Source: Elusimicrobiota bacterium (lineage in GTDB: Bacteria > Elusimicrobiota > Elusimicrobia > Elusimicrobiales > UBA9959). From it: a stretch of DNA of 64,000 nucleotides. Below, one piece after another: positions 1 through 64,000 of the stretch. The stretch covers positions 139,011-203,010 of the forward strand of contig JAGVVD010000052.1 in assembly GCA_019135865.1 (NCBI GenBank), read 5' to 3'. Position 1 is the stretch's first letter; every line of letters begins with the position of its first letter. Both the position numbers and the translations under genes were made by a program. The notes beneath the pieces were generated by a model that saw only the letters and a program-made list of their open reading frames with translations, ran no database searches and was not told the DNA's origin.

Positions 1-271
1 GCACGGAGCAGGGGGAATGGGCCTTCGCGGCCGCGTTGGGGATGAGGATGGCGACCGGCGCGCCGGTGGTGGCGCCACGGTGCATGCCGGAGAGGACCTT
101 GAACGAGTCCTTCTCCTTCCGCTGGCGCGCGCTCCTGCCCGGCGCCGCGCGGCGGCGGGCGAGTTCGCGCCTTAGGTCGGCCGGGCTTACGGCCAGTCCC
201 GCCGGCAGTCCCTCCAGTACGCAGGCCAGGCTTTCCCCGTGGGATTCTCCGGCGGTCAGATATCGCAGCAT
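1..271 (-). CDS. aroC: Chorismate synthase, N-terminal part (cut by window edge)
   Basis: Makes chorismate from EPSP, the last common step of aromatic biosynthesis. The first 90 residues are visible; the start is MLRYLTAGESHGESL, and the RYLTAGESHG block is the family's N-terminal signature. It is followed by EGLPAGL, by the arginine-rich ARRRAAPGRSARQRKEKD stretch and by the LSGMHRGATTGAPVAILI segment. The rest lies beyond base 1. The ATG sits two bases after the aroE stop, so it is the distal visible gene of the shikimate operon and probably translationally coupled. Confidence 0.93.
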   Translation of the reverse strand, partial: MLRYLTAGESHGESLACVLEGLPAGLAVSPADLRRELARRRAAPGRSARQRKEKDSFKVLSGMHRGATTGAPVAILIPNAAAKAHSPCSV

Positions 272-273
272 GT

Positions 274-1110
274 TCAGCCTCCGGTTCTTTCGCGGAGGAG
301 CTTGCGCGCCTCGCGTATGAGATCGGTTATGTCGCTTTCCCGGCAGCCTCCCCAGAGGAAAAGCGAGAGGACGCCCTGGCGCACCAGCAGTTCCATGCCG
401 TCTATGACGTGGGCCCCCAGTTCTTTCGCGCGGCGGGTGAAGAAAGTGCCGCCGGGGCTGTAAGGCCAATCCACGCAGATCTGGCCCTTCGCCGGCTCGA
501 AAGGGAGGTGCCCCTCCTCGTACATCCCGATGGGGGTGGCGTTGACCACCGCCGCGGCGCTGTCCGGCGGGCCGAACGGCGCGGCGGAGAACACCGAGCC
601 GGGAAAGGCGGCCGAGAGACGCCCTATGGCCGCGCCGGCCCCGCCGGGGTCGCGCGCGTAGAGGGTCACGTCCCCGGCGCCGGCCGAAGCCAGCACATAG
701 GCCGAGGTGGCGGCCGAACCGCCGGAGCCGTAGACGGCCGCTTTTTTGCCGGTCAGGTCCATGCCGCGGTCCAGCATGGCGGCGGCCATGGCGGCGGCGT
801 CGGTATTGCGCGCCTCCAGGCCCTCCCGGAGGAAGCGCGCGCAGTTGGCGGAGCCGGAGATCTCTGCGGCGCGGTCCCGCTTGTCCGCCAGCTTTCCGGC
901 CAGCAGCTGTTTGTCTGGCAGCGTGACGTTGAAGCCTGCCCAGCCTTCCGCCCTGGCCTTGGCGACGGCCTCGTGGAATTTGGCCGTGCCGCATTCCCAG
1001 AGCGCGTATTCCACCTCGCGGCCGCAGAGGCCGGAGAGTATGGAGAAGAGCTGCGGCGAGAGCGAGCGGTTCAGGGGGAGGCCGACGAGGCCGGCTTTTA
1101 TCGGGGGCAT
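274..1110 (-). CDS. aroE: Shikimate dehydrogenase
   Basis: NADP-dependent reduction of 3-dehydroshikimate to shikimate. The 278-residue product has the substrate-binding SLSP motif near residue 15, the catalytic lysine in NVTLPDK (about 62-68), the catalytic Asp in RNTDAAAM, the glycine-rich nucleotide loop GSGGSAA and NATPIGM. The usual GAxNT block reads SGSANCARF, a divergent form that keeps the Asn. It lies between the DAHP synthase gene (three bases upstream) and aroC, in the same operon. Length is normal for the family. The divergence raises a small chance of a quinate/shikimate-type variant, but the aro operon context favours AroE. Confidence 0.92.
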   Translation of the reverse strand: MPPIKAGLVGLPLNRSLSPQLFSILSGLCGREVEYALWECGTAKFHEAVAKARAEGWAGFNVTLPDKQLLAGKLADKRDRAAEISGSANCARFLREGLEARNTDAAAMAAAMLDRGMDLTGKKAAVYGSGGSAATSAYVLASAGAGDVTLYARDPGGAGAAIGRLSAAFPGSVFSAAPFGPPDSAAAVVNATPIGMYEEGHLPFEPAKGQICVDWPYSPGGTFFTRRAKELGAHVIDGMELLVRQGVLSLFLWGGCRESDITDLIREARKLLRERTGG

Positions 1111-1113
1111 GGC

Positions 1114-2076
1114 TTATTTCCTGAGCGCCCGGAGCTTTTTTGCCAGCGCCGAAAATTCCTTCAGGCCCAGCGTCTGCCGTCCGTCCACCAGCGCGGCCGA
1201 CGGGTCCGCGGCGGCCTCTATCATCACGCCGTCGGCGCCGGCCCGCGCCGCGGCCAGGGCCTGGGCGGCTACCTGTTCCCGGCGGCCGCAGGCGTGGCTG
1301 GGGTCGGCGATCACCGGCAGCGCCGTCGCTTTCATCGCGCGCTCCATGAGCTCCAGGTCGAGCCCGCCGCGGCCGAAGGAATCGCCGCGCTCGCAGAGGA
1401 TGACGCGGCCGTCGCCGTATTTGAGCAGGTATTCGGCCGAGAGCAGCCAGTCGCGCAGCGGGGCGCCAGGCGCGCGCTTGAGTATGGCGGGCGCGCCGGC
1501 GCGGCCCGCGGCCTTGAGCAGTTCGTAATTGCGCATATTGCGCGCGCCTATCTGCAGGACGAAGCCCGCGGCGGCCAGCCGCGCGGCCTGCGGGGTGTCG
1601 ACTATCTCGGCGACGGGCGGCAGTCCCGCCGCCCGTGCCGCGCGGCGCGCGGCCGGCAGCGCCGCCAGCCCGAGACCCTGGAAGGCGTAAGGGGAGCTGC
1701 GCGGCTTGAAGAGGGCGGCGCGCAGGGCGTCGGCGCCGGCGCGCGCCAGCGCCCGGGCCGTCCGGGCGTACGACGCCGCGTCCTCCACGGCGCAGGGGCC
1801 GGCGATGATGATGAAGGACCTTTTGAAAGGCAGCTCCGGCGGCGGGACGGAGGACGCCAGCGGGCAGGCTTCGGCGTCGGACAGGCTCACGGCGGCCGCG
1901 CCGGGAAGGTTCTCGATGAGAGCGAGTTTTTCGGAGAAGCTCTCCGGCCGCGCCGAGGTCACGGTTATGGCCCCGCCGGAGACGCGCTGCGGGGCTCCCG
2001 GCAGCAGGCGCGTCAGCGCGGCCGACAGGGCGCGCGCGCCGGAGGAGGAAAGGCCTTTTTCGAGCAGTATCTTCAT
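1114..2076 (-). CDS. aroF: 3-deoxy-7-phosphoheptulonate (DAHP) synthase, type I-beta
   Basis: Condenses phosphoenolpyruvate and erythrose-4-phosphate, the entry step of the shikimate pathway. An N-terminal ferredoxin-like region (about 1-85) of the AroF I-beta kind precedes a TIM-barrel core. Core motifs are IIIAGPCAVED, FKPRSSPYAFQGLG, LQIGARNMRNYELL, ILKRAPG, ILCERGDSFGRGGLD and VIADPSHACGRR. The segment after CERG is shorter than the usual CERGIRTFE...TRNTLD, a visible deviation near the active site, though the metal and PEP ligands look intact. Its ATG overlaps the chorismate mutase stop (ATGA), so the two are coupled. That pairing suggests regulation by or complex formation with the mutase, which is inference. 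Confidence 0.93.
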   Translation of the reverse strand: MKILLEKGLSSSGARALSAALTRLLPGAPQRVSGGAITVTSARPESFSEKLALIENLPGAAAVSLSDAEACPLASSVPPPELPFKRSFIIIAGPCAVEDAASYARTARALARAGADALRAALFKPRSSPYAFQGLGLAALPAARRAARAAGLPPVAEIVDTPQAARLAAAGFVLQIGARNMRNYELLKAAGRAGAPAILKRAPGAPLRDWLLSAEYLLKYGDGRVILCERGDSFGRGGLDLELMERAMKATALPVIADPSHACGRREQVAAQALAAARAGADGVMIEAAADPSAALVDGRQTLGLKEFSALAKKLRALRK

Positions 2077-2324
2077 CCGCGGTCCTGCAGCAGGCGGGAT
2101 CGTTTTATTATCTCCGCGTAAACGGCCCGGGCCGCCTTGCGGAAAGCCGGCCGGGACAACCGCGAGACATTGGACAGGACCCGGGCTTCGCGCCGGGGAT
2201 CGCGTATCCTTTTTTTCAGCGGCGCCAGCCCCGCGGCCAGCGCGAAACGGCGGTCCAGCAGCCGGGCGATGGCCCGGTCCAGCGCGTCTATCCTTTTCCT
2301 GGCTTTTTCCAGGCGTCCTTCCAT
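2073..2324 (-). CDS. Chorismate mutase, AroQ-type monofunctional
   Basis: Converts chorismate to prephenate. The 83-residue all-helical protein matches the short AroQ fold: RIDALDRAIARLLDRRFALA carries the first helix and the two active-site arginines, LKKR holds the lysine, DPRREARVL the glutamate, and the C-terminal helix ends in KRSRLLQ with a glutamine. It is first in the operon mutase - DAHP synthase - aroE - aroC. A TAGAAT hexamer lies 7 bases before the ATG, so the transcript may have almost no leader. Confidence 0.88.
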   Translation of the reverse strand: MEGRLEKARKRIDALDRAIARLLDRRFALAAGLAPLKKRIRDPRREARVLSNVSRLSRPAFRKAARAVYAEIIKRSRLLQDRG

Positions 2325-2331
2325 GGAGTTA

Positions 2332-2337
2332 ATTCTA
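2332..2337 (-). promoter_or_regulatory. -10 element of the shikimate operon
   Basis: TAGAAT on the minus strand, 7 bases before the chorismate mutase ATG. No good -35 is visible. The predicted start lies within a base or two of the ATG. Confidence 0.45.
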
Positions 2338-2362
2338 TTAAATTTATCCCGCGGCCGGACCC

Positions 2363-2393
2363 AAAAAAAGCCCCCCTCCGCTGGGAGGGGGGC
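2363..2393 (-). terminator. Rho-independent terminator of the first protease gene
   Basis: Perfect 10 bp stem (2370-2379 with 2384-2393) and GCTG loop, followed on the minus strand by seven T (2369-2363). It lies 28 bases past the protease stop. Confidence 0.88.
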
Positions 2394-2420
2394 GGTATCG
2401 GCCGCGGGCTTACGGGCCGC

Positions 2421-3476
2421 TTATTCGAAGTCCAGGCTGAACCTGTCCAGTATCTTGCCGGTATCCGCGGCGGGGGCCTCTTCGGCCGGGGGGGCCGCCG
2501 CTTCCTGCTTTTCACCGGCGCGCTTGATCGTCAGCACCGCCAGGATCTCCTGGTTGATCTTGGTGACGCCCTCGCCGCCGCCGCCGTCGGCCGCGACGCG
2601 GTTGGACTCGACGCAGGGGCTCTCCTCGGTCCCGCCGGCCTTGAAGTCCTGGTCGCCGCGCACCAGGATGCCCTCCACCTTGTTGGTCCTGGCGTTGAAG
2701 ACCGCGGAGCCCGAGTTGCCGCCGTAGGTGTCGAGGTTGGCGAGGAAGTAGGTCTTGCCGTCGCCTATGTCGCGCACGCTGGCGTCATCGGCCACCTTGA
2801 GAGGCAGGCCGACCGGGTGGCCTATCACGAACAGGGCGTCGCCGTTCTTGAGCGTGCTCTCCGGGTTGACGGCCAGGGGTTTGCGCCCGGCCACCTTCCT
2901 GTCGAGCCGCACTATGGCGAAGTCCTGGTCGCTGATCTTGCCCAGCAGCTGGTCGAGGTAGGGATTGCCGGTGGTGTCGCTGGCCTGCAGGCGCTGGGTC
3001 TCTATCTTGGCGCAGGAGTAGACGTCGGCCGCGGCCACTTCGGCGGGCGCTTTGCCGCCGCGGGCCTTGACCGCGAAACCGAAGACGAACTTCGTGCTCT
3101 TGCACTGCTCTTCGCTGGTCACGCAGTGGCCGGCGGTCATGATCAGGTCCTCGCCGACCAGCGAGCCGGAGCAGAAGGCCCCGACGGGCTGTTCGCGGAA
3201 GGGTTCGGTCGCGCAGAGCGGCGCGCCGGCCTCCTCCTGCATCATGTCCGTGAACTTCCTGGTCTTCAGTTTGAACTTGGAGCCGCTGGCCTCCACGTCC
3301 TCGGCCTTCCAGAGCGAGAGCACGGAGTCGGCCAGGGTCTTCCTGGCGGCGGGGGCCTCGAAATAGTCGAGCCTGTTGTCGTCCCCGTAAATTATCTTGT
3401 TCTCCCCGGAAGCGCCCGCGGGCAGCAGCAGCCCGGCGAGAAGCGCCGTTAGGGTCGCGTCGATCAACTTTTTCAT
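2421..3476 (-). CDS. Secreted trypsin/V8-like serine protease, copy 1
   Basis: A 351-residue exported protease of the chymotrypsin-fold S1 group. MKKLIDATLTALLAGLL is a Sec signal peptide. The catalytic His is in MTAGHC (about residue 115), the Asp probably in DFAIVRLD, and the Ser in GGNSGSAVF. Cysteines near ATEPF and AFCSG suggest disulfides. The C-terminal tail, after an ATKIN-like segment and ILAVLTIKR, is Ala/Pro/Glu-rich. The start was chosen at the ATG preceded by GGAGG, because an upstream in-frame codon adds a non-signal extension. It is paralogous to the next gene (identical YGDDNRLDYFEAPAARK block). Promoter, palindromic operator and terminator are all visible. Glu-specific cleavage is possible but unproven. 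Confidence 0.9.
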   Translation of the reverse strand: MKKLIDATLTALLAGLLLPAGASGENKIIYGDDNRLDYFEAPAARKTLADSVLSLWKAEDVEASGSKFKLKTRKFTDMMQEEAGAPLCATEPFREQPVGAFCSGSLVGEDLIMTAGHCVTSEEQCKSTKFVFGFAVKARGGKAPAEVAAADVYSCAKIETQRLQASDTTGNPYLDQLLGKISDQDFAIVRLDRKVAGRKPLAVNPESTLKNGDALFVIGHPVGLPLKVADDASVRDIGDGKTYFLANLDTYGGNSGSAVFNARTNKVEGILVRGDQDFKAGGTEESPCVESNRVAADGGGGEGVTKINQEILAVLTIKRAGEKQEAAAPPAEEAPAADTGKILDRFSLDFE

Positions 3477-3510
3477 ATATCCTCCGAAAAGCACCGTTTG
3501 GCTACGGCAT

Positions 3511-3539
3511 ATCGTAGCGGAGCGGTTGACGATTGTCAA
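3511..3539 (-). promoter_or_regulatory. Promoter with palindromic operator for protease copy 1
   Basis: Minus strand: -35 TTGACA (3539-3534), 17 base spacer, -10 TACGAT (3516-3511). The -35 is embedded in the palindrome TTGAC-N4-GTCAA at 3526-3539. The same 14 bp palindrome recurs at three other secreted-peptidase genes in this window. Confidence 0.75.
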
Positions 3540-3609
3540 TCCCCCATGGTCCCGTGGTCCGGTAGGACCTTTGGTCCCGGGGGCCTGTATTCCCGGGGAC
3601 GGGACCCGT

Positions 3610-4668
3610 TTACTGGAAATCCGCTTCGAACCTTTCCAGTATCTCTTCCGTCCTCCCGTCGTCCGCCGGCGCTTCGGGCGCGGCTTCGGCGGCCTTGGGG
3701 GCGGAGGGGTTTATCAGGGCGAGGATGTCGGCGTTGATCTTGGTGACCGATTCCCCGGCCCTGCTCTGGGCGACCCTGTTGGATTCCACGCAGTCCTTCT
3801 TCCAGAGCCAGAAGCCGTCTTCTCCGGCCCGGAAGTCCTGCGCTCCGCGCACCAGGATGCCCTCTATTTTGTTGCTGCCGGCGTTGAAGACCGCGGAGCC
3901 GGAGTTGCCGCCGTAGGTGTCGAGGTTGGTCAGGAAGTAGAGCTCCCCGGCCTTGACGTCCTTCACGCTGGCGTCGTCGGCCACTTTCAGCGGGAGCCCG
4001 ACGGGATGGCCTATCACGAAGAGCGGCGCGCCGGTCTTGAGGTCGCCGGCCCCGTTCACGGGCAGGGGCCTGCGCCCGGTCACTTTCCGGTCCAGCCTTA
4101 TCACCGCGTAATCGCGGTCCAGGAGCACTCTGAGTTCGTTGGCTTCCTGGGGCGTGAGTTCCGGGCGGACGCTGGACTGCAGTTTGGTCACCTCGACCTT
4201 CTTGCAGGAATAGACGTCGTTGGCGCCGACCTCGGTGACGGCCGCGCCGCCGCGCGCCTTTACGGCGAAGCCGAAGACGAACTTGGTGGCGGCGCACTGC
4301 GCTTCGCTCTTTATGCAGTGCCCGGCGGTCATGACCAGGTCCTCGCCTATCAGCGAGCCGGAGCAGAAGGCCCCGACGGGCTGTTCACGGAAAGGCTCGG
4401 CGGCGCAGAGAGGGACCCCGGCCGCTTCCTTGATCTGGTCGGTGAACTTAACGGTGGTCAGTTTGAATTTGGACCCGGAGGCCTTCACGTCCGACGCCTG
4501 CCAGAGCGAGACCACCGAGTCGGCCAGGGCCTTCCTGGCGGCGGGGGCTTCGAAATAGTCGAGCCTGTTGTCGTCCCCGTATATTATCTTGTCGGCCGAG
4601 AACGCCGCCGGCGGCAGAGCGAGAAGCGTCATGGCGGCGGCGAGCGCGCAACCTATCGTTCTTTTCAT
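3610..4668 (-). CDS. Secreted trypsin/V8-like serine protease, copy 2
   Basis: A 352-residue paralogue of the neighbouring protease. The signal peptide is MKRTIGCALAAAMTLLALP. Triad motifs are MTAGHC, DYAVIRLDRK and GGNSGSAVFN. Cysteines in CAAEPF, AFCSGS and YSCKK match copy 1. A 13-residue or so insertion (VRPELTPQEANELR region) and the WLWKKDCVESNR segment distinguish it. The tail is Ala/Pro/Glu-rich. GGAGG precedes the ATG. Tandem arrangement and shared promoter architecture suggest a local duplication with retained co-regulation. Substrate unknown. Confidence 0.9.
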   Translation of the reverse strand: MKRTIGCALAAAMTLLALPPAAFSADKIIYGDDNRLDYFEAPAARKALADSVVSLWQASDVKASGSKFKLTTVKFTDQIKEAAGVPLCAAEPFREQPVGAFCSGSLIGEDLVMTAGHCIKSEAQCAATKFVFGFAVKARGGAAVTEVGANDVYSCKKVEVTKLQSSVRPELTPQEANELRVLLDRDYAVIRLDRKVTGRRPLPVNGAGDLKTGAPLFVIGHPVGLPLKVADDASVKDVKAGELYFLTNLDTYGGNSGSAVFNAGSNKIEGILVRGAQDFRAGEDGFWLWKKDCVESNRVAQSRAGESVTKINADILALINPSAPKAAEAAPEAPADDGRTEEILERFEADFQ

Positions 4669-4700
4669 TGATTCCTCCAGAACCCGCTTTCTACCTCCAT

Positions 4701-4729
4701 AGGGTAGCGAAAAGATTGACCGGAGTCAA
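4701..4729 (-). promoter_or_regulatory. Promoter with palindromic operator for protease copy 2
   Basis: Minus strand: -35 TTGACT (4729-4724), 17 base spacer, -10 TACCCT (4706-4701). The palindrome TTGAC-N4-GTCAA spans 4716-4729 and overlaps the -35, exactly as in copy 1, although the four central bases differ. Confidence 0.75.
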
Positions 4730-4761
4730 TATCCCCGCGGCCCGAAGGAAAAAAAGCCGGT

Positions 4762-6129
4762 TCAGCGGCGGATGTGGGTGGTGACGAGGTCGTCTATTTT
4801 CTGGATGAGGCGTATGGCGGCCGAGGCCAGGCTGCCGCCGCCAGGTTCGTAGCGGGCTTCCTTGAGGCTCTCCATCTCCTTGCCCAGTTCCACCTGTATG
4901 TCCTCGGACTTGCGGATGGAGAGGACCTGCGAGGGAAAGACGCTCAGGTTGCCGCTCATGAGGAAACTGACCACGCAGGCGACGGTGGCGTAAGGCGCTA
5001 TGGCCGGGCCGAAAAGTTCCACGGCCAGGATGCTGGCGGCTATCGGCGTATTGGCCGCGCCGGCGATGAGGGCGCACATGCCGATAGCCGCGAAGGTCGC
5101 GGGGTTGAGGCCCAGGACCTGCGCGTAGGCGCTGCCCGCCGCGCTGCCGATGAAGAAGATGGGAGTCACTATGCCGCCGCTGCCGCCGAAGGCCAGCGTC
5201 ACGGAGGTGAACATCCCCTTGACGATGAAATCGTACCAGTTGGCCGGCGTGCCGGAGAGGAAGGATTCGATCGACTCCAGGCCCAGCCCCAGGTAAGCCC
5301 GGGAAGTGAGCAGGGCCAGCAGAGCCAGTATGACGCCGCCCAGCAGTCCCTTGGCCGGCTCCCAGCCGCCGACTTTTCTCGCCCGCTTCTCCGCGTACTT
5401 GAGCATCTCGACCAGCATTATCGCTACCAGGCCGAAGAAGACGCCGGCGAACATCACCTTTACCATGAAAGTTTCCGAGAAGACCGGGACGAAGTTTATG
5501 GGGTGATAGAAATAGGCGGTCCCCATCGCCGAGGCGACCTGGTAGGCGGTTATTCCCGCAATGAAGGAGGGGAGAAGGACCTCGTACATTATCGCGCCGA
5601 CGAAAAGGACCTCTACGCCGAATATCGCCCCGGCTATCGGCGTGCCGAAAACGGCCGCGAAGCCCGCGCTGATGCCGCAGATGACGAGCTTCCGGCGGTC
5701 GCGTTCGTTGAACTTGAGCAGGCCGCTGATGGCCGAGGTCAGCCCGGCGCCGATCTGCGCGCAGGGGCCTTCTTTACCGGCGGAACCGCCGCAGGCCAGG
5801 GTTATGATGGTGGCAAGCAGTTTCACCGGCACTACCTTCAGGGGTATCCTGCCGGAGCGCTTATGCACGGCCTCTATGACCTTCTCCGTGCCGTGGCCTT
5901 TAGCTTCGCGCGCGAAATACCAGGTCAGCAGCGAGCTGGCGAAAAGGGCCGCGGGCAGCAGCAGCCAGTAGTAAGGGAAACCGCCGGCCGCGCTGGTGGC
6001 CCGCATGAGGAGCCGCAGGAATAGGGCGGTGGCGGCCCCTACTACGGCGCCGGCGCCGCTGGCCAGCGCGACCCATTTGACGACGCTGATGAAAAGAAGG
6101 GTGGATTCGGTGATGCGGGATTTCATCAT
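4762..6129 (-). CDS. CLC-family chloride channel/transporter
   Basis: A polytopic membrane protein of about 455 residues. GSAGKEGPCAQIGAG (about 115-130) is the CLC selectivity/gating motif with the gating glutamate. FGGSGGIVTPIFFIGSAAG is the helix-N GxFxP-type motif, with V in place of the usual F. The helix-D GSGIP motif is replaced by GHGTEKVIEAVHKRSGRIP, so the serine anion ligand is missing at its usual place. There is no CBS domain; a short charged C-terminus follows. Two adjacent ATGs follow GGAGGAG, and the second (MKSRITES) has the better spacing. It is transcribed away from prfB. Antiport versus channel mode, and whether fluoride is carried, cannot be told. Confidence 0.9.
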   Translation of the reverse strand: MMKSRITESTLLFISVVKWVALASGAGAVVGAATALFLRLLMRATSAAGGFPYYWLLLPAALFASSLLTWYFAREAKGHGTEKVIEAVHKRSGRIPLKVVPVKLLATIITLACGGSAGKEGPCAQIGAGLTSAISGLLKFNERDRRKLVICGISAGFAAVFGTPIAGAIFGVEVLFVGAIMYEVLLPSFIAGITAYQVASAMGTAYFYHPINFVPVFSETFMVKVMFAGVFFGLVAIMLVEMLKYAEKRARKVGGWEPAKGLLGGVILALLALLTSRAYLGLGLESIESFLSGTPANWYDFIVKGMFTSVTLAFGGSGGIVTPIFFIGSAAGSAYAQVLGLNPATFAAIGMCALIAGAANTPIAASILAVELFGPAIAPYATVACVVSFLMSGNLSVFPSQVLSIRKSEDIQVELGKEMESLKEARYEPGGGSLASAAIRLIQKIDDLVTTHIRR

Positions 6130-6182
6130 CTCCTCCTATCTTAATAAATCGCGGCCGCCGCGTCCAAAAAAACGGCTTCCCT

Positions 6183-6211
6183 ATGACGGCGCGGGGATAA
6201 AGTTGTAGAAT
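6183..6211 (+). promoter_or_regulatory. Promoter of prfB
   Basis: ATGACG (6183-6188), 17 base spacer, TAGAAT (6206-6211). The ATG is 10 bases past the -10, so the leader would be only about 3-4 bases. No Shine-Dalgarno sequence is present. Confidence 0.5.
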
Positions 6212-6221
6212 CAGTATATAA

Positions 6222-7361
6222 ATGGCCGCTAACATAGAGTTCAAGGATATCGTCAACAGGCTGGAGAGGCTGGAAGCCGCCCTGGCCGATTTCGCCGGGC
6301 TGGTGGACCTGGACGCCAAGAAGGAGCAGCTCCTGCAGAAGGAGGCCTTCTCCGCCACGCCCGGTTTCTGGGACGACGCGGCCAAGGCGCAGTCGCATCT
6401 CAAGGGGCTCAACGACCTCAAACACTGGGTGGACGGCGTGGCCGCCGTCGGCCGCGAGCTGGGCGACGCGCGCGCCCATTACGAACTGGCCAGGGAGATG
6501 GACGACGCGGGCGAGCTGCCGGCCATCATGGCCGCGCTCGAGGCCGCCGAGAACCGGCTGGCCGACATGGATTTCGAACTCAAGCTCTCCGGCCCCTACG
6601 ACAGGAACGACGCCATACTCAGCGTGCACGCCGGCGCCGGCGGCACCGAGGCCTGCGACTGGGCGCAGATGCTGCTGCGCATGTACACGCGCTGGGCGCA
6701 GGCCCGGGGCTACGATTTCAAGATAACCGACATGCTGCAGGGCGAGGAGGCCGGCGTGCGCAACGCCACCGCCTTCGTAAGCGGCAAGTACGCCTACGGC
6801 TTCCTGCGCAGCGAGATAGGCGTGCACCGCCTGGTGCGCATCTCGCCCTTCGACGCCAACAAGCGCCGCCACACCTCGTTCGCCTCCATCGACGTGCTGG
6901 CCGACATCGAGGAGGAGGTCGAGATCAGGATAGAGGACAAGGACATCAAGCTCGACACCTTCCGCTCGGGCGGCGCCGGCGGCCAGAACGTCAACAAGGT
7001 CGAGACGGCCGTCCGCCTGACCCATATCCCGTCGGGCGTGGTCGTCGCCTGCCAGGTGGAGCGCAGCCAGCTCAAGAACCGCGAGCGCGCGATGAAGATG
7101 CTCAAGGCCCGGCTCTACGAGATGGAGATGGACAAGAAGCGCGCGGAGCAGGAGAAGCATTACGACGCCAAGGGCGACATCGGCTGGGGCCACCAGATCC
7201 GCTCCTACGTGTTCATGCCCTACCAGCTGGTCAAGGACATGCGCACCGGCTACGAGACCTCGCAGATAGACGCCGTCATGGACGGCGCGCTCGACCCGTT
7301 CATGCGCTCCTTCCTCTCCTTCAAGGCCGACGAGGCCAGGAAAGAGGCGGAAAAGAAATAG
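6222..7361 (+). CDS. prfB: Peptide chain release factor 2
   Basis: Recognises UGA and UAA stop codons and triggers peptide release. The 379-residue protein has an N-terminal coiled region, the [14 protein letters not shown] core, the SPF anticodon-mimic tripeptide in [13 protein letters not shown], and the peptidyl-transferase GGQ loop in [17 protein letters not shown]. The reading frame is continuous: the programmed +1 frameshift near codon 26 found in many bacterial prfB genes is absent, so autoregulation by UGA frameshifting is not expected here. The TatD gene begins on its stop codon. Confidence 0.96.
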
Positions 7362-8164
7362 TGCTGATCGAGACCCACTGCCACCTCAACGACAGGGCTT
7401 TCGCGGAAGACCGCGGCGCCGTGATCGGCCGCGCCCTGGCCGCCGGCGTGGAGAAGTTCGTCGAGATAGCCTGCGCCGCCCCCGAGTGGGAGCCGGCCCG
7501 CTCGCTCTGCGCCGCCTGGCCGGGGCATTTCCGCTGCGCCTACGGCCTGCACCCCGAATACGTCAAGGACTACCGCCCGGAGCAGCTGCCGGGGCTGGAG
7601 AAGTTCCTCTCCGACCCGACGGCCGCCGCGCTGGGCGAGATCGGCCTGGATTACTGGTGGGAGCCGGAGCGCGCCGCGGAGCAGCGCGCGCTGCTGGAGG
7701 CCCAGCTGCCGCTGTCGGTGAAATACGATAAGCCGGTCGTTTTCCACGCCCGCAACGGCAAGGAGGCCGGGCAGGACGCCTACGCCGCCCTTTTCGCCTG
7801 CCTGAAAAGCCGCTGGTCTTATTTTCCGCCGGGGCGCCGCCACCGCGGCGTGCTGCACTGTTTTTCCGGTTCTTACGCCGACGCGCGGGCGGCCGCCGAC
7901 CTGGGGCTGCTGCTGGGCGTCAACGGCAGCTACACCTATCCGCGCAACGCGGACCTGCGCGAGACGGTGAAGAAGATGGGCCTCGGCGCGGTGGTGCTCG
8001 AGACCGACTGCCCGTACCTGCCGCCGCAGTCCGCGCGCGGAAAGCGCAACGATCCTTCTTTCATCCCCGAGATAGCCCTGGCAGTCGGCGACGGCCTGGG
8101 CGTGAACGCCGCCGCCGTCTCCGAGAAGACCGGCGCGGCGGCCGCGGCACTTTTCGGTTTTTGA
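7361..8164 (+). CDS. TatD-family metal-dependent hydrolase (DNase)
   Basis: An amidohydrolase-fold metal enzyme; family members act as 3'-5' exonucleases or D-aminoacyl-tRNA deacylases. Metal-site motifs run in order: THCHLND (HxH, residues 4-6), GEIGLDYWW, VFHARN, LHCFSGSY and VLETDCPYLPP. Length (267 residues) is normal. The GTG start overlaps the last base of the prfB stop, so translation is coupled. An insertion of roughly ten residues (KSRWSYFPPGRRHRG) lies before the LHCFSG strand. Confidence 0.9.
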   Translation: MLIETHCHLNDRAFAEDRGAVIGRALAAGVEKFVEIACAAPEWEPARSLCAAWPGHFRCAYGLHPEYVKDYRPEQLPGLEKFLSDPTAAALGEIGLDYWWEPERAAEQRALLEAQLPLSVKYDKPVVFHARNGKEAGQDAYAALFACLKSRWSYFPPGRRHRGVLHCFSGSYADARAAADLGLLLGVNGSYTYPRNADLRETVKKMGLGAVVLETDCPYLPPQSARGKRNDPSFIPEIALAVGDGLGVNAAAVSEKTGAAAAALFGF

Positions 8165-8170
8165 GGATAT

Positions 8171-11100
8171 ATGGATAAATTCACGGCAACCGCGCGAGAA
8201 CGGGTCCTCGTCTTCGACGGGGCGATGGGCACCTACCTCCAGGGCTTCGGCCTGAAACCGGAGGACTTCGACGGCCACGAGGGGCTCAACGAGATACTTT
8301 CCGTCTCTCGGCCCGACGTGATAAAGAAGGTCCACTTCGATTACCTTGAAGCGGGGGCCGACGTGATCGAGACCAATACCTTCGGCGCCAACGCCGCGGT
8401 GCTGGCCGAGTACGGCCTGGAAGGCCGGGCGACCGAGTTCAACCTGGCCGCCGCGCGGCTGGCGCGCGAGGCCGCCGACAAATTCTCCGCGGAAAAGCAC
8501 CGCTTCGTGGCCGGTTCCGTCGGGCCCACCAATAAGGCTTTATTCGTCACCGGCGGCATGTCCTTCGACGATATGCGCGCCCTGTACCTGGACCAGCTGC
8601 TGGCGCTCATCGAGGGCGGCGTCGACCTCCTCGCTATAGAGACGGCGCACGACGCCGTCAACCTCCGCGCGGCGCTGGCCGCCGCCCGGCTGGCGTTCCG
8701 GAAAGCGGGCCGCGAGCTGCCGGTCATAGCTTCGGCCACGATGGACGCGAAGAGCAAGATGCTCTCGGGTCACGACCCGGATTCTTTCTACGCGGCCGTC
8801 GGTCATTTTCCGCTGGCGGCCATCGGCTTCAACTGCTCGTCCGGCCCCGAAGGGATGCGCCCCCGGCTGGAACGGCTGGCCGCGCGCGCACATTTTCCGA
8901 CGCTGGTCATGCCCAACGCCGGTCTGCCCGACGAGAACGGGAAATATTCGCAGACGCCCGAAATTTTCGCCGAACTGATGGGCGGTTTCGCCTCCTCCGG
9001 CCTGCTCAACCTGGCCGGCGGCTGCTGCGGCACCGGCCCGGCTCACATAAAAGCCCTGGCCGCCGCGGTGAAGGGGCTCAAGCCCCGCGCGCCTAAGGCC
9101 GAAGAGCCGTGGGTGATATCCGGCACCGAGGCGCTGTTCTTCGACGAGATAGAGCCGCCCGCCATGGCCGGCGAGCGCAACAACTCCATAGGCTCCAAGA
9201 AATTCCGCGACATGGTGGCCGCCGGAGACCGGGACGGCGCGCTGGCCCTGGCCCGCGCCCAGGCCGCCGCGGGAGCGCATCTTCTGGACGTCTGCCTGGC
9301 CAATCCGGAGCGCGACGAACTCGCCGACGTGAAGCACCTCTTTCCCGCGCTGGCCCGCGCCGTGCGGCTGCCGCTGATGATAGACACCACCGACCCGGCC
9401 GTCATGGAAGAGGCGCTCAAGAGCGCCGCCGGTAAGTCGGTCATAAATTCCGTCAATTTCGAGTTCGGCCCCGATAAGCCCCGCGCCGCCGCGGAACTGG
9501 TGAAGACCTACGGCGCCAAACTGGTGGTCGGCTGTATCGACGAGGACAAGAAGAAGGGCCTGCCGCTGGAAGCCGGCCACAAGCTGGAGATAGCCCGCCG
9601 CGCCCACGCCTTCCTGACCGGCGAATGCGGCCTCAGGCCCGCCGACCTTATTTTCGACGCGCTGGTCTTCCCGGTCGGGGTCGGCGGCGAGCACGCTTCC
9701 AGCGCGCACGAGACCATAAAGGCCATAGAGGGGGTAAAGAAGGAATTCCCCGGCGTGAAGACGATACTGGGTGTGAGCAATGTTTCTTTCGGCCTGCCGC
9801 CCGCCTCGCGCGAGGTGCTCAATTCCGTCTTCCTGCACCACGCGGTGAAGGCCGGCCTTGATCTGGCCATAGTCAATATAGAGAAGCTGCGGCGCTACGC
9901 CTCCATTCCGGAGAACGAGCGCACCGCGGCCGAGGACCTGGTCTTCAACCGCCGGCCCGACGCGGCGCAGGCCTTCGCCGCGCTCTACCGCGACGCGAAG
10001 AAGAAAGCCGCCGCATCGGCGCGGGACACCATGCCGCATGACGTCCCCGTATCGCCCGTTCCGCCGCCCGAAGAGCGGCTCAAAAGCGCCGTGCTGTCCG
10101 GCTCGCGCGCCGGCGTGCCGGAGTCCGTCGCCGAGCTGCTCTCCTCGCTGGGACCGCTGGACATCATCAACGGCCCCCTGATGGCGGCGATGAAGGAAGT
10201 CGGCCGGCAGTTCGCCGCGGGCGACCTGATAGTGACCGAGGTTCTGCAGAGCGCCGAGGCCGCCCGCGCCGCCGTGACGGCGCTGGAGCCCGCGCTGAAA
10301 GCCCAGCGGGCCCCGAAGCGCGGCCGCCTGCTGCTGGCCACCGTGCGCGGCGACGTGCACGATATCGGCAAGAACCTGGTCGGCATAATCTTCGAGAGCA
10401 ACGGCTTCGAGGTCGAGGACCTGGGCGTCAAGGTCCCGCCCGAGGAGATAGCGGCCGCCGCCGTGAAGGACCCGCCGGATTTCATCGGCCTTTCCGGCCT
10501 GCTGGTGCGCTCCTGCGAGCAGATGACGGCCACGGCCCGCGAACTGGCCGCCGCCGGCGTGAAGGCCCCGCTGCTGGTGGGCGGAGCCGCGCTGACGCCC
10601 AGGTTCACCGAGACCGGCATCGCGCCGGCCTACGGCGGCCCCGTTTTCTACGCGGCCGACGCGATGGAAGGGCTCAATTACGCCCTCGAACTGGCCGGCG
10701 CCCCGGCCCCCGCGCCCGCCCCGTCCGGCCCCGCGGCTCACGACGACCGGGAGGCCCTCCCCGGGCCTTCCGGCTTCACGCCGTCGCCGCTGTATTATCC
10801 CGGCTACATACCCGTACCGCGCGACCTGGACCGTCATTTCATCGTGGACCAGTCTCTCGCCGGGCTTTTCGACAACCTGGACGAGGACCTCTTCAACCTG
10901 CGTTTCCTGAAGCTCAAGAAGGGCGGGGGGGAGAAGAGCGGGAAGGCGAAGGAACTGTTCGATTCGCTGAAAACGGAAGTATTGCGCGGCGGCGTCATAA
11001 AACCGCGCGGCGTTTACCGTTTTTTCAAGGTGAACGGCCACGGCGACGAGATCCGTTTCCGCGGCGGCGAGGGGACGGAGGTGTTCCGCTTCCCGCGTCA

Positions 11101-11566
11101 GGCCGCGGGGCGCCGCCTCTGCCTGGCCGACTATATCGCGCCGGAGTCCGGCGGCAAGGACGATTACGCCGCGCTGTTCGCGGTCACCTGCGGCGAGGGG
11201 GTCATGGAACTGGCCCGGCGGGAGCGCGCGGCGGGCGAATACGTGCGCTCTTACATGATAGAGGCGCTGGCGCTGACGCTGGCCGAGGCTTTCGCCGACG
11301 TGATGCATTACAGGATACGGAAGGACTGGGGCATAGCCGAGGCGGACCCGGCGACGCCGCTGCTGCGCAGCAGATACCGGGGCAAGCGCTACTCCTTCGG
11401 CTACCCGGTTTGCCCGGCGCTGGAGAACCAGGAGCGGCTCTTCCGGCTGCTGCGCCCGGAGCCGGACGCCGGCATCAGCCTGACCGAGGGCTTCATGATG
11501 GACCCGGAGGCCTCGGTCTCGGCGATAGTGCTGCATAATCCCAAGGCGGAGTATTTCAATGTCTGA
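8171..11566 (+). CDS. metH: Methionine synthase, cobalamin-dependent
   Basis: Transfers a methyl group from methyltetrahydrofolate via methylcobalamin to homocysteine. All four modules are present in 1131 residues. The homocysteine domain (about 1-300) has zinc ligands in GFNCSSG and GGCCGTGP. The pterin domain (about 315-590) contains GERNNSIGSKKF and VLGVSNVSFGLPP. The cap and B12 domain (about 640-860) has the cobalt-binding DVHDIGKNLVG. The AdoMet reactivation domain (about 890-1131) contains RYRGKRYSFGYPVCP. A Pro/Ala linker precedes the activation domain. Full length argues for normal self-reactivation. It lies six bases after the TatD gene in the prfB run. Confidence 0.97.
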   Translation: MDKFTATARERVLVFDGAMGTYLQGFGLKPEDFDGHEGLNEILSVSRPDVIKKVHFDYLEAGADVIETNTFGANAAVLAEYGLEGRATEFNLAAARLAREAADKFSAEKHRFVAGSVGPTNKALFVTGGMSFDDMRALYLDQLLALIEGGVDLLAIETAHDAVNLRAALAAARLAFRKAGRELPVIASATMDAKSKMLSGHDPDSFYAAVGHFPLAAIGFNCSSGPEGMRPRLERLAARAHFPTLVMPNAGLPDENGKYSQTPEIFAELMGGFASSGLLNLAGGCCGTGPAHIKALAAAVKGLKPRAPKAEEPWVISGTEALFFDEIEPPAMAGERNNSIGSKKFRDMVAAGDRDGALALARAQAAAGAHLLDVCLANPERDELADVKHLFPALARAVRLPLMIDTTDPAVMEEALKSAAGKSVINSVNFEFGPDKPRAAAELVKTYGAKLVVGCIDEDKKKGLPLEAGHKLEIARRAHAFLTGECGLRPADLIFDALVFPVGVGGEHASSAHETIKAIEGVKKEFPGVKTILGVSNVSFGLPPASREVLNSVFLHHAVKAGLDLAIVNIEKLRRYASIPENERTAAEDLVFNRRPDAAQAFAALYRDAKKKAAASARDTMPHDVPVSPVPPPEERLKSAVLSGSRAGVPESVAELLSSLGPLDIINGPLMAAMKEVGRQFAAGDLIVTEVLQSAEAARAAVTALEPALKAQRAPKRGRLLLATVRGDVHDIGKNLVGIIFESNGFEVEDLGVKVPPEEIAAAAVKDPPDFIGLSGLLVRSCEQMTATARELAAAGVKAPLLVGGAALTPRFTETGIAPAYGGPVFYAADAMEGLNYALELAGAPAPAPAPSGPAAHDDREALPGPSGFTPSPLYYPGYIPVPRDLDRHFIVDQSLAGLFDNLDEDLFNLRFLKLKKGGGEKSGKAKELFDSLKTEVLRGGVIKPRGVYRFFKVNGHGDEIRFRGGEGTEVFRFPRQAAGRRLCLADYIAPESGGKDDYAALFAVTCGEGVMELARRERAAGEYVRSYMIEALALTLAEAFADVMHYRIRKDWGIAEADPATPLLRSRYRGKRYSFGYPVCPALENQERLFRLLRPEPDAGISLTEGFMMDPEASVSAIVLHNPKAEYFNV

Positions 11567-12104
11567 GGCCGGACGTTATTTCAAAGCGACCATGGACCGG
11601 CGGCTGCGGACGCTGACCTGGATATTTTCGTCGGTGGCGGCCGGGGCCGCGCTGGCCGCGGCGCTGCCCATGATGGCGACGGAAGGGGACTGCTCGGAAT
11701 GCTGCTCGGCCGCGGCCGCCAGCTTCGGGGGCTGGGCCATACTCGCGCTGGCCGCCGCGCTGCTCTGGTCCTGCTGGGCGCTGGCCCCGAGGGGGTTCAC
11801 CGTGGAGCCCGGGCTGGTCACCGTGGACAGGCCGATCATGCCGGTGAAAATAGAGCTGCGTCCCGGGACCGTCGTGGAACCCGCCGCGCCGGGGCTGCTG
11901 TACGGCTCGCTGCGCACGATGGGCAACGGGGGCCTGTTCGGCTATTACGGCGGTTTCTGGAAGAAAGGCGTCGGGAATTACCTTCTCTACGCCACTCGTT
12001 CCGACCGCTTCGTTTCCATCGATAACGGCAAAAAATATTTCCTGACCCCGGACGACCCCGAGCTCTTCATCGAGGAGGTCAGGCGCAGCCTGCCCGGCGC
12101 CTGA
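11559..12104 (+). CDS. Membrane protein with bacterial PH domain (bPH_5-like)
   Basis: A 181-residue protein of unknown function. Two predicted membrane segments (about 22-40 and 55-75) flank a short loop with three cysteines (GDCSECCS). The C-terminal half resembles the bacterial pleckstrin-homology family by its FTVEPGLVTVDRP strand and GNGGLFGYYGGFWKKGVGNYLLYAT block and the SPDDP-like LTPDDPELF end. It overlaps the end of metH by 8 bases and precedes the thioesterase by 4, so it is within the same operon. Family membership is from remembered motifs. Confidence 0.7.
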   Translation: MSEAGRYFKATMDRRLRTLTWIFSSVAAGAALAAALPMMATEGDCSECCSAAAASFGGWAILALAAALLWSCWALAPRGFTVEPGLVTVDRPIMPVKIELRPGTVVEPAAPGLLYGSLRTMGNGGLFGYYGGFWKKGVGNYLLYATRSDRFVSIDNGKKYFLTPDDPELFIEEVRRSLPGA

Positions 12105-12108
12105 GCCC

Positions 12109-12519
12109 ATGCCGAATATTTTCGAGAAAAACATAAAGGTCGGCCCGGAGGCCATAGACGAACTGGCCCATGTGAACAACATGGTCTACCTGGAATGGTT
12201 CCTCGACATAGCCACCGCCCACGGCTCGTCCACCGGCTGGGACCTGCCGCGCATGCTGAAGATCGGCGAGGGCTGGGTGGTGCGCAAGCACGAGATAGAG
12301 TACCTCGCGCAGGTGCTGGAGGGGGAGGAACTGACGCTGCGCACCTGGATAGAGTCCGTGGACAGGGTGTCCGCCGTGCGCCGCTACGACCTGGTCCGCA
12401 GGTCGGACGGACGCTCCTGCGCCCGCGGTTCCACCGTCTGGGTCTGGATAAACTATAAGACCGGCCGGCCCTGCCGCATCCCCGCCGACCTGGTGAAAAG
12501 CTACGGCCCCGGACGCTAG
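12109..12519 (+). CDS. Acyl-CoA thioesterase, 4HBT hotdog family
   Basis: A 136-residue single-hotdog protein of the YbgC/4-hydroxybenzoyl-CoA thioesterase group, predicted to hydrolyse acyl-CoA thioesters in the cytoplasm. DELAHVNNMVYLEWF contains the catalytic Asp and the HVNN stretch; the later strands EYLAQVLEGEELTLRTW and DGRSCARGSTVWVWI fit the hotdog sheet. It is last in the metH run. Its TAG stop lies inside a 38 bp repeat (12517-12554) that recurs inverted at 17150-17187. Substrate unknown. Confidence 0.85.
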   Translation: MPNIFEKNIKVGPEAIDELAHVNNMVYLEWFLDIATAHGSSTGWDLPRMLKIGEGWVVRKHEIEYLAQVLEGEELTLRTWIESVDRVSAVRRYDLVRRSDGRSCARGSTVWVWINYKTGRPCRIPADLVKSYGPGR

Positions 12520-12554
12520 GGGACGTTGTTGACTTGTTGAGTTGTTGACTTATT
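12517..12554 (+). repeat. 38 bp dispersed repeat, copy A (inverted partner at 17150-17187)
   Basis: The 38 bases starting at the thioesterase stop are identical to the reverse complement of 17150-17187. The core is built from repeated GTTGA/TTGTTGAC units. In both places the repeat begins at or just before the stop codon of the upstream gene and points the same way relative to that gene. Confidence 0.9.
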
Positions 12555-12606
12555 CTGGCGGCCACGGGCGTGCCCGTCAGTTGTTGACGCGTCAATATAC
12601 CCCCCC

Positions 12607-12634
12607 TTGACAAATCAAAGTCGTCTGCTATACT
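12607..12634 (+). promoter_or_regulatory. Strong promoter in the 12.6 kb intergenic region
   Basis: Consensus -35 TTGACA (12607-12612), 16 base spacer and TATACT (12629-12634). A separate perfect palindrome TTGACGCGTCAA lies upstream at 12584-12595. No gene follows on the plus strand; only a hairpin does, so it may drive a short RNA. Confidence 0.65.
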
Positions 12635-12640
12635 ATTCGT

Positions 12641-12688
12641 GAGCCCGCGGCCCCATATTAACGGGGATCCTCGCGGGCTCTTCCTTTT
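12641..12688 (+). ncRNA. Candidate small hairpin RNA (about 45-50 nt)
   Basis: Starts seven bases past a near-consensus -10. A 9 bp perfect stem (12641-12649 with 12672-12680) encloses a second CCCC/GGGG pairing, and TTCCTTTT follows. Alternatively it is only a terminator of the thioesterase operon, but the dedicated promoter directly before the hairpin argues for a transcript. The neighbouring WG gene is convergent. Confidence 0.4.
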
Positions 12689-12702
12689 GGCGCCGCCCGG
12701 CG

Positions 12703-13665
12703 CTATTTTTTCAGGTATTCGCGTCCGGTCCCGTCTATGTAGAAGGATATCCCGTCCCGGGACACATTGGCCACGCCGCCGCTGAAACCGGCGACCGAGT
12801 CGTAAAGCGGTTCTATGACCTCTTTCCCCGAGGCGTCTATGAAGCCCCATTTGCCGGAGAGTTCCGGCAGCACCGGGGCCAGTCCCTCGCTGAACGAGGC
12901 GCACATGAAGAACCTGAAGGCTATTTTTTCGTTCCCTTCCGGGTCGATGTAGCCGCAGCGTTCGCTGGCGCCGCCGCGCTCCTTGGCCGGGGCCAGTCCC
13001 TCCGAGTAGGGCCCGATGTCGATGAAGTCGCGCTCCTTGAAGGCCATGGAATCGCGCAGGATAAAACCGTACTTCCCGCGCAGCCTCGCCGGGGCGAAGC
13101 CGCCGGAGAACGGGAACGCCGCGTCGTACACCGCCGGCGCCGCCTCCCGGCATTCCCCGTCGACGAAACCGTAGAGCCCCCCGCGGCGGACCCTGGCCAG
13201 CCCCTCGCTGAAGGGCTGTATTTCCTCGTAGTCGCAGGGGATGAAATCCATGCCTTTTGTCAGGAGACCCGGGACCCCGTTCTTCCTGGCCGGCGCCAGG
13301 CTCCCGGAAAAGACGCCCGCCTCGTCCAGCGTGAACGGGTGGGCTTCGCTCCCGTCGCTCCTTATGTATCCCCAGCGTCCGCGCAGTTTTACCGGCGCCA
13401 GGCCCCCGGAGAAGGGGCCGGCCGACTGGTAGACCGGTTTTATCCTTTCCCGTCCCTTCGCGTCGATGAATCCGTAGCGGCCCCGCTTCATCACGAGGGC
13501 GAGGCCTTCCGAGAAGGGCTTCGCGGCGTCATAGCCGGCGCGTATCTTTACTTTGCCGCCCGGCGCGGCGTAGCCCCACTTGGCGCCGGCTTTAAGCGGG
13601 ACGAGGTCCTGCGCGGCGGCGCCGGCGGGCAGGATGAGGGCGAGGGAGAGGATGGAGCGTATCAT
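12703..13665 (-). CDS. Secreted WG-repeat protein
   Basis: A 320-residue exported protein: signal peptide MIRSILSLALILPAGAAAQ, then about seven WG/KWG-type repeats, each a G-F/Y-I strand followed by D-x-x-G and an FSEGLA or FSGGLA turn. Examples are KWGYAAPGGK, RYGFIDAKG, RWGYIRSDG, LYGFVDGE, KYGFILRD and KWGFIDASG. WG repeats form beta-rich surface domains of unclear function. The ATG has no Shine-Dalgarno sequence; TAAAAT lies exactly six bases upstream, so translation from a leaderless message is likely. Confidence 0.85.
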   Translation of the reverse strand: MIRSILSLALILPAGAAAQDLVPLKAGAKWGYAAPGGKVKIRAGYDAAKPFSEGLALVMKRGRYGFIDAKGRERIKPVYQSAGPFSGGLAPVKLRGRWGYIRSDGSEAHPFTLDEAGVFSGSLAPARKNGVPGLLTKGMDFIPCDYEEIQPFSEGLARVRRGGLYGFVDGECREAAPAVYDAAFPFSGGFAPARLRGKYGFILRDSMAFKERDFIDIGPYSEGLAPAKERGGASERCGYIDPEGNEKIAFRFFMCASFSEGLAPVLPELSGKWGFIDASGKEVIEPLYDSVAGFSGGVANVSRDGISFYIDGTGREYLKK

Positions 13666-13671
13666 GGCCCT

Positions 13672-13677
13672 ATTTTA
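13672..13677 (-). promoter_or_regulatory. -10 element of the WG-repeat gene (leaderless)
   Basis: TAAAAT on the minus strand with exactly six bases to the ATG; no ribosome binding site between. Confidence 0.5.
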
Positions 13678-13688
13678 GCAAGAGAAGG

Positions 13689-14426
13689 TCAGTCTTCGCC
13701 GAACTCGGTGATATTCTTCCTGTATTTGAGCGGCACGAACTGCCGCTGCAGGGCGGGATTGAGCCTTTCCTTTATCGCGACGGAATCGAAGAAGGCGCGC
13801 CAGAGCGAGGCGGTGCGCTTCTCCTTTTCCGACGGAGGCGGGACGGAGGCCTCGAGCGCCGAGACCAGCCGGAGCCGGCCGCCGGCGTGCATCGCGGCCA
13901 GGCCCCTCTTTTTGTCGTGCAGTATCCAGTTGAACCCCGCCATGCGGCGGCGGAAATGATTGGTGATGAGCGGGAGTATATTGTGGTCCGGCTCTATCTC
14001 CGAGTACAGCGTGCCGTCCTCCAGCTCGCGGAAACGGACCAGGCCCTTGAAGCGGTGCGCTTCGCGCAGCACGGCCAGCGCCGTCTTATGCGCGCGGTTG
14101 ACCACGGGGTCGGCCAGCCTGTCGTTGAGGCCTTTGCCGGCGGCGAAGGCCCGCCTGGCGTAAGCCAGCAGCAAAGAGTCCCGGTCCTTTTCTTTTGAAA
14201 GGAAGCAGAGCTTGATATTGTCCACGGTCTCCGGCCCCGAGACGGCCGTCAGGCGCTCCAGGAAATCGGCGGCTTTCCGGCCGTCGCTCCCGACCTCGGA
14301 CGCGGGGGCGAAGAGGTCGTCCTGCGCGGGGGTCTCGTCGGCCATCTCGGCCGCCGGGTCGCTGACCGCCGCGGCCAGCGCGCAGACCAAACCGGTGAAG
14401 GTGCCGTCGTGGACATAAGCGCTCAT
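13689..14426 (-). CDS. DUF4130-family DNA-metabolism protein (TIGR03915 type)
   Basis: A 245-residue cytoplasmic protein with the start YVHDGTFTGLVCALAAA, typical of the DUF4130 group described as a probable DNA metabolism partner of radical SAM proteins. Other blocks are KDRDSLLLAYARRAF, LREAHRFKGLVRFREL, YSEIEPDHNILPLITNHFRRRM and WILHDKKRG. It overlaps the stop of the radical SAM gene by ATGA, and these two families are habitually linked, often with a uracil-DNA-glycosylase domain that I do not see here. No catalytic chemistry has been assigned from sequence. Confidence 0.85.
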   Translation of the reverse strand: MSAYVHDGTFTGLVCALAAAVSDPAAEMADETPAQDDLFAPASEVGSDGRKAADFLERLTAVSGPETVDNIKLCFLSKEKDRDSLLLAYARRAFAAGKGLNDRLADPVVNRAHKTALAVLREAHRFKGLVRFRELEDGTLYSEIEPDHNILPLITNHFRRRMAGFNWILHDKKRGLAAMHAGGRLRLVSALEASVPPPSEKEKRTASLWRAFFDSVAIKERLNPALQRQFVPLKYRKNITEFGED

Positions 14427-15685
14427 GCCGGCGTCCCCGCCGGCGTCTCCGCCGCCGCGCCGAAGAGTTCCGGCTGCGCGGGCCTGCCCGACGGGCCTTC
14501 CAGCAGTTTCGCCCGTATCGCCTCCGGGTTATCGCGCCGCAGCCCGCCGTACGCGCCGCCCGCCGTCACGAAATAGACCGCCCGCTTCATTACTGCTCCC
14601 AGGCGGGAGAGGTCTTCCAGGCGCAGCGCGCCGGTCCGCCGCGCGCGGACTATCCTTTTGGCGGTCAGCACGCCGAAGCCGGGCACGCGCAGCAGTTCCT
14701 CGTAGGGCGCCTTGTTCACTTCGACCGGGAAGCGGTCCAGGTTGCGCAGCGCCCAGACGGTCTTGGGATCGAAGGTCAGGTCCAGGCAAGGGCATTTCTC
14801 GTCGAGCAGCTCGTCCGTGCTGAAGCCGTAGAAGCGCAGCAGCCAGTCGGCCTGGTAGAGGCGGTGTTCGCGCCGCAGCGGCGGCTCCTTCACGGCCGGC
14901 AGCCGGCTGTCCGTCGTGGCCGGGACGAAGGCGGAGTAATAGACGCGCTTGAGGCCGAGCTTGTCGTAGAGCGACTGGCTGAGCTTCATTATCTGCAGGT
15001 CGGTCTCCGGGCTGGCGCCCACTATGAGCTGGGTGCTCTGGCCGCCGGGAGCGCAGGGCGGGGCGTTGCGGCTCCTGCGGCGCTCCTCCTTGCCGGCCGC
15101 TATCGTCTCAGCCAGCCGGGCCATCGGCTTGAGGACGCCGTCGCGGCTCTTCTCCGGGGCGAGGCGCTCCAGCGAAGCGGCGCTGGGGAGCTCGATGTTC
15201 ACGCTGACGCGGTCGGCGTAGAGCGCGGCCAGGTCGACCAGCCGCCGGTCGCAGCCGGGTATCACTTTAAGGTGAATGTAGCCGGGGAATTTGTGGCCCA
15301 CGCGGAGACGCCGGACGGCCGCTATCAGCAGCTCCATCGTGTAATCCGGGCTCCGGGCCACGCCGGAGCTGAGGAACAGCCCCTCGATATAGTTGCGGCG
15401 GTAGAAATCCATCGTCAGGCCCGCCACCTCGTCGGGCGTGAGCAGCGCGCGCGGGCAGTCCGACGAGCGGCGGTTGACGCAGTAGGCGCAGTCGTAGACG
15501 CAGAGGTTGGTCAGCAGGATCTTGAGCAGGGAGACGCAGCGCCCATCGGCCGACCAGCTGTGGCAGCAGCCCGGCACGCGCTCCGCCCGGCCTCCCGCGC
15601 CTGGCCTCGTCGAACCGGACGAGGCGCATGAGGCGTCGTACTTGGCGCCGGCCGTGAGTATCTCTATCTTGCGCCGCAGGTCCAT
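14423..15685 (-). CDS. Radical SAM protein of the UDG-linked DNA modification/repair group (TIGR03916 type)
   Basis: 420 residues. The opening KIEILTAGAKYDASCASSGS and the SLLKILLTNLCVYDCAYCVNRRSSDCPRA region carry the radical SAM cluster motif CxxDCxYC. RNYIEGLFLSSGV, YIHLKVIPG and SVNIELPSAASLERLAPEKS follow. A C-terminal helix-hairpin-helix (LLRVPGFGVLTAKRI) suggests DNA contact. The start is the ATG six bases after a perfect TATAAT; longer upstream reading gives a non-family extension. The partner DUF4130 gene overlaps its end. Function in DNA modification or repair is a family inference. Confidence 0.88.
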   Translation of the reverse strand: MDLRRKIEILTAGAKYDASCASSGSTRPGAGGRAERVPGCCHSWSADGRCVSLLKILLTNLCVYDCAYCVNRRSSDCPRALLTPDEVAGLTMDFYRRNYIEGLFLSSGVARSPDYTMELLIAAVRRLRVGHKFPGYIHLKVIPGCDRRLVDLAALYADRVSVNIELPSAASLERLAPEKSRDGVLKPMARLAETIAAGKEERRRSRNAPPCAPGGQSTQLIVGASPETDLQIMKLSQSLYDKLGLKRVYYSAFVPATTDSRLPAVKEPPLRREHRLYQADWLLRFYGFSTDELLDEKCPCLDLTFDPKTVWALRNLDRFPVEVNKAPYEELLRVPGFGVLTAKRIVRARRTGALRLEDLSRLGAVMKRAVYFVTAGGAYGGLRRDNPEAIRAKLLEGPSGRPAQPELFGAAAETPAGTPA

Positions 15686-15691
15686 CCTTAC

Positions 15692-15697
15692 ATTATA
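15692..15697 (-). promoter_or_regulatory. -10 element of the radical SAM/DUF4130 operon (leaderless)
   Basis: Perfect TATAAT on the minus strand, exactly six bases before the ATG at 15685. It abuts the T-run of the preceding terminator. Confidence 0.6.
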
Positions 15698-15698
15698 G

Positions 15699-15730
15699 AA
15701 AAGGGGCGCGACAGCGTAGTGTCGCACCCC
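15699..15730 (-). terminator. Terminator of the upstream radical SAM gene
   Basis: An 11-position stem with one mismatch (15703-15713 with 15720-15730), loop of six, followed on the minus strand by TTTT. The next promoter starts immediately after it. Confidence 0.65.
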
Positions 15731-15784
15731 CCAATCCCGGCGCCCGCCGGGCGGGAGACGGAACGGCGTCCTCACGCGAAAAAA

Positions 15785-16999
15785 TCAGAAAATCGCGCCG
15801 CCGGCCGTCGGCGCGCGCGGCAGGACGAAACCCGCGGCCCGCGCGAAGGCCTTGAGGCCGGGGGCCCGGTCTCCGAGCGCGGCCTCGTTGAGCAAGGTCA
15901 GCCTGGAGAAGCCCTTGTAACGCAGGGCGATCAGGTTCATCATCGCCAGCTTCCATGGTTCGGCCGCACCGGAGCAGGAGCTCAGGTCCAGGCTGGCGCT
16001 GCCTGAGCCGGGCAGCGCCTTGAAATGTTCCGCCGCGAAGGGCCTGAGCTCGGAGAAACCGTACTTGTCGGCGTAAAAATTCCAGATCCCGCCGCAGACC
16101 CCGGCGACGGCGCACCCGCCGCAGGCCGGCCCCTTCCTCTTGTTCCGGTTGTTGAAAGCCGCGTCGAAGAACGGGAAAGGTTCCATCTTGTGTGTATCGA
16201 ATGTCATGTGGCGCTCGCCGCTCTCCATAGCCGTTCCGAGCAGGAGGCGTTCGTTGCCCCGGGCCAGGCAGAGCGGGATCAGGCCGCAGGCGCTGAGCTC
16301 CGGCCTGATCCCCCGGGAACGCAGCAGCGCAGCGGCCGCGGCCAACGCGGGAGCCGTCGGGACGAGGCGGGGATAAAGAGCCAGGCCCTCCCGGAGATAC
16401 CCGGCCGGGAAAAGGTAGGAGAAGGTGACCGAGTTAGCCTGCGGAAAATGCTCCGCCACGAAAGCGGCATAGGCCGGCAGCCGGCGCCAGTTGAGCGTGG
16501 TGATCACACTGTAGAGCGAGAATTCAAAACCGGAGTCCCTCAGTTCGCCGAGGCCGGCCAGGGTCCTCGCGAATGCGCCGGGGGTGGCCGTGAGCCGGTC
16601 CGAGACGGCCGCGAGATGGGAATGCAGCGAAACGCAGAAAACGACCCGTTCCCTGAGCCGCGGCCGCCCGAGGGCCCGCAGCAGCCCGCTGTCGGCCAGG
16701 GCCATCCCGTTGGTCAGGATGTTGACGGACCCGTAGCCAAGCCCGAGCGCTCTGGCCACCAGCCTCGCCAGGTCCGGGTACAGAGTCGGCTCGCCCCCGT
16801 CGAGGGACAAGCCGTCGTATCCGTCCCGGCGGCCGGCCCGGAGCAGTTCCAGGACCTTTCCCGGCGGGATCAGGCGCTCCGCCCCGGCCGGGCGCGGGCC
16901 CTTGGCGCAGAAAGAGCAGCGCTGGTTGCAGTCCCAGAGCAGGGACAAGATCAGCCGCTTTCGCGGCCGCCTCCCGGCATTCTTTCCTTTGTCCCTCAT
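15785..16999 (-). CDS. Radical SAM enzyme of unknown substrate
   Basis: A 404-residue protein. The iron-sulfur/SAM motif is WDCNQRCSFCAKG (CxxxCxxC, about residues 23-33), followed by LSLDGGEPTLYPDL (the GGE motif) and ILTNGMAL. Near residues 295-315 PACGGCAVAGVCGG provides extra cysteines, like a reduced SPASM/Twitch auxiliary cluster. No peptide substrate gene is adjacent. It precedes the DNA-linked radical SAM gene but is separated from it by a terminator and promoter, so it is probably an independent unit. Function cannot be assigned. Confidence 0.82.
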   Translation of the reverse strand: MRDKGKNAGRRPRKRLILSLLWDCNQRCSFCAKGPRPAGAERLIPPGKVLELLRAGRRDGYDGLSLDGGEPTLYPDLARLVARALGLGYGSVNILTNGMALADSGLLRALGRPRLRERVVFCVSLHSHLAAVSDRLTATPGAFARTLAGLGELRDSGFEFSLYSVITTLNWRRLPAYAAFVAEHFPQANSVTFSYLFPAGYLREGLALYPRLVPTAPALAAAAALLRSRGIRPELSACGLIPLCLARGNERLLLGTAMESGERHMTFDTHKMEPFPFFDAAFNNRNKRKGPACGGCAVAGVCGGIWNFYADKYGFSELRPFAAEHFKALPGSGSASLDLSSCSGAAEPWKLAMMNLIALRYKGFSRLTLLNEAALGDRAPGLKAFARAAGFVLPRAPTAGGAIF

Positions 17000-17149
17000 G
17001 ATGCGGTCCTCATCGATAAACTATCACATTGCCGGCCGCGGAGGCCAGAGCAGGCCGGGGCCCGGTCAGACGCCGCGACCAGCCCCGCCCGCCCCGGCAG
17101 TCCCAGGAAAGAAGGGCCCGCCGGAGCGTGATGCCGTACCTTGCGGCCA

Positions 17150-17187
17150 AATAAGTCAACAACTCAACAAGTCAACAACGTCCCCTA
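17150..17187 (-). repeat. 38 bp dispersed repeat, copy B (inverted partner of 12517-12554)
   Basis: Reverse complement is identical to copy A over 38 bases. It encodes the last residues and stop of the Ca2+ ATPase (the end RGRC and TGA come from the repeat). Confidence 0.9.
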
Positions 17188-19802
17188 TATTTGGCTAGTT
17201 CGCCGGAGAGGAAGATGGCGGCGGCGAGAGCGGAGGCAAGGGCCAGGTCGGCGCCGGAGAGCGGGACGGTGCGGAAGAATTCGCGCATGAAGGGCGCGTA
17301 TATGACCGCGGTCTGCATAACCGCCGACAGGGCGACGGCGCCGAGCAGCTTCGGGTTCTTCAGCGCGCGCGCGGCGAAGAAGTCGCGGCCGGGGCTGACG
17401 GTGAGCGCCTGCGCCAGCTGCGAGAAGGTCAGCGTGGTGAAGAGCATGGTCTGCCAGGCCGGGTCGCCGGCGCGCCAGTAATGCCAGCCCGCTCCCAGCG
17501 AGACCGCGCACATCAGGGCGCTGCTCCAGATTATGTGCGCCGTCATGCCGCGGGTGAAGACGCCGCGGTCGGTCCTGCGCGGCGGCCGCCGCATGACGCC
17601 CGCCTCGGCCGGCTGCACGCCTATGGCCAGCGCCGGCAGGCCGTCGGTCACCAGGTTCATCCACAGCAGCTGCGCCGGAAGCAGGGCCAGCGGCATGCCC
17701 AGGAAGGGCGAGACGAACATGACCATTATCTCGCCCGCGTTGCAGGAGACGAGGTAGCGCGTGAACTTGAGGATATTGTCGTAGATGACGCGGCCCTCCT
17801 CGACGGCCGCCACTATCGTGGAGAAATCGTCGTCGAGCAGGACCATGTCGGCCGCGCCCTTGGAAACGTCGGTGCCGGTTATCCCCATCGCGACGCCGAT
17901 ATGCGCTTTCTTGAGCGCCGGCGCGTCGTTGACGCCGTCGCCGGTCATCGCGACGATGTGGCCGCGCTCCTGCAGGGCGTCCACTATGCGCAGTTTGTGC
18001 TCGGGCGAGACCCGCGCGTACACCGAGACGCCTTCGGCCAGCCCCGCCAGCCTGCGGGCGCCCATCCCGTCCAGTTCCGCGCCGGTGACGGCCGCGCCGC
18101 CGGGGAAACCTATCTCGGTCGCCACCGCGCGGGCGGTCAGCGGCTGGTCGCCGGTTATCATCACCGGCTTCATGCCGGCGGCCAGGCAGGTGCGTACGGC
18201 CGCAGGCGTCCCGGGCCTGGGCGGATCGATGAGACCGGCCAGGCCGAGGAAGGTCAGGTCCCGCTCCAGCTCCGCCGCGCCGGCTTCCGGCGGCAGGTCC
18301 CTGGCCGCCGCCGCCACGCCCAGCACGCGCATGCCGCGCGAGGCCAGCTCCGAATTGGCCTCCAGTATCCTCCGGCGGCCCGCCTCGTCCAGCGGTCCCG
18401 CCGTTCCGTTCTCCAGCACCGAGGAGCATTTCTCGAGCAGCCGCTCCGGCGCGCCCTTGGCGAGCGTCAGCGTCCCGCCGCCCGAGAAGGCGCGCAGCGG
18501 TTCCGGCGGGTCCCCGGCCGGCCTGTGCAGCGTGCTCATAAGCTTGCGCTCGGGGTCGAACGGGGCCTCGCCGACGCGCGGCAGCGCGCGCTCCAGTTCC
18601 GCCTTGCCGAGGCCGGCGGCCGCGGCCGCCTCGACCAGGGCCGTCTCCGTAGGGTCTCCGCCTCCCGCCCCCGGCTCCGCGTCGGAACACAGGGCCGCGG
18701 CGCACAAAGCCGCCAGCGCCTCCGGCGGTGCCGCGCCTTCGCCGGTTTCCCATGAAGAGCCGCCGGCCCACACTTCGCGCGCGGCCATGCGGTTGCCCGT
18801 AAGCGTGCCGGTCTTGTCGGAGCAGATGACGGTGACCGAGCCCAGCGTCTCCACCGCCGCCAGTTTCCTTATAAGGGCGTTGCGCTCCAGCATCCGCCAC
18901 GCGCCCAGCGAGAGCGCGATGGTGACGACGGCCGGCAGGCCCTCCGGCACGGCGGCGACGGCCAGGCTGACCGCGGCCAGGAACATGAGCTTCAGCTCCA
19001 CTCCGCGCAGCAGGCCCTGGGCGAAGATGACGGCCGTGATGGCCAGAGCGATGATGGCCAGCCGCCTGCCAAGAACGTTCAGGCGGGACTGGAGCGGGGT
19101 TTCGGCCTGTTCCGTCCCTTCCAGCATCCCCGCTATCCTGCCGAGCTCGGTGTCCATCCCGGTGGCCGTTACGAGCGCGCGGCCGCGGCCGTATACCGCG
19201 GAGGTCCCGGCGTAAACCATGGATCGGCGGTCGGCCAACTGGGCAGCGGCCTCCGACGGGTCCGCCGTCTTCTCCACCGGGGCCGATTCACCGGTAAGGG
19301 CGGCTTCATCCGTACGCAGGCTGCGCGATTCCAGCAGGCGGCAATCGGCCGGTATATGGTCGCCGTCGGCTATAATTATCACGTCGCCCGGCACCAGGTC
19401 CGCGGCCGGGATCTCGCCCGCGCGGCCGCCGCGCACGACGCGGACGGAGGGCGCGGCCATTTTCTTGAGCGCCTCCATGGCGCGGTCGGCCTTGTACTCC
19501 TGCCAGAAGCCGAGAGCGGCGTTCAGTACGAGTATGGCGGCTATGACGGCGGCGTCGCCGCGGTCATGCGTAAGGAAAGCTATGACGGCCGCGGCCGCCA
19601 GCACCATCATAAGGGCCGAGTTGAATTGTTCCCACAGTATCAGCCAAGGGCTGCGCGGCGGTTTCTCTCTCAGCAGGTTAGGGCCGCGCTCCCCGAGGCG
19701 CGCGGCGGCTTCCGCGCCGGTCAGGCCCGCGGCGGCGTCCGTCCGGAGGCGCGAGACGGCCTCCGCGGCGGAAATGGAATGCCAGAGCGTATCTTCGGTC
19801 AA
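17172..19802 (-). CDS. Cation-transporting P-type ATPase, probably Ca2+ (type IIA)
   Basis: An 876-residue ATP-driven pump of the inner membrane. It shows [22 protein letters not shown] (M4 with the ion-binding Glu), [13 protein letters not shown] with the phosphorylated Asp (about 330), and [19 protein letters not shown]5 has NAGEIMV and M6 has [17 protein letters not shown], the Asn/Thr/Asp set of calcium pumps. The start is TTG after GGGGGA; it gives the expected N-terminus ([14 protein letters not shown]), whereas a longer reading adds unrelated sequence. TATAAT lies at 19818-19823. The C-terminus ends within the 38 bp repeat, so a few original terminal residues may have been replaced. 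Confidence 0.92.
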
Positions 19803-19817
19803 TCGTCCCCCATTATG

Positions 19818-19823
19818 ATTATA
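19818..19823 (-). promoter_or_regulatory. -10 element of the Ca2+ ATPase gene
   Basis: Perfect TATAAT on the minus strand, 15 bases before the TTG start; divergent from the promoter at 19866. Confidence 0.5.
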
Positions 19824-19865
19824 ACATGGAGGAGGGGGCGGGTTCCGGAGTCCCGCCAAAACTAA

Positions 19866-19871
19866 TACAAT
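19866..19871 (+). promoter_or_regulatory. -10 element of the GT-C-like membrane gene (leaderless)
   Basis: TACAAT with exactly six bases to the ATG at 19878; no ribosome binding site is visible. Confidence 0.5.
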
Positions 19872-19877
19872 CTGACG

Positions 19878-21509
19878 ATGACCCCGAACGGCGGAAGAGC
19901 CGCGCTTTTTTTGACGGGGGGAGCGCTGGCCCTGCCCGCTCTCCTCAAGCCGATACAGAACCCGGACCTGTTCTGGCATCTTTCCGCGGGCCGCCGGCTC
20001 GCGGAGACGGGGAATTTCGTGCGCGAGGATTTCCTGTCCTGGACGCTGGCGGGCGCGCCCTGGTCCAATTTCGAATGGCTGCCGCAGCTGCTCTACCACG
20101 CCCTGCACTCCGCCGGCGGTTTCGGCGCGCTGTTCCTGCTGAAGACCGCGCTGCTGGCCGCCTGCCTGGTCCCCCTGTGGGGGATACTCCGGCTAAATTC
20201 GCGCGAGGCCTACGCGCCGGCGCTGCTGCCGCTCTTCTCTTTCGCCATCCTGCCTCATTCGGACCTGCGGCCGGACAATTTTTCCATACTCCTGTTCACC
20301 CTGGTCCTGTGGCGGCTCGAAGCGCTGCGTTCGCGCCGCGCCGGCCCGTCCCCCGCGGATATCGCCGGGGGCGCGGCGCTTTTCCTGCTCTGGGGCAACC
20401 TGCATCCCGGTTTCCTGTTCGGTCTCGCGCTCATAGCCGCCTATGGCTTCGGCTCCGCGCGGGCCGGGGTTCCGCGCGGGCCCTGGGCGGCGCTGTGGTG
20501 CGCCTGCGCGGCGGCCCCGCTCGTGAATCCCAACGGATGGCTTCTTTACGGCGTGGCGGCGGGGCATCAGTCGCAGGCTTCCGAGCTGGGGCGCTATATC
20601 TCGGAGTGGGCGCGCCCGTCGTTCGGAGAGCCTTCCCACCGCCCGGCGCTGCTGGCCGCCGCGGCCGCCGCCCTGCTGCTGGCGAGGGGCTTTCTAAAAA
20701 AAAGACCGGCGCCGCCGGAGCACATTCTCTGCTTCGTTTTCTTCGCCGCGGCGGGACTGCTGCACTCGCGGCATATGCTTTTCGTCGTTCCGCTCCTGGC
20801 CGGGCCTTTGGCGGCGCTGCTGCCGGAAGCCTCCGGGCGCCGGAGCCGGGCCGGCCAGGCGGCGGTCGTCGCGGCGCTGCTGGTCTTCGCCCTCCCGCCG
20901 CTGGACCAGCTGCTGGACAGGAAGGGCGCGCTGCCTTACCGCTCTCCCTCCGCGGCGGCCTATCTGAAAGAGAAAGCCCCGGCGCTGGCGGGCCTGAAAA
21001 TGCTCAATACCTGGGCCTGGGGCGGCTGGCTGGGATACGAACTCGGACCTTCCGGCTACCGGGTCTTCGCCGACGGCAGGTACCTGTTCCACCATTTTTT
21101 ACCGGAGCTGGTCCGCCCTTTCACCGCGGAAGAGTGGGCGGAATTCCTGGAGCGGCGCGGATTCGGACTGGCCGTCCTGCCGCCAGGCCGCTTTCCTCCC
21201 CCGCCGGAGGCGGAGTGGGCGCTCCTTTTCTGGGACATGAAGCTGGCCGTTTACGCCCGCCGCCGCTCTTTGCCGCCGGCCGGGGCCGGCCTGCCGGAAC
21301 TCAAGTACCTCAGGCCCGGAGGCGACGGGGAGGCGCTCGAACTGGCCCGCGCGGGCCGGGTCGGCCGGCGCGAACTGGAAAAGGAAGCCGCCCGGCTCGG
21401 CGCCTTTCAGGACCCGGCCGACCCTTTCTCCCTGGCCGGCCCGCTGAACGGCTGGCGGTCGGCCCTGGAAGCCGTATGCGCTTCGCCGGGCGCGGCCTGC
21501 CGTCCGTAA
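19878..21509 (+). CDS. Large polytopic membrane protein, GT-C-like
   Basis: A 543-residue membrane protein with about ten hydrophobic segments. NPDLFWHLSAGRRLAETGNF followed by LSWTLAGAPWSNFEWLPQLLYHAL matches the start of bacterial GT-C-like membrane proteins (D-x-x-W-H then a P-W-x-x-x-E-W loop), where an early acidic loop residue is often catalytic. A soluble C-terminal region from about 360 includes LNTWAWGGWLGYEL and VFADGRYLFHHFL. No sugar or lipid substrate can be named. A very short message leader is likely. coaD follows 36 bases later with its own ribosome binding site. Confidence 0.72.
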   Translation: MTPNGGRAALFLTGGALALPALLKPIQNPDLFWHLSAGRRLAETGNFVREDFLSWTLAGAPWSNFEWLPQLLYHALHSAGGFGALFLLKTALLAACLVPLWGILRLNSREAYAPALLPLFSFAILPHSDLRPDNFSILLFTLVLWRLEALRSRRAGPSPADIAGGAALFLLWGNLHPGFLFGLALIAAYGFGSARAGVPRGPWAALWCACAAAPLVNPNGWLLYGVAAGHQSQASELGRYISEWARPSFGEPSHRPALLAAAAAALLLARGFLKKRPAPPEHILCFVFFAAAGLLHSRHMLFVVPLLAGPLAALLPEASGRRSRAGQAAVVAALLVFALPPLDQLLDRKGALPYRSPSAAAYLKEKAPALAGLKMLNTWAWGGWLGYELGPSGYRVFADGRYLFHHFLPELVRPFTAEEWAEFLERRGFGLAVLPPGRFPPPPEAEWALLFWDMKLAVYARRRSLPPAGAGLPELKYLRPGGDGEALELARAGRVGRRELEKEAARLGAFQDPADPFSLAGPLNGWRSALEAVCASPGAACRP

Positions 21510-21545
21510 GCCCGCTTTATATATAATTTAAGGAAAGGGAGCCCT

Positions 21546-22031
21546 ATGCAAAAGAGAATCGCGGTCTATCCCGGCAGTTTCGATCCCGTCACTTTCGGCC
21601 ACCTGGACATAATCGACCGGGCCGGCAGGATCTTCGACAAGATCATAGTCAGCGTTTTCGTACACAGCGCCAAGAAGAGTATGTTCACCGTGCCGGAGCG
21701 CGTGGAGATGCTCAAGACCGTGCTCAAAGGCCGGAAGAACATCGAGGTGGACTGCTTCGAGGGCCTGCTGGTGGATTATGTCCGCCGCAAGAAGACCGAC
21801 GTGGTCATCCGCGGCCTGCGCGCCATCTCGGACCTGGAGTACGAGTTCCAGATAGCGGCCATAAACCGCACGCTCTACCGCGACATCGAGACCGTCTTCT
21901 TCATGCCGCGCCAGCGCTATACCTATCTCTCGTCGAGCGTCGTGCGCGATATCGCGCATTTCGGCGGCGACGTCGAAAAACTGGTGCCGCCCCATGTCGC
22001 CCGCATGATAAAGAACAGGAGGAAGAAATGA
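21546..22031 (+). CDS. coaD: Phosphopantetheine adenylyltransferase
   Basis: Fourth step of coenzyme A synthesis: transfers AMP from ATP to 4'-phosphopantetheine. Its 161 residues contain VYPGSFDPVTFGHLDII (nucleotidyltransferase HxGH-type site, here TFGH), VIRGLRAISDLEYEFQIAAINR and the ISSSxVR-like YLSSSVVRDIAHFGG. AGGAAAGGGAG precedes the ATG. Its stop overlaps the prlC start (ATGA). Confidence 0.96.
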   Translation: MQKRIAVYPGSFDPVTFGHLDIIDRAGRIFDKIIVSVFVHSAKKSMFTVPERVEMLKTVLKGRKNIEVDCFEGLLVDYVRRKKTDVVIRGLRAISDLEYEFQIAAINRTLYRDIETVFFMPRQRYTYLSSSVVRDIAHFGGDVEKLVPPHVARMIKNRRKK

Positions 22032-24088
22032 CCGACAACCCGCTGCTCTCAGCCGAAGGGCTCCCGAAATACGACGAGATACGCCCCGAGCACGTCCTGC
22101 CGGCCGTGGAGGCCCTGGCCGCCGCCATGGAGAAGGACCTGGCCCGCATAGAGAAGGACCTGACCCCGCCCTCCTGGGACAGCGTCATAGAGGAACTCAA
22201 TACGGCCGAGGAGTGGTTCGAGCGGGTCTGGTCGCCGGTCGGCCACCTCAACGCCGTCCGCAACGAGCCGGCGCTGCGCGAGGCCTACCTCGCGGCGCAG
22301 CCGAAGATAGTCGCCCTTTCCCTCAAGCTGGGCCAGTCGAAGGAGATCTACGAGAAGCTGCTGGCGATAAAGAAAGGCGGCGACTGGGACTCGCTCGACG
22401 AAGGGCAGAAGCGCGCGATAGACCATCGCCTCATAGGCGCCGAACTCTCCGGCATAGCGCTGGAGGGGGAGAAGCGCGAGCGGTTCAACAAGCTCTCCGA
22501 GGAACTCTCGCAGCTCGCGACGAAGTTCAACAACAATGTCCTCGATTCGACCAAGGCTTTCAAGCTGGTCCTGAAAGAGAAGGCCGAGGTGGAAGGCCTG
22601 ACCGGCTCCATAAAGGAGATGCTGGCCCACTCCTACGCGCGCGAGAACGCGCCGGCGAAACCCGACCCCGACAACGGCCCCTGGCTGCTGACGCTGGACG
22701 CCCCGGTCTATGTCGCCTTCATGCAGTTCGGCGCGAACAGGTCCCTCCGGGAGAAGCTCTACCGCGCCTTCGTCTCGCGCGCCTCCTCCGGCGACAAGGA
22801 CAATACCCCGCTGATGACCCGGATACTGGAGCTCCGCAAGGAGAAGGCCTCGCTGCTGGGCTACAGGAGCTACGCCGAGGTCTCGCTGGCCACCAAGATG
22901 GCGCGCGACCCGGGCGAGGTCAACGCCCTGCTCGAAGAACTGCTCAAAGCCTCGTACGAGCCGGCCAAAAAGGAGCTGGCCGAGCTGACCGCTTTCGCCA
23001 ACGCGGGGGGCCATCAGGGCCCGCTGGCGCACTGGGACGTCTCCTACTGGGGCAAGCGCCTTGAGGAGAAGAAGTTCGGCTATACCGACGAGGAGCTGCG
23101 CCCGTATTTCTCGCTGGAGAAGGTGCTCGGCGGCCTGTTCGCCGTGACGGAGCGCCTCTTCGGCGTGACGGTGAAAGCCGCCGACGGCGAGGCCCGGACC
23201 TGGAACAAGGACGTGCGCTTCTTCAGGATATCCGACAAGTCCGGCAGGCATATAGCCTCCTTCTTCCTCGACGCCTATTCCCGCCCGGAGAACAAGCGCG
23301 GCGGCGCCTGGATGAACGGCATACACGGCCGCCGGGTCTGGAAGGGCGGAGAGCGCATCCCCGTGGCCACGCTGGTCTGCAACTTCACCCCGCCGGTCGG
23401 CGAAAAACCCTCGCTGCTGACCTTCGGCGAGGTGACGACCATGTTCCACGAGTTCGGCCACGGCCTGCAGCACATGCTGACCAAGATCGGCTACTCCGAC
23501 GTGGCAGGCATCGGCGGCGTCGAATGGGACGCGGTCGAGCTGGCCAGCCAGTTCATGGAGAATTGGTGCTACCACAAGGAGACGCTGCTCGGAATGGCGA
23601 AGCATTACAAGACCGGCGAGACGCTGCCGCTGGCGACCTATGAGAAGATGTATGCGGCCCGCTCCTATCACGCCGGCATGATGATGCTCAGGCAGCTCAG
23701 CTTCGCCATGACCGACATGGCGCTGCATACCGCCGATAAGCCGGACATCAAGGCGATAGAGAAGGCCGTGGCGGACCGCACCGCGCTGATCCCGCCGCTG
23801 CCCGGGAACAGGTTCCTCTGCGCGTTCTCGCATATCTTCGCCGGCGGCTACGCCGCGGGATACTACAGCTACAAGTGGGCCGAGGTGCTCAGCGCCGACG
23901 CCTTCTCGGCCTTCGAGGAGGCCGGGCTGGAGGACCCCGAGGCGCTGTCGCAGACCGGCGCCAGGTTCCGCGACACCGTGCTGGCGCTGGGCGGCAGCCG
24001 GCACCCCGCCGAGGTGTTCAAGGCCTTCCGCGGCCGCGAGCCCAGCCCGAAGGCGCTGCTGCGCCACAGCGGCCTCGTCAGCGCCTGA
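22028..24088 (+). CDS. prlC: Oligopeptidase A, M3 zinc metallopeptidase
   Basis: A cytoplasmic peptidase that degrades short peptides, including cleaved signal peptides in characterised relatives. Its 686 residues match the family along their length: NPLLSAEGLPKYDEIRPEHVLPAVEAL at the start, SPVGHLNAVRNEPALREAY, FNNNVLDSTKAFKL, and the zinc site FHEFGHGLQHML (HExxH-type HEFGH near residue 474) with the downstream glutamate in GGVEWDAVELASQF. FSHIFAGGYAAGYYSYKWAEVLSAD is the conserved substrate-binding end. It overlaps coaD by four bases. Confidence 0.95.
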   Translation: MTDNPLLSAEGLPKYDEIRPEHVLPAVEALAAAMEKDLARIEKDLTPPSWDSVIEELNTAEEWFERVWSPVGHLNAVRNEPALREAYLAAQPKIVALSLKLGQSKEIYEKLLAIKKGGDWDSLDEGQKRAIDHRLIGAELSGIALEGEKRERFNKLSEELSQLATKFNNNVLDSTKAFKLVLKEKAEVEGLTGSIKEMLAHSYARENAPAKPDPDNGPWLLTLDAPVYVAFMQFGANRSLREKLYRAFVSRASSGDKDNTPLMTRILELRKEKASLLGYRSYAEVSLATKMARDPGEVNALLEELLKASYEPAKKELAELTAFANAGGHQGPLAHWDVSYWGKRLEEKKFGYTDEELRPYFSLEKVLGGLFAVTERLFGVTVKAADGEARTWNKDVRFFRISDKSGRHIASFFLDAYSRPENKRGGAWMNGIHGRRVWKGGERIPVATLVCNFTPPVGEKPSLLTFGEVTTMFHEFGHGLQHMLTKIGYSDVAGIGGVEWDAVELASQFMENWCYHKETLLGMAKHYKTGETLPLATYEKMYAARSYHAGMMMLRQLSFAMTDMALHTADKPDIKAIEKAVADRTALIPPLPGNRFLCAFSHIFAGGYAAGYYSYKWAEVLSADAFSAFEEAGLEDPEALSQTGARFRDTVLALGGSRHPAEVFKAFRGREPSPKALLRHSGLVSA

Positions 24089-24121
24089 GCGATAGTCCGT
24101 TGCTAGCCTCCATCGGTTAAT

Positions 24122-24165
24122 CATAACTGGCAGTCTTGACAAATGACTGCCAGTTATGTTATCCT
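24122..24165 (+). promoter_or_regulatory. Hsp20 operon promoter inside a CIRCE-like inverted repeat
   Basis: Perfect 14 bp arms CATAACTGGCAGTC (24122-24135) and its reverse complement (24145-24158) are separated by nine bases, TTGACAAAT, that contain the -35 TTGACA (24136-24141). A -10 TATCCT follows at 24160-24165 (18 base spacer). The nine-base spacing is that of the HrcA operator CIRCE, but the arms are a different sequence. Confidence 0.85.
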
Positions 24166-24172
24166 ATATACA

Positions 24173-24193
24173 GGACAGGCGGACCGCCTGTCC
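24173..24193 (+). promoter_or_regulatory. 5' leader hairpin of the Hsp20 operon
   Basis: Perfect 8 bp stem (24173-24180 with 24186-24193) and five-base loop at the predicted 5' end of the message. It leaves the GAGGTGAT ribosome binding site (24211-24218) free, so it looks like a 5' stabilising stem more than a simple ROSE-type thermometer. Confidence 0.55.
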
Positions 24194-24222
24194 GGCAAAG
24201 AACACCAAAAGAGGTGATATCT

Positions 24223-24657
24223 ATGAACCGCAAGGACATAGCTCCCCTCGAGAAAAGGACGGCGGCCTCCGGGGTTTTCGACAGCCTCGGCAGGGTCTTC
24301 GAGGACCTTTTCGACCTCGCGCCGTCCGGCCCGAACGCCCCGCAGATCGACATCAAGGAGACCGAAAAGTCGGTCGAGGTGCGCGCGGCGCTGCCCGGGG
24401 TGGAGAAAAAGGACATAAATATCGACCTCACGGAGAACGCCCTGGCGATCTCTTGTGAGCGTCGCGAAGAGAAGGAGGAGAAAGGCGGGGGCGGCTGGCT
24501 CCGCCGCGAGCAGAGCTACGGCCGCTTCTACCGCTCCTTCACCCTTCCCGCGCCCGTCAGGACGGGCGAGGCGAAGGCCGAGTACAGGGACGGCGTGCTG
24601 AAGCTGACCATGCCCAAGCAGAAGGCCGGCAAGGGCCGCCGCATCGATGTAGAATAA
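24223..24657 (+). CDS. Small heat shock protein Hsp20, first of pair
   Basis: A 144-residue ATP-independent holdase. The alpha-crystallin domain runs from about PQIDIKETEKSVEVRAALPGVEKKDINIDL to AEYRDGVLKLTMPK, with the typical GVEKKDI and DGVLKL motifs. It lacks an obvious C-terminal IXI motif. The start is the ATG after GAGGTGATAT; an upstream in-frame reading would begin inside the promoter. The second Hsp20 gene follows after 15 bases. Heat or stress control through the operator at 24122-24158 is inferred. Confidence 0.93.
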   Translation: MNRKDIAPLEKRTAASGVFDSLGRVFEDLFDLAPSGPNAPQIDIKETEKSVEVRAALPGVEKKDINIDLTENALAISCERREEKEEKGGGGWLRREQSYGRFYRSFTLPAPVRTGEAKAEYRDGVLKLTMPKQKAGKGRRIDVE

Positions 24658-24672
24658 GGAGAGTGACCTTAT

Positions 24673-25113
24673 ATGACCGGAGAAGTGGCGAAAATGGAGA
24701 AGGACCTCGCGAAAATGAGGGAGAACATCTATAACACGGTGGACGCCTTCCTGGGCGCCCGCCGGCCGCAGGCCGACACGGATTACGCGGGAGAGTGGAC
24801 GCCCGACGCCGACGTCACCGAGGACAAGGACGGGTTCACGGTCTACGCGGCCCTGCCAGGGGTTAGGAAGGAGGACGTGGAGACGGAGATAAAGGAGAAC
24901 GTTCTGGTGATAACCGGCCGTCGCGAGGCTAAATACGCCGCGGAGGAGGGCCTGGTGCGGCAGGAGATACCCGCCGGCCGCTTCTACCGCGCTTTCAAGA
25001 TAGGCGTGCCGGTGAAGTCGCAGGAGGTGAAGGCTTCGATGAAGGACGGCGTGCTCGAGATAAGGCTGCCCAAGTCCGACGAGGCCAAGCCCAACAGGAT
25101 AAAGATAGACTGA
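24673..25113 (+). CDS. Small heat shock protein Hsp20, second of pair
   Basis: A 146-residue paralogue of the preceding gene. The N-terminal helical part (EVAKMEKDLAKMRENIYNTVDAFL) is charged and different from the first copy. The alpha-crystallin domain has GFTVYAALPGVRKEDVETEIKENVLVITGRREA and SMKDGVLEIRLPK. The C-terminus NRIKID resembles the IXI oligomerisation motif that the first copy lacks, so hetero-oligomers are plausible. AAGGAGAG precedes the ATG; a terminator ends the operon. Confidence 0.93.
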   Translation: MTGEVAKMEKDLAKMRENIYNTVDAFLGARRPQADTDYAGEWTPDADVTEDKDGFTVYAALPGVRKEDVETEIKENVLVITGRREAKYAAEEGLVRQEIPAGRFYRAFKIGVPVKSQEVKASMKDGVLEIRLPKSDEAKPNRIKID

Positions 25114-25126
25114 ATAAGGACGGATG

Positions 25127-25164
25127 AAAAAAAGGCCCCGGCCCGGAAAGCCGGGGCCTTTTTT
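25127..25164 (+). terminator. Terminator of the Hsp20 operon
   Basis: GC-rich hairpin AAGGCCCCGG / CCGGGGCCTT with a run of six T, and A-rich on the other side. Confidence 0.9.
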
Positions 25165-25269
25165 CCCACGGGGCGCAGCGGCCCGGCCGCAGGTAGCGTC
25201 CGCGCTATTCCCCGGCACCCCAGATAATTACTAGTATCGTGTTCTCCGCCGCCCGGCGGCGGAACGGAT

Positions 25270-26775
25270 ATGAACATACCCGGGGCCCTTCTTTTCCTGT
25301 CGCTGCTCCTCCCGGCCGGCCTGGCCGCGGAGGAGGAGGAGGACTACGCCGACGCCTCCGCCGAACTCTGCGAGGACCTCGGCAAGCCTTTCTTCTCCTT
25401 TTCCGCCCTGCCCGCCGGAGGTTCGGCCGTGACCCAGGGCCGCCGTCTGGGCCTGCCTTTCAGTTTCCTGTCCCCGAAGCCGTCCGGCGCCTACCGCGTC
25501 TTCGTCATCGGCGAATCGGCCGCGGCTTTACTGGGCGCGGAGAAAGAGTACGAACGCATACTGGCGCGGCGGCTGGGCAAGCCCCGGGTGGAGCTCGTCA
25601 ACTGCGGTATGGGCTCCTACAACAGCGCCCTGATAGGGCCGGTACTGGAAGAGGCGCTCGAGCTGGAGCCGGACCTGATAGTGCTGCTGAGCGGCAACAA
25701 CGAATCCATAAGCCGCAAGATCTGCCCCGGAGTACTGCCGGAACTGGAACTGCGGTTCAACGCGCTGCGCGCCAGGGTGAAAAGCCTTTCGATGCCGGAG
25801 AGGAAGGCCGCCGAAGCGGTCTCCATATCGGCTCACGAGGAGCGCCTGCGCGCCATGGCCGGGGCGGCCGCCGCGCGCGGCGTGCCGCTGGTGCTCTGCA
25901 CTCTGCCGGCCAACCTGCGCGACCATGCCCCGGCCGGAGAGCCTTCCCCGGAAGTGCTCAGGGGCATCGGCTTGATGGGCGCCGGCAGCCACGGGGCCGC
26001 GCTGAAGGAATTCGGGGCAAAGGGACTTGAGAACGACCCGCTGGCCCTCTTCTACTCCGGGCGGGCGCTGGAGGCCCTGGGGCGCGGCGCCGAGGCGCGG
26101 GTCCGCTACGAGGCGGCCCTGGTGAACGACCCGGACGATTCCCGCTGCTCCGCGGCGCGCAACGCCATGCTGCGCCGCGTGGCCGCGGAAGAGGGGGCCT
26201 GCCTCGCCGACCTGGAAGCCGCGTTCTCACGGCTGGCCGTCGGCGGGATAACGGGCGGCGCCGAACTCGCCGACGGGGTGCACTGGTTCGCCCGGTACAA
26301 CTCCTTCGTCCACGATGAGATAGGGTCCGCGGCCTCGCGCTGCCTGGCCGGTCCGGCCGCCAGGGCCGCGCCTCCGGCCGCCCCCGGTCCCGGCGACAAG
26401 CTGAAGGAATTCAGGCTGCTGTTCTCCTACGCGGCGGCGGAACTGCACGGCAGGGCGAAGACCGCCCCGGACGGGCGAAGGCCTCTTTCGGAAAGGGTTA
26501 TGGTTAACCTGGAAAGGCTGCGCTCGCTGGACGGCGCCCGCCTGCGGCGCGCGCTGCTGGACGGGAAGGATTTCGGCGGGGAGCTGCTGAGCAGCCGCTG
26601 GCGTCCGGCCCTGCGGCGGGATTCCGCGGCCTGGCGGCCCGCCCTGCTGCTCAACGCCGCCGAGATGTACGCCCGGGCCTGCGATAAAGCCGCCGCCGCG
26701 GAACTGAGAAAACTGGCGGAGGCCGCCGGCCTTGAGCCGGGAGAGGCCGGCCTGAAGAAGGCCCACTGCCGGTAG
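25270..26775 (+). CDS. Secreted SGNH/GDSL-like hydrolase with TPR-like middle
   Basis: A 501-residue exported protein. After the signal peptide MNIPGALLFLSLLLPAGLA, SGNH blocks appear in order: VFVIGESAAALLG (block I, GES with the Ser), VELVNCGMGSYNS (block II glycine), LLSGNNES (block III Asn) and DGVHWF near residue 337 (block V, Asp-x-x-His). Between blocks III and V, residues about 245-300 (GSHGAALKEFGAKGLENDPLALFYSGRALEALGRGAEARVRYEAAL) form a TPR-like helical repeat. Such proteins are often peptide- or glycan-associated esterases. Substrate unknown. A Pro/Ala linker and helical tail follow. Confidence 0.78.
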   Translation: MNIPGALLFLSLLLPAGLAAEEEEDYADASAELCEDLGKPFFSFSALPAGGSAVTQGRRLGLPFSFLSPKPSGAYRVFVIGESAAALLGAEKEYERILARRLGKPRVELVNCGMGSYNSALIGPVLEEALELEPDLIVLLSGNNESISRKICPGVLPELELRFNALRARVKSLSMPERKAAEAVSISAHEERLRAMAGAAAARGVPLVLCTLPANLRDHAPAGEPSPEVLRGIGLMGAGSHGAALKEFGAKGLENDPLALFYSGRALEALGRGAEARVRYEAALVNDPDDSRCSAARNAMLRRVAAEEGACLADLEAAFSRLAVGGITGGAELADGVHWFARYNSFVHDEIGSAASRCLAGPAARAAPPAAPGPGDKLKEFRLLFSYAAAELHGRAKTAPDGRRPLSERVMVNLERLRSLDGARLRRALLDGKDFGGELLSSRWRPALRRDSAAWRPALLLNAAEMYARACDKAAAAELRKLAEAAGLEPGEAGLKKAHCR

Positions 26776-26784
26776 TCCGGCGGC

Positions 26785-27558
26785 TCAGCTCCGGTCCCGC
26801 GCCAGCCGGAAACCTATATACCCGTAGCGGTCGCCGCGGCCGCTGCCGTTGCGGTAATAGACCATGAACGGCTCCGGGGTAGTCAGGTTGAAAGCGCCCC
26901 CTCTCAGCACCTTCACGAAACCATCCCTCTCGAAAGCGGCGCCGTCGGAAGGCGCGCCGGCGTAAGAATCGGCGTAATGGTCCTGCAGCCACTCCCAGAC
27001 ATTGCCGGCCATGTCGCAGAGGCCCTGGACCGTATTGCCCGCGGGTTTCGAGCAGACCGGCAGGGTGCCGCCCGAGCCGCAGCCGTGGGCGCCGGCGGAC
27101 ATCACCGTCCGGGAGCAGTCCGGGGCCTCGTTCCCCCACGGGTAATCCCGCTCGAGTCCGCCGCTCCTGGCGGCGTATTCCCACTCCGCCTCGGTGGGCA
27201 GTCTGGCCCCGGCGAAGGCGGCGTAGGCGGCGGCCTGATCCCAGTCCACGCAGTTCACGGGATGGTCTTCCCGGCCTTTTATCCCCCAGTTGCAGAAATC
27301 GTCGGTGCCGGGCTCGGCGCAGGCCCCGGCGGCCACGCACTCCGCGTACTGCGCCACGGTGACCGGCGTCCGCGACAGTTCGAACTCCCGCACGCGCACT
27401 TCCCGGACCGGGCGGGCGTTGTCGAACCGCTTCCCGCCGGCGGCGGCGCCCATCATGAACTTCCCGCCCGGAAGGCGCACCCATTCGGGACGCGGCCCGG
27501 AAGCCCCGCAGGCGGCGAGGGCCGCGACGGCCAGCAGGATAGGTGTTTTTCGCGACAT
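26785..27558 (-). CDS. Lipoprotein with formylglycine-generating-enzyme (FGE-sulfatase) fold
   Basis: 257 residues. LLAVAALAACGAS is a lipobox (LAAC), so the mature protein is probably membrane-anchored. The FGE/SUMF1 fold is shown by WVRLPGGKFMMG, SRTPVTVAQYAECV, HPVNCVDWDQAAAYAAFAGARLPTEAEWEYAAR, DMAGNVWEWLQD, VLRGGAF and GYIGFRLAR. Several cysteines are present, but I cannot tell whether the copper/active-site pair of true formylglycine-generating enzymes is kept. Many family members are non-catalytic. No sulfatase gene is nearby. Confidence 0.87.
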   Translation of the reverse strand: MSRKTPILLAVAALAACGASGPRPEWVRLPGGKFMMGAAAGGKRFDNARPVREVRVREFELSRTPVTVAQYAECVAAGACAEPGTDDFCNWGIKGREDHPVNCVDWDQAAAYAAFAGARLPTEAEWEYAARSGGLERDYPWGNEAPDCSRTVMSAGAHGCGSGGTLPVCSKPAGNTVQGLCDMAGNVWEWLQDHYADSYAGAPSDGAAFERDGFVKVLRGGAFNLTTPEPFMVYYRNGSGRGDRYGYIGFRLARDRS

Positions 27559-27580
27559 AGGCGCTCCAGCGACGGACGGC

Positions 27581-28984
27581 TTACCCCGGCTTGCTGGCCA
27601 CGATATACGCGAGCGGACTTTCCCCGCCCGGCGGCCGGGAAAAAGGATCGCCGACGGGCTCGAAGCCGGCCGCGGAGAATTCCCCGGCCAGTATCATCGC
27701 CGAGACGAACATCGGCACGCCGAAGCGCGGATCGGAGCCGGTGCCCGCGGCGTAAATACGCGCCAGCACTCCGGCCGTCCGGCCCGCGCGCCCCGCCTCG
27801 CGGCCGGCGGCCCGTCCGAGTTCTTTTATCTCCCCGTCGTCGAGTTTCGCGTAGGAAATAGAGAGGTCCCGCCGCATCGTCAGCAGTTCCTTTCGCAAAG
27901 CCCTCATGGAGAACGCGTTGAGTTCTTCGGCCAGCGGGACGCCGGGCCAGTCCGGGAAATCCTTGAGGTGCACGAGCCTGCCGCCGGGTTTAAGGACCCT
28001 CAGCGCCTCCCGCAGGAAAAGTTCCAGGTCCGCCGGGGTCAGCGAGTCGAAGGATTCCAGGCCCGTCACCGCGTCGAAAGAGGCGTCCGGAAAGGGCAGG
28101 GCCCCGACGTCGGCCAGCACGAAGACGGAGCCGTTGCCGTGCCTGCGGGCGTAGAGAGAAGAATACGGGTCCTTTTCCACCTGGGTCCAGTTCGAGCGCA
28201 GGCCGCGGGGGAGCTGCTTCCACAGGAATCCTCCGGCCGCTCCCGTCTCCAGGACGGCGTCGCCGGGCTTCAGCCCGGCTTCCTCCAGGAGGACGCGGGC
28301 TATCTCCGCCCGCATGGCCGGGAGGCGGCCGGCGGCCTCCCTCTGCGCTTCCAGCGCCAGGAAGTTCCAGCGGATATAAGAGGCCCAGGGCGCGGAGGGG
28401 GCCCCGCGCTCGTTCATCGAGCCGTTCATCTCCATGCGGTCGAGCAGGCGCTCCCATTTGACCAGGAGGAACGAGAATACCGCCAGTCCGAAAAAAGGGT
28501 AAAGGACGGGGAGGGCGCCGGGGAACCTGGTGATGAGGACGGCCAGCAGCGCGGCGGCGGCGACGGACGCTTCCCCGAGCCGTCCCGGTCTCGCGCGCCG
28601 GCGCCGGTAATCCGGCCCGTGGATCCTGACGAGCCCCGCCAGCAGGCGGTCCTCCTCGGGATCGCCGGAACCGCCTCCGAGCAGGACCTCGAGCGCGGCG
28701 AACGGGTTCCAGAGCGGCCGGGCCGGGCGGCAGCGGAAACCCAGGTATCCGGCCTCGGCCGCGTGGCGCAGGTAGTGGCCGCGCCTCACCCTGTAGAGCG
28801 TCAGCGCCGCGACGGCGGTTCCCAGGAGCAGCGAGACCGCCGCTTTGGGAGCCGAGGGCATGGCCAGCGGAAGAATGAGAAAGAACGTTCCGCCGAAAAG
28901 GACCCCCGCCGCCGCGGCCGGCGGCAGTAGACGCGAAGCCCAGTCGTCCTTTATCGAGAATTCCTTTTCCGGAGGGGAAGCCAT
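27581..28984 (-). CDS. Membrane-anchored SAM-dependent methyltransferase
   Basis: 467 residues. Two predicted membrane segments near residues 25-70 and another pair near 175-205 flank a long cytoplasmic stretch. The C-terminal half is a class I methyltransferase: DAVLETGAAGGFLWKQL (motif I), VFVLADVGALPFPDASFDAVTGLESFDSL (motifs II/post) and LREALRVLKPGGRLVHLKDF. The start is the ATG six bases after a perfect TATAAT, with no ribosome binding site. Substrate unknown; the membrane context suggests a lipid or quinone-like acceptor, which is only inference. Confidence 0.75.
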   Translation of the reverse strand: MASPPEKEFSIKDDWASRLLPPAAAAGVLFGGTFFLILPLAMPSAPKAAVSLLLGTAVAALTLYRVRRGHYLRHAAEAGYLGFRCRPARPLWNPFAALEVLLGGGSGDPEEDRLLAGLVRIHGPDYRRRRARPGRLGEASVAAAALLAVLITRFPGALPVLYPFFGLAVFSFLLVKWERLLDRMEMNGSMNERGAPSAPWASYIRWNFLALEAQREAAGRLPAMRAEIARVLLEEAGLKPGDAVLETGAAGGFLWKQLPRGLRSNWTQVEKDPYSSLYARRHGNGSVFVLADVGALPFPDASFDAVTGLESFDSLTPADLELFLREALRVLKPGGRLVHLKDFPDWPGVPLAEELNAFSMRALRKELLTMRRDLSISYAKLDDGEIKELGRAAGREAGRAGRTAGVLARIYAAGTGSDPRFGVPMFVSAMILAGEFSAAGFEPVGDPFSRPPGGESPLAYIVASKPG

Positions 28985-28990
28985 ACGGGT

Positions 28991-28996
28991 ATTATA
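28991..28996 (-). promoter_or_regulatory. -10 element of the methyltransferase gene (leaderless)
   Basis: Perfect TATAAT on the minus strand, exactly six bases before the ATG at 28984. Confidence 0.55.
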
Positions 28997-29060
28997 GCGG
29001 AAAACCATGCGCGGCTCCGGACGCGGAAGAGCCCCGCTTCGCTCCGCCGGAGCGAAGCGG

Positions 29061-31142
29061 CTATTTTTTCGTCTTGCGCGGAGGTATGGGGGGGAGCGGT
29101 ATGCCCGGGGGTATCGCCGGCGGGGGCGGGGTGGCCGGCTGAGGCGCGGCGGCCGGCGCCGGGGAAGCGGCGGGGGTGGTCTTGCCCAGGGGAATGTGGA
29201 AGAAGAACCTGGACCCCACGCCCAGTTCCGATTCTATCCCCATCTCCCCGCCGTGGCGCTGGACTATTTCGCGGGCGATCTTGAGGCCGAGGCCGAAACC
29301 GGCCTTGCGCATCCCCTGGGCTTCCTTGGTCTGGAAGAACCGTTCCCAGACGCGCGGCAGGTCCTCTTTCGAGATGCCGATGCCGGTGTCGATGACGCTG
29401 ACCTCGACTCGGTCGGGTTTAAGCTCCGCCTTTATCGTTATCCTGCCGCCCTCCTTGGTGTACTGGATGGCGTTGGTGCAGAGGTTCTGCACCACCTGGC
29501 CTATGCGCGCGTCGTCGCCCGCCAGCGGGGGCAGGGAAGGGGGGGCGTCCTTGACCAGGGTGAGCCGGCGTTTCTGCGCCGCGATCTCCACCCTGGCGTA
29601 AACGTCCTGGATGACGTCGAGCAGGTGCAGTTCCCCTATCTCCACCCGCAGTTTGCCCGATTCCATCGCGGCCAGGTCCACCAGGTCGGAGATCAGGACG
29701 TTCAGGGTCTTGGCCGAGGTCTGGATATTGGCGGCGTAGCGCTGCTCGCTCGGCATCGACTTGAGCTTGCCGGTCAGTACTTCGGCGTAACCGAGGATGG
29801 CCGTCAGCGGGCTCTTCACGTCGTGGGCCACGGTGGCGAAGAACTTCTTCTGGAAGCCGTTGACCAGTTCGAGCTGCGTCTTCTGTTGCTGGGTCTCTTT
29901 CAGCAGCCGCGCGTTCTCGAGTTTCAGGAAGCGGGCCTCCAGGGCCTTCTGCACGGAGAAGATCAGGCGCGAAGGTTCCACCGGCTTGAGCAGCGCGTCG
30001 TCCAGTCCCAGTTCGACGACCTGGCTGACGCCCTGCAGCGCGGCTTTCAGCGGGTACTGGTCCACCATGAAAATGATGCGCAGGTCGGGGTCGCGCTCGC
30101 GCAGCTTCTGCGCCAGCTCGGCGCCCGAGTGTTCGGCGAAGGTTATGGCCGTGCCCACGACCGCCAGGTGGAAACTCCCCTTCTTGCAGGCATTGAGGGC
30201 TTCTCCTCCGTCCATCGAAGCCGTGACTTCGTAGCCGGCGCCCAGCAGGGCCTGGGACAGCATGGTCAGCGCCGGCTTGAAATTGTCCAGGAGGAGGATG
30301 CGCTCCGGCTCCCGCGACTTGAGAGGTATGTCGGCCTCGCCTTCCGCCAGTTCGGCCAGTATCCCGGCTATGCGCCCGGCCTGGTCGCGCATGAGCGAGA
30401 CGGGCTTCCCTTCCCTCAGGGCCTGCTGCGCGTAGCGGACGGTGTCGGCCCCGGTTATGAAGTAGCAGGAAGCTTCGGGGATCCCGGACCGGATCGCGTA
30501 GTCGAGCGACTCGGCTTCCGCCTGGGCGCCGTTGAACTGGACGACCAGGACATTGCCCGGTAAAGGCGCGGCGGGACCGGACCCCGCGTCCTTTTCCACT
30601 CCCAGCCGCGACCAGAGGCTTTTGGTCTGTTTCGGCTGGACGGACGAGTCGCGCGTTTTCAGCTGTTCCTTGATGAAGGCGGGCAGGTCGGCGGCCGTAT
30701 CCACCGTCACCGGTTTCACTCCCGCCTCCTGCAGGGCTTTCTGCACGGCCCCGGTCATGAACAGTACCTGCTCGGCGAGCAGGACGATGGGGCGCTGGGA
30801 GACCCGCGCCTGGTCGGCGAAACCCGCCGGCAGCGGCCAGGACAGGCGCCTCAGGGGCGCTTGCTGGTCCGGCGAGTTGCTGGCGGGCGTTTCGAGCAGG
30901 AAAAAACGGACGGTCGGATATTTGCCGCGCAGGGCCAGGAAATTAGCGCGTTCCTCGTGGGGGACCTTGCCGAAGTCCACGACCAGGGAGGAGCAGTCCC
31001 CTTTTTCAAGGCGCTCGGCGGCGTAACGGAGAGTGGGGACGACGGCCATCTCCAGCCCGCGGCCGGACATGGAAGGAGCCATTTCGTCGAGCAGTTCTTT
31101 CCCGGTAGTGACTACCAGGACCCGCCCCTGGATTTCGCCCAT
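29061..31142 (-). CDS. Sensor histidine kinase with pseudo-receiver domains
   Basis: 693 residues, no membrane segment. The N-terminal half holds two or three Rossmann-like receiver-type regions (about 6-110, 115-160 and 195-260), then a clearer receiver from about 278 (ERILLLDNFKPALTML) to 400. In that receiver the phosphoacceptor position reads LAVVGTAI, so the Asp is missing. A coiled coil leads to HisKA (FFATVAHDVKSPLTAILGYAE, His near 441) and HATPase (VQNLCTNAIQYT, DTGIGIS, GFGLGLKI). The tail is proline-rich. No partner response regulator is adjacent. The ATG follows TATTAT by six bases with no ribosome binding site. Confidence 0.9.
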   Translation of the reverse strand: MGEIQGRVLVVTTGKELLDEMAPSMSGRGLEMAVVPTLRYAAERLEKGDCSSLVVDFGKVPHEERANFLALRGKYPTVRFFLLETPASNSPDQQAPLRRLSWPLPAGFADQARVSQRPIVLLAEQVLFMTGAVQKALQEAGVKPVTVDTAADLPAFIKEQLKTRDSSVQPKQTKSLWSRLGVEKDAGSGPAAPLPGNVLVVQFNGAQAEAESLDYAIRSGIPEASCYFITGADTVRYAQQALREGKPVSLMRDQAGRIAGILAELAEGEADIPLKSREPERILLLDNFKPALTMLSQALLGAGYEVTASMDGGEALNACKKGSFHLAVVGTAITFAEHSGAELAQKLRERDPDLRIIFMVDQYPLKAALQGVSQVVELGLDDALLKPVEPSRLIFSVQKALEARFLKLENARLLKETQQQKTQLELVNGFQKKFFATVAHDVKSPLTAILGYAEVLTGKLKSMPSEQRYAANIQTSAKTLNVLISDLVDLAAMESGKLRVEIGELHLLDVIQDVYARVEIAAQKRRLTLVKDAPPSLPPLAGDDARIGQVVQNLCTNAIQYTKEGGRITIKAELKPDRVEVSVIDTGIGISKEDLPRVWERFFQTKEAQGMRKAGFGLGLKIAREIVQRHGGEMGIESELGVGSRFFFHIPLGKTTPAASPAPAAAPQPATPPPPAIPPGIPLPPIPPRKTKK

Positions 31143-31148
31143 GCCCTA

Positions 31149-31154
31149 ATAATA
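31149..31154 (-). promoter_or_regulatory. -10 element of the histidine kinase gene (leaderless)
   Basis: TATTAT on the minus strand, exactly six bases before ATG, directly after the T-run of the thiolase terminator. Confidence 0.45.
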
Positions 31155-31156
31155 AC

Positions 31157-31186
31157 AAAAAAAAGCCCCGGGTTTCCGCCCGGGGC
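31157..31186 (-). terminator. Terminator of the thiolase gene
   Basis: Stem GCCCCGGG / CCCGGGGC (31165-31172 with 31179-31186) followed on the minus strand by eight T. Confidence 0.9.
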
Positions 31187-31203
31187 TCCCGGCCTCGCCG
31201 GCT

Positions 31204-32382
31204 TCAGCGTTCCACGCAGACGGCTATGCCCATGCCGCCGCCGATGCAGAGGGTCGCGAGACCCTTCTTCACGCCGCGCTTCTTCATCTCGTGCAGCAGC
31301 GTGACGATGATGCGCGCGCCGGAGGCGCCGACCGGGTGGCCCAGCGCTATCGCGCCGCCGTTCACGTTGACGATGTCCTTGTCGAAGCCGAGCTCCCTGG
31401 CCACCGAGAGGGCCTGGGCCGCGAAGGCCTCGTTGGCCTCGATGAGCTCCACGTCCTTAAGCTGCCAGCCGGCCTTCTTGAGCGCCTTGCGCACGGCCTC
31501 CACGGGGCCTATGCCCATGACGGACGGGTCCACGCCGGCCCAGCCGTAGGAGACGAGCCTGGCCATCGGCTTGAGGTTATGCCTCTTCACGGCCTCGCCG
31601 GAGGCCAGCAGCAGGGCGGCCGCGCCGTCGTTGATGCCCGAGGCGTTGCCGGCGGTCACGGAGCCGTCCTTCTTGAAGGCGGGACGGAGCTTCGCCAGGC
31701 CCTCGGCGGTCACGCCGGCCTTGGGGTATTCGTCTTTCACGAAGGCCACCGGGTCGCCTTTGCGCTGCGGTATCATCACCGGGACGATCTCGTCGGCGAA
31801 ACGGTTCTCCTTGAGCGCCTTCTCGGCCTTGTTCTGCGACTCGGCCGCGAACTTGTCCTGCTCCTCGCGGGTCAGGCCGAACCTGGCGACCAGGTTCTCG
31901 GCGGTCATGCCCATGTGGTAGTTGTTGAAGACGTCCCAGAGACCGTCGCCTATCATGGAATCTATCAGTTCGCCGTGGCCCATCCTGTAGCCGTAGCGGG
32001 CCTTCTTGAGCAGGTAAGGGGCGTTGGTCATGCTCTCGGTGCCGCCGGCTATTATCATCTCGGCGTCGCCGCACAGGATGTTCTGCGCCGCGGTCGCCAC
32101 GGTGCGCATGCCCGAGCCGCAGAGCATGTTCAGCGTCACGGCGGTCTTCTCCGCCGGGATGCCGGCGCCTATGGCCACCTGGCGAGCCACGCCCTGGCCC
32201 AGCCCGGCCTGGTAGATGCTGCCCATCAGCACCTCGTCTATGTCGGCCGGCTTGACGCCGGCGCGCTCCATCACGGCCTTAGTCACCAACTTGCCTAGCT
32301 CCACCGAGCTGAAATCGGCCAGGCTGCCCCCGAAGCTGCCTATCGCCGTCCTGACGCCGTCGACTATGAAAATTTCCCTCAT
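31204..32382 (-). CDS. Acetyl-CoA acetyltransferase (thiolase)
   Basis: A 392-residue cytoplasmic biosynthetic-type thiolase joining two acetyl-CoA to acetoacetyl-CoA. The nucleophilic Cys lies in LNMLCGSGMRTV, the His in GGAIALGHPVGASGARI and the second Cys in LCIGGGMGIAVCVE. NEAFAAQAL is conserved. The start is ATG after AAGGAGGAACC; an upstream ATG sits directly on the -10 TATAAT (32422-32427) and is not credible. It is a single-gene unit with its own terminator, so whether it serves polyhydroxyalkanoate, isoprenoid or fatty acid metabolism cannot be told. Confidence 0.95.
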   Translation of the reverse strand: MREIFIVDGVRTAIGSFGGSLADFSSVELGKLVTKAVMERAGVKPADIDEVLMGSIYQAGLGQGVARQVAIGAGIPAEKTAVTLNMLCGSGMRTVATAAQNILCGDAEMIIAGGTESMTNAPYLLKKARYGYRMGHGELIDSMIGDGLWDVFNNYHMGMTAENLVARFGLTREEQDKFAAESQNKAEKALKENRFADEIVPVMIPQRKGDPVAFVKDEYPKAGVTAEGLAKLRPAFKKDGSVTAGNASGINDGAAALLLASGEAVKRHNLKPMARLVSYGWAGVDPSVMGIGPVEAVRKALKKAGWQLKDVELIEANEAFAAQALSVARELGFDKDIVNVNGGAIALGHPVGASGARIIVTLLHEMKKRGVKKGLATLCIGGGMGIAVCVER

Positions 32383-32421
32383 CGTGGTTCCTCCTTGGGA
32401 CGCCGCCGGGGCGTCCCTCAT

Positions 32422-32427
32422 ATTATA
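32422..32427 (-). promoter_or_regulatory. -10 element of the thiolase gene
   Basis: TATAAT on the minus strand, leader of about 33 bases containing AAGGAGG. Confidence 0.5.
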
Positions 32428-32444
32428 GACATTCTTGGAGGGGC

Positions 32445-32476
32445 AAAAAAAAGCCCCGCCAGGGAGGTGGCGGGGC
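32445..32476 (-). terminator. Terminator of the clostripain-like gene at 32502
   Basis: Stem GCCCCGCC / GGCGGGGC (32453-32460 with 32469-32476), then on the minus strand a run of eight T. Confidence 0.9.
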
Positions 32477-32501
32477 TTCGGGTAGTTCTTTTAAGCGGCC
32501 G

Positions 32502-33911
32502 TCAGTTGCGCCAGACGCCGTCGGTCCAGGAGAGGAACTCGTCCCACTGCGAGTCGCGCGACAGCGACAGGGTGGAATAGTCCGTCTCGTGCACCTGGGC
32601 CAGCTGCGGGGGCACGTTGACCGCCTTGAGGGTCATGTTGATGGCGAGGCCGCCGGTCTTCGAGTAATCGTAACCGTTCTCCGCGTCCGCGTTGAGGCCT
32701 ATCTTGCGCAGGACCAGGTCGTTCTTTATGAAGGACTTGAGCGACTCGGCGGCCCGGCGGGCTTCGGCCGAGGCGGCGTTGCGGCCCACGATGTCGGCGA
32801 AGTCGTAGAGGTCGGCGTAATAGGCGATGAGCTTCTTCTTGTCGGAGGGGTCGATGCTGGTGAAGCGTATGACCCCGGCCACGGCTTTCTTGACGGCCGA
32901 GGTCTCGTTATTGCCCATCACGGCCGCCGCGAAGGCGTCCAGCTGCGCCGGCAGCGCGGAGAGCGGGCCGGGGCGCACCACGGAGAGGGTGGCGGGGATG
33001 GAGTCGAGCGGCATCGTCAGCGGGCCTATGCTCATGCCGCCGGCGTAGAACTCGCGGTACCAGTTCATCAGGAAGTCGCTGAACTTCTCGTGGGTGAAGT
33101 TAGTGTCGGCGTTCATGAAGTTGAGCAGTTTCTCGTAGTCGAAGCCCTGGGCCAGCATGGTCTCCTCGGAGCCGACGAACAGGCCCGCGCCGTCCTTCAT
33201 CTCGTAGAGAACCTCGGCCATCTGCTGGAGGCAGGCGTTCTGCATCAGGATGTCCACGTAGCCGGCCTGGCGCAGGATCTCGCCGAGCTGGTGCGTGCGG
33301 ACGTAGTTCTTGGTCTCGTCGTCGAAGAGGATGCCCTTGTTGCCCGTGCCGGTGCCGGCGGAATGCTGCTGCAGGTTGGGGTCTATCCAGCCGAGGCCGT
33401 GGTTCCAGAGTACCAGCATGTACTTTTTGGCGGGAAAGGTCTGCTTGCCCCATTTGACGAAGTCTATGACGCGGCGGTAGTCGCCCATATCGGAGTTCTT
33501 ATCCTCGGAATACTCGGTCTCGCCGCTGGAGAGGAAGCCTCCTTTCTTGTTGATCAGCAGGCGGCGCGAGCCCTCGCCGGCCTTACCGTGCTCCACCACG
33601 ATGTTGACCTTGTCGGTGGTGCCGACCTGCTTCATTTCCTTGATGTCGCGCTCGGCCCATTTGCCGACCATGCCCAGCAGGTGGCTTTCGCTGAGGTCGT
33701 TCTTGGCGTTCATGAAGACGAGCACCGTCCACTCCTTCTGCGGCATCGGCTTGGGTTTGGCTTTGGAGATCCCGGCTGCGGCTTCCGGGACCTCTATGGC
33801 GGTCACTTCGGAAAGGGTCATCGAATCCAGGTCGAACTCCTGGGCATTGAGACGGAGAGAGCCGCACATGAGAAGGGCGGCGGGTATGAGCGAAAGGGCT
33901 TTAAGGTTCAT
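32502..33911 (-). CDS. Secreted clostripain-like cysteine peptidase (C11), divergent copy
   Basis: A 469-residue exported protein. After the signal peptide (MNLKALSLIPAALLMCGSL), the C11 core begins at KEWTVLVFMNAKNDL. The catalytic His is in LVLWNHGLGW and the Cys in LMQNACLQQMAEV, where the three sister genes have DACLMQMAE. FVGSEET follows. It is more diverged than the three sisters and carries a longer middle section. It probably cleaves after basic residues, as clostripain does, but specificity is not shown. GGAGGAAG precedes the ATG. GGGCCC clusters, not the TTGAC palindrome, lie upstream. Confidence 0.85.
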   Translation of the reverse strand: MNLKALSLIPAALLMCGSLRLNAQEFDLDSMTLSEVTAIEVPEAAAGISKAKPKPMPQKEWTVLVFMNAKNDLSESHLLGMVGKWAERDIKEMKQVGTTDKVNIVVEHGKAGEGSRRLLINKKGGFLSSGETEYSEDKNSDMGDYRRVIDFVKWGKQTFPAKKYMLVLWNHGLGWIDPNLQQHSAGTGTGNKGILFDDETKNYVRTHQLGEILRQAGYVDILMQNACLQQMAEVLYEMKDGAGLFVGSEETMLAQGFDYEKLLNFMNADTNFTHEKFSDFLMNWYREFYAGGMSIGPLTMPLDSIPATLSVVRPGPLSALPAQLDAFAAAVMGNNETSAVKKAVAGVIRFTSIDPSDKKKLIAYYADLYDFADIVGRNAASAEARRAAESLKSFIKNDLVLRKIGLNADAENGYDYSKTGGLAINMTLKAVNVPPQLAQVHETDYSTLSLSRDSQWDEFLSWTDGVWRN

Positions 33912-33964
33912 CGTGAACTTCCTCCTGCTGGTTTTGCTGTGTATATAGTTTAGCGTTAAAAACG

Positions 33965-34020
33965 GGGCCCCATAAGAGGCGCAGGGCCCAAAGAGGGCCC
34001 GTTTTAGGGCCCACCCGGAA
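33965..34020. repeat. GGNCC palindrome cluster between divergent genes
   Basis: Several GGGCCC or GGCCC palindromes in about 55 bases, spaced roughly 12-20 bases apart, between the clostripain-like gene (minus) and the flippase-like gene (plus). Comparable clusters occur upstream of other secreted peptidase genes (3550, 46190-46390, 51530-51570, 53038-53072). Confidence 0.55.
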
Positions 34021-34046
34021 GTAGGACCTAGGGTATATTCTTTATA

Positions 34047-34052
34047 TATAAT
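34047..34052 (+). promoter_or_regulatory. -10 element of the flippase-GT4-asnB run
   Basis: TATAAT inside a very AT-rich stretch; the leader of about 20-26 bases carries a GGCC-N7-GGCC hairpin. Confidence 0.45.
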
Positions 34053-34078
34053 GACACAGGCCGCAAAAAGGCCGAACG

Positions 34079-35065
34079 ATGAAAAAACGCCTGTCCATAG
34101 CCGCCGGCGCGGCGGTCTCGCTGGGGTTCCTCTACCTCGCTTTGAGGAACATCGACGCCGGTCTTATGGCCGCCAGTTTTTCCAGGGCCGACTGGCGCTG
34201 GCTGCCCGTCCTGGCGGCCGTTGGACTTTTCGAGCTTTTCCTGCGCGGCGTAAAATGGAAGCTGCTCCTGGACCCGGTGGGCCGGGTCGGGGTCCTGGAC
34301 TGCTTCCGCCTGCAGTCCGCCGGGCTGGCGCTGAACAATATACTGCCTTTCCGGCTGGGGGAACTGGCCCGCGCCGGTTTCGCTTCGAGATACTTTTCGA
34401 TACCGCTCCTGACCGTGCTCTCCACTATAGTGGTGGAGCGCGTGCTCGATACGGTGGCGCTCATAGGCCTGTTCATGGCGGCCGCCGCCCTGGGCGGGGT
34501 CACGGCTTCGGTCGCCGGCCACGCCGGGTTCTTCTGGCTCGCCCTGGGCGGGGTCACGGCGGTCGTGGCGGTGCTGGTGTTCGCGGAGGAGGTGCTGGAA
34601 CGCTCCTTCCTGAAAAAAGCGTTCCGGCGGTTCCCGCTGGCGGAGAAACTGCTGCGCCAGGCCGCCCTGGGCGCGAAAGCTTTCCACAAGCCGCGGCGGG
34701 CGGTGGAACTGCTGCTGCTCAGCTTTTTCCAGTGGTCGCTGGGCGCGCTCAACATGTGGTTCGCCGCCCTGGCCTTCGGCATAGAGAACATCATCGGTTT
34801 CACCCGCGGGATAACCCTGATCTTTACCGGCGCCGCCGCGGCTTCCGTGCCGGGAGTGCCGGGTTATTTCGGGAATTTCGAGTACGCCATCGCAAGGGTC
34901 GCCTCCGAATGGGGGCTGGACATGAGCCTGGGCGTGGCCTACGCGGGCTGGGTGCACATCATCAGTTATCTCGTGATAACCGTTACCGGCCTGATCTTCC
35001 TGTACGGCATGGGGCAGTCGCTCGGGCAGGTATGGAGGGATTTTTCAGGACGACATGGCGGATGA
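34079..35065 (+). CDS. Flippase-like integral membrane protein (LPG synthase TM family)
   Basis: A 328-residue protein with about eight membrane helices of the UPF0104/lysylphosphatidylglycerol-synthase-TM family. LRGVKWKLLLDP, LALNNILPFRLGELARAGFASRYF and STIVVERVLDTVALIG are the family's conserved blocks; VPGVPGYFGNFEYAIA matches the later PGGxGxFE motif. Members are often paired with glycosyltransferases and thought to move or bind polyprenyl-linked sugars. Its end overlaps the GT4 gene by 11 bases, which fits a surface polysaccharide role. Confidence 0.85.
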   Translation: MKKRLSIAAGAAVSLGFLYLALRNIDAGLMAASFSRADWRWLPVLAAVGLFELFLRGVKWKLLLDPVGRVGVLDCFRLQSAGLALNNILPFRLGELARAGFASRYFSIPLLTVLSTIVVERVLDTVALIGLFMAAAALGGVTASVAGHAGFFWLALGGVTAVVAVLVFAEEVLERSFLKKAFRRFPLAEKLLRQAALGAKAFHKPRRAVELLLLSFFQWSLGALNMWFAALAFGIENIIGFTRGITLIFTGAAAASVPGVPGYFGNFEYAIARVASEWGLDMSLGVAYAGWVHIISYLVITVTGLIFLYGMGQSLGQVWRDFSGRHGG

Positions 35066-36296
35066 GACCGTGAAACGCCCGCGCCCGCGCGCCGTGGCCA
35101 TGCTGATACAGAGTTTCTTCCCGGCCGTGGGCGGGGCGGAGAGGCAGGCTCTGGAACTTTCCCGCTCCCTGACGGCCAGGGGCGTGCCCGTGACGGTGAT
35201 AACCAGGAGGCTGCCGGGGACGCTCCCCCTGGAGGAAATGGGGGGGGTCAGGGTCCTGCGGCTGAACTGTCCCGGGCCGGGCGTCATCGGGACTTTCATG
35301 TTCATGGCCGGGGCCTTTATCCATCTTCTGAGGAGGGGTTCCGCTTACGAGGTCGTCCACGTCCACCTGGCGTCCTCCCACGCGGTGGCCGCGCTGCTGG
35401 CCTCCAGGTTCACCGGCAGCCGCACCTTCGTCAAGCTGGCCGACGGCAAGGCGCAGAACGAGATCACCCTTTCGCGCGGCACGCTGCCCGGCCGCCTCAA
35501 ACTGGCCTTCTTCAGAACAGCGAAGCCCAGTCTCATGGTCCTTAACACCGAGGTGCTGGACTGGCTTAAGGGGCAGCCGGGCTTCGGGGGGTTCCGGCTC
35601 ATCCCCTTCCGCAACGGCGTGGACACCAGCAGGTATTCCCCGCCGCTTTACCAGGAGAAGCTCAACGCCAAGGCCGCCCTGGGGCTGGGCAATTCGCTGG
35701 TGTTCCTTTTCGTGGGCAGGCTGGACCCGAAAAAAAGGGTCAGGGAACTGGTCGAATCATGGGCCGGGGTGCTCCAGGAGAAGGGAACGGGCTCGGAGCC
35801 CCGGCTGGTCATAGTCGGGACCGGCGGGGAGGCGGCCGCCGTAGGCGGGGCCGTAGAGTCCCTGGGACTTTCGTCCAGCGTGCTCCTGGCCGGGATGCAG
35901 GAGGACCTGCGTCCCTATTACAGGGCGGCCGACGTGTTCATCCTCCCCTCGATAGCGGAGGGCCTTTCGAACTCCATGCTGGAGGCCATGTCCTCGGGCC
36001 TGGCCGTGCTGGCCAGCCGCGTCGGCGGCGCGCGGGAGGCGGTGGCCGAAGGGGAGAACGGGTTCCTGTTCGATCCGCTGAACCGCGGCGAGCTGAAGGG
36101 ACATATGCTGAAGTTCATGGCGGAGCCCTCGCTGTCCGTCAGGATGGGCGAGCGGTCGAGAGAGGTGGCGGTTTCCCGTTATTCGATGGCGCGGGTCACC
36201 GACGACCTGCTCGATATCTACGCCGGCGCGGAACCGGCCGGTCACGGAGCTCCCGGCGCCGATCGCGGCGAAGGCCGCCCCGGTCCGGAGGCCTGA
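35055..36296 (+). CDS. Glycosyltransferase family 4
   Basis: A 413-residue cytoplasmic GT-B enzyme. The N-terminal AMLIQSFFPAVGGAERQALELSRSL is the acceptor-domain start. The C-terminal domain has RNGVDTSRYSP, FLFVGRLDPKKRV, and the donor-binding ADVFILPSIAEGLSNSMLEAMSSGLAVLAS with the EGLSNSMLEA E-x7-E motif. The last 25 residues are Gly/Pro-rich and dispensable-looking. It lies between the flippase-like gene and asnB, so the three probably act on an envelope glycan. Donor and acceptor sugars are unknown. Confidence 0.92.
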   Translation: MADETVKRPRPRAVAMLIQSFFPAVGGAERQALELSRSLTARGVPVTVITRRLPGTLPLEEMGGVRVLRLNCPGPGVIGTFMFMAGAFIHLLRRGSAYEVVHVHLASSHAVAALLASRFTGSRTFVKLADGKAQNEITLSRGTLPGRLKLAFFRTAKPSLMVLNTEVLDWLKGQPGFGGFRLIPFRNGVDTSRYSPPLYQEKLNAKAALGLGNSLVFLFVGRLDPKKRVRELVESWAGVLQEKGTGSEPRLVIVGTGGEAAAVGGAVESLGLSSSVLLAGMQEDLRPYYRAADVFILPSIAEGLSNSMLEAMSSGLAVLASRVGGAREAVAEGENGFLFDPLNRGELKGHMLKFMAEPSLSVRMGERSREVAVSRYSMARVTDDLLDIYAGAEPAGHGAPGADRGEGRPGPEA

Positions 36297-36309
36297 AAGG
36301 GAACGGAAA

Positions 36310-38229
36310 ATGTGCGGGATCTGCGGCAGGTATAATTTCGGCTCGACGGAGCCGGTGACGCGGGAGGAGCTCAAGGCCATGAACGACGGCCTGGTCCACC
36401 GCGGCCCGGACGACGAGGGCTATTTCGCGCAGGACAATGTCGGGCTGGCGATGCGCCGGCTCTCCATCATCGACCTTTCCACCGGCCACCAGCCGATCTC
36501 CAACGAGGACGGCTCGGCCTGGATAGTCTTCAACGGGGAGATCTATAATTTCGAGGAACTGCGCGCCGACCTGACGGCGAAGGGGCACAAGTTCCGCACG
36601 CGCTCGGATACCGAGACGATAATCCACCTCTACGAGGAGAAGGGAACGGACTTCCCGAAATACCTGCGCGGCATGTTCGCCGTCGCCATCTGGGACGCGC
36701 GGCGGAAACGGCTGGTGCTGGCCCGCGACCGCATGGGCAAGAAGCCGCTGTTCTACGCCCCGGGCCGCGATTTCATCGCCTTCGCCTCCGAACTGGCGCC
36801 GCTGGCGGCCGCGCGCGGCGTCTCGCGCGAGGTGGAGCCGCTGGCGGTGGACGCTTTCCTGACGCTCCAGTACGTCCCCGGTCCGATGACCGTCTACAAG
36901 GGCGTGCGCAAGCTCGAGCCCGCTTCCGTCATGGTCCTGCAGGACGGCAGGACGGAAATTTCGAAGTACTGGGACCTGCCGCTGGGCAGGGAGAAACTCG
37001 ACTACCTTCCCCTCGCGGAGCTCAAGGAACGGGTCCGCTCGGAACTGGCGGAGGCCACCCGCCTGCGCCTGGTCTCCGAGGTGCCGCTCGGCGCCTTCCT
37101 GTCCGGCGGGATAGATTCGTCCATAATCGTCGCGCTGATGGCGCGCGCTTCGGAGAGGCCGGTCAAGACCTTCGCCATCGGCTTCAAGGAGGACGCTTTC
37201 TCCGAACTGGCCTACGCCTCGCAGGTGGCCAGGATGTACGGCACGGACCACACCGAGTTCGTCGTGGAGTCGGACATGGCCTCCGTGCTGCCGAAGCTGG
37301 TCCGCCATTACGGCGAGCCCTACGCCGATTCCAGCGCGCTGCCTTCCTATTTCGTCTCGCGCGAGACGCGCCGGGCCGTCACGGTGGCGCTCAACGGCGA
37401 CGGCGGCGACGAGGCCTTCGGCGGCTATATCCGCTACTCGGCCATGAAGGCCGCCTGGCCGTTCAGCCGGCTGCCCGCGCCGCTCAAAAAGGCCGGCCTG
37501 GCGCTGGCGGAGCTGCTGCCCGACCGCGGCGGCGGCGCGCCGTACAACACGATCTGGCGCGCGCGCAAGTTCCTGCAGGCCACGCTGGGCGGCACGCTGC
37601 CTTCCACCTACCTGGCCACCGTCTCGTTCTTCAAGACGCCGGAGAAGAACGCGCTGCTCTCCGGCGCCTTCCGCAACTCCTGCGGCCGCGGCCTGGACTA
37701 CGCGGAACGCTATATGGCCGGGCTCTTCGAAAAGACCGAAGGCGAGGACCTGCTCAACCGCGTCATCTACGCCGATTATCATTCCTACCTGCCCGAATGC
37801 CTGATGACCAAGATGGACATAGCGTCGATGGCCAATTCGCTGGAGGCGCGCTCTCCTTTCCTGGACCACAAGGTGGTCGAGCTGGCCTTCCGCCTGTCCG
37901 GCCGGCTGAAGATAAAAGGGTTCCGCGGCACCAAGTGGCTGCTGCGCGAATCGTTCCGCGACATGCTGCCGCCGGAGATCTACGGCCGCGGCAAGATGGG
38001 TTTCGGTATACCGCTGGGGCAGTGGTTCCGCGGCGGGCTCAAGGGTTTCTGGGCGGAGAACTGCCTGTCGGAGAAGGCGCTGGGCCGCGGCTATTTCAAG
38101 CCGGAGGAACTGCGCCGCCTCTGGGACGATCATCAGACCGGGCGCCGCGACAACGGCTACCGGCTCTGGGCGGTCATGATGCTGGAGCTCTGGCATCGCG
38201 AGTTCGCGGACGATTTCCGGCTGGGCTGA
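36310..38229 (+). CDS. asnB: Asparagine synthase, glutamine-hydrolysing
   Basis: A 639-residue enzyme of the AsnB type. The glutaminase domain starts with MCGICGRY (Cys2 nucleophile) and has RRLSIIDLSTGHQPI and NGEIYNF. The synthase domain has the ATP-pyrophosphatase loop FLSGGIDSSIIVALM near residue 265, NGDGGDEAFGGY and the C-terminal ARSPFLDHKVVELAF and KMGFGIPLGQWFRG. Such long AsnB-like proteins in polysaccharide clusters sometimes amidate sugars in place of aspartate. Context with GT4 leaves that possibility open. Confidence 0.94.
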   Translation: MCGICGRYNFGSTEPVTREELKAMNDGLVHRGPDDEGYFAQDNVGLAMRRLSIIDLSTGHQPISNEDGSAWIVFNGEIYNFEELRADLTAKGHKFRTRSDTETIIHLYEEKGTDFPKYLRGMFAVAIWDARRKRLVLARDRMGKKPLFYAPGRDFIAFASELAPLAAARGVSREVEPLAVDAFLTLQYVPGPMTVYKGVRKLEPASVMVLQDGRTEISKYWDLPLGREKLDYLPLAELKERVRSELAEATRLRLVSEVPLGAFLSGGIDSSIIVALMARASERPVKTFAIGFKEDAFSELAYASQVARMYGTDHTEFVVESDMASVLPKLVRHYGEPYADSSALPSYFVSRETRRAVTVALNGDGGDEAFGGYIRYSAMKAAWPFSRLPAPLKKAGLALAELLPDRGGGAPYNTIWRARKFLQATLGGTLPSTYLATVSFFKTPEKNALLSGAFRNSCGRGLDYAERYMAGLFEKTEGEDLLNRVIYADYHSYLPECLMTKMDIASMANSLEARSPFLDHKVVELAFRLSGRLKIKGFRGTKWLLRESFRDMLPPEIYGRGKMGFGIPLGQWFRGGLKGFWAENCLSEKALGRGYFKPEELRRLWDDHQTGRRDNGYRLWAVMMLELWHREFADDFRLG

Positions 38230-38246
38230 GGCGGCGGGGAAGAACG

Positions 38247-38606
38247 ATGGGCAAGAAAAAGATACTGGCCGTGGACGACGATCCCAACATGAGGACCTTT
38301 TATGAGACGGTCCTGGAGGACTGCGGCTTCGAGGTCAGGACCGCCGAGGACGGTCTTTACGGCACGGCCGCCTGCCAGAACTGGAAACCGGACCTGCTCA
38401 TACTGGACTGGGACATGCCCGGCGGCGGCGGCAAGCGGGTCTTCCAGAGCATACGCCAGCTGCTCAGGATCCCGGTGCCCGTGCTTTTCGTGACCGGCAT
38501 GCAGGGCGACCTCGACGTCGACCTCACGCTGGACCGCGTCTCCATACTCCGCAAGCCCATAGAGGTCGAGCGCCTGCTGACGGGCATCTATTTCCTGCTG
38601 CGCTGA
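38247..38606 (+). CDS. Single-domain response regulator
   Basis: 119 residues, receiver domain only. The acidic pocket is in ILAVDDDP, the phosphoacceptor Asp in LILDWDMPGGGG (about residue 53), a Thr in LFVTGMQ and the Lys in ILRKPIE. No output domain follows, so it must act by protein contact. It sits between asnB and trmL with short gaps. The cognate kinase is not in view; the kinase at 29061 is a candidate only by presence. Confidence 0.88.
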   Translation: MGKKKILAVDDDPNMRTFYETVLEDCGFEVRTAEDGLYGTAACQNWKPDLLILDWDMPGGGGKRVFQSIRQLLRIPVPVLFVTGMQGDLDVDLTLDRVSILRKPIEVERLLTGIYFLLR

Positions 38607-38610
38607 AGCG

Positions 38611-39060
38611 ATGAAGATAGTCCTGGTCAACCCCGACATCCCCTGGAACGCCGGCAATATCGGCCGCACCTGCGTCGCCACCGGCACGGAACTGGTCTTC
38701 GCGGGAAAACTGGGGTTCAGGATAGATTCGAAGGAGATACGCCGCTCGGGGCTGGATTACTGGCCGGACCTGACGTATTCGGTGTTCCCGGCCTTCGAGG
38801 ACTTCCTGGCGGCGCTGGGGCCGGACCCTTCGCTGCTGTTCTTCTCCACGCGCGGGGAAAAGACCCTCTGGGAGGCGCCTTACCGCCCGGACTCCTGCCT
38901 GGTCTTCGGCAGCGAGACCGCGGGCCTGCCTCTCGGATATTACGAAAAGTACGCCGACAGGATGTACCGCATCCCGATGAGCGCTCCGCGCATGCGCTCG
39001 ATAAACCTCTCCACCGCCGCCGGCATCGCCCTCTACGAGGGCCTGCGGCGGCTGCGCTGA
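38611..39060 (+). CDS. trmL: tRNA (cytidine/uridine-34 2'-O)-methyltransferase TrmL
   Basis: A 149-residue SPOUT-class enzyme that methylates the wobble ribose of certain leucine tRNAs. Motifs: LVNPDIPWNAGNIGRTCVATG (motif 1), LVFGSETAGLP (motif 2) and IPMSAPRMRSINLSTAAGIALYE (motif 3, knot). Size matches TrmL. Its stop abuts the stop of the convergent gene with no spare bases. Confidence 0.93.
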   Translation: MKIVLVNPDIPWNAGNIGRTCVATGTELVFAGKLGFRIDSKEIRRSGLDYWPDLTYSVFPAFEDFLAALGPDPSLLFFSTRGEKTLWEAPYRPDSCLVFGSETAGLPLGYYEKYADRMYRIPMSAPRMRSINLSTAAGIALYEGLRRLR

Positions 39061-39744
39061 TCACCGCTCCCAGGTCACCGTGAGCGTCCTCTTCCGCGCG
39101 TCGTAGCGCAGGCCGGAGGCGCCCGGCCGGCGCGGCAGGGCGGAGGCGCGGAAGCCGGCCAGGGCCGTCCCGGCCTTGCCGGAGCAGAGGTCCTTCGGTC
39201 CGAGCCCGCCGGCGAAGAGCCAGGGATGCGAGGCCGCTATGGCGTCCCGCGGCAGTCCCGTGGCGAAAGTCTCCCTCACCGAAAAGTCGCCGCTCCCTTC
39301 GGGCAGGACGAGTTCCGCCGCCTTGTAGCCCAGGTAATGAGGCCCGAAACAGATGGCCGTCGCCCAGGAGACCGCCGCCGGCCGCCCGCCCGAGGAAGAG
39401 ACCATGACGAAAAGTTCGGTCCTGTCGCCGGGCGCCGGCTCCCCGAAGGTCACCTCGGGAAAGACCAGCGTCGCCTCGCCGGACCTCCCGCGGACCTCCA
39501 CCTTTACCGCGCCCCGGACATGGACCGCGCCGTGCTTGTAAGGGCTGAACAGGGGCGCGCGCTCCCAGGGCAGTATGTCCTCCGGCGGGAGGTTCACCAC
39601 GATCGGCTCCGGCACCGGCGGCACCCAGATATGATCGGACGGGACTATCTGTCCGCGCGCCCTGCCCCTGTTCAGGTCGAAGGCGGGCCAGCCCTCGGCC
39701 GCGGCCTGCAGCGGCAGCATCAGCGCCAGCAATAGGTTCAGCAT
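39061..39744 (-). CDS. Secreted protein of unknown function
   Basis: 227 residues with a signal peptide (MLNLLLALMLPLQAAA) and a beta-rich remainder. VRGAVKVEVRGRSGEATLVFPEVTFGEPAPGDRTELFVMVSS looks like an Ig-like or jelly-roll sheet. There are two cysteines, in AICFGP and KDLCSG. I recognise no family. GGAGGG lies upstream of the ATG and TATACT further up. It converges on trmL. Confidence 0.6.
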   Translation of the reverse strand: MLNLLLALMLPLQAAAEGWPAFDLNRGRARGQIVPSDHIWVPPVPEPIVVNLPPEDILPWERAPLFSPYKHGAVHVRGAVKVEVRGRSGEATLVFPEVTFGEPAPGDRTELFVMVSSSGGRPAAVSWATAICFGPHYLGYKAAELVLPEGSGDFSVRETFATGLPRDAIAASHPWLFAGGLGPKDLCSGKAGTALAGFRASALPRRPGASGLRYDARKRTLTVTWER

Positions 39745-39840
39745 ATCTTTGCGGCCCTCCGCCTTAGTATACGCCCGCCGCGGGAAAGTATTACGGGCCC
39801 GCTTTCACCGGGCGGCGGGAATTTTGTTTAATGAGTCTAT

Positions 39841-42474
<2,634 letters not shown>

Positions 42475-42502
42475 CCGCCGGCCCCGGGCCGGGGGGGGGT
42501 TT

Positions 42503-44134
42503 CTGACCAGGAACGGGCCTGACCAAGACAGACCGGCCGGAACGGCGGCTCCGGCGCCCCGGGCGCCGGGGACGGCGCCCGCGCCGGCGCCCTCCCTGCG
42601 CTCCCGCCTTTCCGCTCTCCGGCCGGGACTGAGACTGGCCCGTTCGCCGCTCGCCCTCTCCGCCCTTTCCTCCCTGCTGCTCGTCCTCTCCGCTCCCGGC
42701 ATCGGTTCCCCGGTCTTCGCCTGGGCGGCGCTGGCCCCGCTGACCGCCGCGCTCTGGCTTTCGGGTTCCAGGCGCGCCGGTTTCCTCCACGGCTGGCTGT
42801 CCGGTTTCCTGTTCTATTGCGGCCTTCTCTACTGGCTCTTCCCCACGATGCGCGCCGGCGGCCTCGGCCCCGGCCTGGCGGCCGGCGGGGTGGCGCTGCT
42901 CGCGGCCCTGCTGGCGCTGGAGTTCGGGCTCTTCGGCCTGCTCGGCCGGAGTTTCAAGCGCGCCGGGATCTCGGCCTTCCCTTTCGCGCTGGCCGCTCTC
43001 TGGACCCTCATCGAATGGCTGAAGGTCGCGCTTACGGACGGCGGCCTCTGGTTCCCCTGGTTCCTGCTGGCCTATACGCAGTGGCCCAATGAGCGGCTGA
43101 TTCAGATAGTCTCCCTCACCGGGCCGTGGGGGCTGAGCTTCGCGCTGGCCTTCTCCGGCGCGCTCATCGGATCGGCGTTCTTCAGGGAAGTGACGCCGGC
43201 CCGCCGGCTCCGCCGCCTGGGGTGGGTCATGGGCATAGCGGGTTTCCTGTGGCTCTTCGGCAACGGCGAACTGAAAAAGGCCGACGCGCTTCCCGCCGGC
43301 AGGACCGTCAGGGCCGCCGCTCTTCAGCCCTGCATAGATTTCTACCGCAAATGGGACGAATCCTACGCCGGCGAGATAAAACGCCGGCTGGGCGGCCTGG
43401 CCGCGGAGGCCCGCGCCGCCGGGGCCGGTCTCGTCGTCTGGCCGGAGAACGCCCTGCCGGGCTGGATAGACGACGCGGAGACCTATTCCTGGCTGACCTC
43501 GGTATCGGGCGGCACTCATTCGCTGGTCGGTTCCGTTTCAAAAGGCGACGGCCGCTATGTTTCCGCTTTCCTGATAGGGCCCGGCGGGGAGCAGGAGGCT
43601 TTTTACAACAAGCGCAAACTGGTGCCGTTCGGGGAGTATATCCCGCTCTCCGGTATTTTCGGCGGCGTCCTGCGCACGCTGGGCGCGCTGGGCGAGTTCT
43701 CCGCCGGCACCCGTTTCCAGGGGCTGATGGAGCACGGGGGGCTGAAGATCTCGGCCGGCATCTGCTATGAATCGGTGTTCCCGTATCTCTCCCGCGGGGA
43801 CGCGCTCAAAGGCGCGGACCTGCTGGTCAACATGACCAACGACGGCTGGTACCTCGACACCGCCGGCCCGCATCAGCATTTCGCGGTCAACGTCTTCCGC
43901 GCGGCCGAGAACCGCCGGCCGATGCTGCGCGCGGCCAATAACGGGATCTCCGCGTTCATAGACCCCTGGGGCCGCGTCACGCACCGCCTGGACCTGGACG
44001 AGCCCGGCGTCCTGTCGGCGGAAGTTTCCGCTCCTGGACTGCCGCCCTCTTTTTACGCGCGCAACGGCGACTGGTTCGGCTGGCTCTGCCTGACCGTCTG
44101 CGCGGCCTTCCTGCTGGCGGTGTTCTTCCTGTGA
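42503..44134 (+). CDS. lnt: Apolipoprotein N-acyltransferase, start codon unclear
   Basis: N-acylates the lipid-modified cysteine of lipoproteins at the inner membrane. The nitrilase-like periplasmic domain shows VVWPENALPGW (catalytic Glu), FYNKRKLVPFGEYIPL (Lys), SAGICYESVFP (Cys) and LVNMTNDGWYLDTAGP. Membrane helices precede it. The first ATG in frame (42848) falls inside helix two, after WLSGFLFYCGLLYWLFPT, so it cannot be the true start. The frame is open upstream to the secA end but contains no ATG, GTG or TTG; CTG at 42503, three bases after a G9 run, is the only near-start I see. A non-standard start or a G-run length error may explain this. Confidence 0.85.
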   Translation: MTRNGPDQDRPAGTAAPAPRAPGTAPAPAPSLRSRLSALRPGLRLARSPLALSALSSLLLVLSAPGIGSPVFAWAALAPLTAALWLSGSRRAGFLHGWLSGFLFYCGLLYWLFPTMRAGGLGPGLAAGGVALLAALLALEFGLFGLLGRSFKRAGISAFPFALAALWTLIEWLKVALTDGGLWFPWFLLAYTQWPNERLIQIVSLTGPWGLSFALAFSGALIGSAFFREVTPARRLRRLGWVMGIAGFLWLFGNGELKKADALPAGRTVRAAALQPCIDFYRKWDESYAGEIKRRLGGLAAEARAAGAGLVVWPENALPGWIDDAETYSWLTSVSGGTHSLVGSVSKGDGRYVSAFLIGPGGEQEAFYNKRKLVPFGEYIPLSGIFGGVLRTLGALGEFSAGTRFQGLMEHGGLKISAGICYESVFPYLSRGDALKGADLLVNMTNDGWYLDTAGPHQHFAVNVFRAAENRRPMLRAANNGISAFIDPWGRVTHRLDLDEPGVLSAEVSAPGLPPSFYARNGDWFGWLCLTVCAAFLLAVFFL

Positions 44135-44868
44135 ACGGGAGCCAGGCTATAGCGCCCGCGCCGCGTGCGCCGGCCCGGGAGCCCTGGCTCTGGCGCTCGA
44201 CCACGCTGGCCGGGCTGACGCTGGCCGTGCCCTCCCTGACCTATTTCGGTTTCAACCAGATCCTTTCGGAAGGGTATCCTTCTCTGCCCGCGCATATGGC
44301 GGAGTTCCTGGCGGCCTCCGCGGCGCTCTTCCTGACCATCCTGACCTTCAAAGTTTATAACGACAGGGAAAAGGTCGGGCTCGATATCCGCTCCGTCTTT
44401 TCCCCGCGCCCTTTCGGCCGCAGCGCGGCGGCGCTGGCGCTTTTCCTGGCGGCCGACATGGCGCTTACCTGGACGGGACTGAAGCTGGTCTCCCTTTATT
44501 ATCCGGACACCGAAGCCCCCGCCGGGCTCGTAAGGATCTGGACTTCCCACGGGAACTGGTTCTTCGTGGCGGTCAGCACCATGCTCATCGCGGCCTGCGA
44601 GGAGATAATGCTGCGCGGCCTGGCGCTTAACTACATAATGAAGCGGGCCGGCTTCGTGAAGGCCATGCTCTGGACCTCTTTTCTTTTTATGATATTCCAC
44701 GGCAGCCGTAACTGGATAGCCATGCTGCTTATTTTCTCCAACGGCGCGCTTTATGCGTTGGCTTACCGGCATACGGGTGGGCTGGCCGTGCCCTGCCTGC
44801 TGCACGGCCTGCATAATCTGTTCCTGAGAACGATCGTCCTGCTGGACCTGGACCCATGGCTGTCATAG
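44131..44868 (+). CDS. CPBP-family intramembrane metalloprotease
   Basis: A 245-residue membrane protein of the CAAX-protease/bacteriocin-processing (Abi) family. ACEEIMLRGLALNYIM is the EExxxR motif (about residue 153), IFHGSRN gives the second His motif and LLHGLHNL the third. The GTG start overlaps the lnt stop (GTGA). Substrates of such proteins are mostly unknown; here neither bacteriocin nor prenylated protein genes are adjacent. Confidence 0.87.
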   Translation: MNGSQAIAPAPRAPAREPWLWRSTTLAGLTLAVPSLTYFGFNQILSEGYPSLPAHMAEFLAASAALFLTILTFKVYNDREKVGLDIRSVFSPRPFGRSAAALALFLAADMALTWTGLKLVSLYYPDTEAPAGLVRIWTSHGNWFFVAVSTMLIAACEEIMLRGLALNYIMKRAGFVKAMLWTSFLFMIFHGSRNWIAMLLIFSNGALYALAYRHTGGLAVPCLLHGLHNLFLRTIVLLDLDPWLS

Positions 44869-45854
44869 TCTATTCACCCGGTTATTCCGCCCCGCTGCCC
44901 GGCCATGTGTTCCGGCCGGACAAGTTCCGGCTCGCCTTCGACGCGCTGCTGAGGGACGGCGTCGTCTCCCGGGCGGATGTCGCCGCCCCCGCGAAGCTCT
45001 CGAAGAAGGACCTGCTCCTGGCGCACACGCCCGGCTGGACGCGCAAATGCCTCTCCGGCCGGTCGCAGAGCTCCCGGCGGAACAGCGCCTCCGGCGCCCC
45101 AGGTGTCGGGAGTTATACGACCGACCACCGACTGCGGACAATGCCGCCCTGTTCCGGCCGGTTCACCGCGGCCGATTCGGCCGCCGCCGAGCTGAAAATA
45201 ACCAAAGCCGTGATAAGATCGCATCTCCTGCACGCCGGCGGCACCGTGAGGGCCGTGGAGCTGGCGCTGGAGGGGGGGCTGGGGATAAACTGCGGCGGCG
45301 GCTCCCATCACGCGCGCGCGGAAGGCGGAGCGGGCTTCTGTCTGGTGAACGACCTGGCGCTGGCCGCCCGCAAGGCGCGGAAAGACTTCGGCGTCGAAAG
45401 GACCATGATCGTGGACCTCGACGTGCACCAGGGGGACGGGACGGCCGCTATATTGAAAGGGGACCGTTCGGCCTTCACTTTTTCGATGCACCAGGCCGAT
45501 ATCTATCCCGAAAAGAAGGAAAAAAGTTCGCTGGATATAGCCCTGCCGCGCGGGACGGGCGGCGCCGCGTACCTGCGCGCGCTGCGCCGGGCGCTGCCGA
45601 AGGCCATGGCCCGCTTCAGGCCCGGCCTTGTGATATACCTCGCCGGTGCGGATGTGTGCCGGGGCGACCTGCTGGGCGGCCTGGCCCTGTCGCCCGCGGA
45701 CCTGAGCCGCCGCGACGCCTGTGTCGCCGGACTCTGCCTGGAAAGGGGCATTCCGCTCGTAGTGACGCTCGGCGGCGGCTACCGCAAAAAAGCCGCCGAT
45801 CCCGCCCTCCTTCACGCCGCCACCATAAAGGCCGTCCTCAGCGCGTATAAATAA
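44856..45854 (+). CDS. Histone-deacetylase-family (AcuC/HDAC) hydrolase with an in-frame insertion
   Basis: A zinc-dependent deacetylase of the HDAC/acetoin-utilisation family, 332 residues. Metal and catalytic motifs: GINCGGGSHHARAEGGAGFCLVND (tandem His), TMIVDLDVHQGDGTAAI (Asp, His), LAGADVCRGD (Asp) and VTLGGGY. Between HTPGWTRKCLSGR and FTAADSAAAEL lie 33 residues rich in Ser/Arg/Pro that do not look like the family. They correspond to a 99 bp segment flanked by a 9 bp direct repeat. Without them the spacing from the HTP motif to HAGGT becomes normal as I recall it. Activity is probably kept but this is untested. It overlaps the CPBP gene by 13 bases. Confidence 0.85.
   Translation: MAVIVYSPGYSAPLPGHVFRPDKFRLAFDALLRDGVVSRADVAAPAKLSKKDLLLAHTPGWTRKCLSGRSQSSRRNSASGAPGVGSYTTDHRLRTMPPCSGRFTAADSAAAELKITKAVIRSHLLHAGGTVRAVELALEGGLGINCGGGSHHARAEGGAGFCLVNDLALAARKARKDFGVERTMIVDLDVHQGDGTAAILKGDRSAFTFSMHQADIYPEKKEKSSLDIALPRGTGGAAYLRALRRALPKAMARFRPGLVIYLAGADVCRGDLLGGLALSPADLSRRDACVAGLCLERGIPLVVTLGGGYRKKAADPALLHAATIKAVLSAYK
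45054..45161 (+). mobile_element. Probable 90 bp insertion with 9 bp target duplication in the deacetylase gene
   Basis: TCCGGCCGG occurs at 45054-45062 and again at 45153-45161. The 90 bases between encode, in frame, a Ser/Arg-rich stretch foreign to the family, and the tripeptide Ser-Gly-Arg is duplicated at its borders. The element contains a CTCCCG / CGGGAG inverted pair (45071-45076, 45107-45112) and no clear terminal inverted repeats. No second copy is seen in the window. Confidence 0.5.
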
Positions 45855-45879
45855 AAAAGCCGGCCTGAGGCCGGCTTTT
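45855..45879 (+). terminator. Terminator after the deacetylase gene (possibly bidirectional)
   Basis: Stem AAAAGCCGGCC / GGCCGGCTTTT with a three-base loop. T-runs exist on both strands, so it may also serve the convergent 58-codon gene. Confidence 0.88.
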
Positions 45880-45900
45880 CTCGGGCGCCCGCGGGCGCTT

Positions 45901-46077
45901 TCAGTTGACCGTGTTGCGGCCGTCGCGCCAGCATTTCCTGGCGGGCCTGCGGCCCTGATTGAAAACCCAGAGATAGGCGCCGCGGCAGCCGGGCCTGGAT
46001 TCGACCAGCCTTATGAGATGGGGGTGCTCCCTGTCCCTGGCGTGCTTATCGTCGGGGTTATCCTGTGCCGTGTTCAT
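45901..46077 (-). CDS. Small basic protein (58 aa), unknown
   Basis: The product starts MNTAQDNPDDKHARDREHP and ends WRDGRNTVN. It is charged, soluble-looking, rich in Arg and Asp, with two cysteines (about 31 and 49) and a YLWVFNQG core. GGAGAGAG precedes the ATG with good spacing, an AT-rich stretch with TTTAAT/TAATAA-type -10 candidates lies at about 46115-46135, and a shared terminator follows. Those signals, not homology, are why I call it a gene. Confidence 0.55.
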   Translation of the reverse strand: MNTAQDNPDDKHARDREHPHLIRLVESRPGCRGAYLWVFNQGRRPARKCWRDGRNTVN

Positions 46078-46464
46078 ACGCTCTCTCCGGTCCTCACTTC
46101 GTTCTTCCCCCCATTATTAAAGGATATTAAAATAAGGCTCCCGGCGTAAGGTCCCGGAGGCCCTGGCTGCCGGCGGAAAATATCCCAGGCCGCCCTGGGC
46201 CTTTGGGGCTTAGTCCCTAAAGGCCTATGCCGGGGCCCGTGGTCCTATTCGCGCCTGGGGGCCGCCGGACCGTGTTATGGCCGATCTTCACCCGGTTTTA
46301 CGGTCTCTCCTATGAACAATCCCGGCTTGATAGGTCTAAGGGCCTATATCAGGATAGGCCCTTGGGTATAAAAATTAGTAGGTCCAAAGTCCTTTGACAT
46401 ATGTTAATATAGATAGCATCCTGTATATATACATGGGCGCGGGTCCAGAAAACAAGGAGTCGAT
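46078..46464. other. Long intergenic region with GGNCC palindromes and clostripain promoter
   Basis: 387 bases without a gene. Left part: promoter region of the small gene. Middle and right (46190-46390): at least six AGGCCT/GGGCCC/GGTCC-type palindromes, often next to TTTGG or CCAAAG. Near the gene, a variant operator TTGAC-ATAT-GTTAA at 46394-46407 (one mismatch from the TTGAC-N4-GTCAA palindrome) precedes AT-rich sequence and AAGGAG before the ATG. Confidence 0.6.
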
Positions 46465-47745
46465 ATGTTCAAAAAAGCAGTACTGTCCGCAGTAGCAGTG
46501 ATATTCTCCGCAGCTTCGCTCTCCGCCGGGATCAACTTCGACACTCCGTCCTCCTTCGACCTGAAGGAAGCGATAGCCAATGCCGAGATCGCCCTGCCCG
46601 GAACGGCGCCCGCCGCCGATTCGAAAGGGGTCAAAGAGTGGACCATCATGGTCTTCCTCAACTCCAAGAACAACCTCGAGCGCTTCGGCCTCAAGGACAT
46701 GAACGAGATGGAGATGGTCGGCTCCTCCGACAAGGTCAACATCGTGGTCGAAATGGGCCGCATGGCCGGCTTCGACTCGTCCGACGGCGACTGGAAAGGC
46801 ACCCGCCGCTACCTGGTCCAGAAGGACAATGACACCTCCAGGGTGACCTCGCCCGTCGTGCAGGAACTGGGCAAGACCGACATGGGCGACTGGAAGACCC
46901 TGGCGGCCTTCGGCAAATGGACCAAGGAGAACTATCCCGCCAAGCGCTATATCCTGATCGTCTGGAATCACGGCGCCGGCTGGATCAAGGGCCGCGCTTT
47001 CGGGGAGAAGGGCCTCTCCTACGACGACGAGACCGGCAGCCACATGACCACCCCGGAGGTGGGCTGGGCGCTGCGCGAGATGGGCGGCGTGACCGTTTAC
47101 GGTTCCGACGCCTGCCTGATGCAGATGGCCGAGTTCGTCTACGAGATCAAGGACTATACCGAGTACATCGTCGGCTCCGAAGAGACCGAGCCCGGCGACG
47201 GCTATACCTACGACACCTTCCTCGGCCCCATAGTGGCCAAGCCCTATATGGACGCCTTCGAGGCCGGCAAGGTGACCGTGGACGCCTACAGCGACCACTA
47301 CCAGCAGCTGGGCCAGGGCTCCACGCAGAGCCTGATCAAGTCGTCGGCCATCGACGGCTTCCTGAAGGTCTCCAACGACTTCGCCGCGGCCGTGATGGCC
47401 TCGGGCGAGAAGGCGCTGGCGCAGAAAGCGATGGGCGCGGCGCAGAGCTTCGCCTACCCCGAGAACAAGGACCTCTACCACTTCGCGCAGCTGATCCTGG
47501 CCGAGACCCAGGACCAGAACGTGAAGGCGAAGGGCCAGGCGCTGATGTCCTACATCAAGAGCCCGCTGGTGGTGCATAACCGCACCAACAACAGCCCCGG
47601 CGGCTGGTGGGGCCCGGAGCTCTACGACGACGCCCACGGCATCGCCGTCTACCTGCCCGGCGGCGCCGCCCCGGCGCATTACGCCGACCTGCAGTGGGCC
47701 GCGGCCTCTAACTGGGACGACTTCATAACCTGGACCGCCCGGTAA
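46465..47745 (+). CDS. Secreted clostripain-like cysteine peptidase (C11), copy B
   Basis: 426 residues with signal peptide MFKKAVLSAVAVIFSAASLSA. The C11 core starts at EWTIMVFLNSKNNLERFGLKDMNEMEMVG, with catalytic His in LIVWNHGAGW (about 168) and Cys in YGSDACLMQMAE (about 216), then IVGSEETEPGDGYTY. The C-terminus is WDDFITWTAR. It is very close to the copies at 51641 and 53139. AAGGAG precedes the ATG. A terminator follows, so it is monocistronic. Calcium activation and Arg specificity are known for clostripain itself, not shown here. Confidence 0.9.
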   Translation: MFKKAVLSAVAVIFSAASLSAGINFDTPSSFDLKEAIANAEIALPGTAPAADSKGVKEWTIMVFLNSKNNLERFGLKDMNEMEMVGSSDKVNIVVEMGRMAGFDSSDGDWKGTRRYLVQKDNDTSRVTSPVVQELGKTDMGDWKTLAAFGKWTKENYPAKRYILIVWNHGAGWIKGRAFGEKGLSYDDETGSHMTTPEVGWALREMGGVTVYGSDACLMQMAEFVYEIKDYTEYIVGSEETEPGDGYTYDTFLGPIVAKPYMDAFEAGKVTVDAYSDHYQQLGQGSTQSLIKSSAIDGFLKVSNDFAAAVMASGEKALAQKAMGAAQSFAYPENKDLYHFAQLILAETQDQNVKAKGQALMSYIKSPLVVHNRTNNSPGGWWGPELYDDAHGIAVYLPGGAAPAHYADLQWAAASNWDDFITWTAR

Positions 47746-47764
47746 ACCGGAAGCCGAAAGGCTG

Positions 47765-47799
47765 AAAAAGGGCCGTCCGCGCGAGCGGGCGGCCTTTTT
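47765..47799 (+). terminator. Terminator of clostripain-like copy B
   Basis: Long GC-rich hairpin flanked by AAAAA and TTTTT, GCGA loop. Confidence 0.88.
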
Positions 47800-47813
47800 C
47801 ATTGCCGGCCGCT

Positions 47814-47842
47814 TTGACGGAGGACGCGTTTTATAAGATAAT
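47814..47842 (+). promoter_or_regulatory. Promoter of the M16 peptidase gene
   Basis: TTGACG (47814-47819), 17 base spacer, GATAAT (47837-47842). No GTCAA half follows, so the peptidase palindrome is absent here. Confidence 0.6.
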
Positions 47843-47899
47843 AATACCGCTGAGAAAGACCCGGCGGCCCAGCGGCCGCCGCTCCAGGAGACCCCCGTA

Positions 47900-50665
47900 A
47901 TGAAAAGAACCATCTTCGCCCTGCTGCTGTCGGCGCTGCTGCTTCCGCAGTGCGTCCTCGCCGCGATAAAGCTGCCCGCCGGCGTGACCCGCGGCGCTTC
48001 GGTAGAGGGGATAGACGAATACTTCCTCCCCAACGGCCTCAAGGTCCTGCTCTTCCCCGACCCGACCAAGCCGACCGTGACGGTCAATGTCACCTACCTG
48101 GTCGGCTCCCGGCACGAGAACTACGGCGAGACCGGCATGGCGCATCTCCTGGAGCACCTGATGTTCAAGGGCACGCCCAGGTACCCCGACATGACCAAGG
48201 AGTTCACCGCCCACGGCACCCGCAACAACGCCTCCACCAGTTACGACCGGACCAATTATTACGAGACCCTGGCCTCAAAGGAAGAGAACCTGGAATGGGC
48301 GCTGGACCTGGAAGCCGACCGCATGGTCAACAGCTTCATAGCCAGGAAGGACCTGGATTCCGAGATGACCGTCGTGCGCAACGAGTTCGAGTCCGGCGAG
48401 AATAACCCGCGCAAGATACTTATGGAGCGCGTGCTCTCCACGGCCTTCCTCTGGCACAATTACGGCAAGACGGTCATCGGCGCGCGCTCCGACATCGAGA
48501 ACGTCAGCATCGACCGCCTGCGGGCCTTCTACCGCCGCTACTACCGCCCCGACAACGCCGTGCTGATAGTGGCCGGCAATTTCGACCCGGAAAAGACCCT
48601 CGCGCTGGTGAAGAAGAAGTTCGGCGCCATAAAGCCGCCGAAAGAACCCATGCAGCCCACCTACACCGCGGACCCGACGCAGGACGGCGAGCGGCTGGTC
48701 ACGCTGCGCCGCGTAGGGGACACTCAGGAGATCATAGCCGCCTACCATATCCCCGCCGGCTCGCACCCGGACAGCGCGGCGCTGGACGTGCTGGGCTACA
48801 TCCTGGGCGACACCCCTTCGGGCCGCCTCTACAAGGCCCTGGTCGAGCCCAAAAAAGCCGCTTCCGCCGCCGGCTTCTCCTGGGCGCTGCGCGAGGGCGG
48901 CGTCATGATGTTCCTCTCCACGGTGCGCAAGGAATCTTCGCTCGAAGAGGCCCGGGACATACTGCTGAAGACGGTCGAGGAGGCCGCGGCCGGAGAATTC
49001 GCGGACGAGGACGTCGAGCGGGCCCGCACTTCCATACTGAAGAACATCGACATGGCCCTGAAATCCTCCGAGCGCATAGCGATGTACCTTTCCGAGTCCA
49101 TAGCCGCGGGCGACTGGCGGCTTTTCTTCATCGACCGGGACCGCATAAAGGCGGTCAAGGCGGAGGACGTGAAGCGCGTGGCGGCCCAGTACCTCAAGCC
49201 CAGCAACCGCACGCTCGGCCTCTTCATCCCTACCGGGAAGCCGGACCGCTCCGAGATCCCCGCGGCGCCGGACGTGGCCGCGCTGGTGAAGGACTATAAG
49301 GGCGGCGAGGCCGTGTCCGCCGGCGAAGCCTTCGACCCGTCGCCGGAGAACATAGACGCGCGCACCGTGCGCCGGACGCTCAAGAACGGCATGAAACTGG
49401 TCATGCTGCCCAAGAAGACCCGCGGCTCCTCGGTCAATGTCCACCTGACGCTGCGCAAAGGCTCGCTGGAGACGCTGCGCGGCCTGGGCGAGGTCCCGTC
49501 CTTCGCCAGCGACCTGCTTATGCGCGGCACCGCCGGGCGCACACGGCAGCAGATAAAGGACGAGCTGGACCGGATAAAGACCCGCGCCGGCATCAACGGC
49601 GGGACTTCCTCCATCGAGACCGACTCGGCCAACCTGGAGGCCGCGCTGCGGCTGGCGGCCGAGATCCTGCGCGAGCCCGCCTACCCCGAAAAGGAATTCG
49701 ACGTGCTCAGGCAGGAGCAGCTCGCCGGCCTCGAGAAGAAGCGCGGCCAGCCCGACTTCGAGGCCATGAACACCTGGCAGCGTCATATGAGGCCCTACCC
49801 GGAGGACGACCCGCGCTATTCTCCGACCCTGGACGAGCAGATAGCCCGGGTCAAGGCCGTCAAGCTGGACGAGGTGAAGGCCTATCACCGGGACTATTAC
49901 GGCGCCTCCTCGGGCGAGCTCTCCCTGGTCGGCGACTTCGACCCGGACAAGGCCGCCGCTCTGGCGGAAGAGCTGTTCGGCGGCTGGACGGCCGCCAGGC
50001 CCTATTCCCGCCTGGTCAGCGAATATAAGGACATCCCGGTGATCAATAAGCCCATAGAGACCCCCGACAAGGCCAATGCGCAGATGCTGCTGGGCCAGTC
50101 GATAAAGATGCGCGACGACCATCCCGACTACCCGGCCCTGGTCCTGGCCAACTTCATCACGGGCGGCGGGTTCCTCAGCTCGCGCCTGTCCGTGCGCATC
50201 CGCCAGAAAGAGGGCCTCAGTTACGGGGTAGGGTCGTCCTTCTCGGCCAGTTCGGAGGACGAGTACGGGACCTTCTTCGGCTACGCCATATTCAGCCCCA
50301 AGGACGCGGAGAGGCTGGAGAAGGCCTTCCGCGAGGAACTGGACCGCATAATAGCGGACGGCTTCACGGATAAAGAGGTGGCCGACGCCAAGAGCGGCTG
50401 GCTGCAGAAACAGGTACTCTCCCGCAGCAGCGACCCGGGCCTGGCCTCATGGCTGGCCGGCAACGAGCACCTGGGGCGCCGGATGGCCTGGTACGGCGAC
50501 ATGGAAAAGAAGGTCATGGCGCTCAAGCCGGCGGAGATACACGCGGCGTTCAAGAAACACATAGACGTCTCGAAGATATCCTTCTTCCGCGCCGGGGATT
50601 TCGCCGGCGCGGCCAAAGCCGCCGGCCGGGCCGCCCCCGCCGCGCAGGCGCCCGCCGGGAAATAG
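47900..50665 (+). CDS. Exported M16 zinc metallopeptidase, two-module
   Basis: 921 residues with signal peptide MKRTIFALLLSALLLPQCVLA. The first module has the inverted zinc motif HLLEHLMFKGT (HxxEH, near residue 83) and the downstream glutamate region NEFESGENNP. The second module (from about 490: LKNGMKLVMLPKKTRGSSVNVHLTLR) lacks HxxEH, as in pitrilysin-type proteins where one half is inactive, and contains the R/Y-type GLSYGVGSSFSA segment. The tail is Ala/Pro-rich. AGGAG precedes the ATG. The half-size EamA gene follows 3 bases later. Likely a periplasmic peptide-degrading enzyme. Confidence 0.93.
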   Translation: MKRTIFALLLSALLLPQCVLAAIKLPAGVTRGASVEGIDEYFLPNGLKVLLFPDPTKPTVTVNVTYLVGSRHENYGETGMAHLLEHLMFKGTPRYPDMTKEFTAHGTRNNASTSYDRTNYYETLASKEENLEWALDLEADRMVNSFIARKDLDSEMTVVRNEFESGENNPRKILMERVLSTAFLWHNYGKTVIGARSDIENVSIDRLRAFYRRYYRPDNAVLIVAGNFDPEKTLALVKKKFGAIKPPKEPMQPTYTADPTQDGERLVTLRRVGDTQEIIAAYHIPAGSHPDSAALDVLGYILGDTPSGRLYKALVEPKKAASAAGFSWALREGGVMMFLSTVRKESSLEEARDILLKTVEEAAAGEFADEDVERARTSILKNIDMALKSSERIAMYLSESIAAGDWRLFFIDRDRIKAVKAEDVKRVAAQYLKPSNRTLGLFIPTGKPDRSEIPAAPDVAALVKDYKGGEAVSAGEAFDPSPENIDARTVRRTLKNGMKLVMLPKKTRGSSVNVHLTLRKGSLETLRGLGEVPSFASDLLMRGTAGRTRQQIKDELDRIKTRAGINGGTSSIETDSANLEAALRLAAEILREPAYPEKEFDVLRQEQLAGLEKKRGQPDFEAMNTWQRHMRPYPEDDPRYSPTLDEQIARVKAVKLDEVKAYHRDYYGASSGELSLVGDFDPDKAAALAEELFGGWTAARPYSRLVSEYKDIPVINKPIETPDKANAQMLLGQSIKMRDDHPDYPALVLANFITGGGFLSSRLSVRIRQKEGLSYGVGSSFSASSEDEYGTFFGYAIFSPKDAERLEKAFREELDRIIADGFTDKEVADAKSGWLQKQVLSRSSDPGLASWLAGNEHLGRRMAWYGDMEKKVMALKPAEIHAAFKKHIDVSKISFFRAGDFAGAAKAAGRAAPAAQAPAGK

Positions 50666-50668
50666 CGT

Positions 50669-51091
50669 ATGACGGACTGGAAACTGTTCGCTCTCGGAGC
50701 GGCGCTCTTCGCGGGGCTGACCGCCGTGCTGGCCAAGGTGGGGGTGAAGGACATCCCCTCCAACCTGGCCACGCTGATACGCACCATAGTGATCATTATA
50801 TTCCTGGGCGGCCTGGTCTGGTTCAGGAACGAATGGCGCAACCCGCTGGAACTCAACCGCCACAGCGTCATCTTCCTGATACTCTCCGGCCTGGCCACCG
50901 GCCTGTCCTGGATCTGCTATTACCGGGCGCTGCAGACCGGCCCGGCCTCGCTGGTCGCCCCTATAGACAAACTGAGCATAGTTTTCGCCATAGGCCTGTC
51001 CGTGGTGTTCCTGGGGGAGAGGCTGGGCCCTTACCAATGGGCAGGGGCCTCCATGATAGCGGCCGGCACCCTCCTTATAATCTTCAAATGA
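50669..51091 (+). CDS. Half-size EamA/DMT-family membrane protein
   Basis: 140 residues with five predicted helices, one EamA repeat instead of the usual two. GLTAVLAKVGVKDIPSNLATLIRTIVI and LSWICYYRALQTGPASLVAPIDKLSIVFAI, then LGERLGPYQWAGASMIAAGTLLI, match the family repeat. It would need to dimerise to form a transporter. It is cotranscribed with the M16 peptidase gene, but a functional link is not evident. Confidence 0.87.
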   Translation: MTDWKLFALGAALFAGLTAVLAKVGVKDIPSNLATLIRTIVIIIFLGGLVWFRNEWRNPLELNRHSVIFLILSGLATGLSWICYYRALQTGPASLVAPIDKLSIVFAIGLSVVFLGERLGPYQWAGASMIAAGTLLIIFK

Positions 51092-51114
51092 CCCCCCGGT
51101 CCGGGGCATAAATG

Positions 51115-51142
51115 AAAAAGGCCGGCTGTGAAGCCGGCCTTT
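51115..51142 (+). terminator. Bidirectional terminator between EamA and SWIB genes
   Basis: Stem AAAGGCCGGCT / AGCCGGCCTTT (51117-51127 with 51132-51142) with T-runs on both strands; it serves both convergent genes. Confidence 0.85.
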
Positions 51143-51184
51143 CCGTTTCAGGGGCGCCGTTCCGCGGGCGCCCCCGGGAAAGCC

Positions 51185-51430
51185 TTATTTCAGGTGCTTG
51201 CCCAGTATGCCCGCCAGTTCGAACATGGAGACCTGGTCCTTGCCGAAGAGCTTGCGCAGTTTGTCGTCCGCGTTGATATTGCGGCGGTTGACCTTGTCCT
51301 GCAGGCCGTTGGCCTTGATGTAGTCCCAGATCTTCTTGACCGCCTCCGGGCGGGGGACCGGCTGGTCGCCTATCACGGCCGCCAGGTCGGCGTCCGGCTG
51401 CATGGGTTTCATGAACTTGGGGTTAGCCAT
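51185..51430 (-). CDS. SWIB/MDM2-domain protein
   Basis: 81 residues, almost entirely one SWIB domain: KPMQPDADLAAVIGDQPVPRPEAVKKIWDYIKANGLQD, then NRRNINADDKLRKLFGKDQVSMFELAGILGKHLK. The domain is best known from eukaryotic SWI/SNF complexes and from chlamydiae, and occurs in scattered other bacteria, where a DNA-associated role is suspected. Cytoplasmic, no signal peptide. AAGGAGAA precedes the ATG. Confidence 0.9.
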   Translation of the reverse strand: MANPKFMKPMQPDADLAAVIGDQPVPRPEAVKKIWDYIKANGLQDKVNRRNINADDKLRKLFGKDQVSMFELAGILGKHLK

Positions 51431-51569
51431 ATGTATTCTCCTTGAAAATGGGGTCCTGCCTACATAGTACCAAAAAACGGCCGCCGCGCGCCCCTGGCCG
51501 CGGTCAATAAAGCCGGAACGCCCTTTCTCTGGGTCCTTTGGCCTATAAAACTCAGGGCCCCCGGGCCCT

Positions 51570-51622
51570 TTGAGCCTTCTTTGGCGGGGGCTAGACTATT
51601 CATGGGAGTTGACAAAAGTCAA
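51570..51622 (+). promoter_or_regulatory. Promoter and downstream palindromic operator of clostripain-like copy C
   Basis: TTGAGC (51570-51575), 16 base spacer, TAGACT (51592-51597). The palindrome TTGAC-AAAA-GTCAA (51609-51622) starts 11 bases after the -10, at or just past the expected start of transcription. Confidence 0.6.
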
Positions 51623-51640
51623 GTGAGCCAGGAGGAAGCC

Positions 51641-52972
51641 ATGATACGCAAAACCGCCCTCACCGCGATAGCGGCTCTTCTGATACCCGCCGCCGGCTGG
51701 TCCGTCGATTTCGACGGTTCCGTCAGCAACGGCGACATAATGGAACAGATCTCGCAGGTCGAGCTCGCCGTCCCCGCCGAGGCGATAGCTCCCGAGGCGC
51801 AGGAGAAGGGCATAATCGACTGGCTTTTCGGCAAGGCGAGGAAAGAAGCCACCATCATGGTCTTCATCAACGGCAAGAACAATCTCGAGCGCTTCGGCCT
51901 CAAGGACATGAACGAGATGGAGATGGTCGGCTCTTCCGATAAGGTCAACGTGGTGGTCCAGATCGGCCGCATGGCCGGCTTCGACACGGGCGAAGGGGAC
52001 TGGCAGACCACCCGCCGCTACCTGGTCCAGAAGGACACCGATACCGCCAATGTCACCTCCCCGGTGGTAGAGGACCTGGGCTCCGTGGACATGGGCGACT
52101 ACCGCCAGCTGGCCGCTTTCGGCAAATGGGCCAAGGAGAATTACCCGGCCAAGAAGTACATGCTGGTGGTCTGGAACCACGGCGACGGCTGGCTCAAGAA
52201 CAAGGCCGCCAAAGAGGAGAACGGCAACAAGGGTATCTCCTACGACGACGAGACCGGCAACCATATGACCATCCCCGAGCTCGCGGCCGCGCTGCGCGAG
52301 ATGGGCGGCGTGGACGTGTACGGCTCCGACGCCTGCCTGATGCAGATGGCCGAGGTGGTCTACGAGCTCAAGGACAGCGTGGACTATATCGTCGGCTCCG
52401 AGGAGACCGAGCCCGGCGACGGCTATACCTACGATCTCTTCCTGGGCCCCATCGTGGCCGAACCCGGCATGAGCGCCGAGCGGATGGCCAAAGTCGCGGT
52501 GGACGGCTACAGCGACCACTACCGGGACATCAAGCAGGGCTCCACGCAGAGCTATATCAGGACCGCCGAGATAGCCGGCTTCGCGCAGAAGGCCGACGCC
52601 TTCGCGGCCGCCGTCATGGCCGCCGGCGAGAAAGAGGCGGCCAGGAACGCCCGCGCCTCCGCGATGAGCTACGCGCTCCCGGACAATAAGGACCTTTACG
52701 ACTTCGCCAGGCTGGTCGCGGCCTCCTCGCAGAGCCAGGAGGTCAGGACGGCCGCCGCGGCGCTGATGGAGAACATCACCGGCCGCCTGGTGGGTCATAA
52801 CCGGACCAATAACCAGCCGGCCTACTTCTGGTACCCGGCCGTGGACTATTCGCCCTCCAAGGGCATAGCGGCCTACTTGCCCTCGGGCGCCTTCGCCCCC
52901 GGTTACGACGAACTGCGCTGGGCCTCGGCCTCGCAGTGGGACGAGTTCGCCGCCTGGATGAACCAGCAGTAA
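51641..52972 (+). CDS. Secreted clostripain-like cysteine peptidase (C11), copy C
   Basis: 443 residues. The signal peptide is MIRKTALTAIAALLIPAAGWS, then VDFDGSVSNGDIMEQISQVELAVPAEAI. The C11 core has IMVFINGKNNLERFGLKDMN, catalytic His in LVVWNHGDGW and Cys in YGSDACLMQMAEVVYELKDSVDYIVGSEET. The start after AGGAGGAAGCC was chosen over an upstream ATG at 51602, which lies in the operator region. It and copy D begin and end alike, and their terminators are near-identical, so this is a tandem duplication. Confidence 0.9.
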   Translation: MIRKTALTAIAALLIPAAGWSVDFDGSVSNGDIMEQISQVELAVPAEAIAPEAQEKGIIDWLFGKARKEATIMVFINGKNNLERFGLKDMNEMEMVGSSDKVNVVVQIGRMAGFDTGEGDWQTTRRYLVQKDTDTANVTSPVVEDLGSVDMGDYRQLAAFGKWAKENYPAKKYMLVVWNHGDGWLKNKAAKEENGNKGISYDDETGNHMTIPELAAALREMGGVDVYGSDACLMQMAEVVYELKDSVDYIVGSEETEPGDGYTYDLFLGPIVAEPGMSAERMAKVAVDGYSDHYRDIKQGSTQSYIRTAEIAGFAQKADAFAAAVMAAGEKEAARNARASAMSYALPDNKDLYDFARLVAASSQSQEVRTAAAALMENITGRLVGHNRTNNQPAYFWYPAVDYSPSKGIAAYLPSGAFAPGYDELRWASASQWDEFAAWMNQQ

Positions 52973-52994
52973 ACAAGATCGGGCTGAGACGAAA

Positions 52995-53024
52995 GAAGGC
53001 CGCGGGTTCCGCCCCGCGGCCTTC
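52995..53024 (+). terminator. Hairpin after clostripain-like copy C
   Basis: 12 bp perfect stem GAAGGCCGCGGG / CCCGCGGCCTTC, weak T-run. It is nearly identical to the hairpin after copy D (54488-54518). Confidence 0.75.
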
Positions 53025-53072
53025 GCGTTTCCCGTGGGCCCAATGGCCGCGCCTTCCTGGGCCCTTCGTTCC

Positions 53073-53125
53073 TTGCCCGGCCGCCGGGGCCGGGCTACAC
53101 TATACCCGCGGTTGACGATGGTCAA
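53073..53125 (+). promoter_or_regulatory. Promoter and downstream palindromic operator of clostripain-like copy D
   Basis: TTGCCC (53073-53078), 17 base spacer, TACACT (53096-53101). The palindrome TTGAC-GATG-GTCAA (53112-53125) starts 10 bases past the -10, the same layout as copy C. Confidence 0.6.
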
Positions 53126-53138
53126 GCCTGGAGGAACG

Positions 53139-54467
53139 ATGATGCGCAAGACAACGATTACGGCTATAGCGGCCCTTCTGATGCCGGCGGCCGGCTGGTC
53201 CGTCGATTTCGACGGGGCCTCCCGCGGCGGCGGCATAATGGACGAGATCTCCCGGGTGGAGCTGGCTCTCCCGGCCGAAGCCCTGGTCCCCGAGGCGCAG
53301 GATAAGGGCATACTCGACTGGCTCTTCGGCAAGAGCGAGGCCGAGTGGACCATCATGGTCTTCTCCAACGCCAAGAACGACCTGGAACGCTTCCTCCTCA
53401 GCGACATAAACGAGATGGAACTGGTCGGTTCCAGCAAGAAGGTCAATATCGTGGTCGAGGTCGGCCGCATGGACGGCTACGACTCCTCGGACGACAACTG
53501 GACCGGCGTGCGCCGCTACCTGATACAGAAGGACGACGACATGAGCCGGATGGGCTCCAAGCTCGTCCAGGAAATGGGCATGACCGACATGGGCGATTAC
53601 CGCAACCTGGCCGCCTTCGGCAAATGGGCCAAGGAGAACTTCCCCGCCAGGAAGTACATGCTGATAGTTTCCAACCACGGCTCGGGCTGGGAAAAAGGGC
53701 TGCGCAGGTCGGTCGTGGAGAACAAGGGCATCTCTTACGACGAACAGAGCGGCAACCATATCAACACCCCGCAGCTGGGCGCCGCGCTGCGCGAGATCGG
53801 CAAGCTGGACGTCTTCAGCACCGACGCCTGCCTGATGCAGATGGCCGAGGTGGTCTACGAGCTCAAGGACAGCGTGGACTATATCGTCGGCTCCGAAGAG
53901 ACCGAGCCCGGCGACGGCTACACCTATAACGACTTCCTGGGCCCGCTGGTGGCGCGGCCCGCGATGACGCCGCGGGAAGTGGGCCGGCTGACCGTGGACG
54001 CCTACAGCGACCACTACGACAGGATCAACCAGGGCTATACGCAGAGCCTGGCGCGCGTCTCGGCCGTGCGCGGCCTGCTGACCGCCAGCAACGCCTTCGC
54101 CGACGCGATGATGGCTTCCGGCGAGAAAGAGCTGGCGAAAAGCGCCCGCAACGCGACGATCAACTTCGCCGTGTACGAGAACCGCGATATGTACGACTTC
54201 GCCCGCCGCGTCGTGGAGGGCTCGCAGGACCAGAACGTGAAGGCCGCGGGACAGGCGCTGATGGACTATATCACCGGCTCGCTGATGATCCACAGCCGCG
54301 CCCGCGACAGCCAGGGCGGCTTCTGGAGCGGCCCCAAGCAGTATACGCTGGCCAAAGGCATGGCGGCCTACTTCCCCTCCTACAGCCTGGCCGCCGGCTA
54401 CGGCGATCTGGCCTGGGCCAGGGATTCGCGCTGGGACGAGTTCGTCACCTGGATGAACCAGCCGTAA
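53139..54467 (+). CDS. Secreted clostripain-like cysteine peptidase (C11), copy D
   Basis: 442 residues. The signal peptide MMRKTTITAIAALLMPAAGWS and following VDFDGASRGGGIMDEIS mirror copy C. The core is WTIMVFSNAKNDLERFLLSDINEMELVGSSKKVNIVVEVGRMDGYD. The catalytic His is in LIVSNHGSGW, with Ser where the sisters have Trp before Asn-His, and the Cys in FSTDACLMQMAE. GGAGGAACG precedes two adjacent ATGs; either could be used. The C-terminus WDEFVTWMNQP matches copy C (WDEFAAWMNQQ). Confidence 0.9.
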   Translation: MMRKTTITAIAALLMPAAGWSVDFDGASRGGGIMDEISRVELALPAEALVPEAQDKGILDWLFGKSEAEWTIMVFSNAKNDLERFLLSDINEMELVGSSKKVNIVVEVGRMDGYDSSDDNWTGVRRYLIQKDDDMSRMGSKLVQEMGMTDMGDYRNLAAFGKWAKENFPARKYMLIVSNHGSGWEKGLRRSVVENKGISYDEQSGNHINTPQLGAALREIGKLDVFSTDACLMQMAEVVYELKDSVDYIVGSEETEPGDGYTYNDFLGPLVARPAMTPREVGRLTVDAYSDHYDRINQGYTQSLARVSAVRGLLTASNAFADAMMASGEKELAKSARNATINFAVYENRDMYDFARRVVEGSQDQNVKAAGQALMDYITGSLMIHSRARDSQGGFWSGPKQYTLAKGMAAYFPSYSLAAGYGDLAWARDSRWDEFVTWMNQP

Positions 54468-54487
54468 CAGGATCGGGCTGAAACGAA

Positions 54488-54523
54488 GAAGGCCGCGGGT
54501 TCCGCACCCGCGGCCTTCTTATT
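54488..54523 (+). terminator. Terminator of clostripain-like copy D
   Basis: 13 bp perfect stem (54488-54500 with 54506-54518) followed by TTATT. Confidence 0.82.
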
Positions 54524-54535
54524 GGGAGCAGGTCT

Positions 54536-55468
54536 TTATTTCACTTTGGAGCGGAAGTAGGAGACGGTCTTCTTCAGCCCTTCCTCGAGGCCGACCTTGG
54601 GCTCCCATTTGAGAAGCTTGCGGGCTTTCGCGATGTCGGGGCGGCGTACCTTGGGGTCGTCCTCCGGGAGAGGGCGGAACACGATCTTCGATTTGCTGCC
54701 GGTTATCTTCTTGACGGTCCGGGCCAGCTCCAGCAGGGTTATCTCGTGCGGGTTGCCGATGTTCACCGGCCCGTTGTGGCCGCTCCTGAGCAGCCGGTAG
54801 ATGCCCTCGATGAGGTCCGAGACATAGCAGAGGCTGCGCGTCTGGCCGCCGTCGCCGTATACCGTTATCGGCCTGTTCCTGAGCGCCTGCACCATGAAGT
54901 TGGGCACCGCGCGGCCGTCCTCGAGGCGCATATTGGGCCCGTAGGTGTTGAAGATGCGCAGCAGCCGCACCTGCACGCCGTGGTAGCGGTGATAGGCCAT
55001 GGTCATCGCCTCGGCGAAGCGCTTGGCCTCGTCGTAGACGCCGCGCGGGCCTATCGGGTTCACATTGCCCCAGTAGCCTTCGTGCTGCGGGTTTATCTGC
55101 GGGTCGCCGTAGACCTCGGAGGTGGAGGCTATCATGAAGATCGCCTTCTTGTCCTTGGCCAGGCCCAGCGCCTTGTGCGTGCCCAGCGCGCCGACCTTGA
55201 GCGTGGGTATCGGGTGCCTGAGGTAGTCTATCGGGCTCGCGGGGCTGGCGAAATGCAGCACGGCGTCCAGCTTGCCGGGCACGTGCAGGTAGTTGGTGAC
55301 GTCGTACTTGGTGAACGAGAACCTGTCGTTGCCGAAAAGGTCCTCGATGTTGGCGATATTGCCGGTGATGAAGTTGTCCAGGCCTATTACCGAGTGGCCC
55401 TTAGCCAGCAGGTAGCGCGAGAGGTGGCTGCCCAGGAAGCCGGCGGCGCCGGTGACCAGTATCCGCAT
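54536..55468 (-). CDS. UDP-glucuronate decarboxylase (UDP-xylose synthase), NAD-dependent epimerase family
   Basis: 310 residues, extended short-chain dehydrogenase. [20 protein letters not shown] is the NAD loop (GxxGxxG). The catalytic set is a Ser/Thr in [10 protein letters not shown] and Tyr-Lys in [26 protein letters not shown] and [13 protein letters not shown] are the blocks that separate UDP-xylose synthases from other epimerases. Its ATG overlaps the stop of the UDP-glucose dehydrogenase gene, which makes the substrate, so the two encode UDP-glucose to UDP-xylose. Confidence 0.93.
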
Positions 55469-56799
55469 CAGGGCCTCCCGACCGACTTGTAGGTCCAGCC
55501 CAGCGCCCTCATCTCCGCCGGGTCGTAGAGGTTGCGCCCGTCGATCATGATGGGGTGCCTGGCGGCGGCGAGCAGTTTCTTCTGGTCCAGCTTCGCGAAC
55601 TCCTTCCACTCGGTGACCAGGCAGACGCAGTCGGCGCCCCTGACGCAGTCGTAGGCGTCCTTCGCGAAATGGACGCCCTTCATGACCCTCCTCGCGTTCT
55701 CCTGCGAGACGGGGTCGTAGCCGCGCACCTTCGCGCCGCGTTTGAGCAGCTCGGCGGCTATGTCTATAGAAGGGGCGAAACGCATGTCGTCGGTCTCCGG
55801 TTTGAAGGCCAGCCCCAGCAGCGCTACCGTCTTGCCTTCCAGGTTCCAGAGTTCGTCCTCGATCCTGCGGACCAGCCACAGTTTCTGGCCCTCGTTTATC
55901 TCCTTGACCGTCTTGAGCAGGTCGAAGTCGTAGCCGACCTGCCGGCTGAGCCAGTGGAAGGCCTCGAGGTCCTTGGGGAAACAGAAGCCGCCGAAGCCGA
56001 TGCCGGCCTTGAGGAAGGCCGGGCCGATCCGCCTGTCGAGGCCCATGCCGCGGGCCACGTCCTCCACGTTGGCGCCGGTGCGCTCGCAGACGTTCGCCAC
56101 GGCGTTGATGAACGAGATCTTGGTGGAGAGGAAGGAATTGGAGGCGTGCTTGATGAGCTCCGCGCTCTTGACGCTGGTGACCACGATCGGGGCTTTTTTG
56201 AGCGGCTGGTAGACGCGGCGCATCACCTCTTCCGCCCGCCCGGAACTGACCCCCACCACCACGCGGTCGGGCTCCAGGAAGTCCCGGACGGCCGTGCCCT
56301 CGCGCAGGAACTCGGGGTTCGAGGCCACGTCGAAAGGGATGTGCCGCTTGTTGTGGCGGCCGACGGTCTTCTCGATGCGGTCGCAGGTGGAGACCGGCAC
56401 GGTGGATTTCTCCACGATGACCGTGTAGTCGGTCATGTTGAGCGCGACCTGCTCGGAGACCTTCTCTATGGCGCTGAGGTCCGCCGAGCCGTCGTCGCGG
56501 GGGGGCGTGCCCACGGCGATGAAGACGGCCGCGGCGCGGTGGCCCTTGTGCAGCATGCCTTCCTTCACGGAGGAGGCGAAGTGCAGGCGTCCGGCCTTCA
56601 CGTTCTTCTTCACGACCCCCTCCAGGCCGTCCTCGTAGATGGGCATTACGCCCTTCCCGAGCGTCCTTATCTTGCGGGGATCGTTGTCCACGCAGACCAC
56701 GCGGTGGCCCAGTTCGGCCAGGCAGGCGGCGGACACGAGCCCGACATAACCGGCCCCGACCATGCAGATATTCACTTTTTCGTTCCTGGTTCTTTTCAT
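55468..56799 (-). CDS. ugd: UDP-glucose 6-dehydrogenase
   Basis: 443 residues; oxidises UDP-glucose to UDP-glucuronate using two NAD. The Rossmann loop is [45 protein letters not shown] and [16 protein letters not shown] follow, with the catalytic cysteine in [16 protein letters not shown] (about 270; the usual Ser before Cys is Phe). The substrate end is [26 protein letters not shown] precedes the ATG. It is the first gene of a two-gene UDP-xylose unit. Confidence 0.95.
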
Positions 56800-56871
56800 C
56801 GCTTCCTCATAAAGCCGCCGGCACGCTCGTCGAGCATGCCGGCGCGGTATCGTTCGGAAAAAAGGACCGAG

Positions 56872-58044
56872 TTATTTCGCCGGCGAGGCCCCGTCGGAGG
56901 GGGCGCAGGGCGCTTCGGTGTCCGGCTCCAGGACTATCTCCCTGGCCTTCGCCAGTTCGCAGGCGCGCTTCTTCTCGGAGCGGCCCAGGAACCAGAGGGC
57001 GATGAAGATGACGACCAGGGCGAACCAGTCCTCCGGCTTCGGCGGCTTCATCTTCATCAGGAAGAAGACCACCAGCGTGGCGACGGTGCCGGCGATCAGC
57101 GAGGTGAGCCGGTTGACCAGGCCGGCGAAGGTCGCCGTGCGGCCCTGGAACATGAACAGGAAGACCGAGAAGAAGGCCCCGATGCCGTACGGGACGCCGG
57201 CCAGCGCGGCCTTGAACCACTGCTCATGGGGCTGGTGGAAGGCGTTCTGGAAGTTGACCACGAAGTCCTTGGAGTTCTCCGGATCCCCGCTGGCGAAGAA
57301 GAGCAGGAAGAGCGTCGCCAGGATCATCGTGCTGCTGGCCGAGAGCTGCTCCACCGCGAAGAAGCCCTTGTTGTCGTAGGGCACGCCCTTGGTGCGGGTG
57401 TTCTTGAAGTAGTTCATTATGTAGATGCGTATGCCGTAGGCGACTATGTAGGAGCTCAGGATGGTCATGGCCGCCGCGTTCTTGACGAAGTCGAAGTCGC
57501 CGGGGCGGACATAGTAGAGCTTGAGCCCGACGGCGAGGAGCGCCAGGACGACTCCTACGTTCTCCTCCCAGTACACGGTCTTTTTCAGGATGCCCTGCTT
57601 TATCTGTATGGCGTCGATGATGCGGCTGAGCACGATGACGCTGGCCCGCATGATGATCATGGCGACCATGACGGAGATGGGCAGCAGGTACATCAGCGTG
57701 GTCGTGGGGATGACGACCGCGGTGCAGACGCCCGAGGGGATGATATAGAGGAATTCCTTGGGGAAGGTGATGCCGAACATCGTGGTGTATTGCTGGGACT
57801 TGAACTTGTACCACTTCCAGTAGATGACCAGGCCGACGCAGAAAAGGCTGGACAGCGCCGTGGAGTAGACCATGAAGTAGACGTCGCTCATCCCCGGGTA
57901 GCCGGGCGCCGTGTTGAGGAAGTACTTGGGCGCGATGCCGGTGGCGATGTAGGTTATGAAGTAACCCAAAGAAAGCTGCAGCAGCCTTTCGGTCGTGCCT
58001 TCGTGCGTTTTCTGGGTGAAGACGGTCTTGAGCGTTTTTATCAT
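56872..58044 (-). CDS. Polytopic membrane protein of unknown function
   Basis: 390 residues with about ten predicted helices and a cytoplasm-like charged tail (GRSEKKRACELAKAREIVLE). The helix pattern, with paired halves and short loops, resembles drug/metabolite transporter-type proteins, but I see no EamA signature. Notable blocks are FITYIATGIAPKYFLNTAPGYPGMSDVYF, PTTTLMYLLPISVMVAMIIMRASVIVLSRIIDAIQIKQGIL and FQGRTATFAGLVNRLTSLIAGTVA. It lies just upstream of ugd-uxs in the same direction, so nucleotide-sugar or glycan transport is a guess. Confidence 0.6.
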   Translation of the reverse strand: MIKTLKTVFTQKTHEGTTERLLQLSLGYFITYIATGIAPKYFLNTAPGYPGMSDVYFMVYSTALSSLFCVGLVIYWKWYKFKSQQYTTMFGITFPKEFLYIIPSGVCTAVVIPTTTLMYLLPISVMVAMIIMRASVIVLSRIIDAIQIKQGILKKTVYWEENVGVVLALLAVGLKLYYVRPGDFDFVKNAAAMTILSSYIVAYGIRIYIMNYFKNTRTKGVPYDNKGFFAVEQLSASSTMILATLFLLFFASGDPENSKDFVVNFQNAFHQPHEQWFKAALAGVPYGIGAFFSVFLFMFQGRTATFAGLVNRLTSLIAGTVATLVVFFLMKMKPPKPEDWFALVVIFIALWFLGRSEKKRACELAKAREIVLEPDTEAPCAPSDGASPAK

Positions 58045-58169
58045 CTTTTTGGTCCCTCTCGCGGATGGTTATTTTTTATTATATATAAATCCCGGCGAAA
58101 TTTCACCGCCGCGCGTCCGCGCCGCCCGCGGGGGCAGGCCGCGCGGCGGGCCGGTGCGGCGGCGGCCGG

Positions 58170-58574
58170 TCAGTTGCCCTGCTTGCGTTTCTGCGAGAGT
58201 TCGTAGGCCTTCTGTATCTTGGCCTCGAGGGCCGGCATCTCGAAAGGCTTGACGACGTAGTCCATCGCCCCGAAGAGCAGCGCGTCGTTGAGCGTGGCGG
58301 CGTCGTTGAGGCCGCTGACCGCTAGTATCGGGACGAAGGCCGTGGCCGGGTCGGAGTGGAACTCGTTCATCAGGCTGATCCCGTCCACCGCGGGCATCAT
58401 GATGTCGGTTATGATGACGTCGGGGATGTTGCCGTCGGCGATGTGTCTGCGGGCCGCGCGCGGGTCGGCGAAGGCCTTCACCTCGTACTTCGACGCGTCG
58501 AGGCCGGATTCGTAGATGTCGAGGATGGCCTCGTCGTCGTCTATCGCTATCACCTTTATTCTGGGTCGTTCCAT
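58170..58574 (-). CDS. Single-domain response regulator
   Basis: 134 residues, receiver only. IAIDDDEAILDIYESGL gives the acidic pocket, VIITDIMMPAVDG the phosphoacceptor Asp, ILAVSGLND the Ser/Thr position and YVVKPFEMPALEAKI the Lys. No output domain. The start at MERPRIK follows a GAGAGGA sequence; an earlier in-frame ATG adds an unlikely PPPGGGRRRED extension. No kinase is adjacent. Confidence 0.87.
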   Translation of the reverse strand: MERPRIKVIAIDDDEAILDIYESGLDASKYEVKAFADPRAARRHIADGNIPDVIITDIMMPAVDGISLMNEFHSDPATAFVPILAVSGLNDAATLNDALLFGAMDYVVKPFEMPALEAKIQKAYELSQKRKQGN

Positions 58575-58615
58575 GTCTTCGTCCTCTCTCCGCCGGCCGC
58601 CGCCCGGCGGCGGTC

Positions 58616-59374
58616 TCACTTCTTGCGGGAGTACTGCATCCGGAAACGGAACTCGCCCCTGGTCGTCTTTATGTAGAAGAGGTCCCGCATCCCGTAGATC
58701 TTGTGCCTGGTTATGAAGTCGGAGACGGCCTTGATGTCCTTCTCGGACTCCAGCGGGATCAGCCGGTGGGGCTGCTTGACCGCCGTCATCAGGGGCTTGT
58801 TCTTCTGCAGGTCGTAGGTCTCGACCAGGTTGAACTCGTAATCCTGGCCGACGCGGCTCAGGAAAGTGTCGCGCAGCTGGCCCTCGAGCGGCTCGGCGCT
58901 GAGGAAGCCCGCCATGGTCTCGTCGGCGGGCAGCTTCTCGGCGGCCTTGCGGGCCTCGGTCATGGCGTAGGAGAAGGCTTCCCCGAACTTGTTGAGCGGG
59001 GCCTCGAAGCGGCGCAGTTCGCCGTTGATATAGGCCGAGATCCGCAGCAGGTCCCCTTTGTAGAAGACCATTTTGCTGCCGGTGCCGCTCTGCGCGTTGA
59101 GGATGTCGGAACTTTTTATCTCGCGGAAGAAATCCTTGGCGTACATGGCCTTTATACGCCCGCGCCTGATCGTGACCTCGCCGGCCTTGGATTCGTCCCG
59201 CACTATGACCGCGCCGTCCTGTCCTATCTCGAAATAATAATCCACGAAGCCTTTCTTCTTGGAGACGATGTTCATCCAGGCGGCCTCTTCGGTGGCCGTG
59301 AAAGCCCCGTGGCGGGCGGCCCAGGCCGCCCCGGCCGCCGAGACCGCCAGGAGCGCGATGGCGAGTTTTCTCAT
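58616..59374 (-). CDS. Secreted protein of unknown function in the DsbA-MauE operon
   Basis: 252 residues with a signal peptide (MRKLAIALLAVSAAGAAWAAR). The mature part has no cysteine in view, which is notable beside two disulfide-exchange genes. Blocks include DYYFEIGQDGAVIVRDESKAGEVTIRRGRIKAMYAKDFFREIKSS and a C-terminal HKIYGMRDLFYIKTTRGEFRFRMQY. I do not recognise a family. The ATG overlaps the MauE-like stop (ATGA). Confidence 0.65.
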   Translation of the reverse strand: MRKLAIALLAVSAAGAAWAARHGAFTATEEAAWMNIVSKKKGFVDYYFEIGQDGAVIVRDESKAGEVTIRRGRIKAMYAKDFFREIKSSDILNAQSGTGSKMVFYKGDLLRISAYINGELRRFEAPLNKFGEAFSYAMTEARKAAEKLPADETMAGFLSAEPLEGQLRDTFLSRVGQDYEFNLVETYDLQKNKPLMTAVKQPHRLIPLESEKDIKAVSDFITRHKIYGMRDLFYIKTTRGEFRFRMQYSRKK

Positions 59375-59868
59375 GGCTTCTCCTTTTCGCCCCCGCCGGA
59401 AGGCAGGGCCTCTATCGCCCCGTCCAGCGAAAGCAGGTCCCTGCCGCGGGACCAGGCCAGGAAGGCCAGGGCCAGCAGTATGAAGTTGAGGCCCAGTTCC
59501 ACTTCTATCGGGTTGCTCTTGGCCGTGCCGAAACAGCCGCAGCTGGTTATCGGAAGGCCGCGGACCATGGCCTGCGCCAGCAGGACCTGGAAGAAGACGA
59601 TAAGCGCCCCGGTGAGACCGGCGGTGATGCGCGTGAAGAGGCCGGCGGCCAGCAGCAGGCCCAGGTAGATCTCCGCCCACGGCACGGTCAGCGAGGCCAG
59701 GGTAGCCATCCAGGCGGGGAAAAGCCTGTAGGTCTCTATGGCGTAGGCGAATTCCTCGGCCGGGGCCGCGGCCTTGAGGAAGCCCGCCCAGGCGAACACC
59801 AGGCCGAGCGCGGCGCGGCCGGCGAGGGCGGCCCATTGCGCGAAAGAGGCGGTTTTCAGGTCTTTCAT
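59371..59868 (-). CDS. MauE/DoxX-type membrane protein with CGCFG motif
   Basis: 165 residues, four predicted helices. GRAALGLVFAWAGFLKAAAP is the DoxX/MauE start, PWAEIYLGLLLAAGLFTRIT the second block, and TSCGCFGTAKSNPIEV supplies a CxC-type cysteine motif at a membrane edge typical of MauE-like proteins. MauE is needed for disulfide formation in methylamine dehydrogenase. Overlap by ATGA with the DsbA-type gene suggests it re-oxidises or reduces that partner, a DsbB-like role that is inference. Confidence 0.83.
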   Translation of the reverse strand: MKDLKTASFAQWAALAGRAALGLVFAWAGFLKAAAPAEEFAYAIETYRLFPAWMATLASLTVPWAEIYLGLLLAAGLFTRITAGLTGALIVFFQVLLAQAMVRGLPITSCGCFGTAKSNPIEVELGLNFILLALAFLAWSRGRDLLSLDGAIEALPSGGGEKEKP

Positions 59869-60509
59869 TTCAGCGAGATCATCAGCGGCCTGGCCTTGTC
59901 CACCAGCTGGCCCAGGCCGACGGCCCTCTTGCCGTTGACGAAGAAGGTCGGGGTCGCGTTTATTCCGCGCATATCGCCCTCGGCCATGTCGCCGCGTACC
60001 TGGCGCTCGGTGGCGGGGTCCGCCAGGCAGGCGTCCAGGGCGGTCCGGTCCAGCCCGGCTTTTTCGACGTACTCGTCGAAGATCTTCCGCGGTTCGCGCT
60101 CCAGCGCCCAGTCGCGCTGGAACTCGAAGAGCAGGTTCGCGTACTCCTCGAATTTGCCCTGGCGGCCGGCGCAGTCGGCGCGCATGGCGGCTTCCACCGA
60201 CCAGGGGTGGATATTGGTCAGCGGGTAATGCTTGAAAACGACGCGCACCTTGTCCGGATAGGCCTTCCTTATTTCCTTCACGCCGGAATAGGCGTGGCGG
60301 CAGGCGGGGCAGGCGAAATCGGTGAATTCCTCTATGACTATCGGGGCGTCGGCCGGGCCGGTATCGCGGAAGGTCGGCACCGGGCGCGCCGGGCCCAGGT
60401 TCATGTGCCGCGCCAGCAGCGTGCCCAGCGTGGCCAGGAAGACCAGCGCCGCGGCGGCCGCCAGTTTGCGGTAGAGAGCGCGCTTGTCCTTTATCTCCGG
60501 TATCCTCAT
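59865..60509 (-). CDS. Membrane-anchored DsbA-family thiol oxidoreductase
   Basis: 214 residues. An uncleaved-looking N-terminal helix (about 15-35) anchors a thioredoxin-fold domain in the periplasm. The redox motif is DFACPACRHAY (CPAC, about 66-69). VVFKHYPL and the cis-proline loop in GINATPTFFVNGKR complete the DsbA-like site, as in the BdbD/DsbA_4 group. Two further cysteines (ADCAGR, DACLADP) are in the helical insert. It is in an operon after gpmI and DUF167. Confidence 0.9.
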   Translation of the reverse strand: MRIPEIKDKRALYRKLAAAAALVFLATLGTLLARHMNLGPARPVPTFRDTGPADAPIVIEEFTDFACPACRHAYSGVKEIRKAYPDKVRVVFKHYPLTNIHPWSVEAAMRADCAGRQGKFEEYANLLFEFQRDWALEREPRKIFDEYVEKAGLDRTALDACLADPATERQVRGDMAEGDMRGINATPTFFVNGKRAVGLGQLVDKARPLMISLK

Positions 60510-60511
60510 TA

Positions 60512-60730
60512 TCAGATGATTTTAACTATTTTGGACGAACTTTGCGCCCCTTTTACCAGCATTATCTTTTTAGCTTCCACCCCGAGTTCCAGCGAGAGCT
60601 GACGTATGGCCGAAGCGTTGGCGAGTCCCCGCTCGGGCTTCGCTTTAGTCCAGACCTCGTAGGCGTCGGCGGCCTTCTTCATTATCTTGTCGCGCCGCTC
60701 GCCCGGATGCACCCGCAGTTTTATGAACAT
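60512..60730 (-). CDS. DUF167/YggU-family small protein
   Basis: 72 residues: FIKLRVHPGERRDKIMKKAADAYEVWTKAKPERGLANASAIRQLSLELGVEAKKIMLVKGAQSSSKIVKI. The V-x-P-G, A-x-P-x-x-G-x-A-N and K-G-x-x-S-S-x-K pattern is that of the DUF167 family, whose function is unknown. Its ATG shares a base with the gpmI stop, so it is cotranscribed; the DsbA gene starts two bases after its stop. Confidence 0.88.
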   Translation of the reverse strand: MFIKLRVHPGERRDKIMKKAADAYEVWTKAKPERGLANASAIRQLSLELGVEAKKIMLVKGAQSSSKIVKII

Positions 60731-62283
60731 TAGTCCGCCAGCAGGGATTCCGAGGTCATGTCTTCCGGCTGGTCGAGGTCCATTACTTCCAGGATGGTCG
60801 GAGCGATGTCCGACAGGATGCCGTGCGGGCGCAGCCTGGCCTTCGGCCTGTCCTTGTCGATGTAGATGAACTCGACCGGGTTGGTGGTGTGGGCGGTCTT
60901 TGGCATATTTATCCTGTAATCCCACATCTCCTCGGCGTTGCCGTGGTCGGAACTGATCATGACGACATAACCCTTCGCCGTCGCGGCGTCCACCAGCGTT
61001 CTTACGCTCTCGTCGGTGACTTCCACCGCTTTTACGACGGACTCGTAGATGCCGGTGTGGCCCACCATGTCGCAGTTGGCGAAGTTGACGACGATGAGAT
61101 CGTACTTGCCGGAATTTATCTCGGCGACGGCGCGCTCGCGTACGCGCGGGGCGTCCATCTCGGGGTGCTCGCCGAAGCTGGCCGGGTCCCAGCTGCCCTT
61201 TATCTCGACCTGGTCCTCGCCGGGGTAAGGCGCGGTGCGCTTGCCGTTGAAGAACGAGGTGACGTGCTTGAACTTCTGGGTCTCGGCCAGGCGCAGCTGC
61301 TTCAGGCCCTTCTCCGAGATGACCTGGCCGAGAAGATTGTCCATGCCGCCGCCTTCGTCCATGGCGGAGAGCGCGTTGAACTTGAAGGCGTCGTAGTAGC
61401 GGGTGAGGCCGCAATAGACGACGTCCAGCTTCTTCCAGCGCTTGCCGGGGTAGTTCTCCTCGACGAAGCACTTGGTCAGCTGTATGGCGCGGTCCTGGCG
61501 GAAGTTGAAGTGCACTACGGAGTCGCCGTCCTTCATGCCGGGATAATCGCCGATGACGGTGGGCGGTATGTATTCGTCGACTATGGGCTGGCCGTTGGGG
61601 TTCTTCAGCGAGGCATAGGCGGCCTCGAGGGCCTCGGCGGCGGTCTTTGCCCTGGCGCCTTCGGCTTTCGTGATGGTGTCGTAGGTCCGGTCGGTCAGCG
61701 TCCATTTTTCGCCGCGGTCCATGGCGTAATAGCGGCCCATGATGGTGGCGACGGCGGAGTTGCCGGTCTCTTTTATGACCTCGTCGAGCATTTTGACGAA
61801 GGAGAGGGCGCTGCGGGGGGGCGTGTCGCGGCCGTCGGCGAAGAAATGTATCCAGACCCGCTTTATGCCGCGCTTCCTGGCTTCGCGCATGATGGAGTAC
61901 ATGTGGTCCTGGTGGGCGTGCACGCCTTCGTCCTGGACGAGGCCCATCAGGTGGAGGGCCGAGCCTTTCTTCACGCAGTTGTCGAGGGCGGCGGCGAGGG
62001 CCTTTGTTTTGAAGAAGGTTCCGTCCTCTATCATGTCCTTGATGCGCTTGAGCTCCTGCACGACTATGCGGCCGGCGCCGATATTGAGGTGTCCGACCTC
62101 GGAGGAGCCCATGTAGCCTTTGGGGAGGCCCACGGCTTCGCCGGCGGGTTCGAGGACGGTGTTGGGCCAGGTCTTGAGGTAGTGGCGCATGTTGGGGGTC
62201 TTGGCATTGTCCACGGCATTGTACTTGTCGGGCTTGTACATGCCCCAGCCGTCCCTGATGATGAGGAGTACTTTCTTGGCCAT
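60730..62283 (-). CDS. gpmI: Phosphoglycerate mutase, 2,3-bisphosphoglycerate-independent
   Basis: A glycolytic manganese-dependent enzyme interconverting 3- and 2-phosphoglycerate; 517 residues. LIIRDGWGMY is the first metal site, GYMGSSEVGHLNIGAGR carries the phosphoserine (about 61-62), VHAHQDHMYSIM and FFADGRDTPPRSAL bind substrate, and NFANCDMVGHTG and SSDHGNAEEM hold the second metal set. It is the first gene of an operon continuing DUF167 - DsbA - MauE - secreted protein. TAGAAT lies 11 bases before the ATG with AAGGA between. Confidence 0.97.
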   Translation of the reverse strand: MAKKVLLIIRDGWGMYKPDKYNAVDNAKTPNMRHYLKTWPNTVLEPAGEAVGLPKGYMGSSEVGHLNIGAGRIVVQELKRIKDMIEDGTFFKTKALAAALDNCVKKGSALHLMGLVQDEGVHAHQDHMYSIMREARKRGIKRVWIHFFADGRDTPPRSALSFVKMLDEVIKETGNSAVATIMGRYYAMDRGEKWTLTDRTYDTITKAEGARAKTAAEALEAAYASLKNPNGQPIVDEYIPPTVIGDYPGMKDGDSVVHFNFRQDRAIQLTKCFVEENYPGKRWKKLDVVYCGLTRYYDAFKFNALSAMDEGGGMDNLLGQVISEKGLKQLRLAETQKFKHVTSFFNGKRTAPYPGEDQVEIKGSWDPASFGEHPEMDAPRVRERAVAEINSGKYDLIVVNFANCDMVGHTGIYESVVKAVEVTDESVRTLVDAATAKGYVVMISSDHGNAEEMWDYRINMPKTAHTTNPVEFIYIDKDRPKARLRPHGILSDIAPTILEVMDLDQPEDMTSESLLAD

Positions 62284-62459
62284 AGGAGATCCTTATTCTA
62301 CCCGAAAGAGGTGTCCCGCCCCTATATTTTAGGATATATGGAGTCCCTTATATAGGGGTTCGTCTCTGGCTCCCCGCCGGCCCGCTTGGTCCTCTATATG
62401 CTTCACCGCACCCCCGGCGGTTTTGTTTGATAGAATGGGTGGAGGGGGAGAGGAGAAAT

Positions 62460-62906
62460 ATGCGGATATTCATGTCTTTGATGTCGGGGTTGATAGTTTT
62501 CGCCGGGACCGGCGGCGTGCTTACCGCCTGGTTCGCGGCTCTTATTCTCACGCCGGGGTTGGCCGATGCCCCGGGTAGTTTCCTGGCGAAGAACTTCGGG
62601 ATAGTGTATGTCGTGTCGATCTGTTTCTTTTCCTGGCTGACCTAGCTTTCCGCTCGGGGGGTTTTCCGGGCCTATGACTTGCGAGTGGCGGGCGGCGTAA
62701 CCGTCGGCAATATCCTGGCCGCGCTGTTCGTCCTGCCTCTTGTTATCGCGGGGTACTTCTATTCCGCGTTGGAATCCGGCGGGGCCATTTTAGTCGTGGC
62801 CGTATCCCTGGTGCCTGTGGCCGTCATTCTTATCGTTCTCGGAGTGGTCGTGCGTTTGATCGACCTGATGGCGCCGCGGCGGCCCGTAACGGACCCGGAG
62901 CGCTAG
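62460..62906 (+). pseudogene. Membrane protein gene interrupted by one amber codon
   Basis: AGGAG precedes the ATG at 62460, and TAGAAT lies upstream near 62430. The frame runs MRIFMSLMSGLIVFAGT... to FFSWLT, meets TAG at 62643-62645, and then continues open in the same frame (LSARGVFRAYDLRVAGG...) to TAG at 62904. If the first TAG were read as an amino acid (CAG to TAG would be one change from Gln) the product would be about 148 residues with three or four helices. Alternatives are a true two-gene split (61 aa, then a TTG start at 62679), readthrough, or a base-call error. No family recognised. Confidence 0.6.
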
Positions 62907-63055
62907 CTTCGCCGCGCTCATGTGCCGCCGGGGGTAAAATCTTCGACGGTTTTTTATGGTGGTCAGAGGGGGGCGGAGATTCCGGCTCCAACCGCCCCAG
63001 CCGAGGGCCAGTTGTAAGGTCAGGGAGTCCAGCGCGCGCTCCACGCCGTGGAACT

Positions 63056-63083
63056 TTGATTAGGAGGGTATTTGGGGTATAAT
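63056..63083 (+). promoter_or_regulatory. Promoter of the acetate transporter gene
   Basis: TTGATT (63056-63061), 16 base spacer, TATAAT (63078-63083). The 150 bases before it (62907-63055) hold a hairpin-prone GGGGCGG / CCGCCCC pair near 62970-62996 and no gene. Confidence 0.65.
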
Positions 63084-63115
63084 TTCTGGCCATTTTGAAC
63101 TTCCAAGGAGAACGC

Positions 63116-63682
63116 ATGAACGAGAACGTAAGGACTATCGCCGACACCACCGCCAATCCCGCGCCGCTGGGCCTGCTTGGTTTCGGCATGACGACGGTGC
63201 TGCTGAACCTGCACAACGCGGGGCTTTTCGGCATGGACACGATGATAATGGGCATGGGCATCTTCATAGGCGGCCTGGCGCAGGTCATGGCCGGGGCGAT
63301 GGAGTGGAGGAAGAAGAACACCTTCGGGACCACGGCCTTCACGCTCTACGGTTTCTTCTGGCTGTCCCTGGTGGCGCTGCTGGCGCTGCCCAGGCTCGGC
63401 CTGGGGGAGGCGCCGTCGGCGGTCTCGATGGGCTGGTACCTTTCCGTCTGGGGCCTTTTCACGGCCTGCATGTTCGTCGGCACGCTGCGCCTGAACCGCG
63501 CGCTGCAGGTGGTGTTCCTGTCGCTGGCCGTGCTGTTCTTCCTGCTGGCCTACGCGGACTTCACCGTCGGCTCCAAGACGCTGGCCGGCTGGGAGGGAGT
63601 GTTCTGCGGCCTGTCCGCCGTCTATGCCGCGATAGCGCAGGTGCTCAACGAGGTGTACGGCCGGCCCGTGCTGCCGCTGTAA
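63116..63682 (+). CDS. satP: Acetate/succinate transporter, GPR1/FUN34/YaaH family
   Basis: 188 residues with six predicted helices. The family signature [23 protein letters not shown] is at the N-terminus; [38 protein letters not shown] and [27 protein letters not shown] follow. It moves acetate (and in some members succinate) with protons. AAGGAGAACGC precedes the chosen ATG. Single-gene unit with promoter and terminator. Confidence 0.94.
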
Positions 63683-63700
63683 AGCGTCCGCCGGTACATG

Positions 63701-63734
63701 AAGCCGCCGGGGAAGTTCCCCGGCGGCTTTTTTT
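63701..63734 (+). terminator. Terminator of the acetate transporter gene
   Basis: Stem AAGCCGCCGGGG / CCCCGGCGGCTT (63701-63712 with 63718-63729) followed by seven T in all. Confidence 0.92.
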
Positions 63735-63777
63735 CCGCCCGGCGGCGCGCTCTGTATCCTCCCGGGGTTTTGTTTTG

Positions 63778-63783
63778 TAGAAT
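63778..63783 (+). promoter_or_regulatory. -10 element of the last gene
   Basis: TAGAAT, eight bases before the ATG at 63792; no ribosome binding site between. Confidence 0.4.
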
Positions 63784-63791
63784 CGTGCCTT

Positions 63792-64000
63792 ATGCGGTTT
63801 TTCCCGCTCCTGCTGATATCGCTGACGCTCCGGCCGGCGCCCGGGCCGGCCCTCGCCGCGGAAGTCCCCGCGGCGGGTCCGCCGTTCACGGTCTGCTACC
63901 GGGCCACGTCCCGGATGTGGGGCCCGGAAGGAAAAGACCCGGCGCCGACCTCGCCGGAGATGCTGGCGCGCCTGCGCGCCGCTTTCCGGCTCTGGGAGGA
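63792..64000 (+). CDS. Secreted protein, N-terminal part (cut by window edge)
   Basis: The first 69 codons are visible. MRFFPLLLISLTLRPAPGPALAA looks like a signal peptide, followed by PFTVCYRATSRMWGPEGKD and a helical stretch (EMLARLRAAFRLWE). No family recognised from this much. Independent of the preceding gene because of the terminator. Confidence 0.6.
   Translation, partial: MRFFPLLLISLTLRPAPGPALAAEVPAAGPPFTVCYRATSRMWGPEGKDPAPTSPEMLARLRAAFRLWE

Follow-up and report, generated by a model that had tools for sequence, protein, structure and literature searches.

A predicted, lineage-drifted CIRCE-type operator of HrcA over the -35 box of an Hsp20 operon

In the window, the whole 64-kb stretch of DNA analysed, a two-gene Hsp20 operon is preceded by an inverted repeat whose central part (24127-24153, forward strand) is, to judge from sequence comparison, very probably a lineage-drifted CIRCE-type operator of HrcA. 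It lies over the -35 box and is predicted to repress the Hsp20 operon until heat shock relieves it with titration of GroEL.

The inverted repeat and its promoter

The repeat CATAACTGGCAGTC-TTGACAAAT-GACTGCCAGTTATG occupies 24122-24158 on the forward strand, as do all the features of the operon, and has perfect 14-bp arms (24122-24135 and 24145-24158) separated by exactly nine bases. The first-pass annotation had reported these arms, the nine-base gap and a -35 box in the spacer, all of which hold. The -35 box TTGACA (24136-24141) and the -10 box TATCCT (24160-24165), 18 bases apart and with a TG before the -10, constitute the sole promoter-like match in the hsp20 upstream region. The predicted operator is the variant core CTGGCAGTC-N9-GACTGCCAG. 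Downstream are two Hsp20 genes at 24223-24657 (Pfam HSP20, E 3.7e-21) and 24673-25113 (E 2.8e-20), and a terminator-like stem with a T run at 25128-25165 ends the operon. Extrapolated from shuffles, the chance expectation for perfect repeats of this length with a spacer of 3-20 is about 0.03 per 64-kb window. The only others of such length in the window are the terminator-like stem at 25128 and a repeat at 54486-54520, whose arms measure 14 bp or more around a short loop and which may also be a terminator.

Relation to CIRCE

Aligned on the nine-base gap, CTGGCAGTC agrees with the textbook half-site TTAGCACTC at six of nine positions and differs at positions 1, 3 and 7. The textbook half-site itself is not present at the hsp20 operator, while the 9-bp half-sites and the nine-base spacer are. 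The arms had been called unrelated to CIRCE, a description that does not survive comparison of CTGGCAGTC-N9-GACTGCCAG with TTAGCACTC-N9-GAGTGCTAA, which share six of nine bases per arm and an identical spacer. Common to this system and the known CIRCE/HrcA regulon are the 9-bp inverted arms, the exact nine-base spacer, the core GCA..TC, the location of sites at hrcA, groES, clpB and hsp20 promoters, and an hrcA operon with grpE and dnaK. In contrast, arm position 7 is G here and not C, and the hsp20 site has C at outer position 1 and G at outer position 3, holds the -35 box inside its spacer and is perfectly symmetric for 5 bp further outward.

Departures of the same kinds from the consensus are on record both for established CIRCE sites and for motifs from ChIP-Seq of HrcA (PMC545781 Table 8; PMC4989314). 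The outer end CTGG is known among accepted CIRCE sites (PMC545781 Table 8), and the groESL site of Desulfovibrio vulgaris is CTGGCACTC-N9-GAGTGCCAA (PMC545781). The ChIP-Seq motif of Waddlia chondrophila HrcA, TAGCA-N15-TGCTAA, resembles the present sites in that only the outer GCA/TGC is fixed, with arm positions 7-9 free in the published consensus (PMC4989314), but the hsp20 outer end here is TGGCA and G predominates at position 7. Since each departure is either common to the regulon or known from relatives and accepted CIRCE sites, the hsp20 site is best read as a CIRCE variant.

The regulon and its regulators in the same genome

The whole genome was scanned with the pattern YTRGCASTC-N9-GASTGCYAR, open to C or G at arm position 7 and allowing up to three mismatches. 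Matches in total were at chance level (16 versus 23 for the reversed control), and the claim thus rests on the best of them. All four matches with at most one mismatch belong to hsp20, clpB, hrcA-grpE-dnaK and groES: the sites of hsp20 and clpB (TATAACTGGCAGTC-TTGACATTG-GACTGCTAGTTATA) have none, and those of hrcA (TTAGCAGTC-AGCTGTTGG-GATTGCTAG) and groES (TTAGCAGTC-GGCCCCAAA-GAGTGCTAT) have one each. Two further matches, a second groES site and one at C31:88799, have two mismatches. GCAGTC replaces GCACTC in at least one half at all four best sites. At hrcA and groES the GCAGTC half is that of hsp20 and the second half is hybrid or imperfect, the groES site pairing the variant half TTAGCAGTC with the canonical half GAGTGCTA. 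The altered motif of the hsp20 site recurs at clpB, hrcA and groES. The first-pass annotation had also held that hrcA together with a normal CIRCE at groE would mark a separate regulator. The reverse was found, as groES has the hybrid site and the fully canonical core GCACTC-N9-GAGTGC is absent from the whole genome.

The hrcA gene is present (TIGR00331, an NCBIfam equivalog, 270.5 bits against a cut-off of 197.2) and shares an operon with grpE and dnaK, both assigned by reading their translations. CtsR is likewise a heat-shock repressor with sites at clp and hsp genes, but its operator consists of heptad direct repeats and not of a spaced 9-bp palindrome. CtsR gave no match in the genome, a weak result given that the search also failed to detect the control, Bacillus subtilis. 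RpoH was not found above the TIGR02392 cut-off in the genome, only weaker sigma-70 relatives below it.

Among the hrcA promoters of this genome (L003, 2580-2660) and of relatives (L082-L107), many combine a full site near +1 with one lone half-site, TTAGCASTC, which stands exactly 11 bases ahead of the -35 TTGACA.

Conservation within the phylum

Across the 285 phylum genomes compared, families f3, f5-f8 and f10 usually have GCACTC-N9-GAGTGC, while GCAGTC or mixed sites occur in the window's own family (f1) and several others. The GCAGTC form also stands upstream of hrcA in many relatives. Conservation in relatives, whose lack the first-pass annotation had counted towards refutation, is seen across the hsp20 and clpB promoters of the window's family, where TTGACA lies in the operator spacer in 13 of 13. 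These promoters form a graded series, TTAGCAGTC..GAGTGCTAA, TTAGCACTC..GACTGCTAA, CTAGCACTC..GAGTGCCAG, CTAGCAGTC..GACTGCTAG and CTGGCAGTC..GACTGCCAG, through which the site shades into near-textbook CIRCE with its position in the promoter unchanged. Arm positions 2, 4, 5, 6, 8 and 9 are invariant in all 26 half-sites of the family, and position 7 is G in 22 and C in 4. The extra symmetry ATAA / TTAT is kept on the left side at most of the 13 sites and on the right side at few. Perfect symmetry beyond the 9-bp half-site is thus probably for the most part a feature of near relatives and unlikely to be a separate signal.

One relative, G094 (L040, L128), has a second CIRCE-like element in its hsp20 and clpB leaders, at the inferred transcript start. 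At hsp20 this is TTAGCAATC-N9-GATTGCTAA, in the same place as the leader hairpin of the window.

The GCAGTC form in other bacteria

When one genome per species was searched for exact TTAGCAGTC-N9-GACTGCTAA, at least 117 stretches matched, of which 80 were listed. Among those 80, the next gene directly downstream is groES in 34 and hrcA in 14 (48/80), and for many of the remainder it resembles another heat-shock gene at its N-terminus. One downstream gene each matched Cpn60, Clp_N and, below threshold, Hsp20; others look like HtpG, by reading of the N-terminus only. Record titles name Chloroflexota, Clostridia, Patescibacteria, Acidobacteria and Deltaproteobacteria, among others. With groES, hrcA and heat-shock-like genes downstream of the listed sites, the GCAGTC form is, on this comparative evidence, a widespread variant of the HrcA site. 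A literature text search with TTAGCAGTC returned no HrcA work among the 20 matches listed of 133, and a search for HrcA in the suspected phylum, Elusimicrobiota, found none.

In Xanthomonadales the downstream gene is sigma-32-like (one was checked: NCBIfam sigma-32, E 8.7e-18). Exact TTAGCAGTC-N9-GACTGCTAA sites lie at the start of an rpoH-like gene in 14 stretches (L141, L152, L158, L170, L174, L179, L181, L182, L204, L205, L208, L209, L216 and L218), no more than about 35 bases from the start or overlapping it. These are mostly from Xanthomonadales, with HrcAs that have Gly25, and the arrangement suggests HrcA control of sigma-32 in such genomes.

HrcA residue 25 and arm position 7

At the column of the DNA-binding domain aligned to Gly25 of Bacillus subtilis HrcA, P-V-G-S prevails among HrcAs with canonical operators and P-V-S/A/P-S among those with GCAGTC operators. 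The columns of this domain were scanned across 159 HrcAs whose operator was clear, with three groups as strata, and the residue-25 column ranked first (CMH chi-square 43), a value to be read knowing that the residue was first spotted by eye, that the third group was picked for its operator and that kin sequences are non-independent. In an overlapping set of 143, HrcAs with Gly had strict C in 46 cases and another base in 18, and those without Gly had strict C in 18 and another base in 61. A tree-aware test, with a tree built from HrcA minus its DNA-binding domain and 10 independent pairs, gave 4.5 pairs that agree with expectation and 0.1 that oppose it (median p 0.125), which alone is not significant. 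Columns 57, 64 and 47 also scored high in the column scan and failed on independent tree pairs.

A strict residue-to-base code was ruled out, as canonical CIRCE is kept with 18 of 35 non-Gly HrcAs of one phylum, Gly is found in two exceptions, family f2 from the order of the window and the Xanthomonads whose GCAGTC site lies at an rpoH-like gene, and the tree-aware test was not significant alone. What these alignments suggest, short of proof, is a tendency of Gly25 toward strict C at arm position 7 and of Ser/Ala toward G or A. Co-evolution, in which a change of Gly25 to Ser/Ala (sometimes Pro) relaxed position 7 from strict C to G/A several times in bacteria and so made the altered heat-shock operators of this lineage possible, is a tentative idea to which we give somewhat less than even weight. 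The only solved HrcA structure retrieved by sequence search was 1stz, from Thermotoga.

Leader hairpin and alternative explanations

Folding of the leader (24172-24260) gave -29.5 kcal/mol (z -3.7), with a hairpin GGACAGGCG-gac-CGCCTGTCC at 24173-24193. The hairpin described earlier at the start of the message is real and lies at about the inferred +1, but its stem is 9 bp and not 8. Among the leaders compared it is kept only in the sister genome G104, with a single change in the loop. At 24203-24216, an upstream CACC can pair with the GGTG of the first Hsp20 ribosome site, and this pairing is kept in G104 with a longer loop. The strong hairpin and the pairing, which is weak but found in 60-nt folds of both genus members, would fit mainly post-transcriptional control of the Hsp20 operon by the hairpin or an RNA thermometer, with the inverted repeat secondary. 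We consider this very improbable: the hairpin does not cover the ribosome site, the weak pairing does not appear in the 89-nt fold, no Rfam family matched the leader at threshold, and the leaders of other relatives differ while the operator is kept. An RNA thermometer was ruled out on the lack of an Rfam match at threshold and the instability of the ribosome-site pairing between folds. The simplest guess is that the hairpin stabilises the 5' end.

The annotation had left a choice between an altered HrcA site and an undescribed heat-shock repressor. The latter would recognise the extended ATAACTGGCAGTC arms of the hsp20 and clpB sites, with HrcA acting on hrcA and groES, and it draws on the hsp20 sites of this genome and G104 (at clpB, at least the left half), where CTGG is present and the symmetry reaches further than at hrcA and groES. 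However, the same promoters elsewhere in the family carry TTAG or CTAG, some with GCACTC or GAGTGC halves that make near-textbook CIRCE, the right-hand extension is not kept beyond near relatives, accepted CIRCE sites include some with CTGG outer ends (PMC545781), and no other candidate regulator was identified. We reject a separate repressor as improbable because of the graded intermediates in relatives and the variant sites shared at hrcA and groES. A chance palindrome, for which nothing speaks beyond the general risk of a single repeat, can be practically dismissed: apart from its low chance expectation, the repeat recurs at clpB, and conservation across the family already refutes it. The altered HrcA site is the reading supported, with hrcA present and the altered motif at hrcA, groES, clpB and hsp20 shading into CIRCE in relatives, and an undescribed repressor is not needed to explain these observations.

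Proposed mechanism and implications

On this reading, the drift comprises C to G at arm position 7, and an outer end CTGG for TTAG at hsp20 and at one or both clpB halves. The promoter appears to be an ordinary sigma-70-type one straddled at its -35 by the operator, and HrcA bound there would block RNA polymerase from the Hsp20 operon. Control through titration of GroEL is established for HrcA of Bacillus subtilis. Upon heat shock, unfolded protein would occupy GroEL, HrcA would lose GroEL support and thereby its activity, and the Hsp20 operon would open alongside clpB, groES and hrcA-grpE-dnaK. Because hsp20 and clpB carry the CTGG form where hrcA and groES of this genome carry TTAG, the former possibly have a different affinity or, in principle, a second reader.

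CIRCE would here have drifted in step across a whole regulon, and the association between arm position 7 and residue 25 may offer a single-residue handle on HrcA specificity. Scans based on the textbook consensus would overlook control of hsp20 and clpB by HrcA in this lineage, as well as comparable sites elsewhere.
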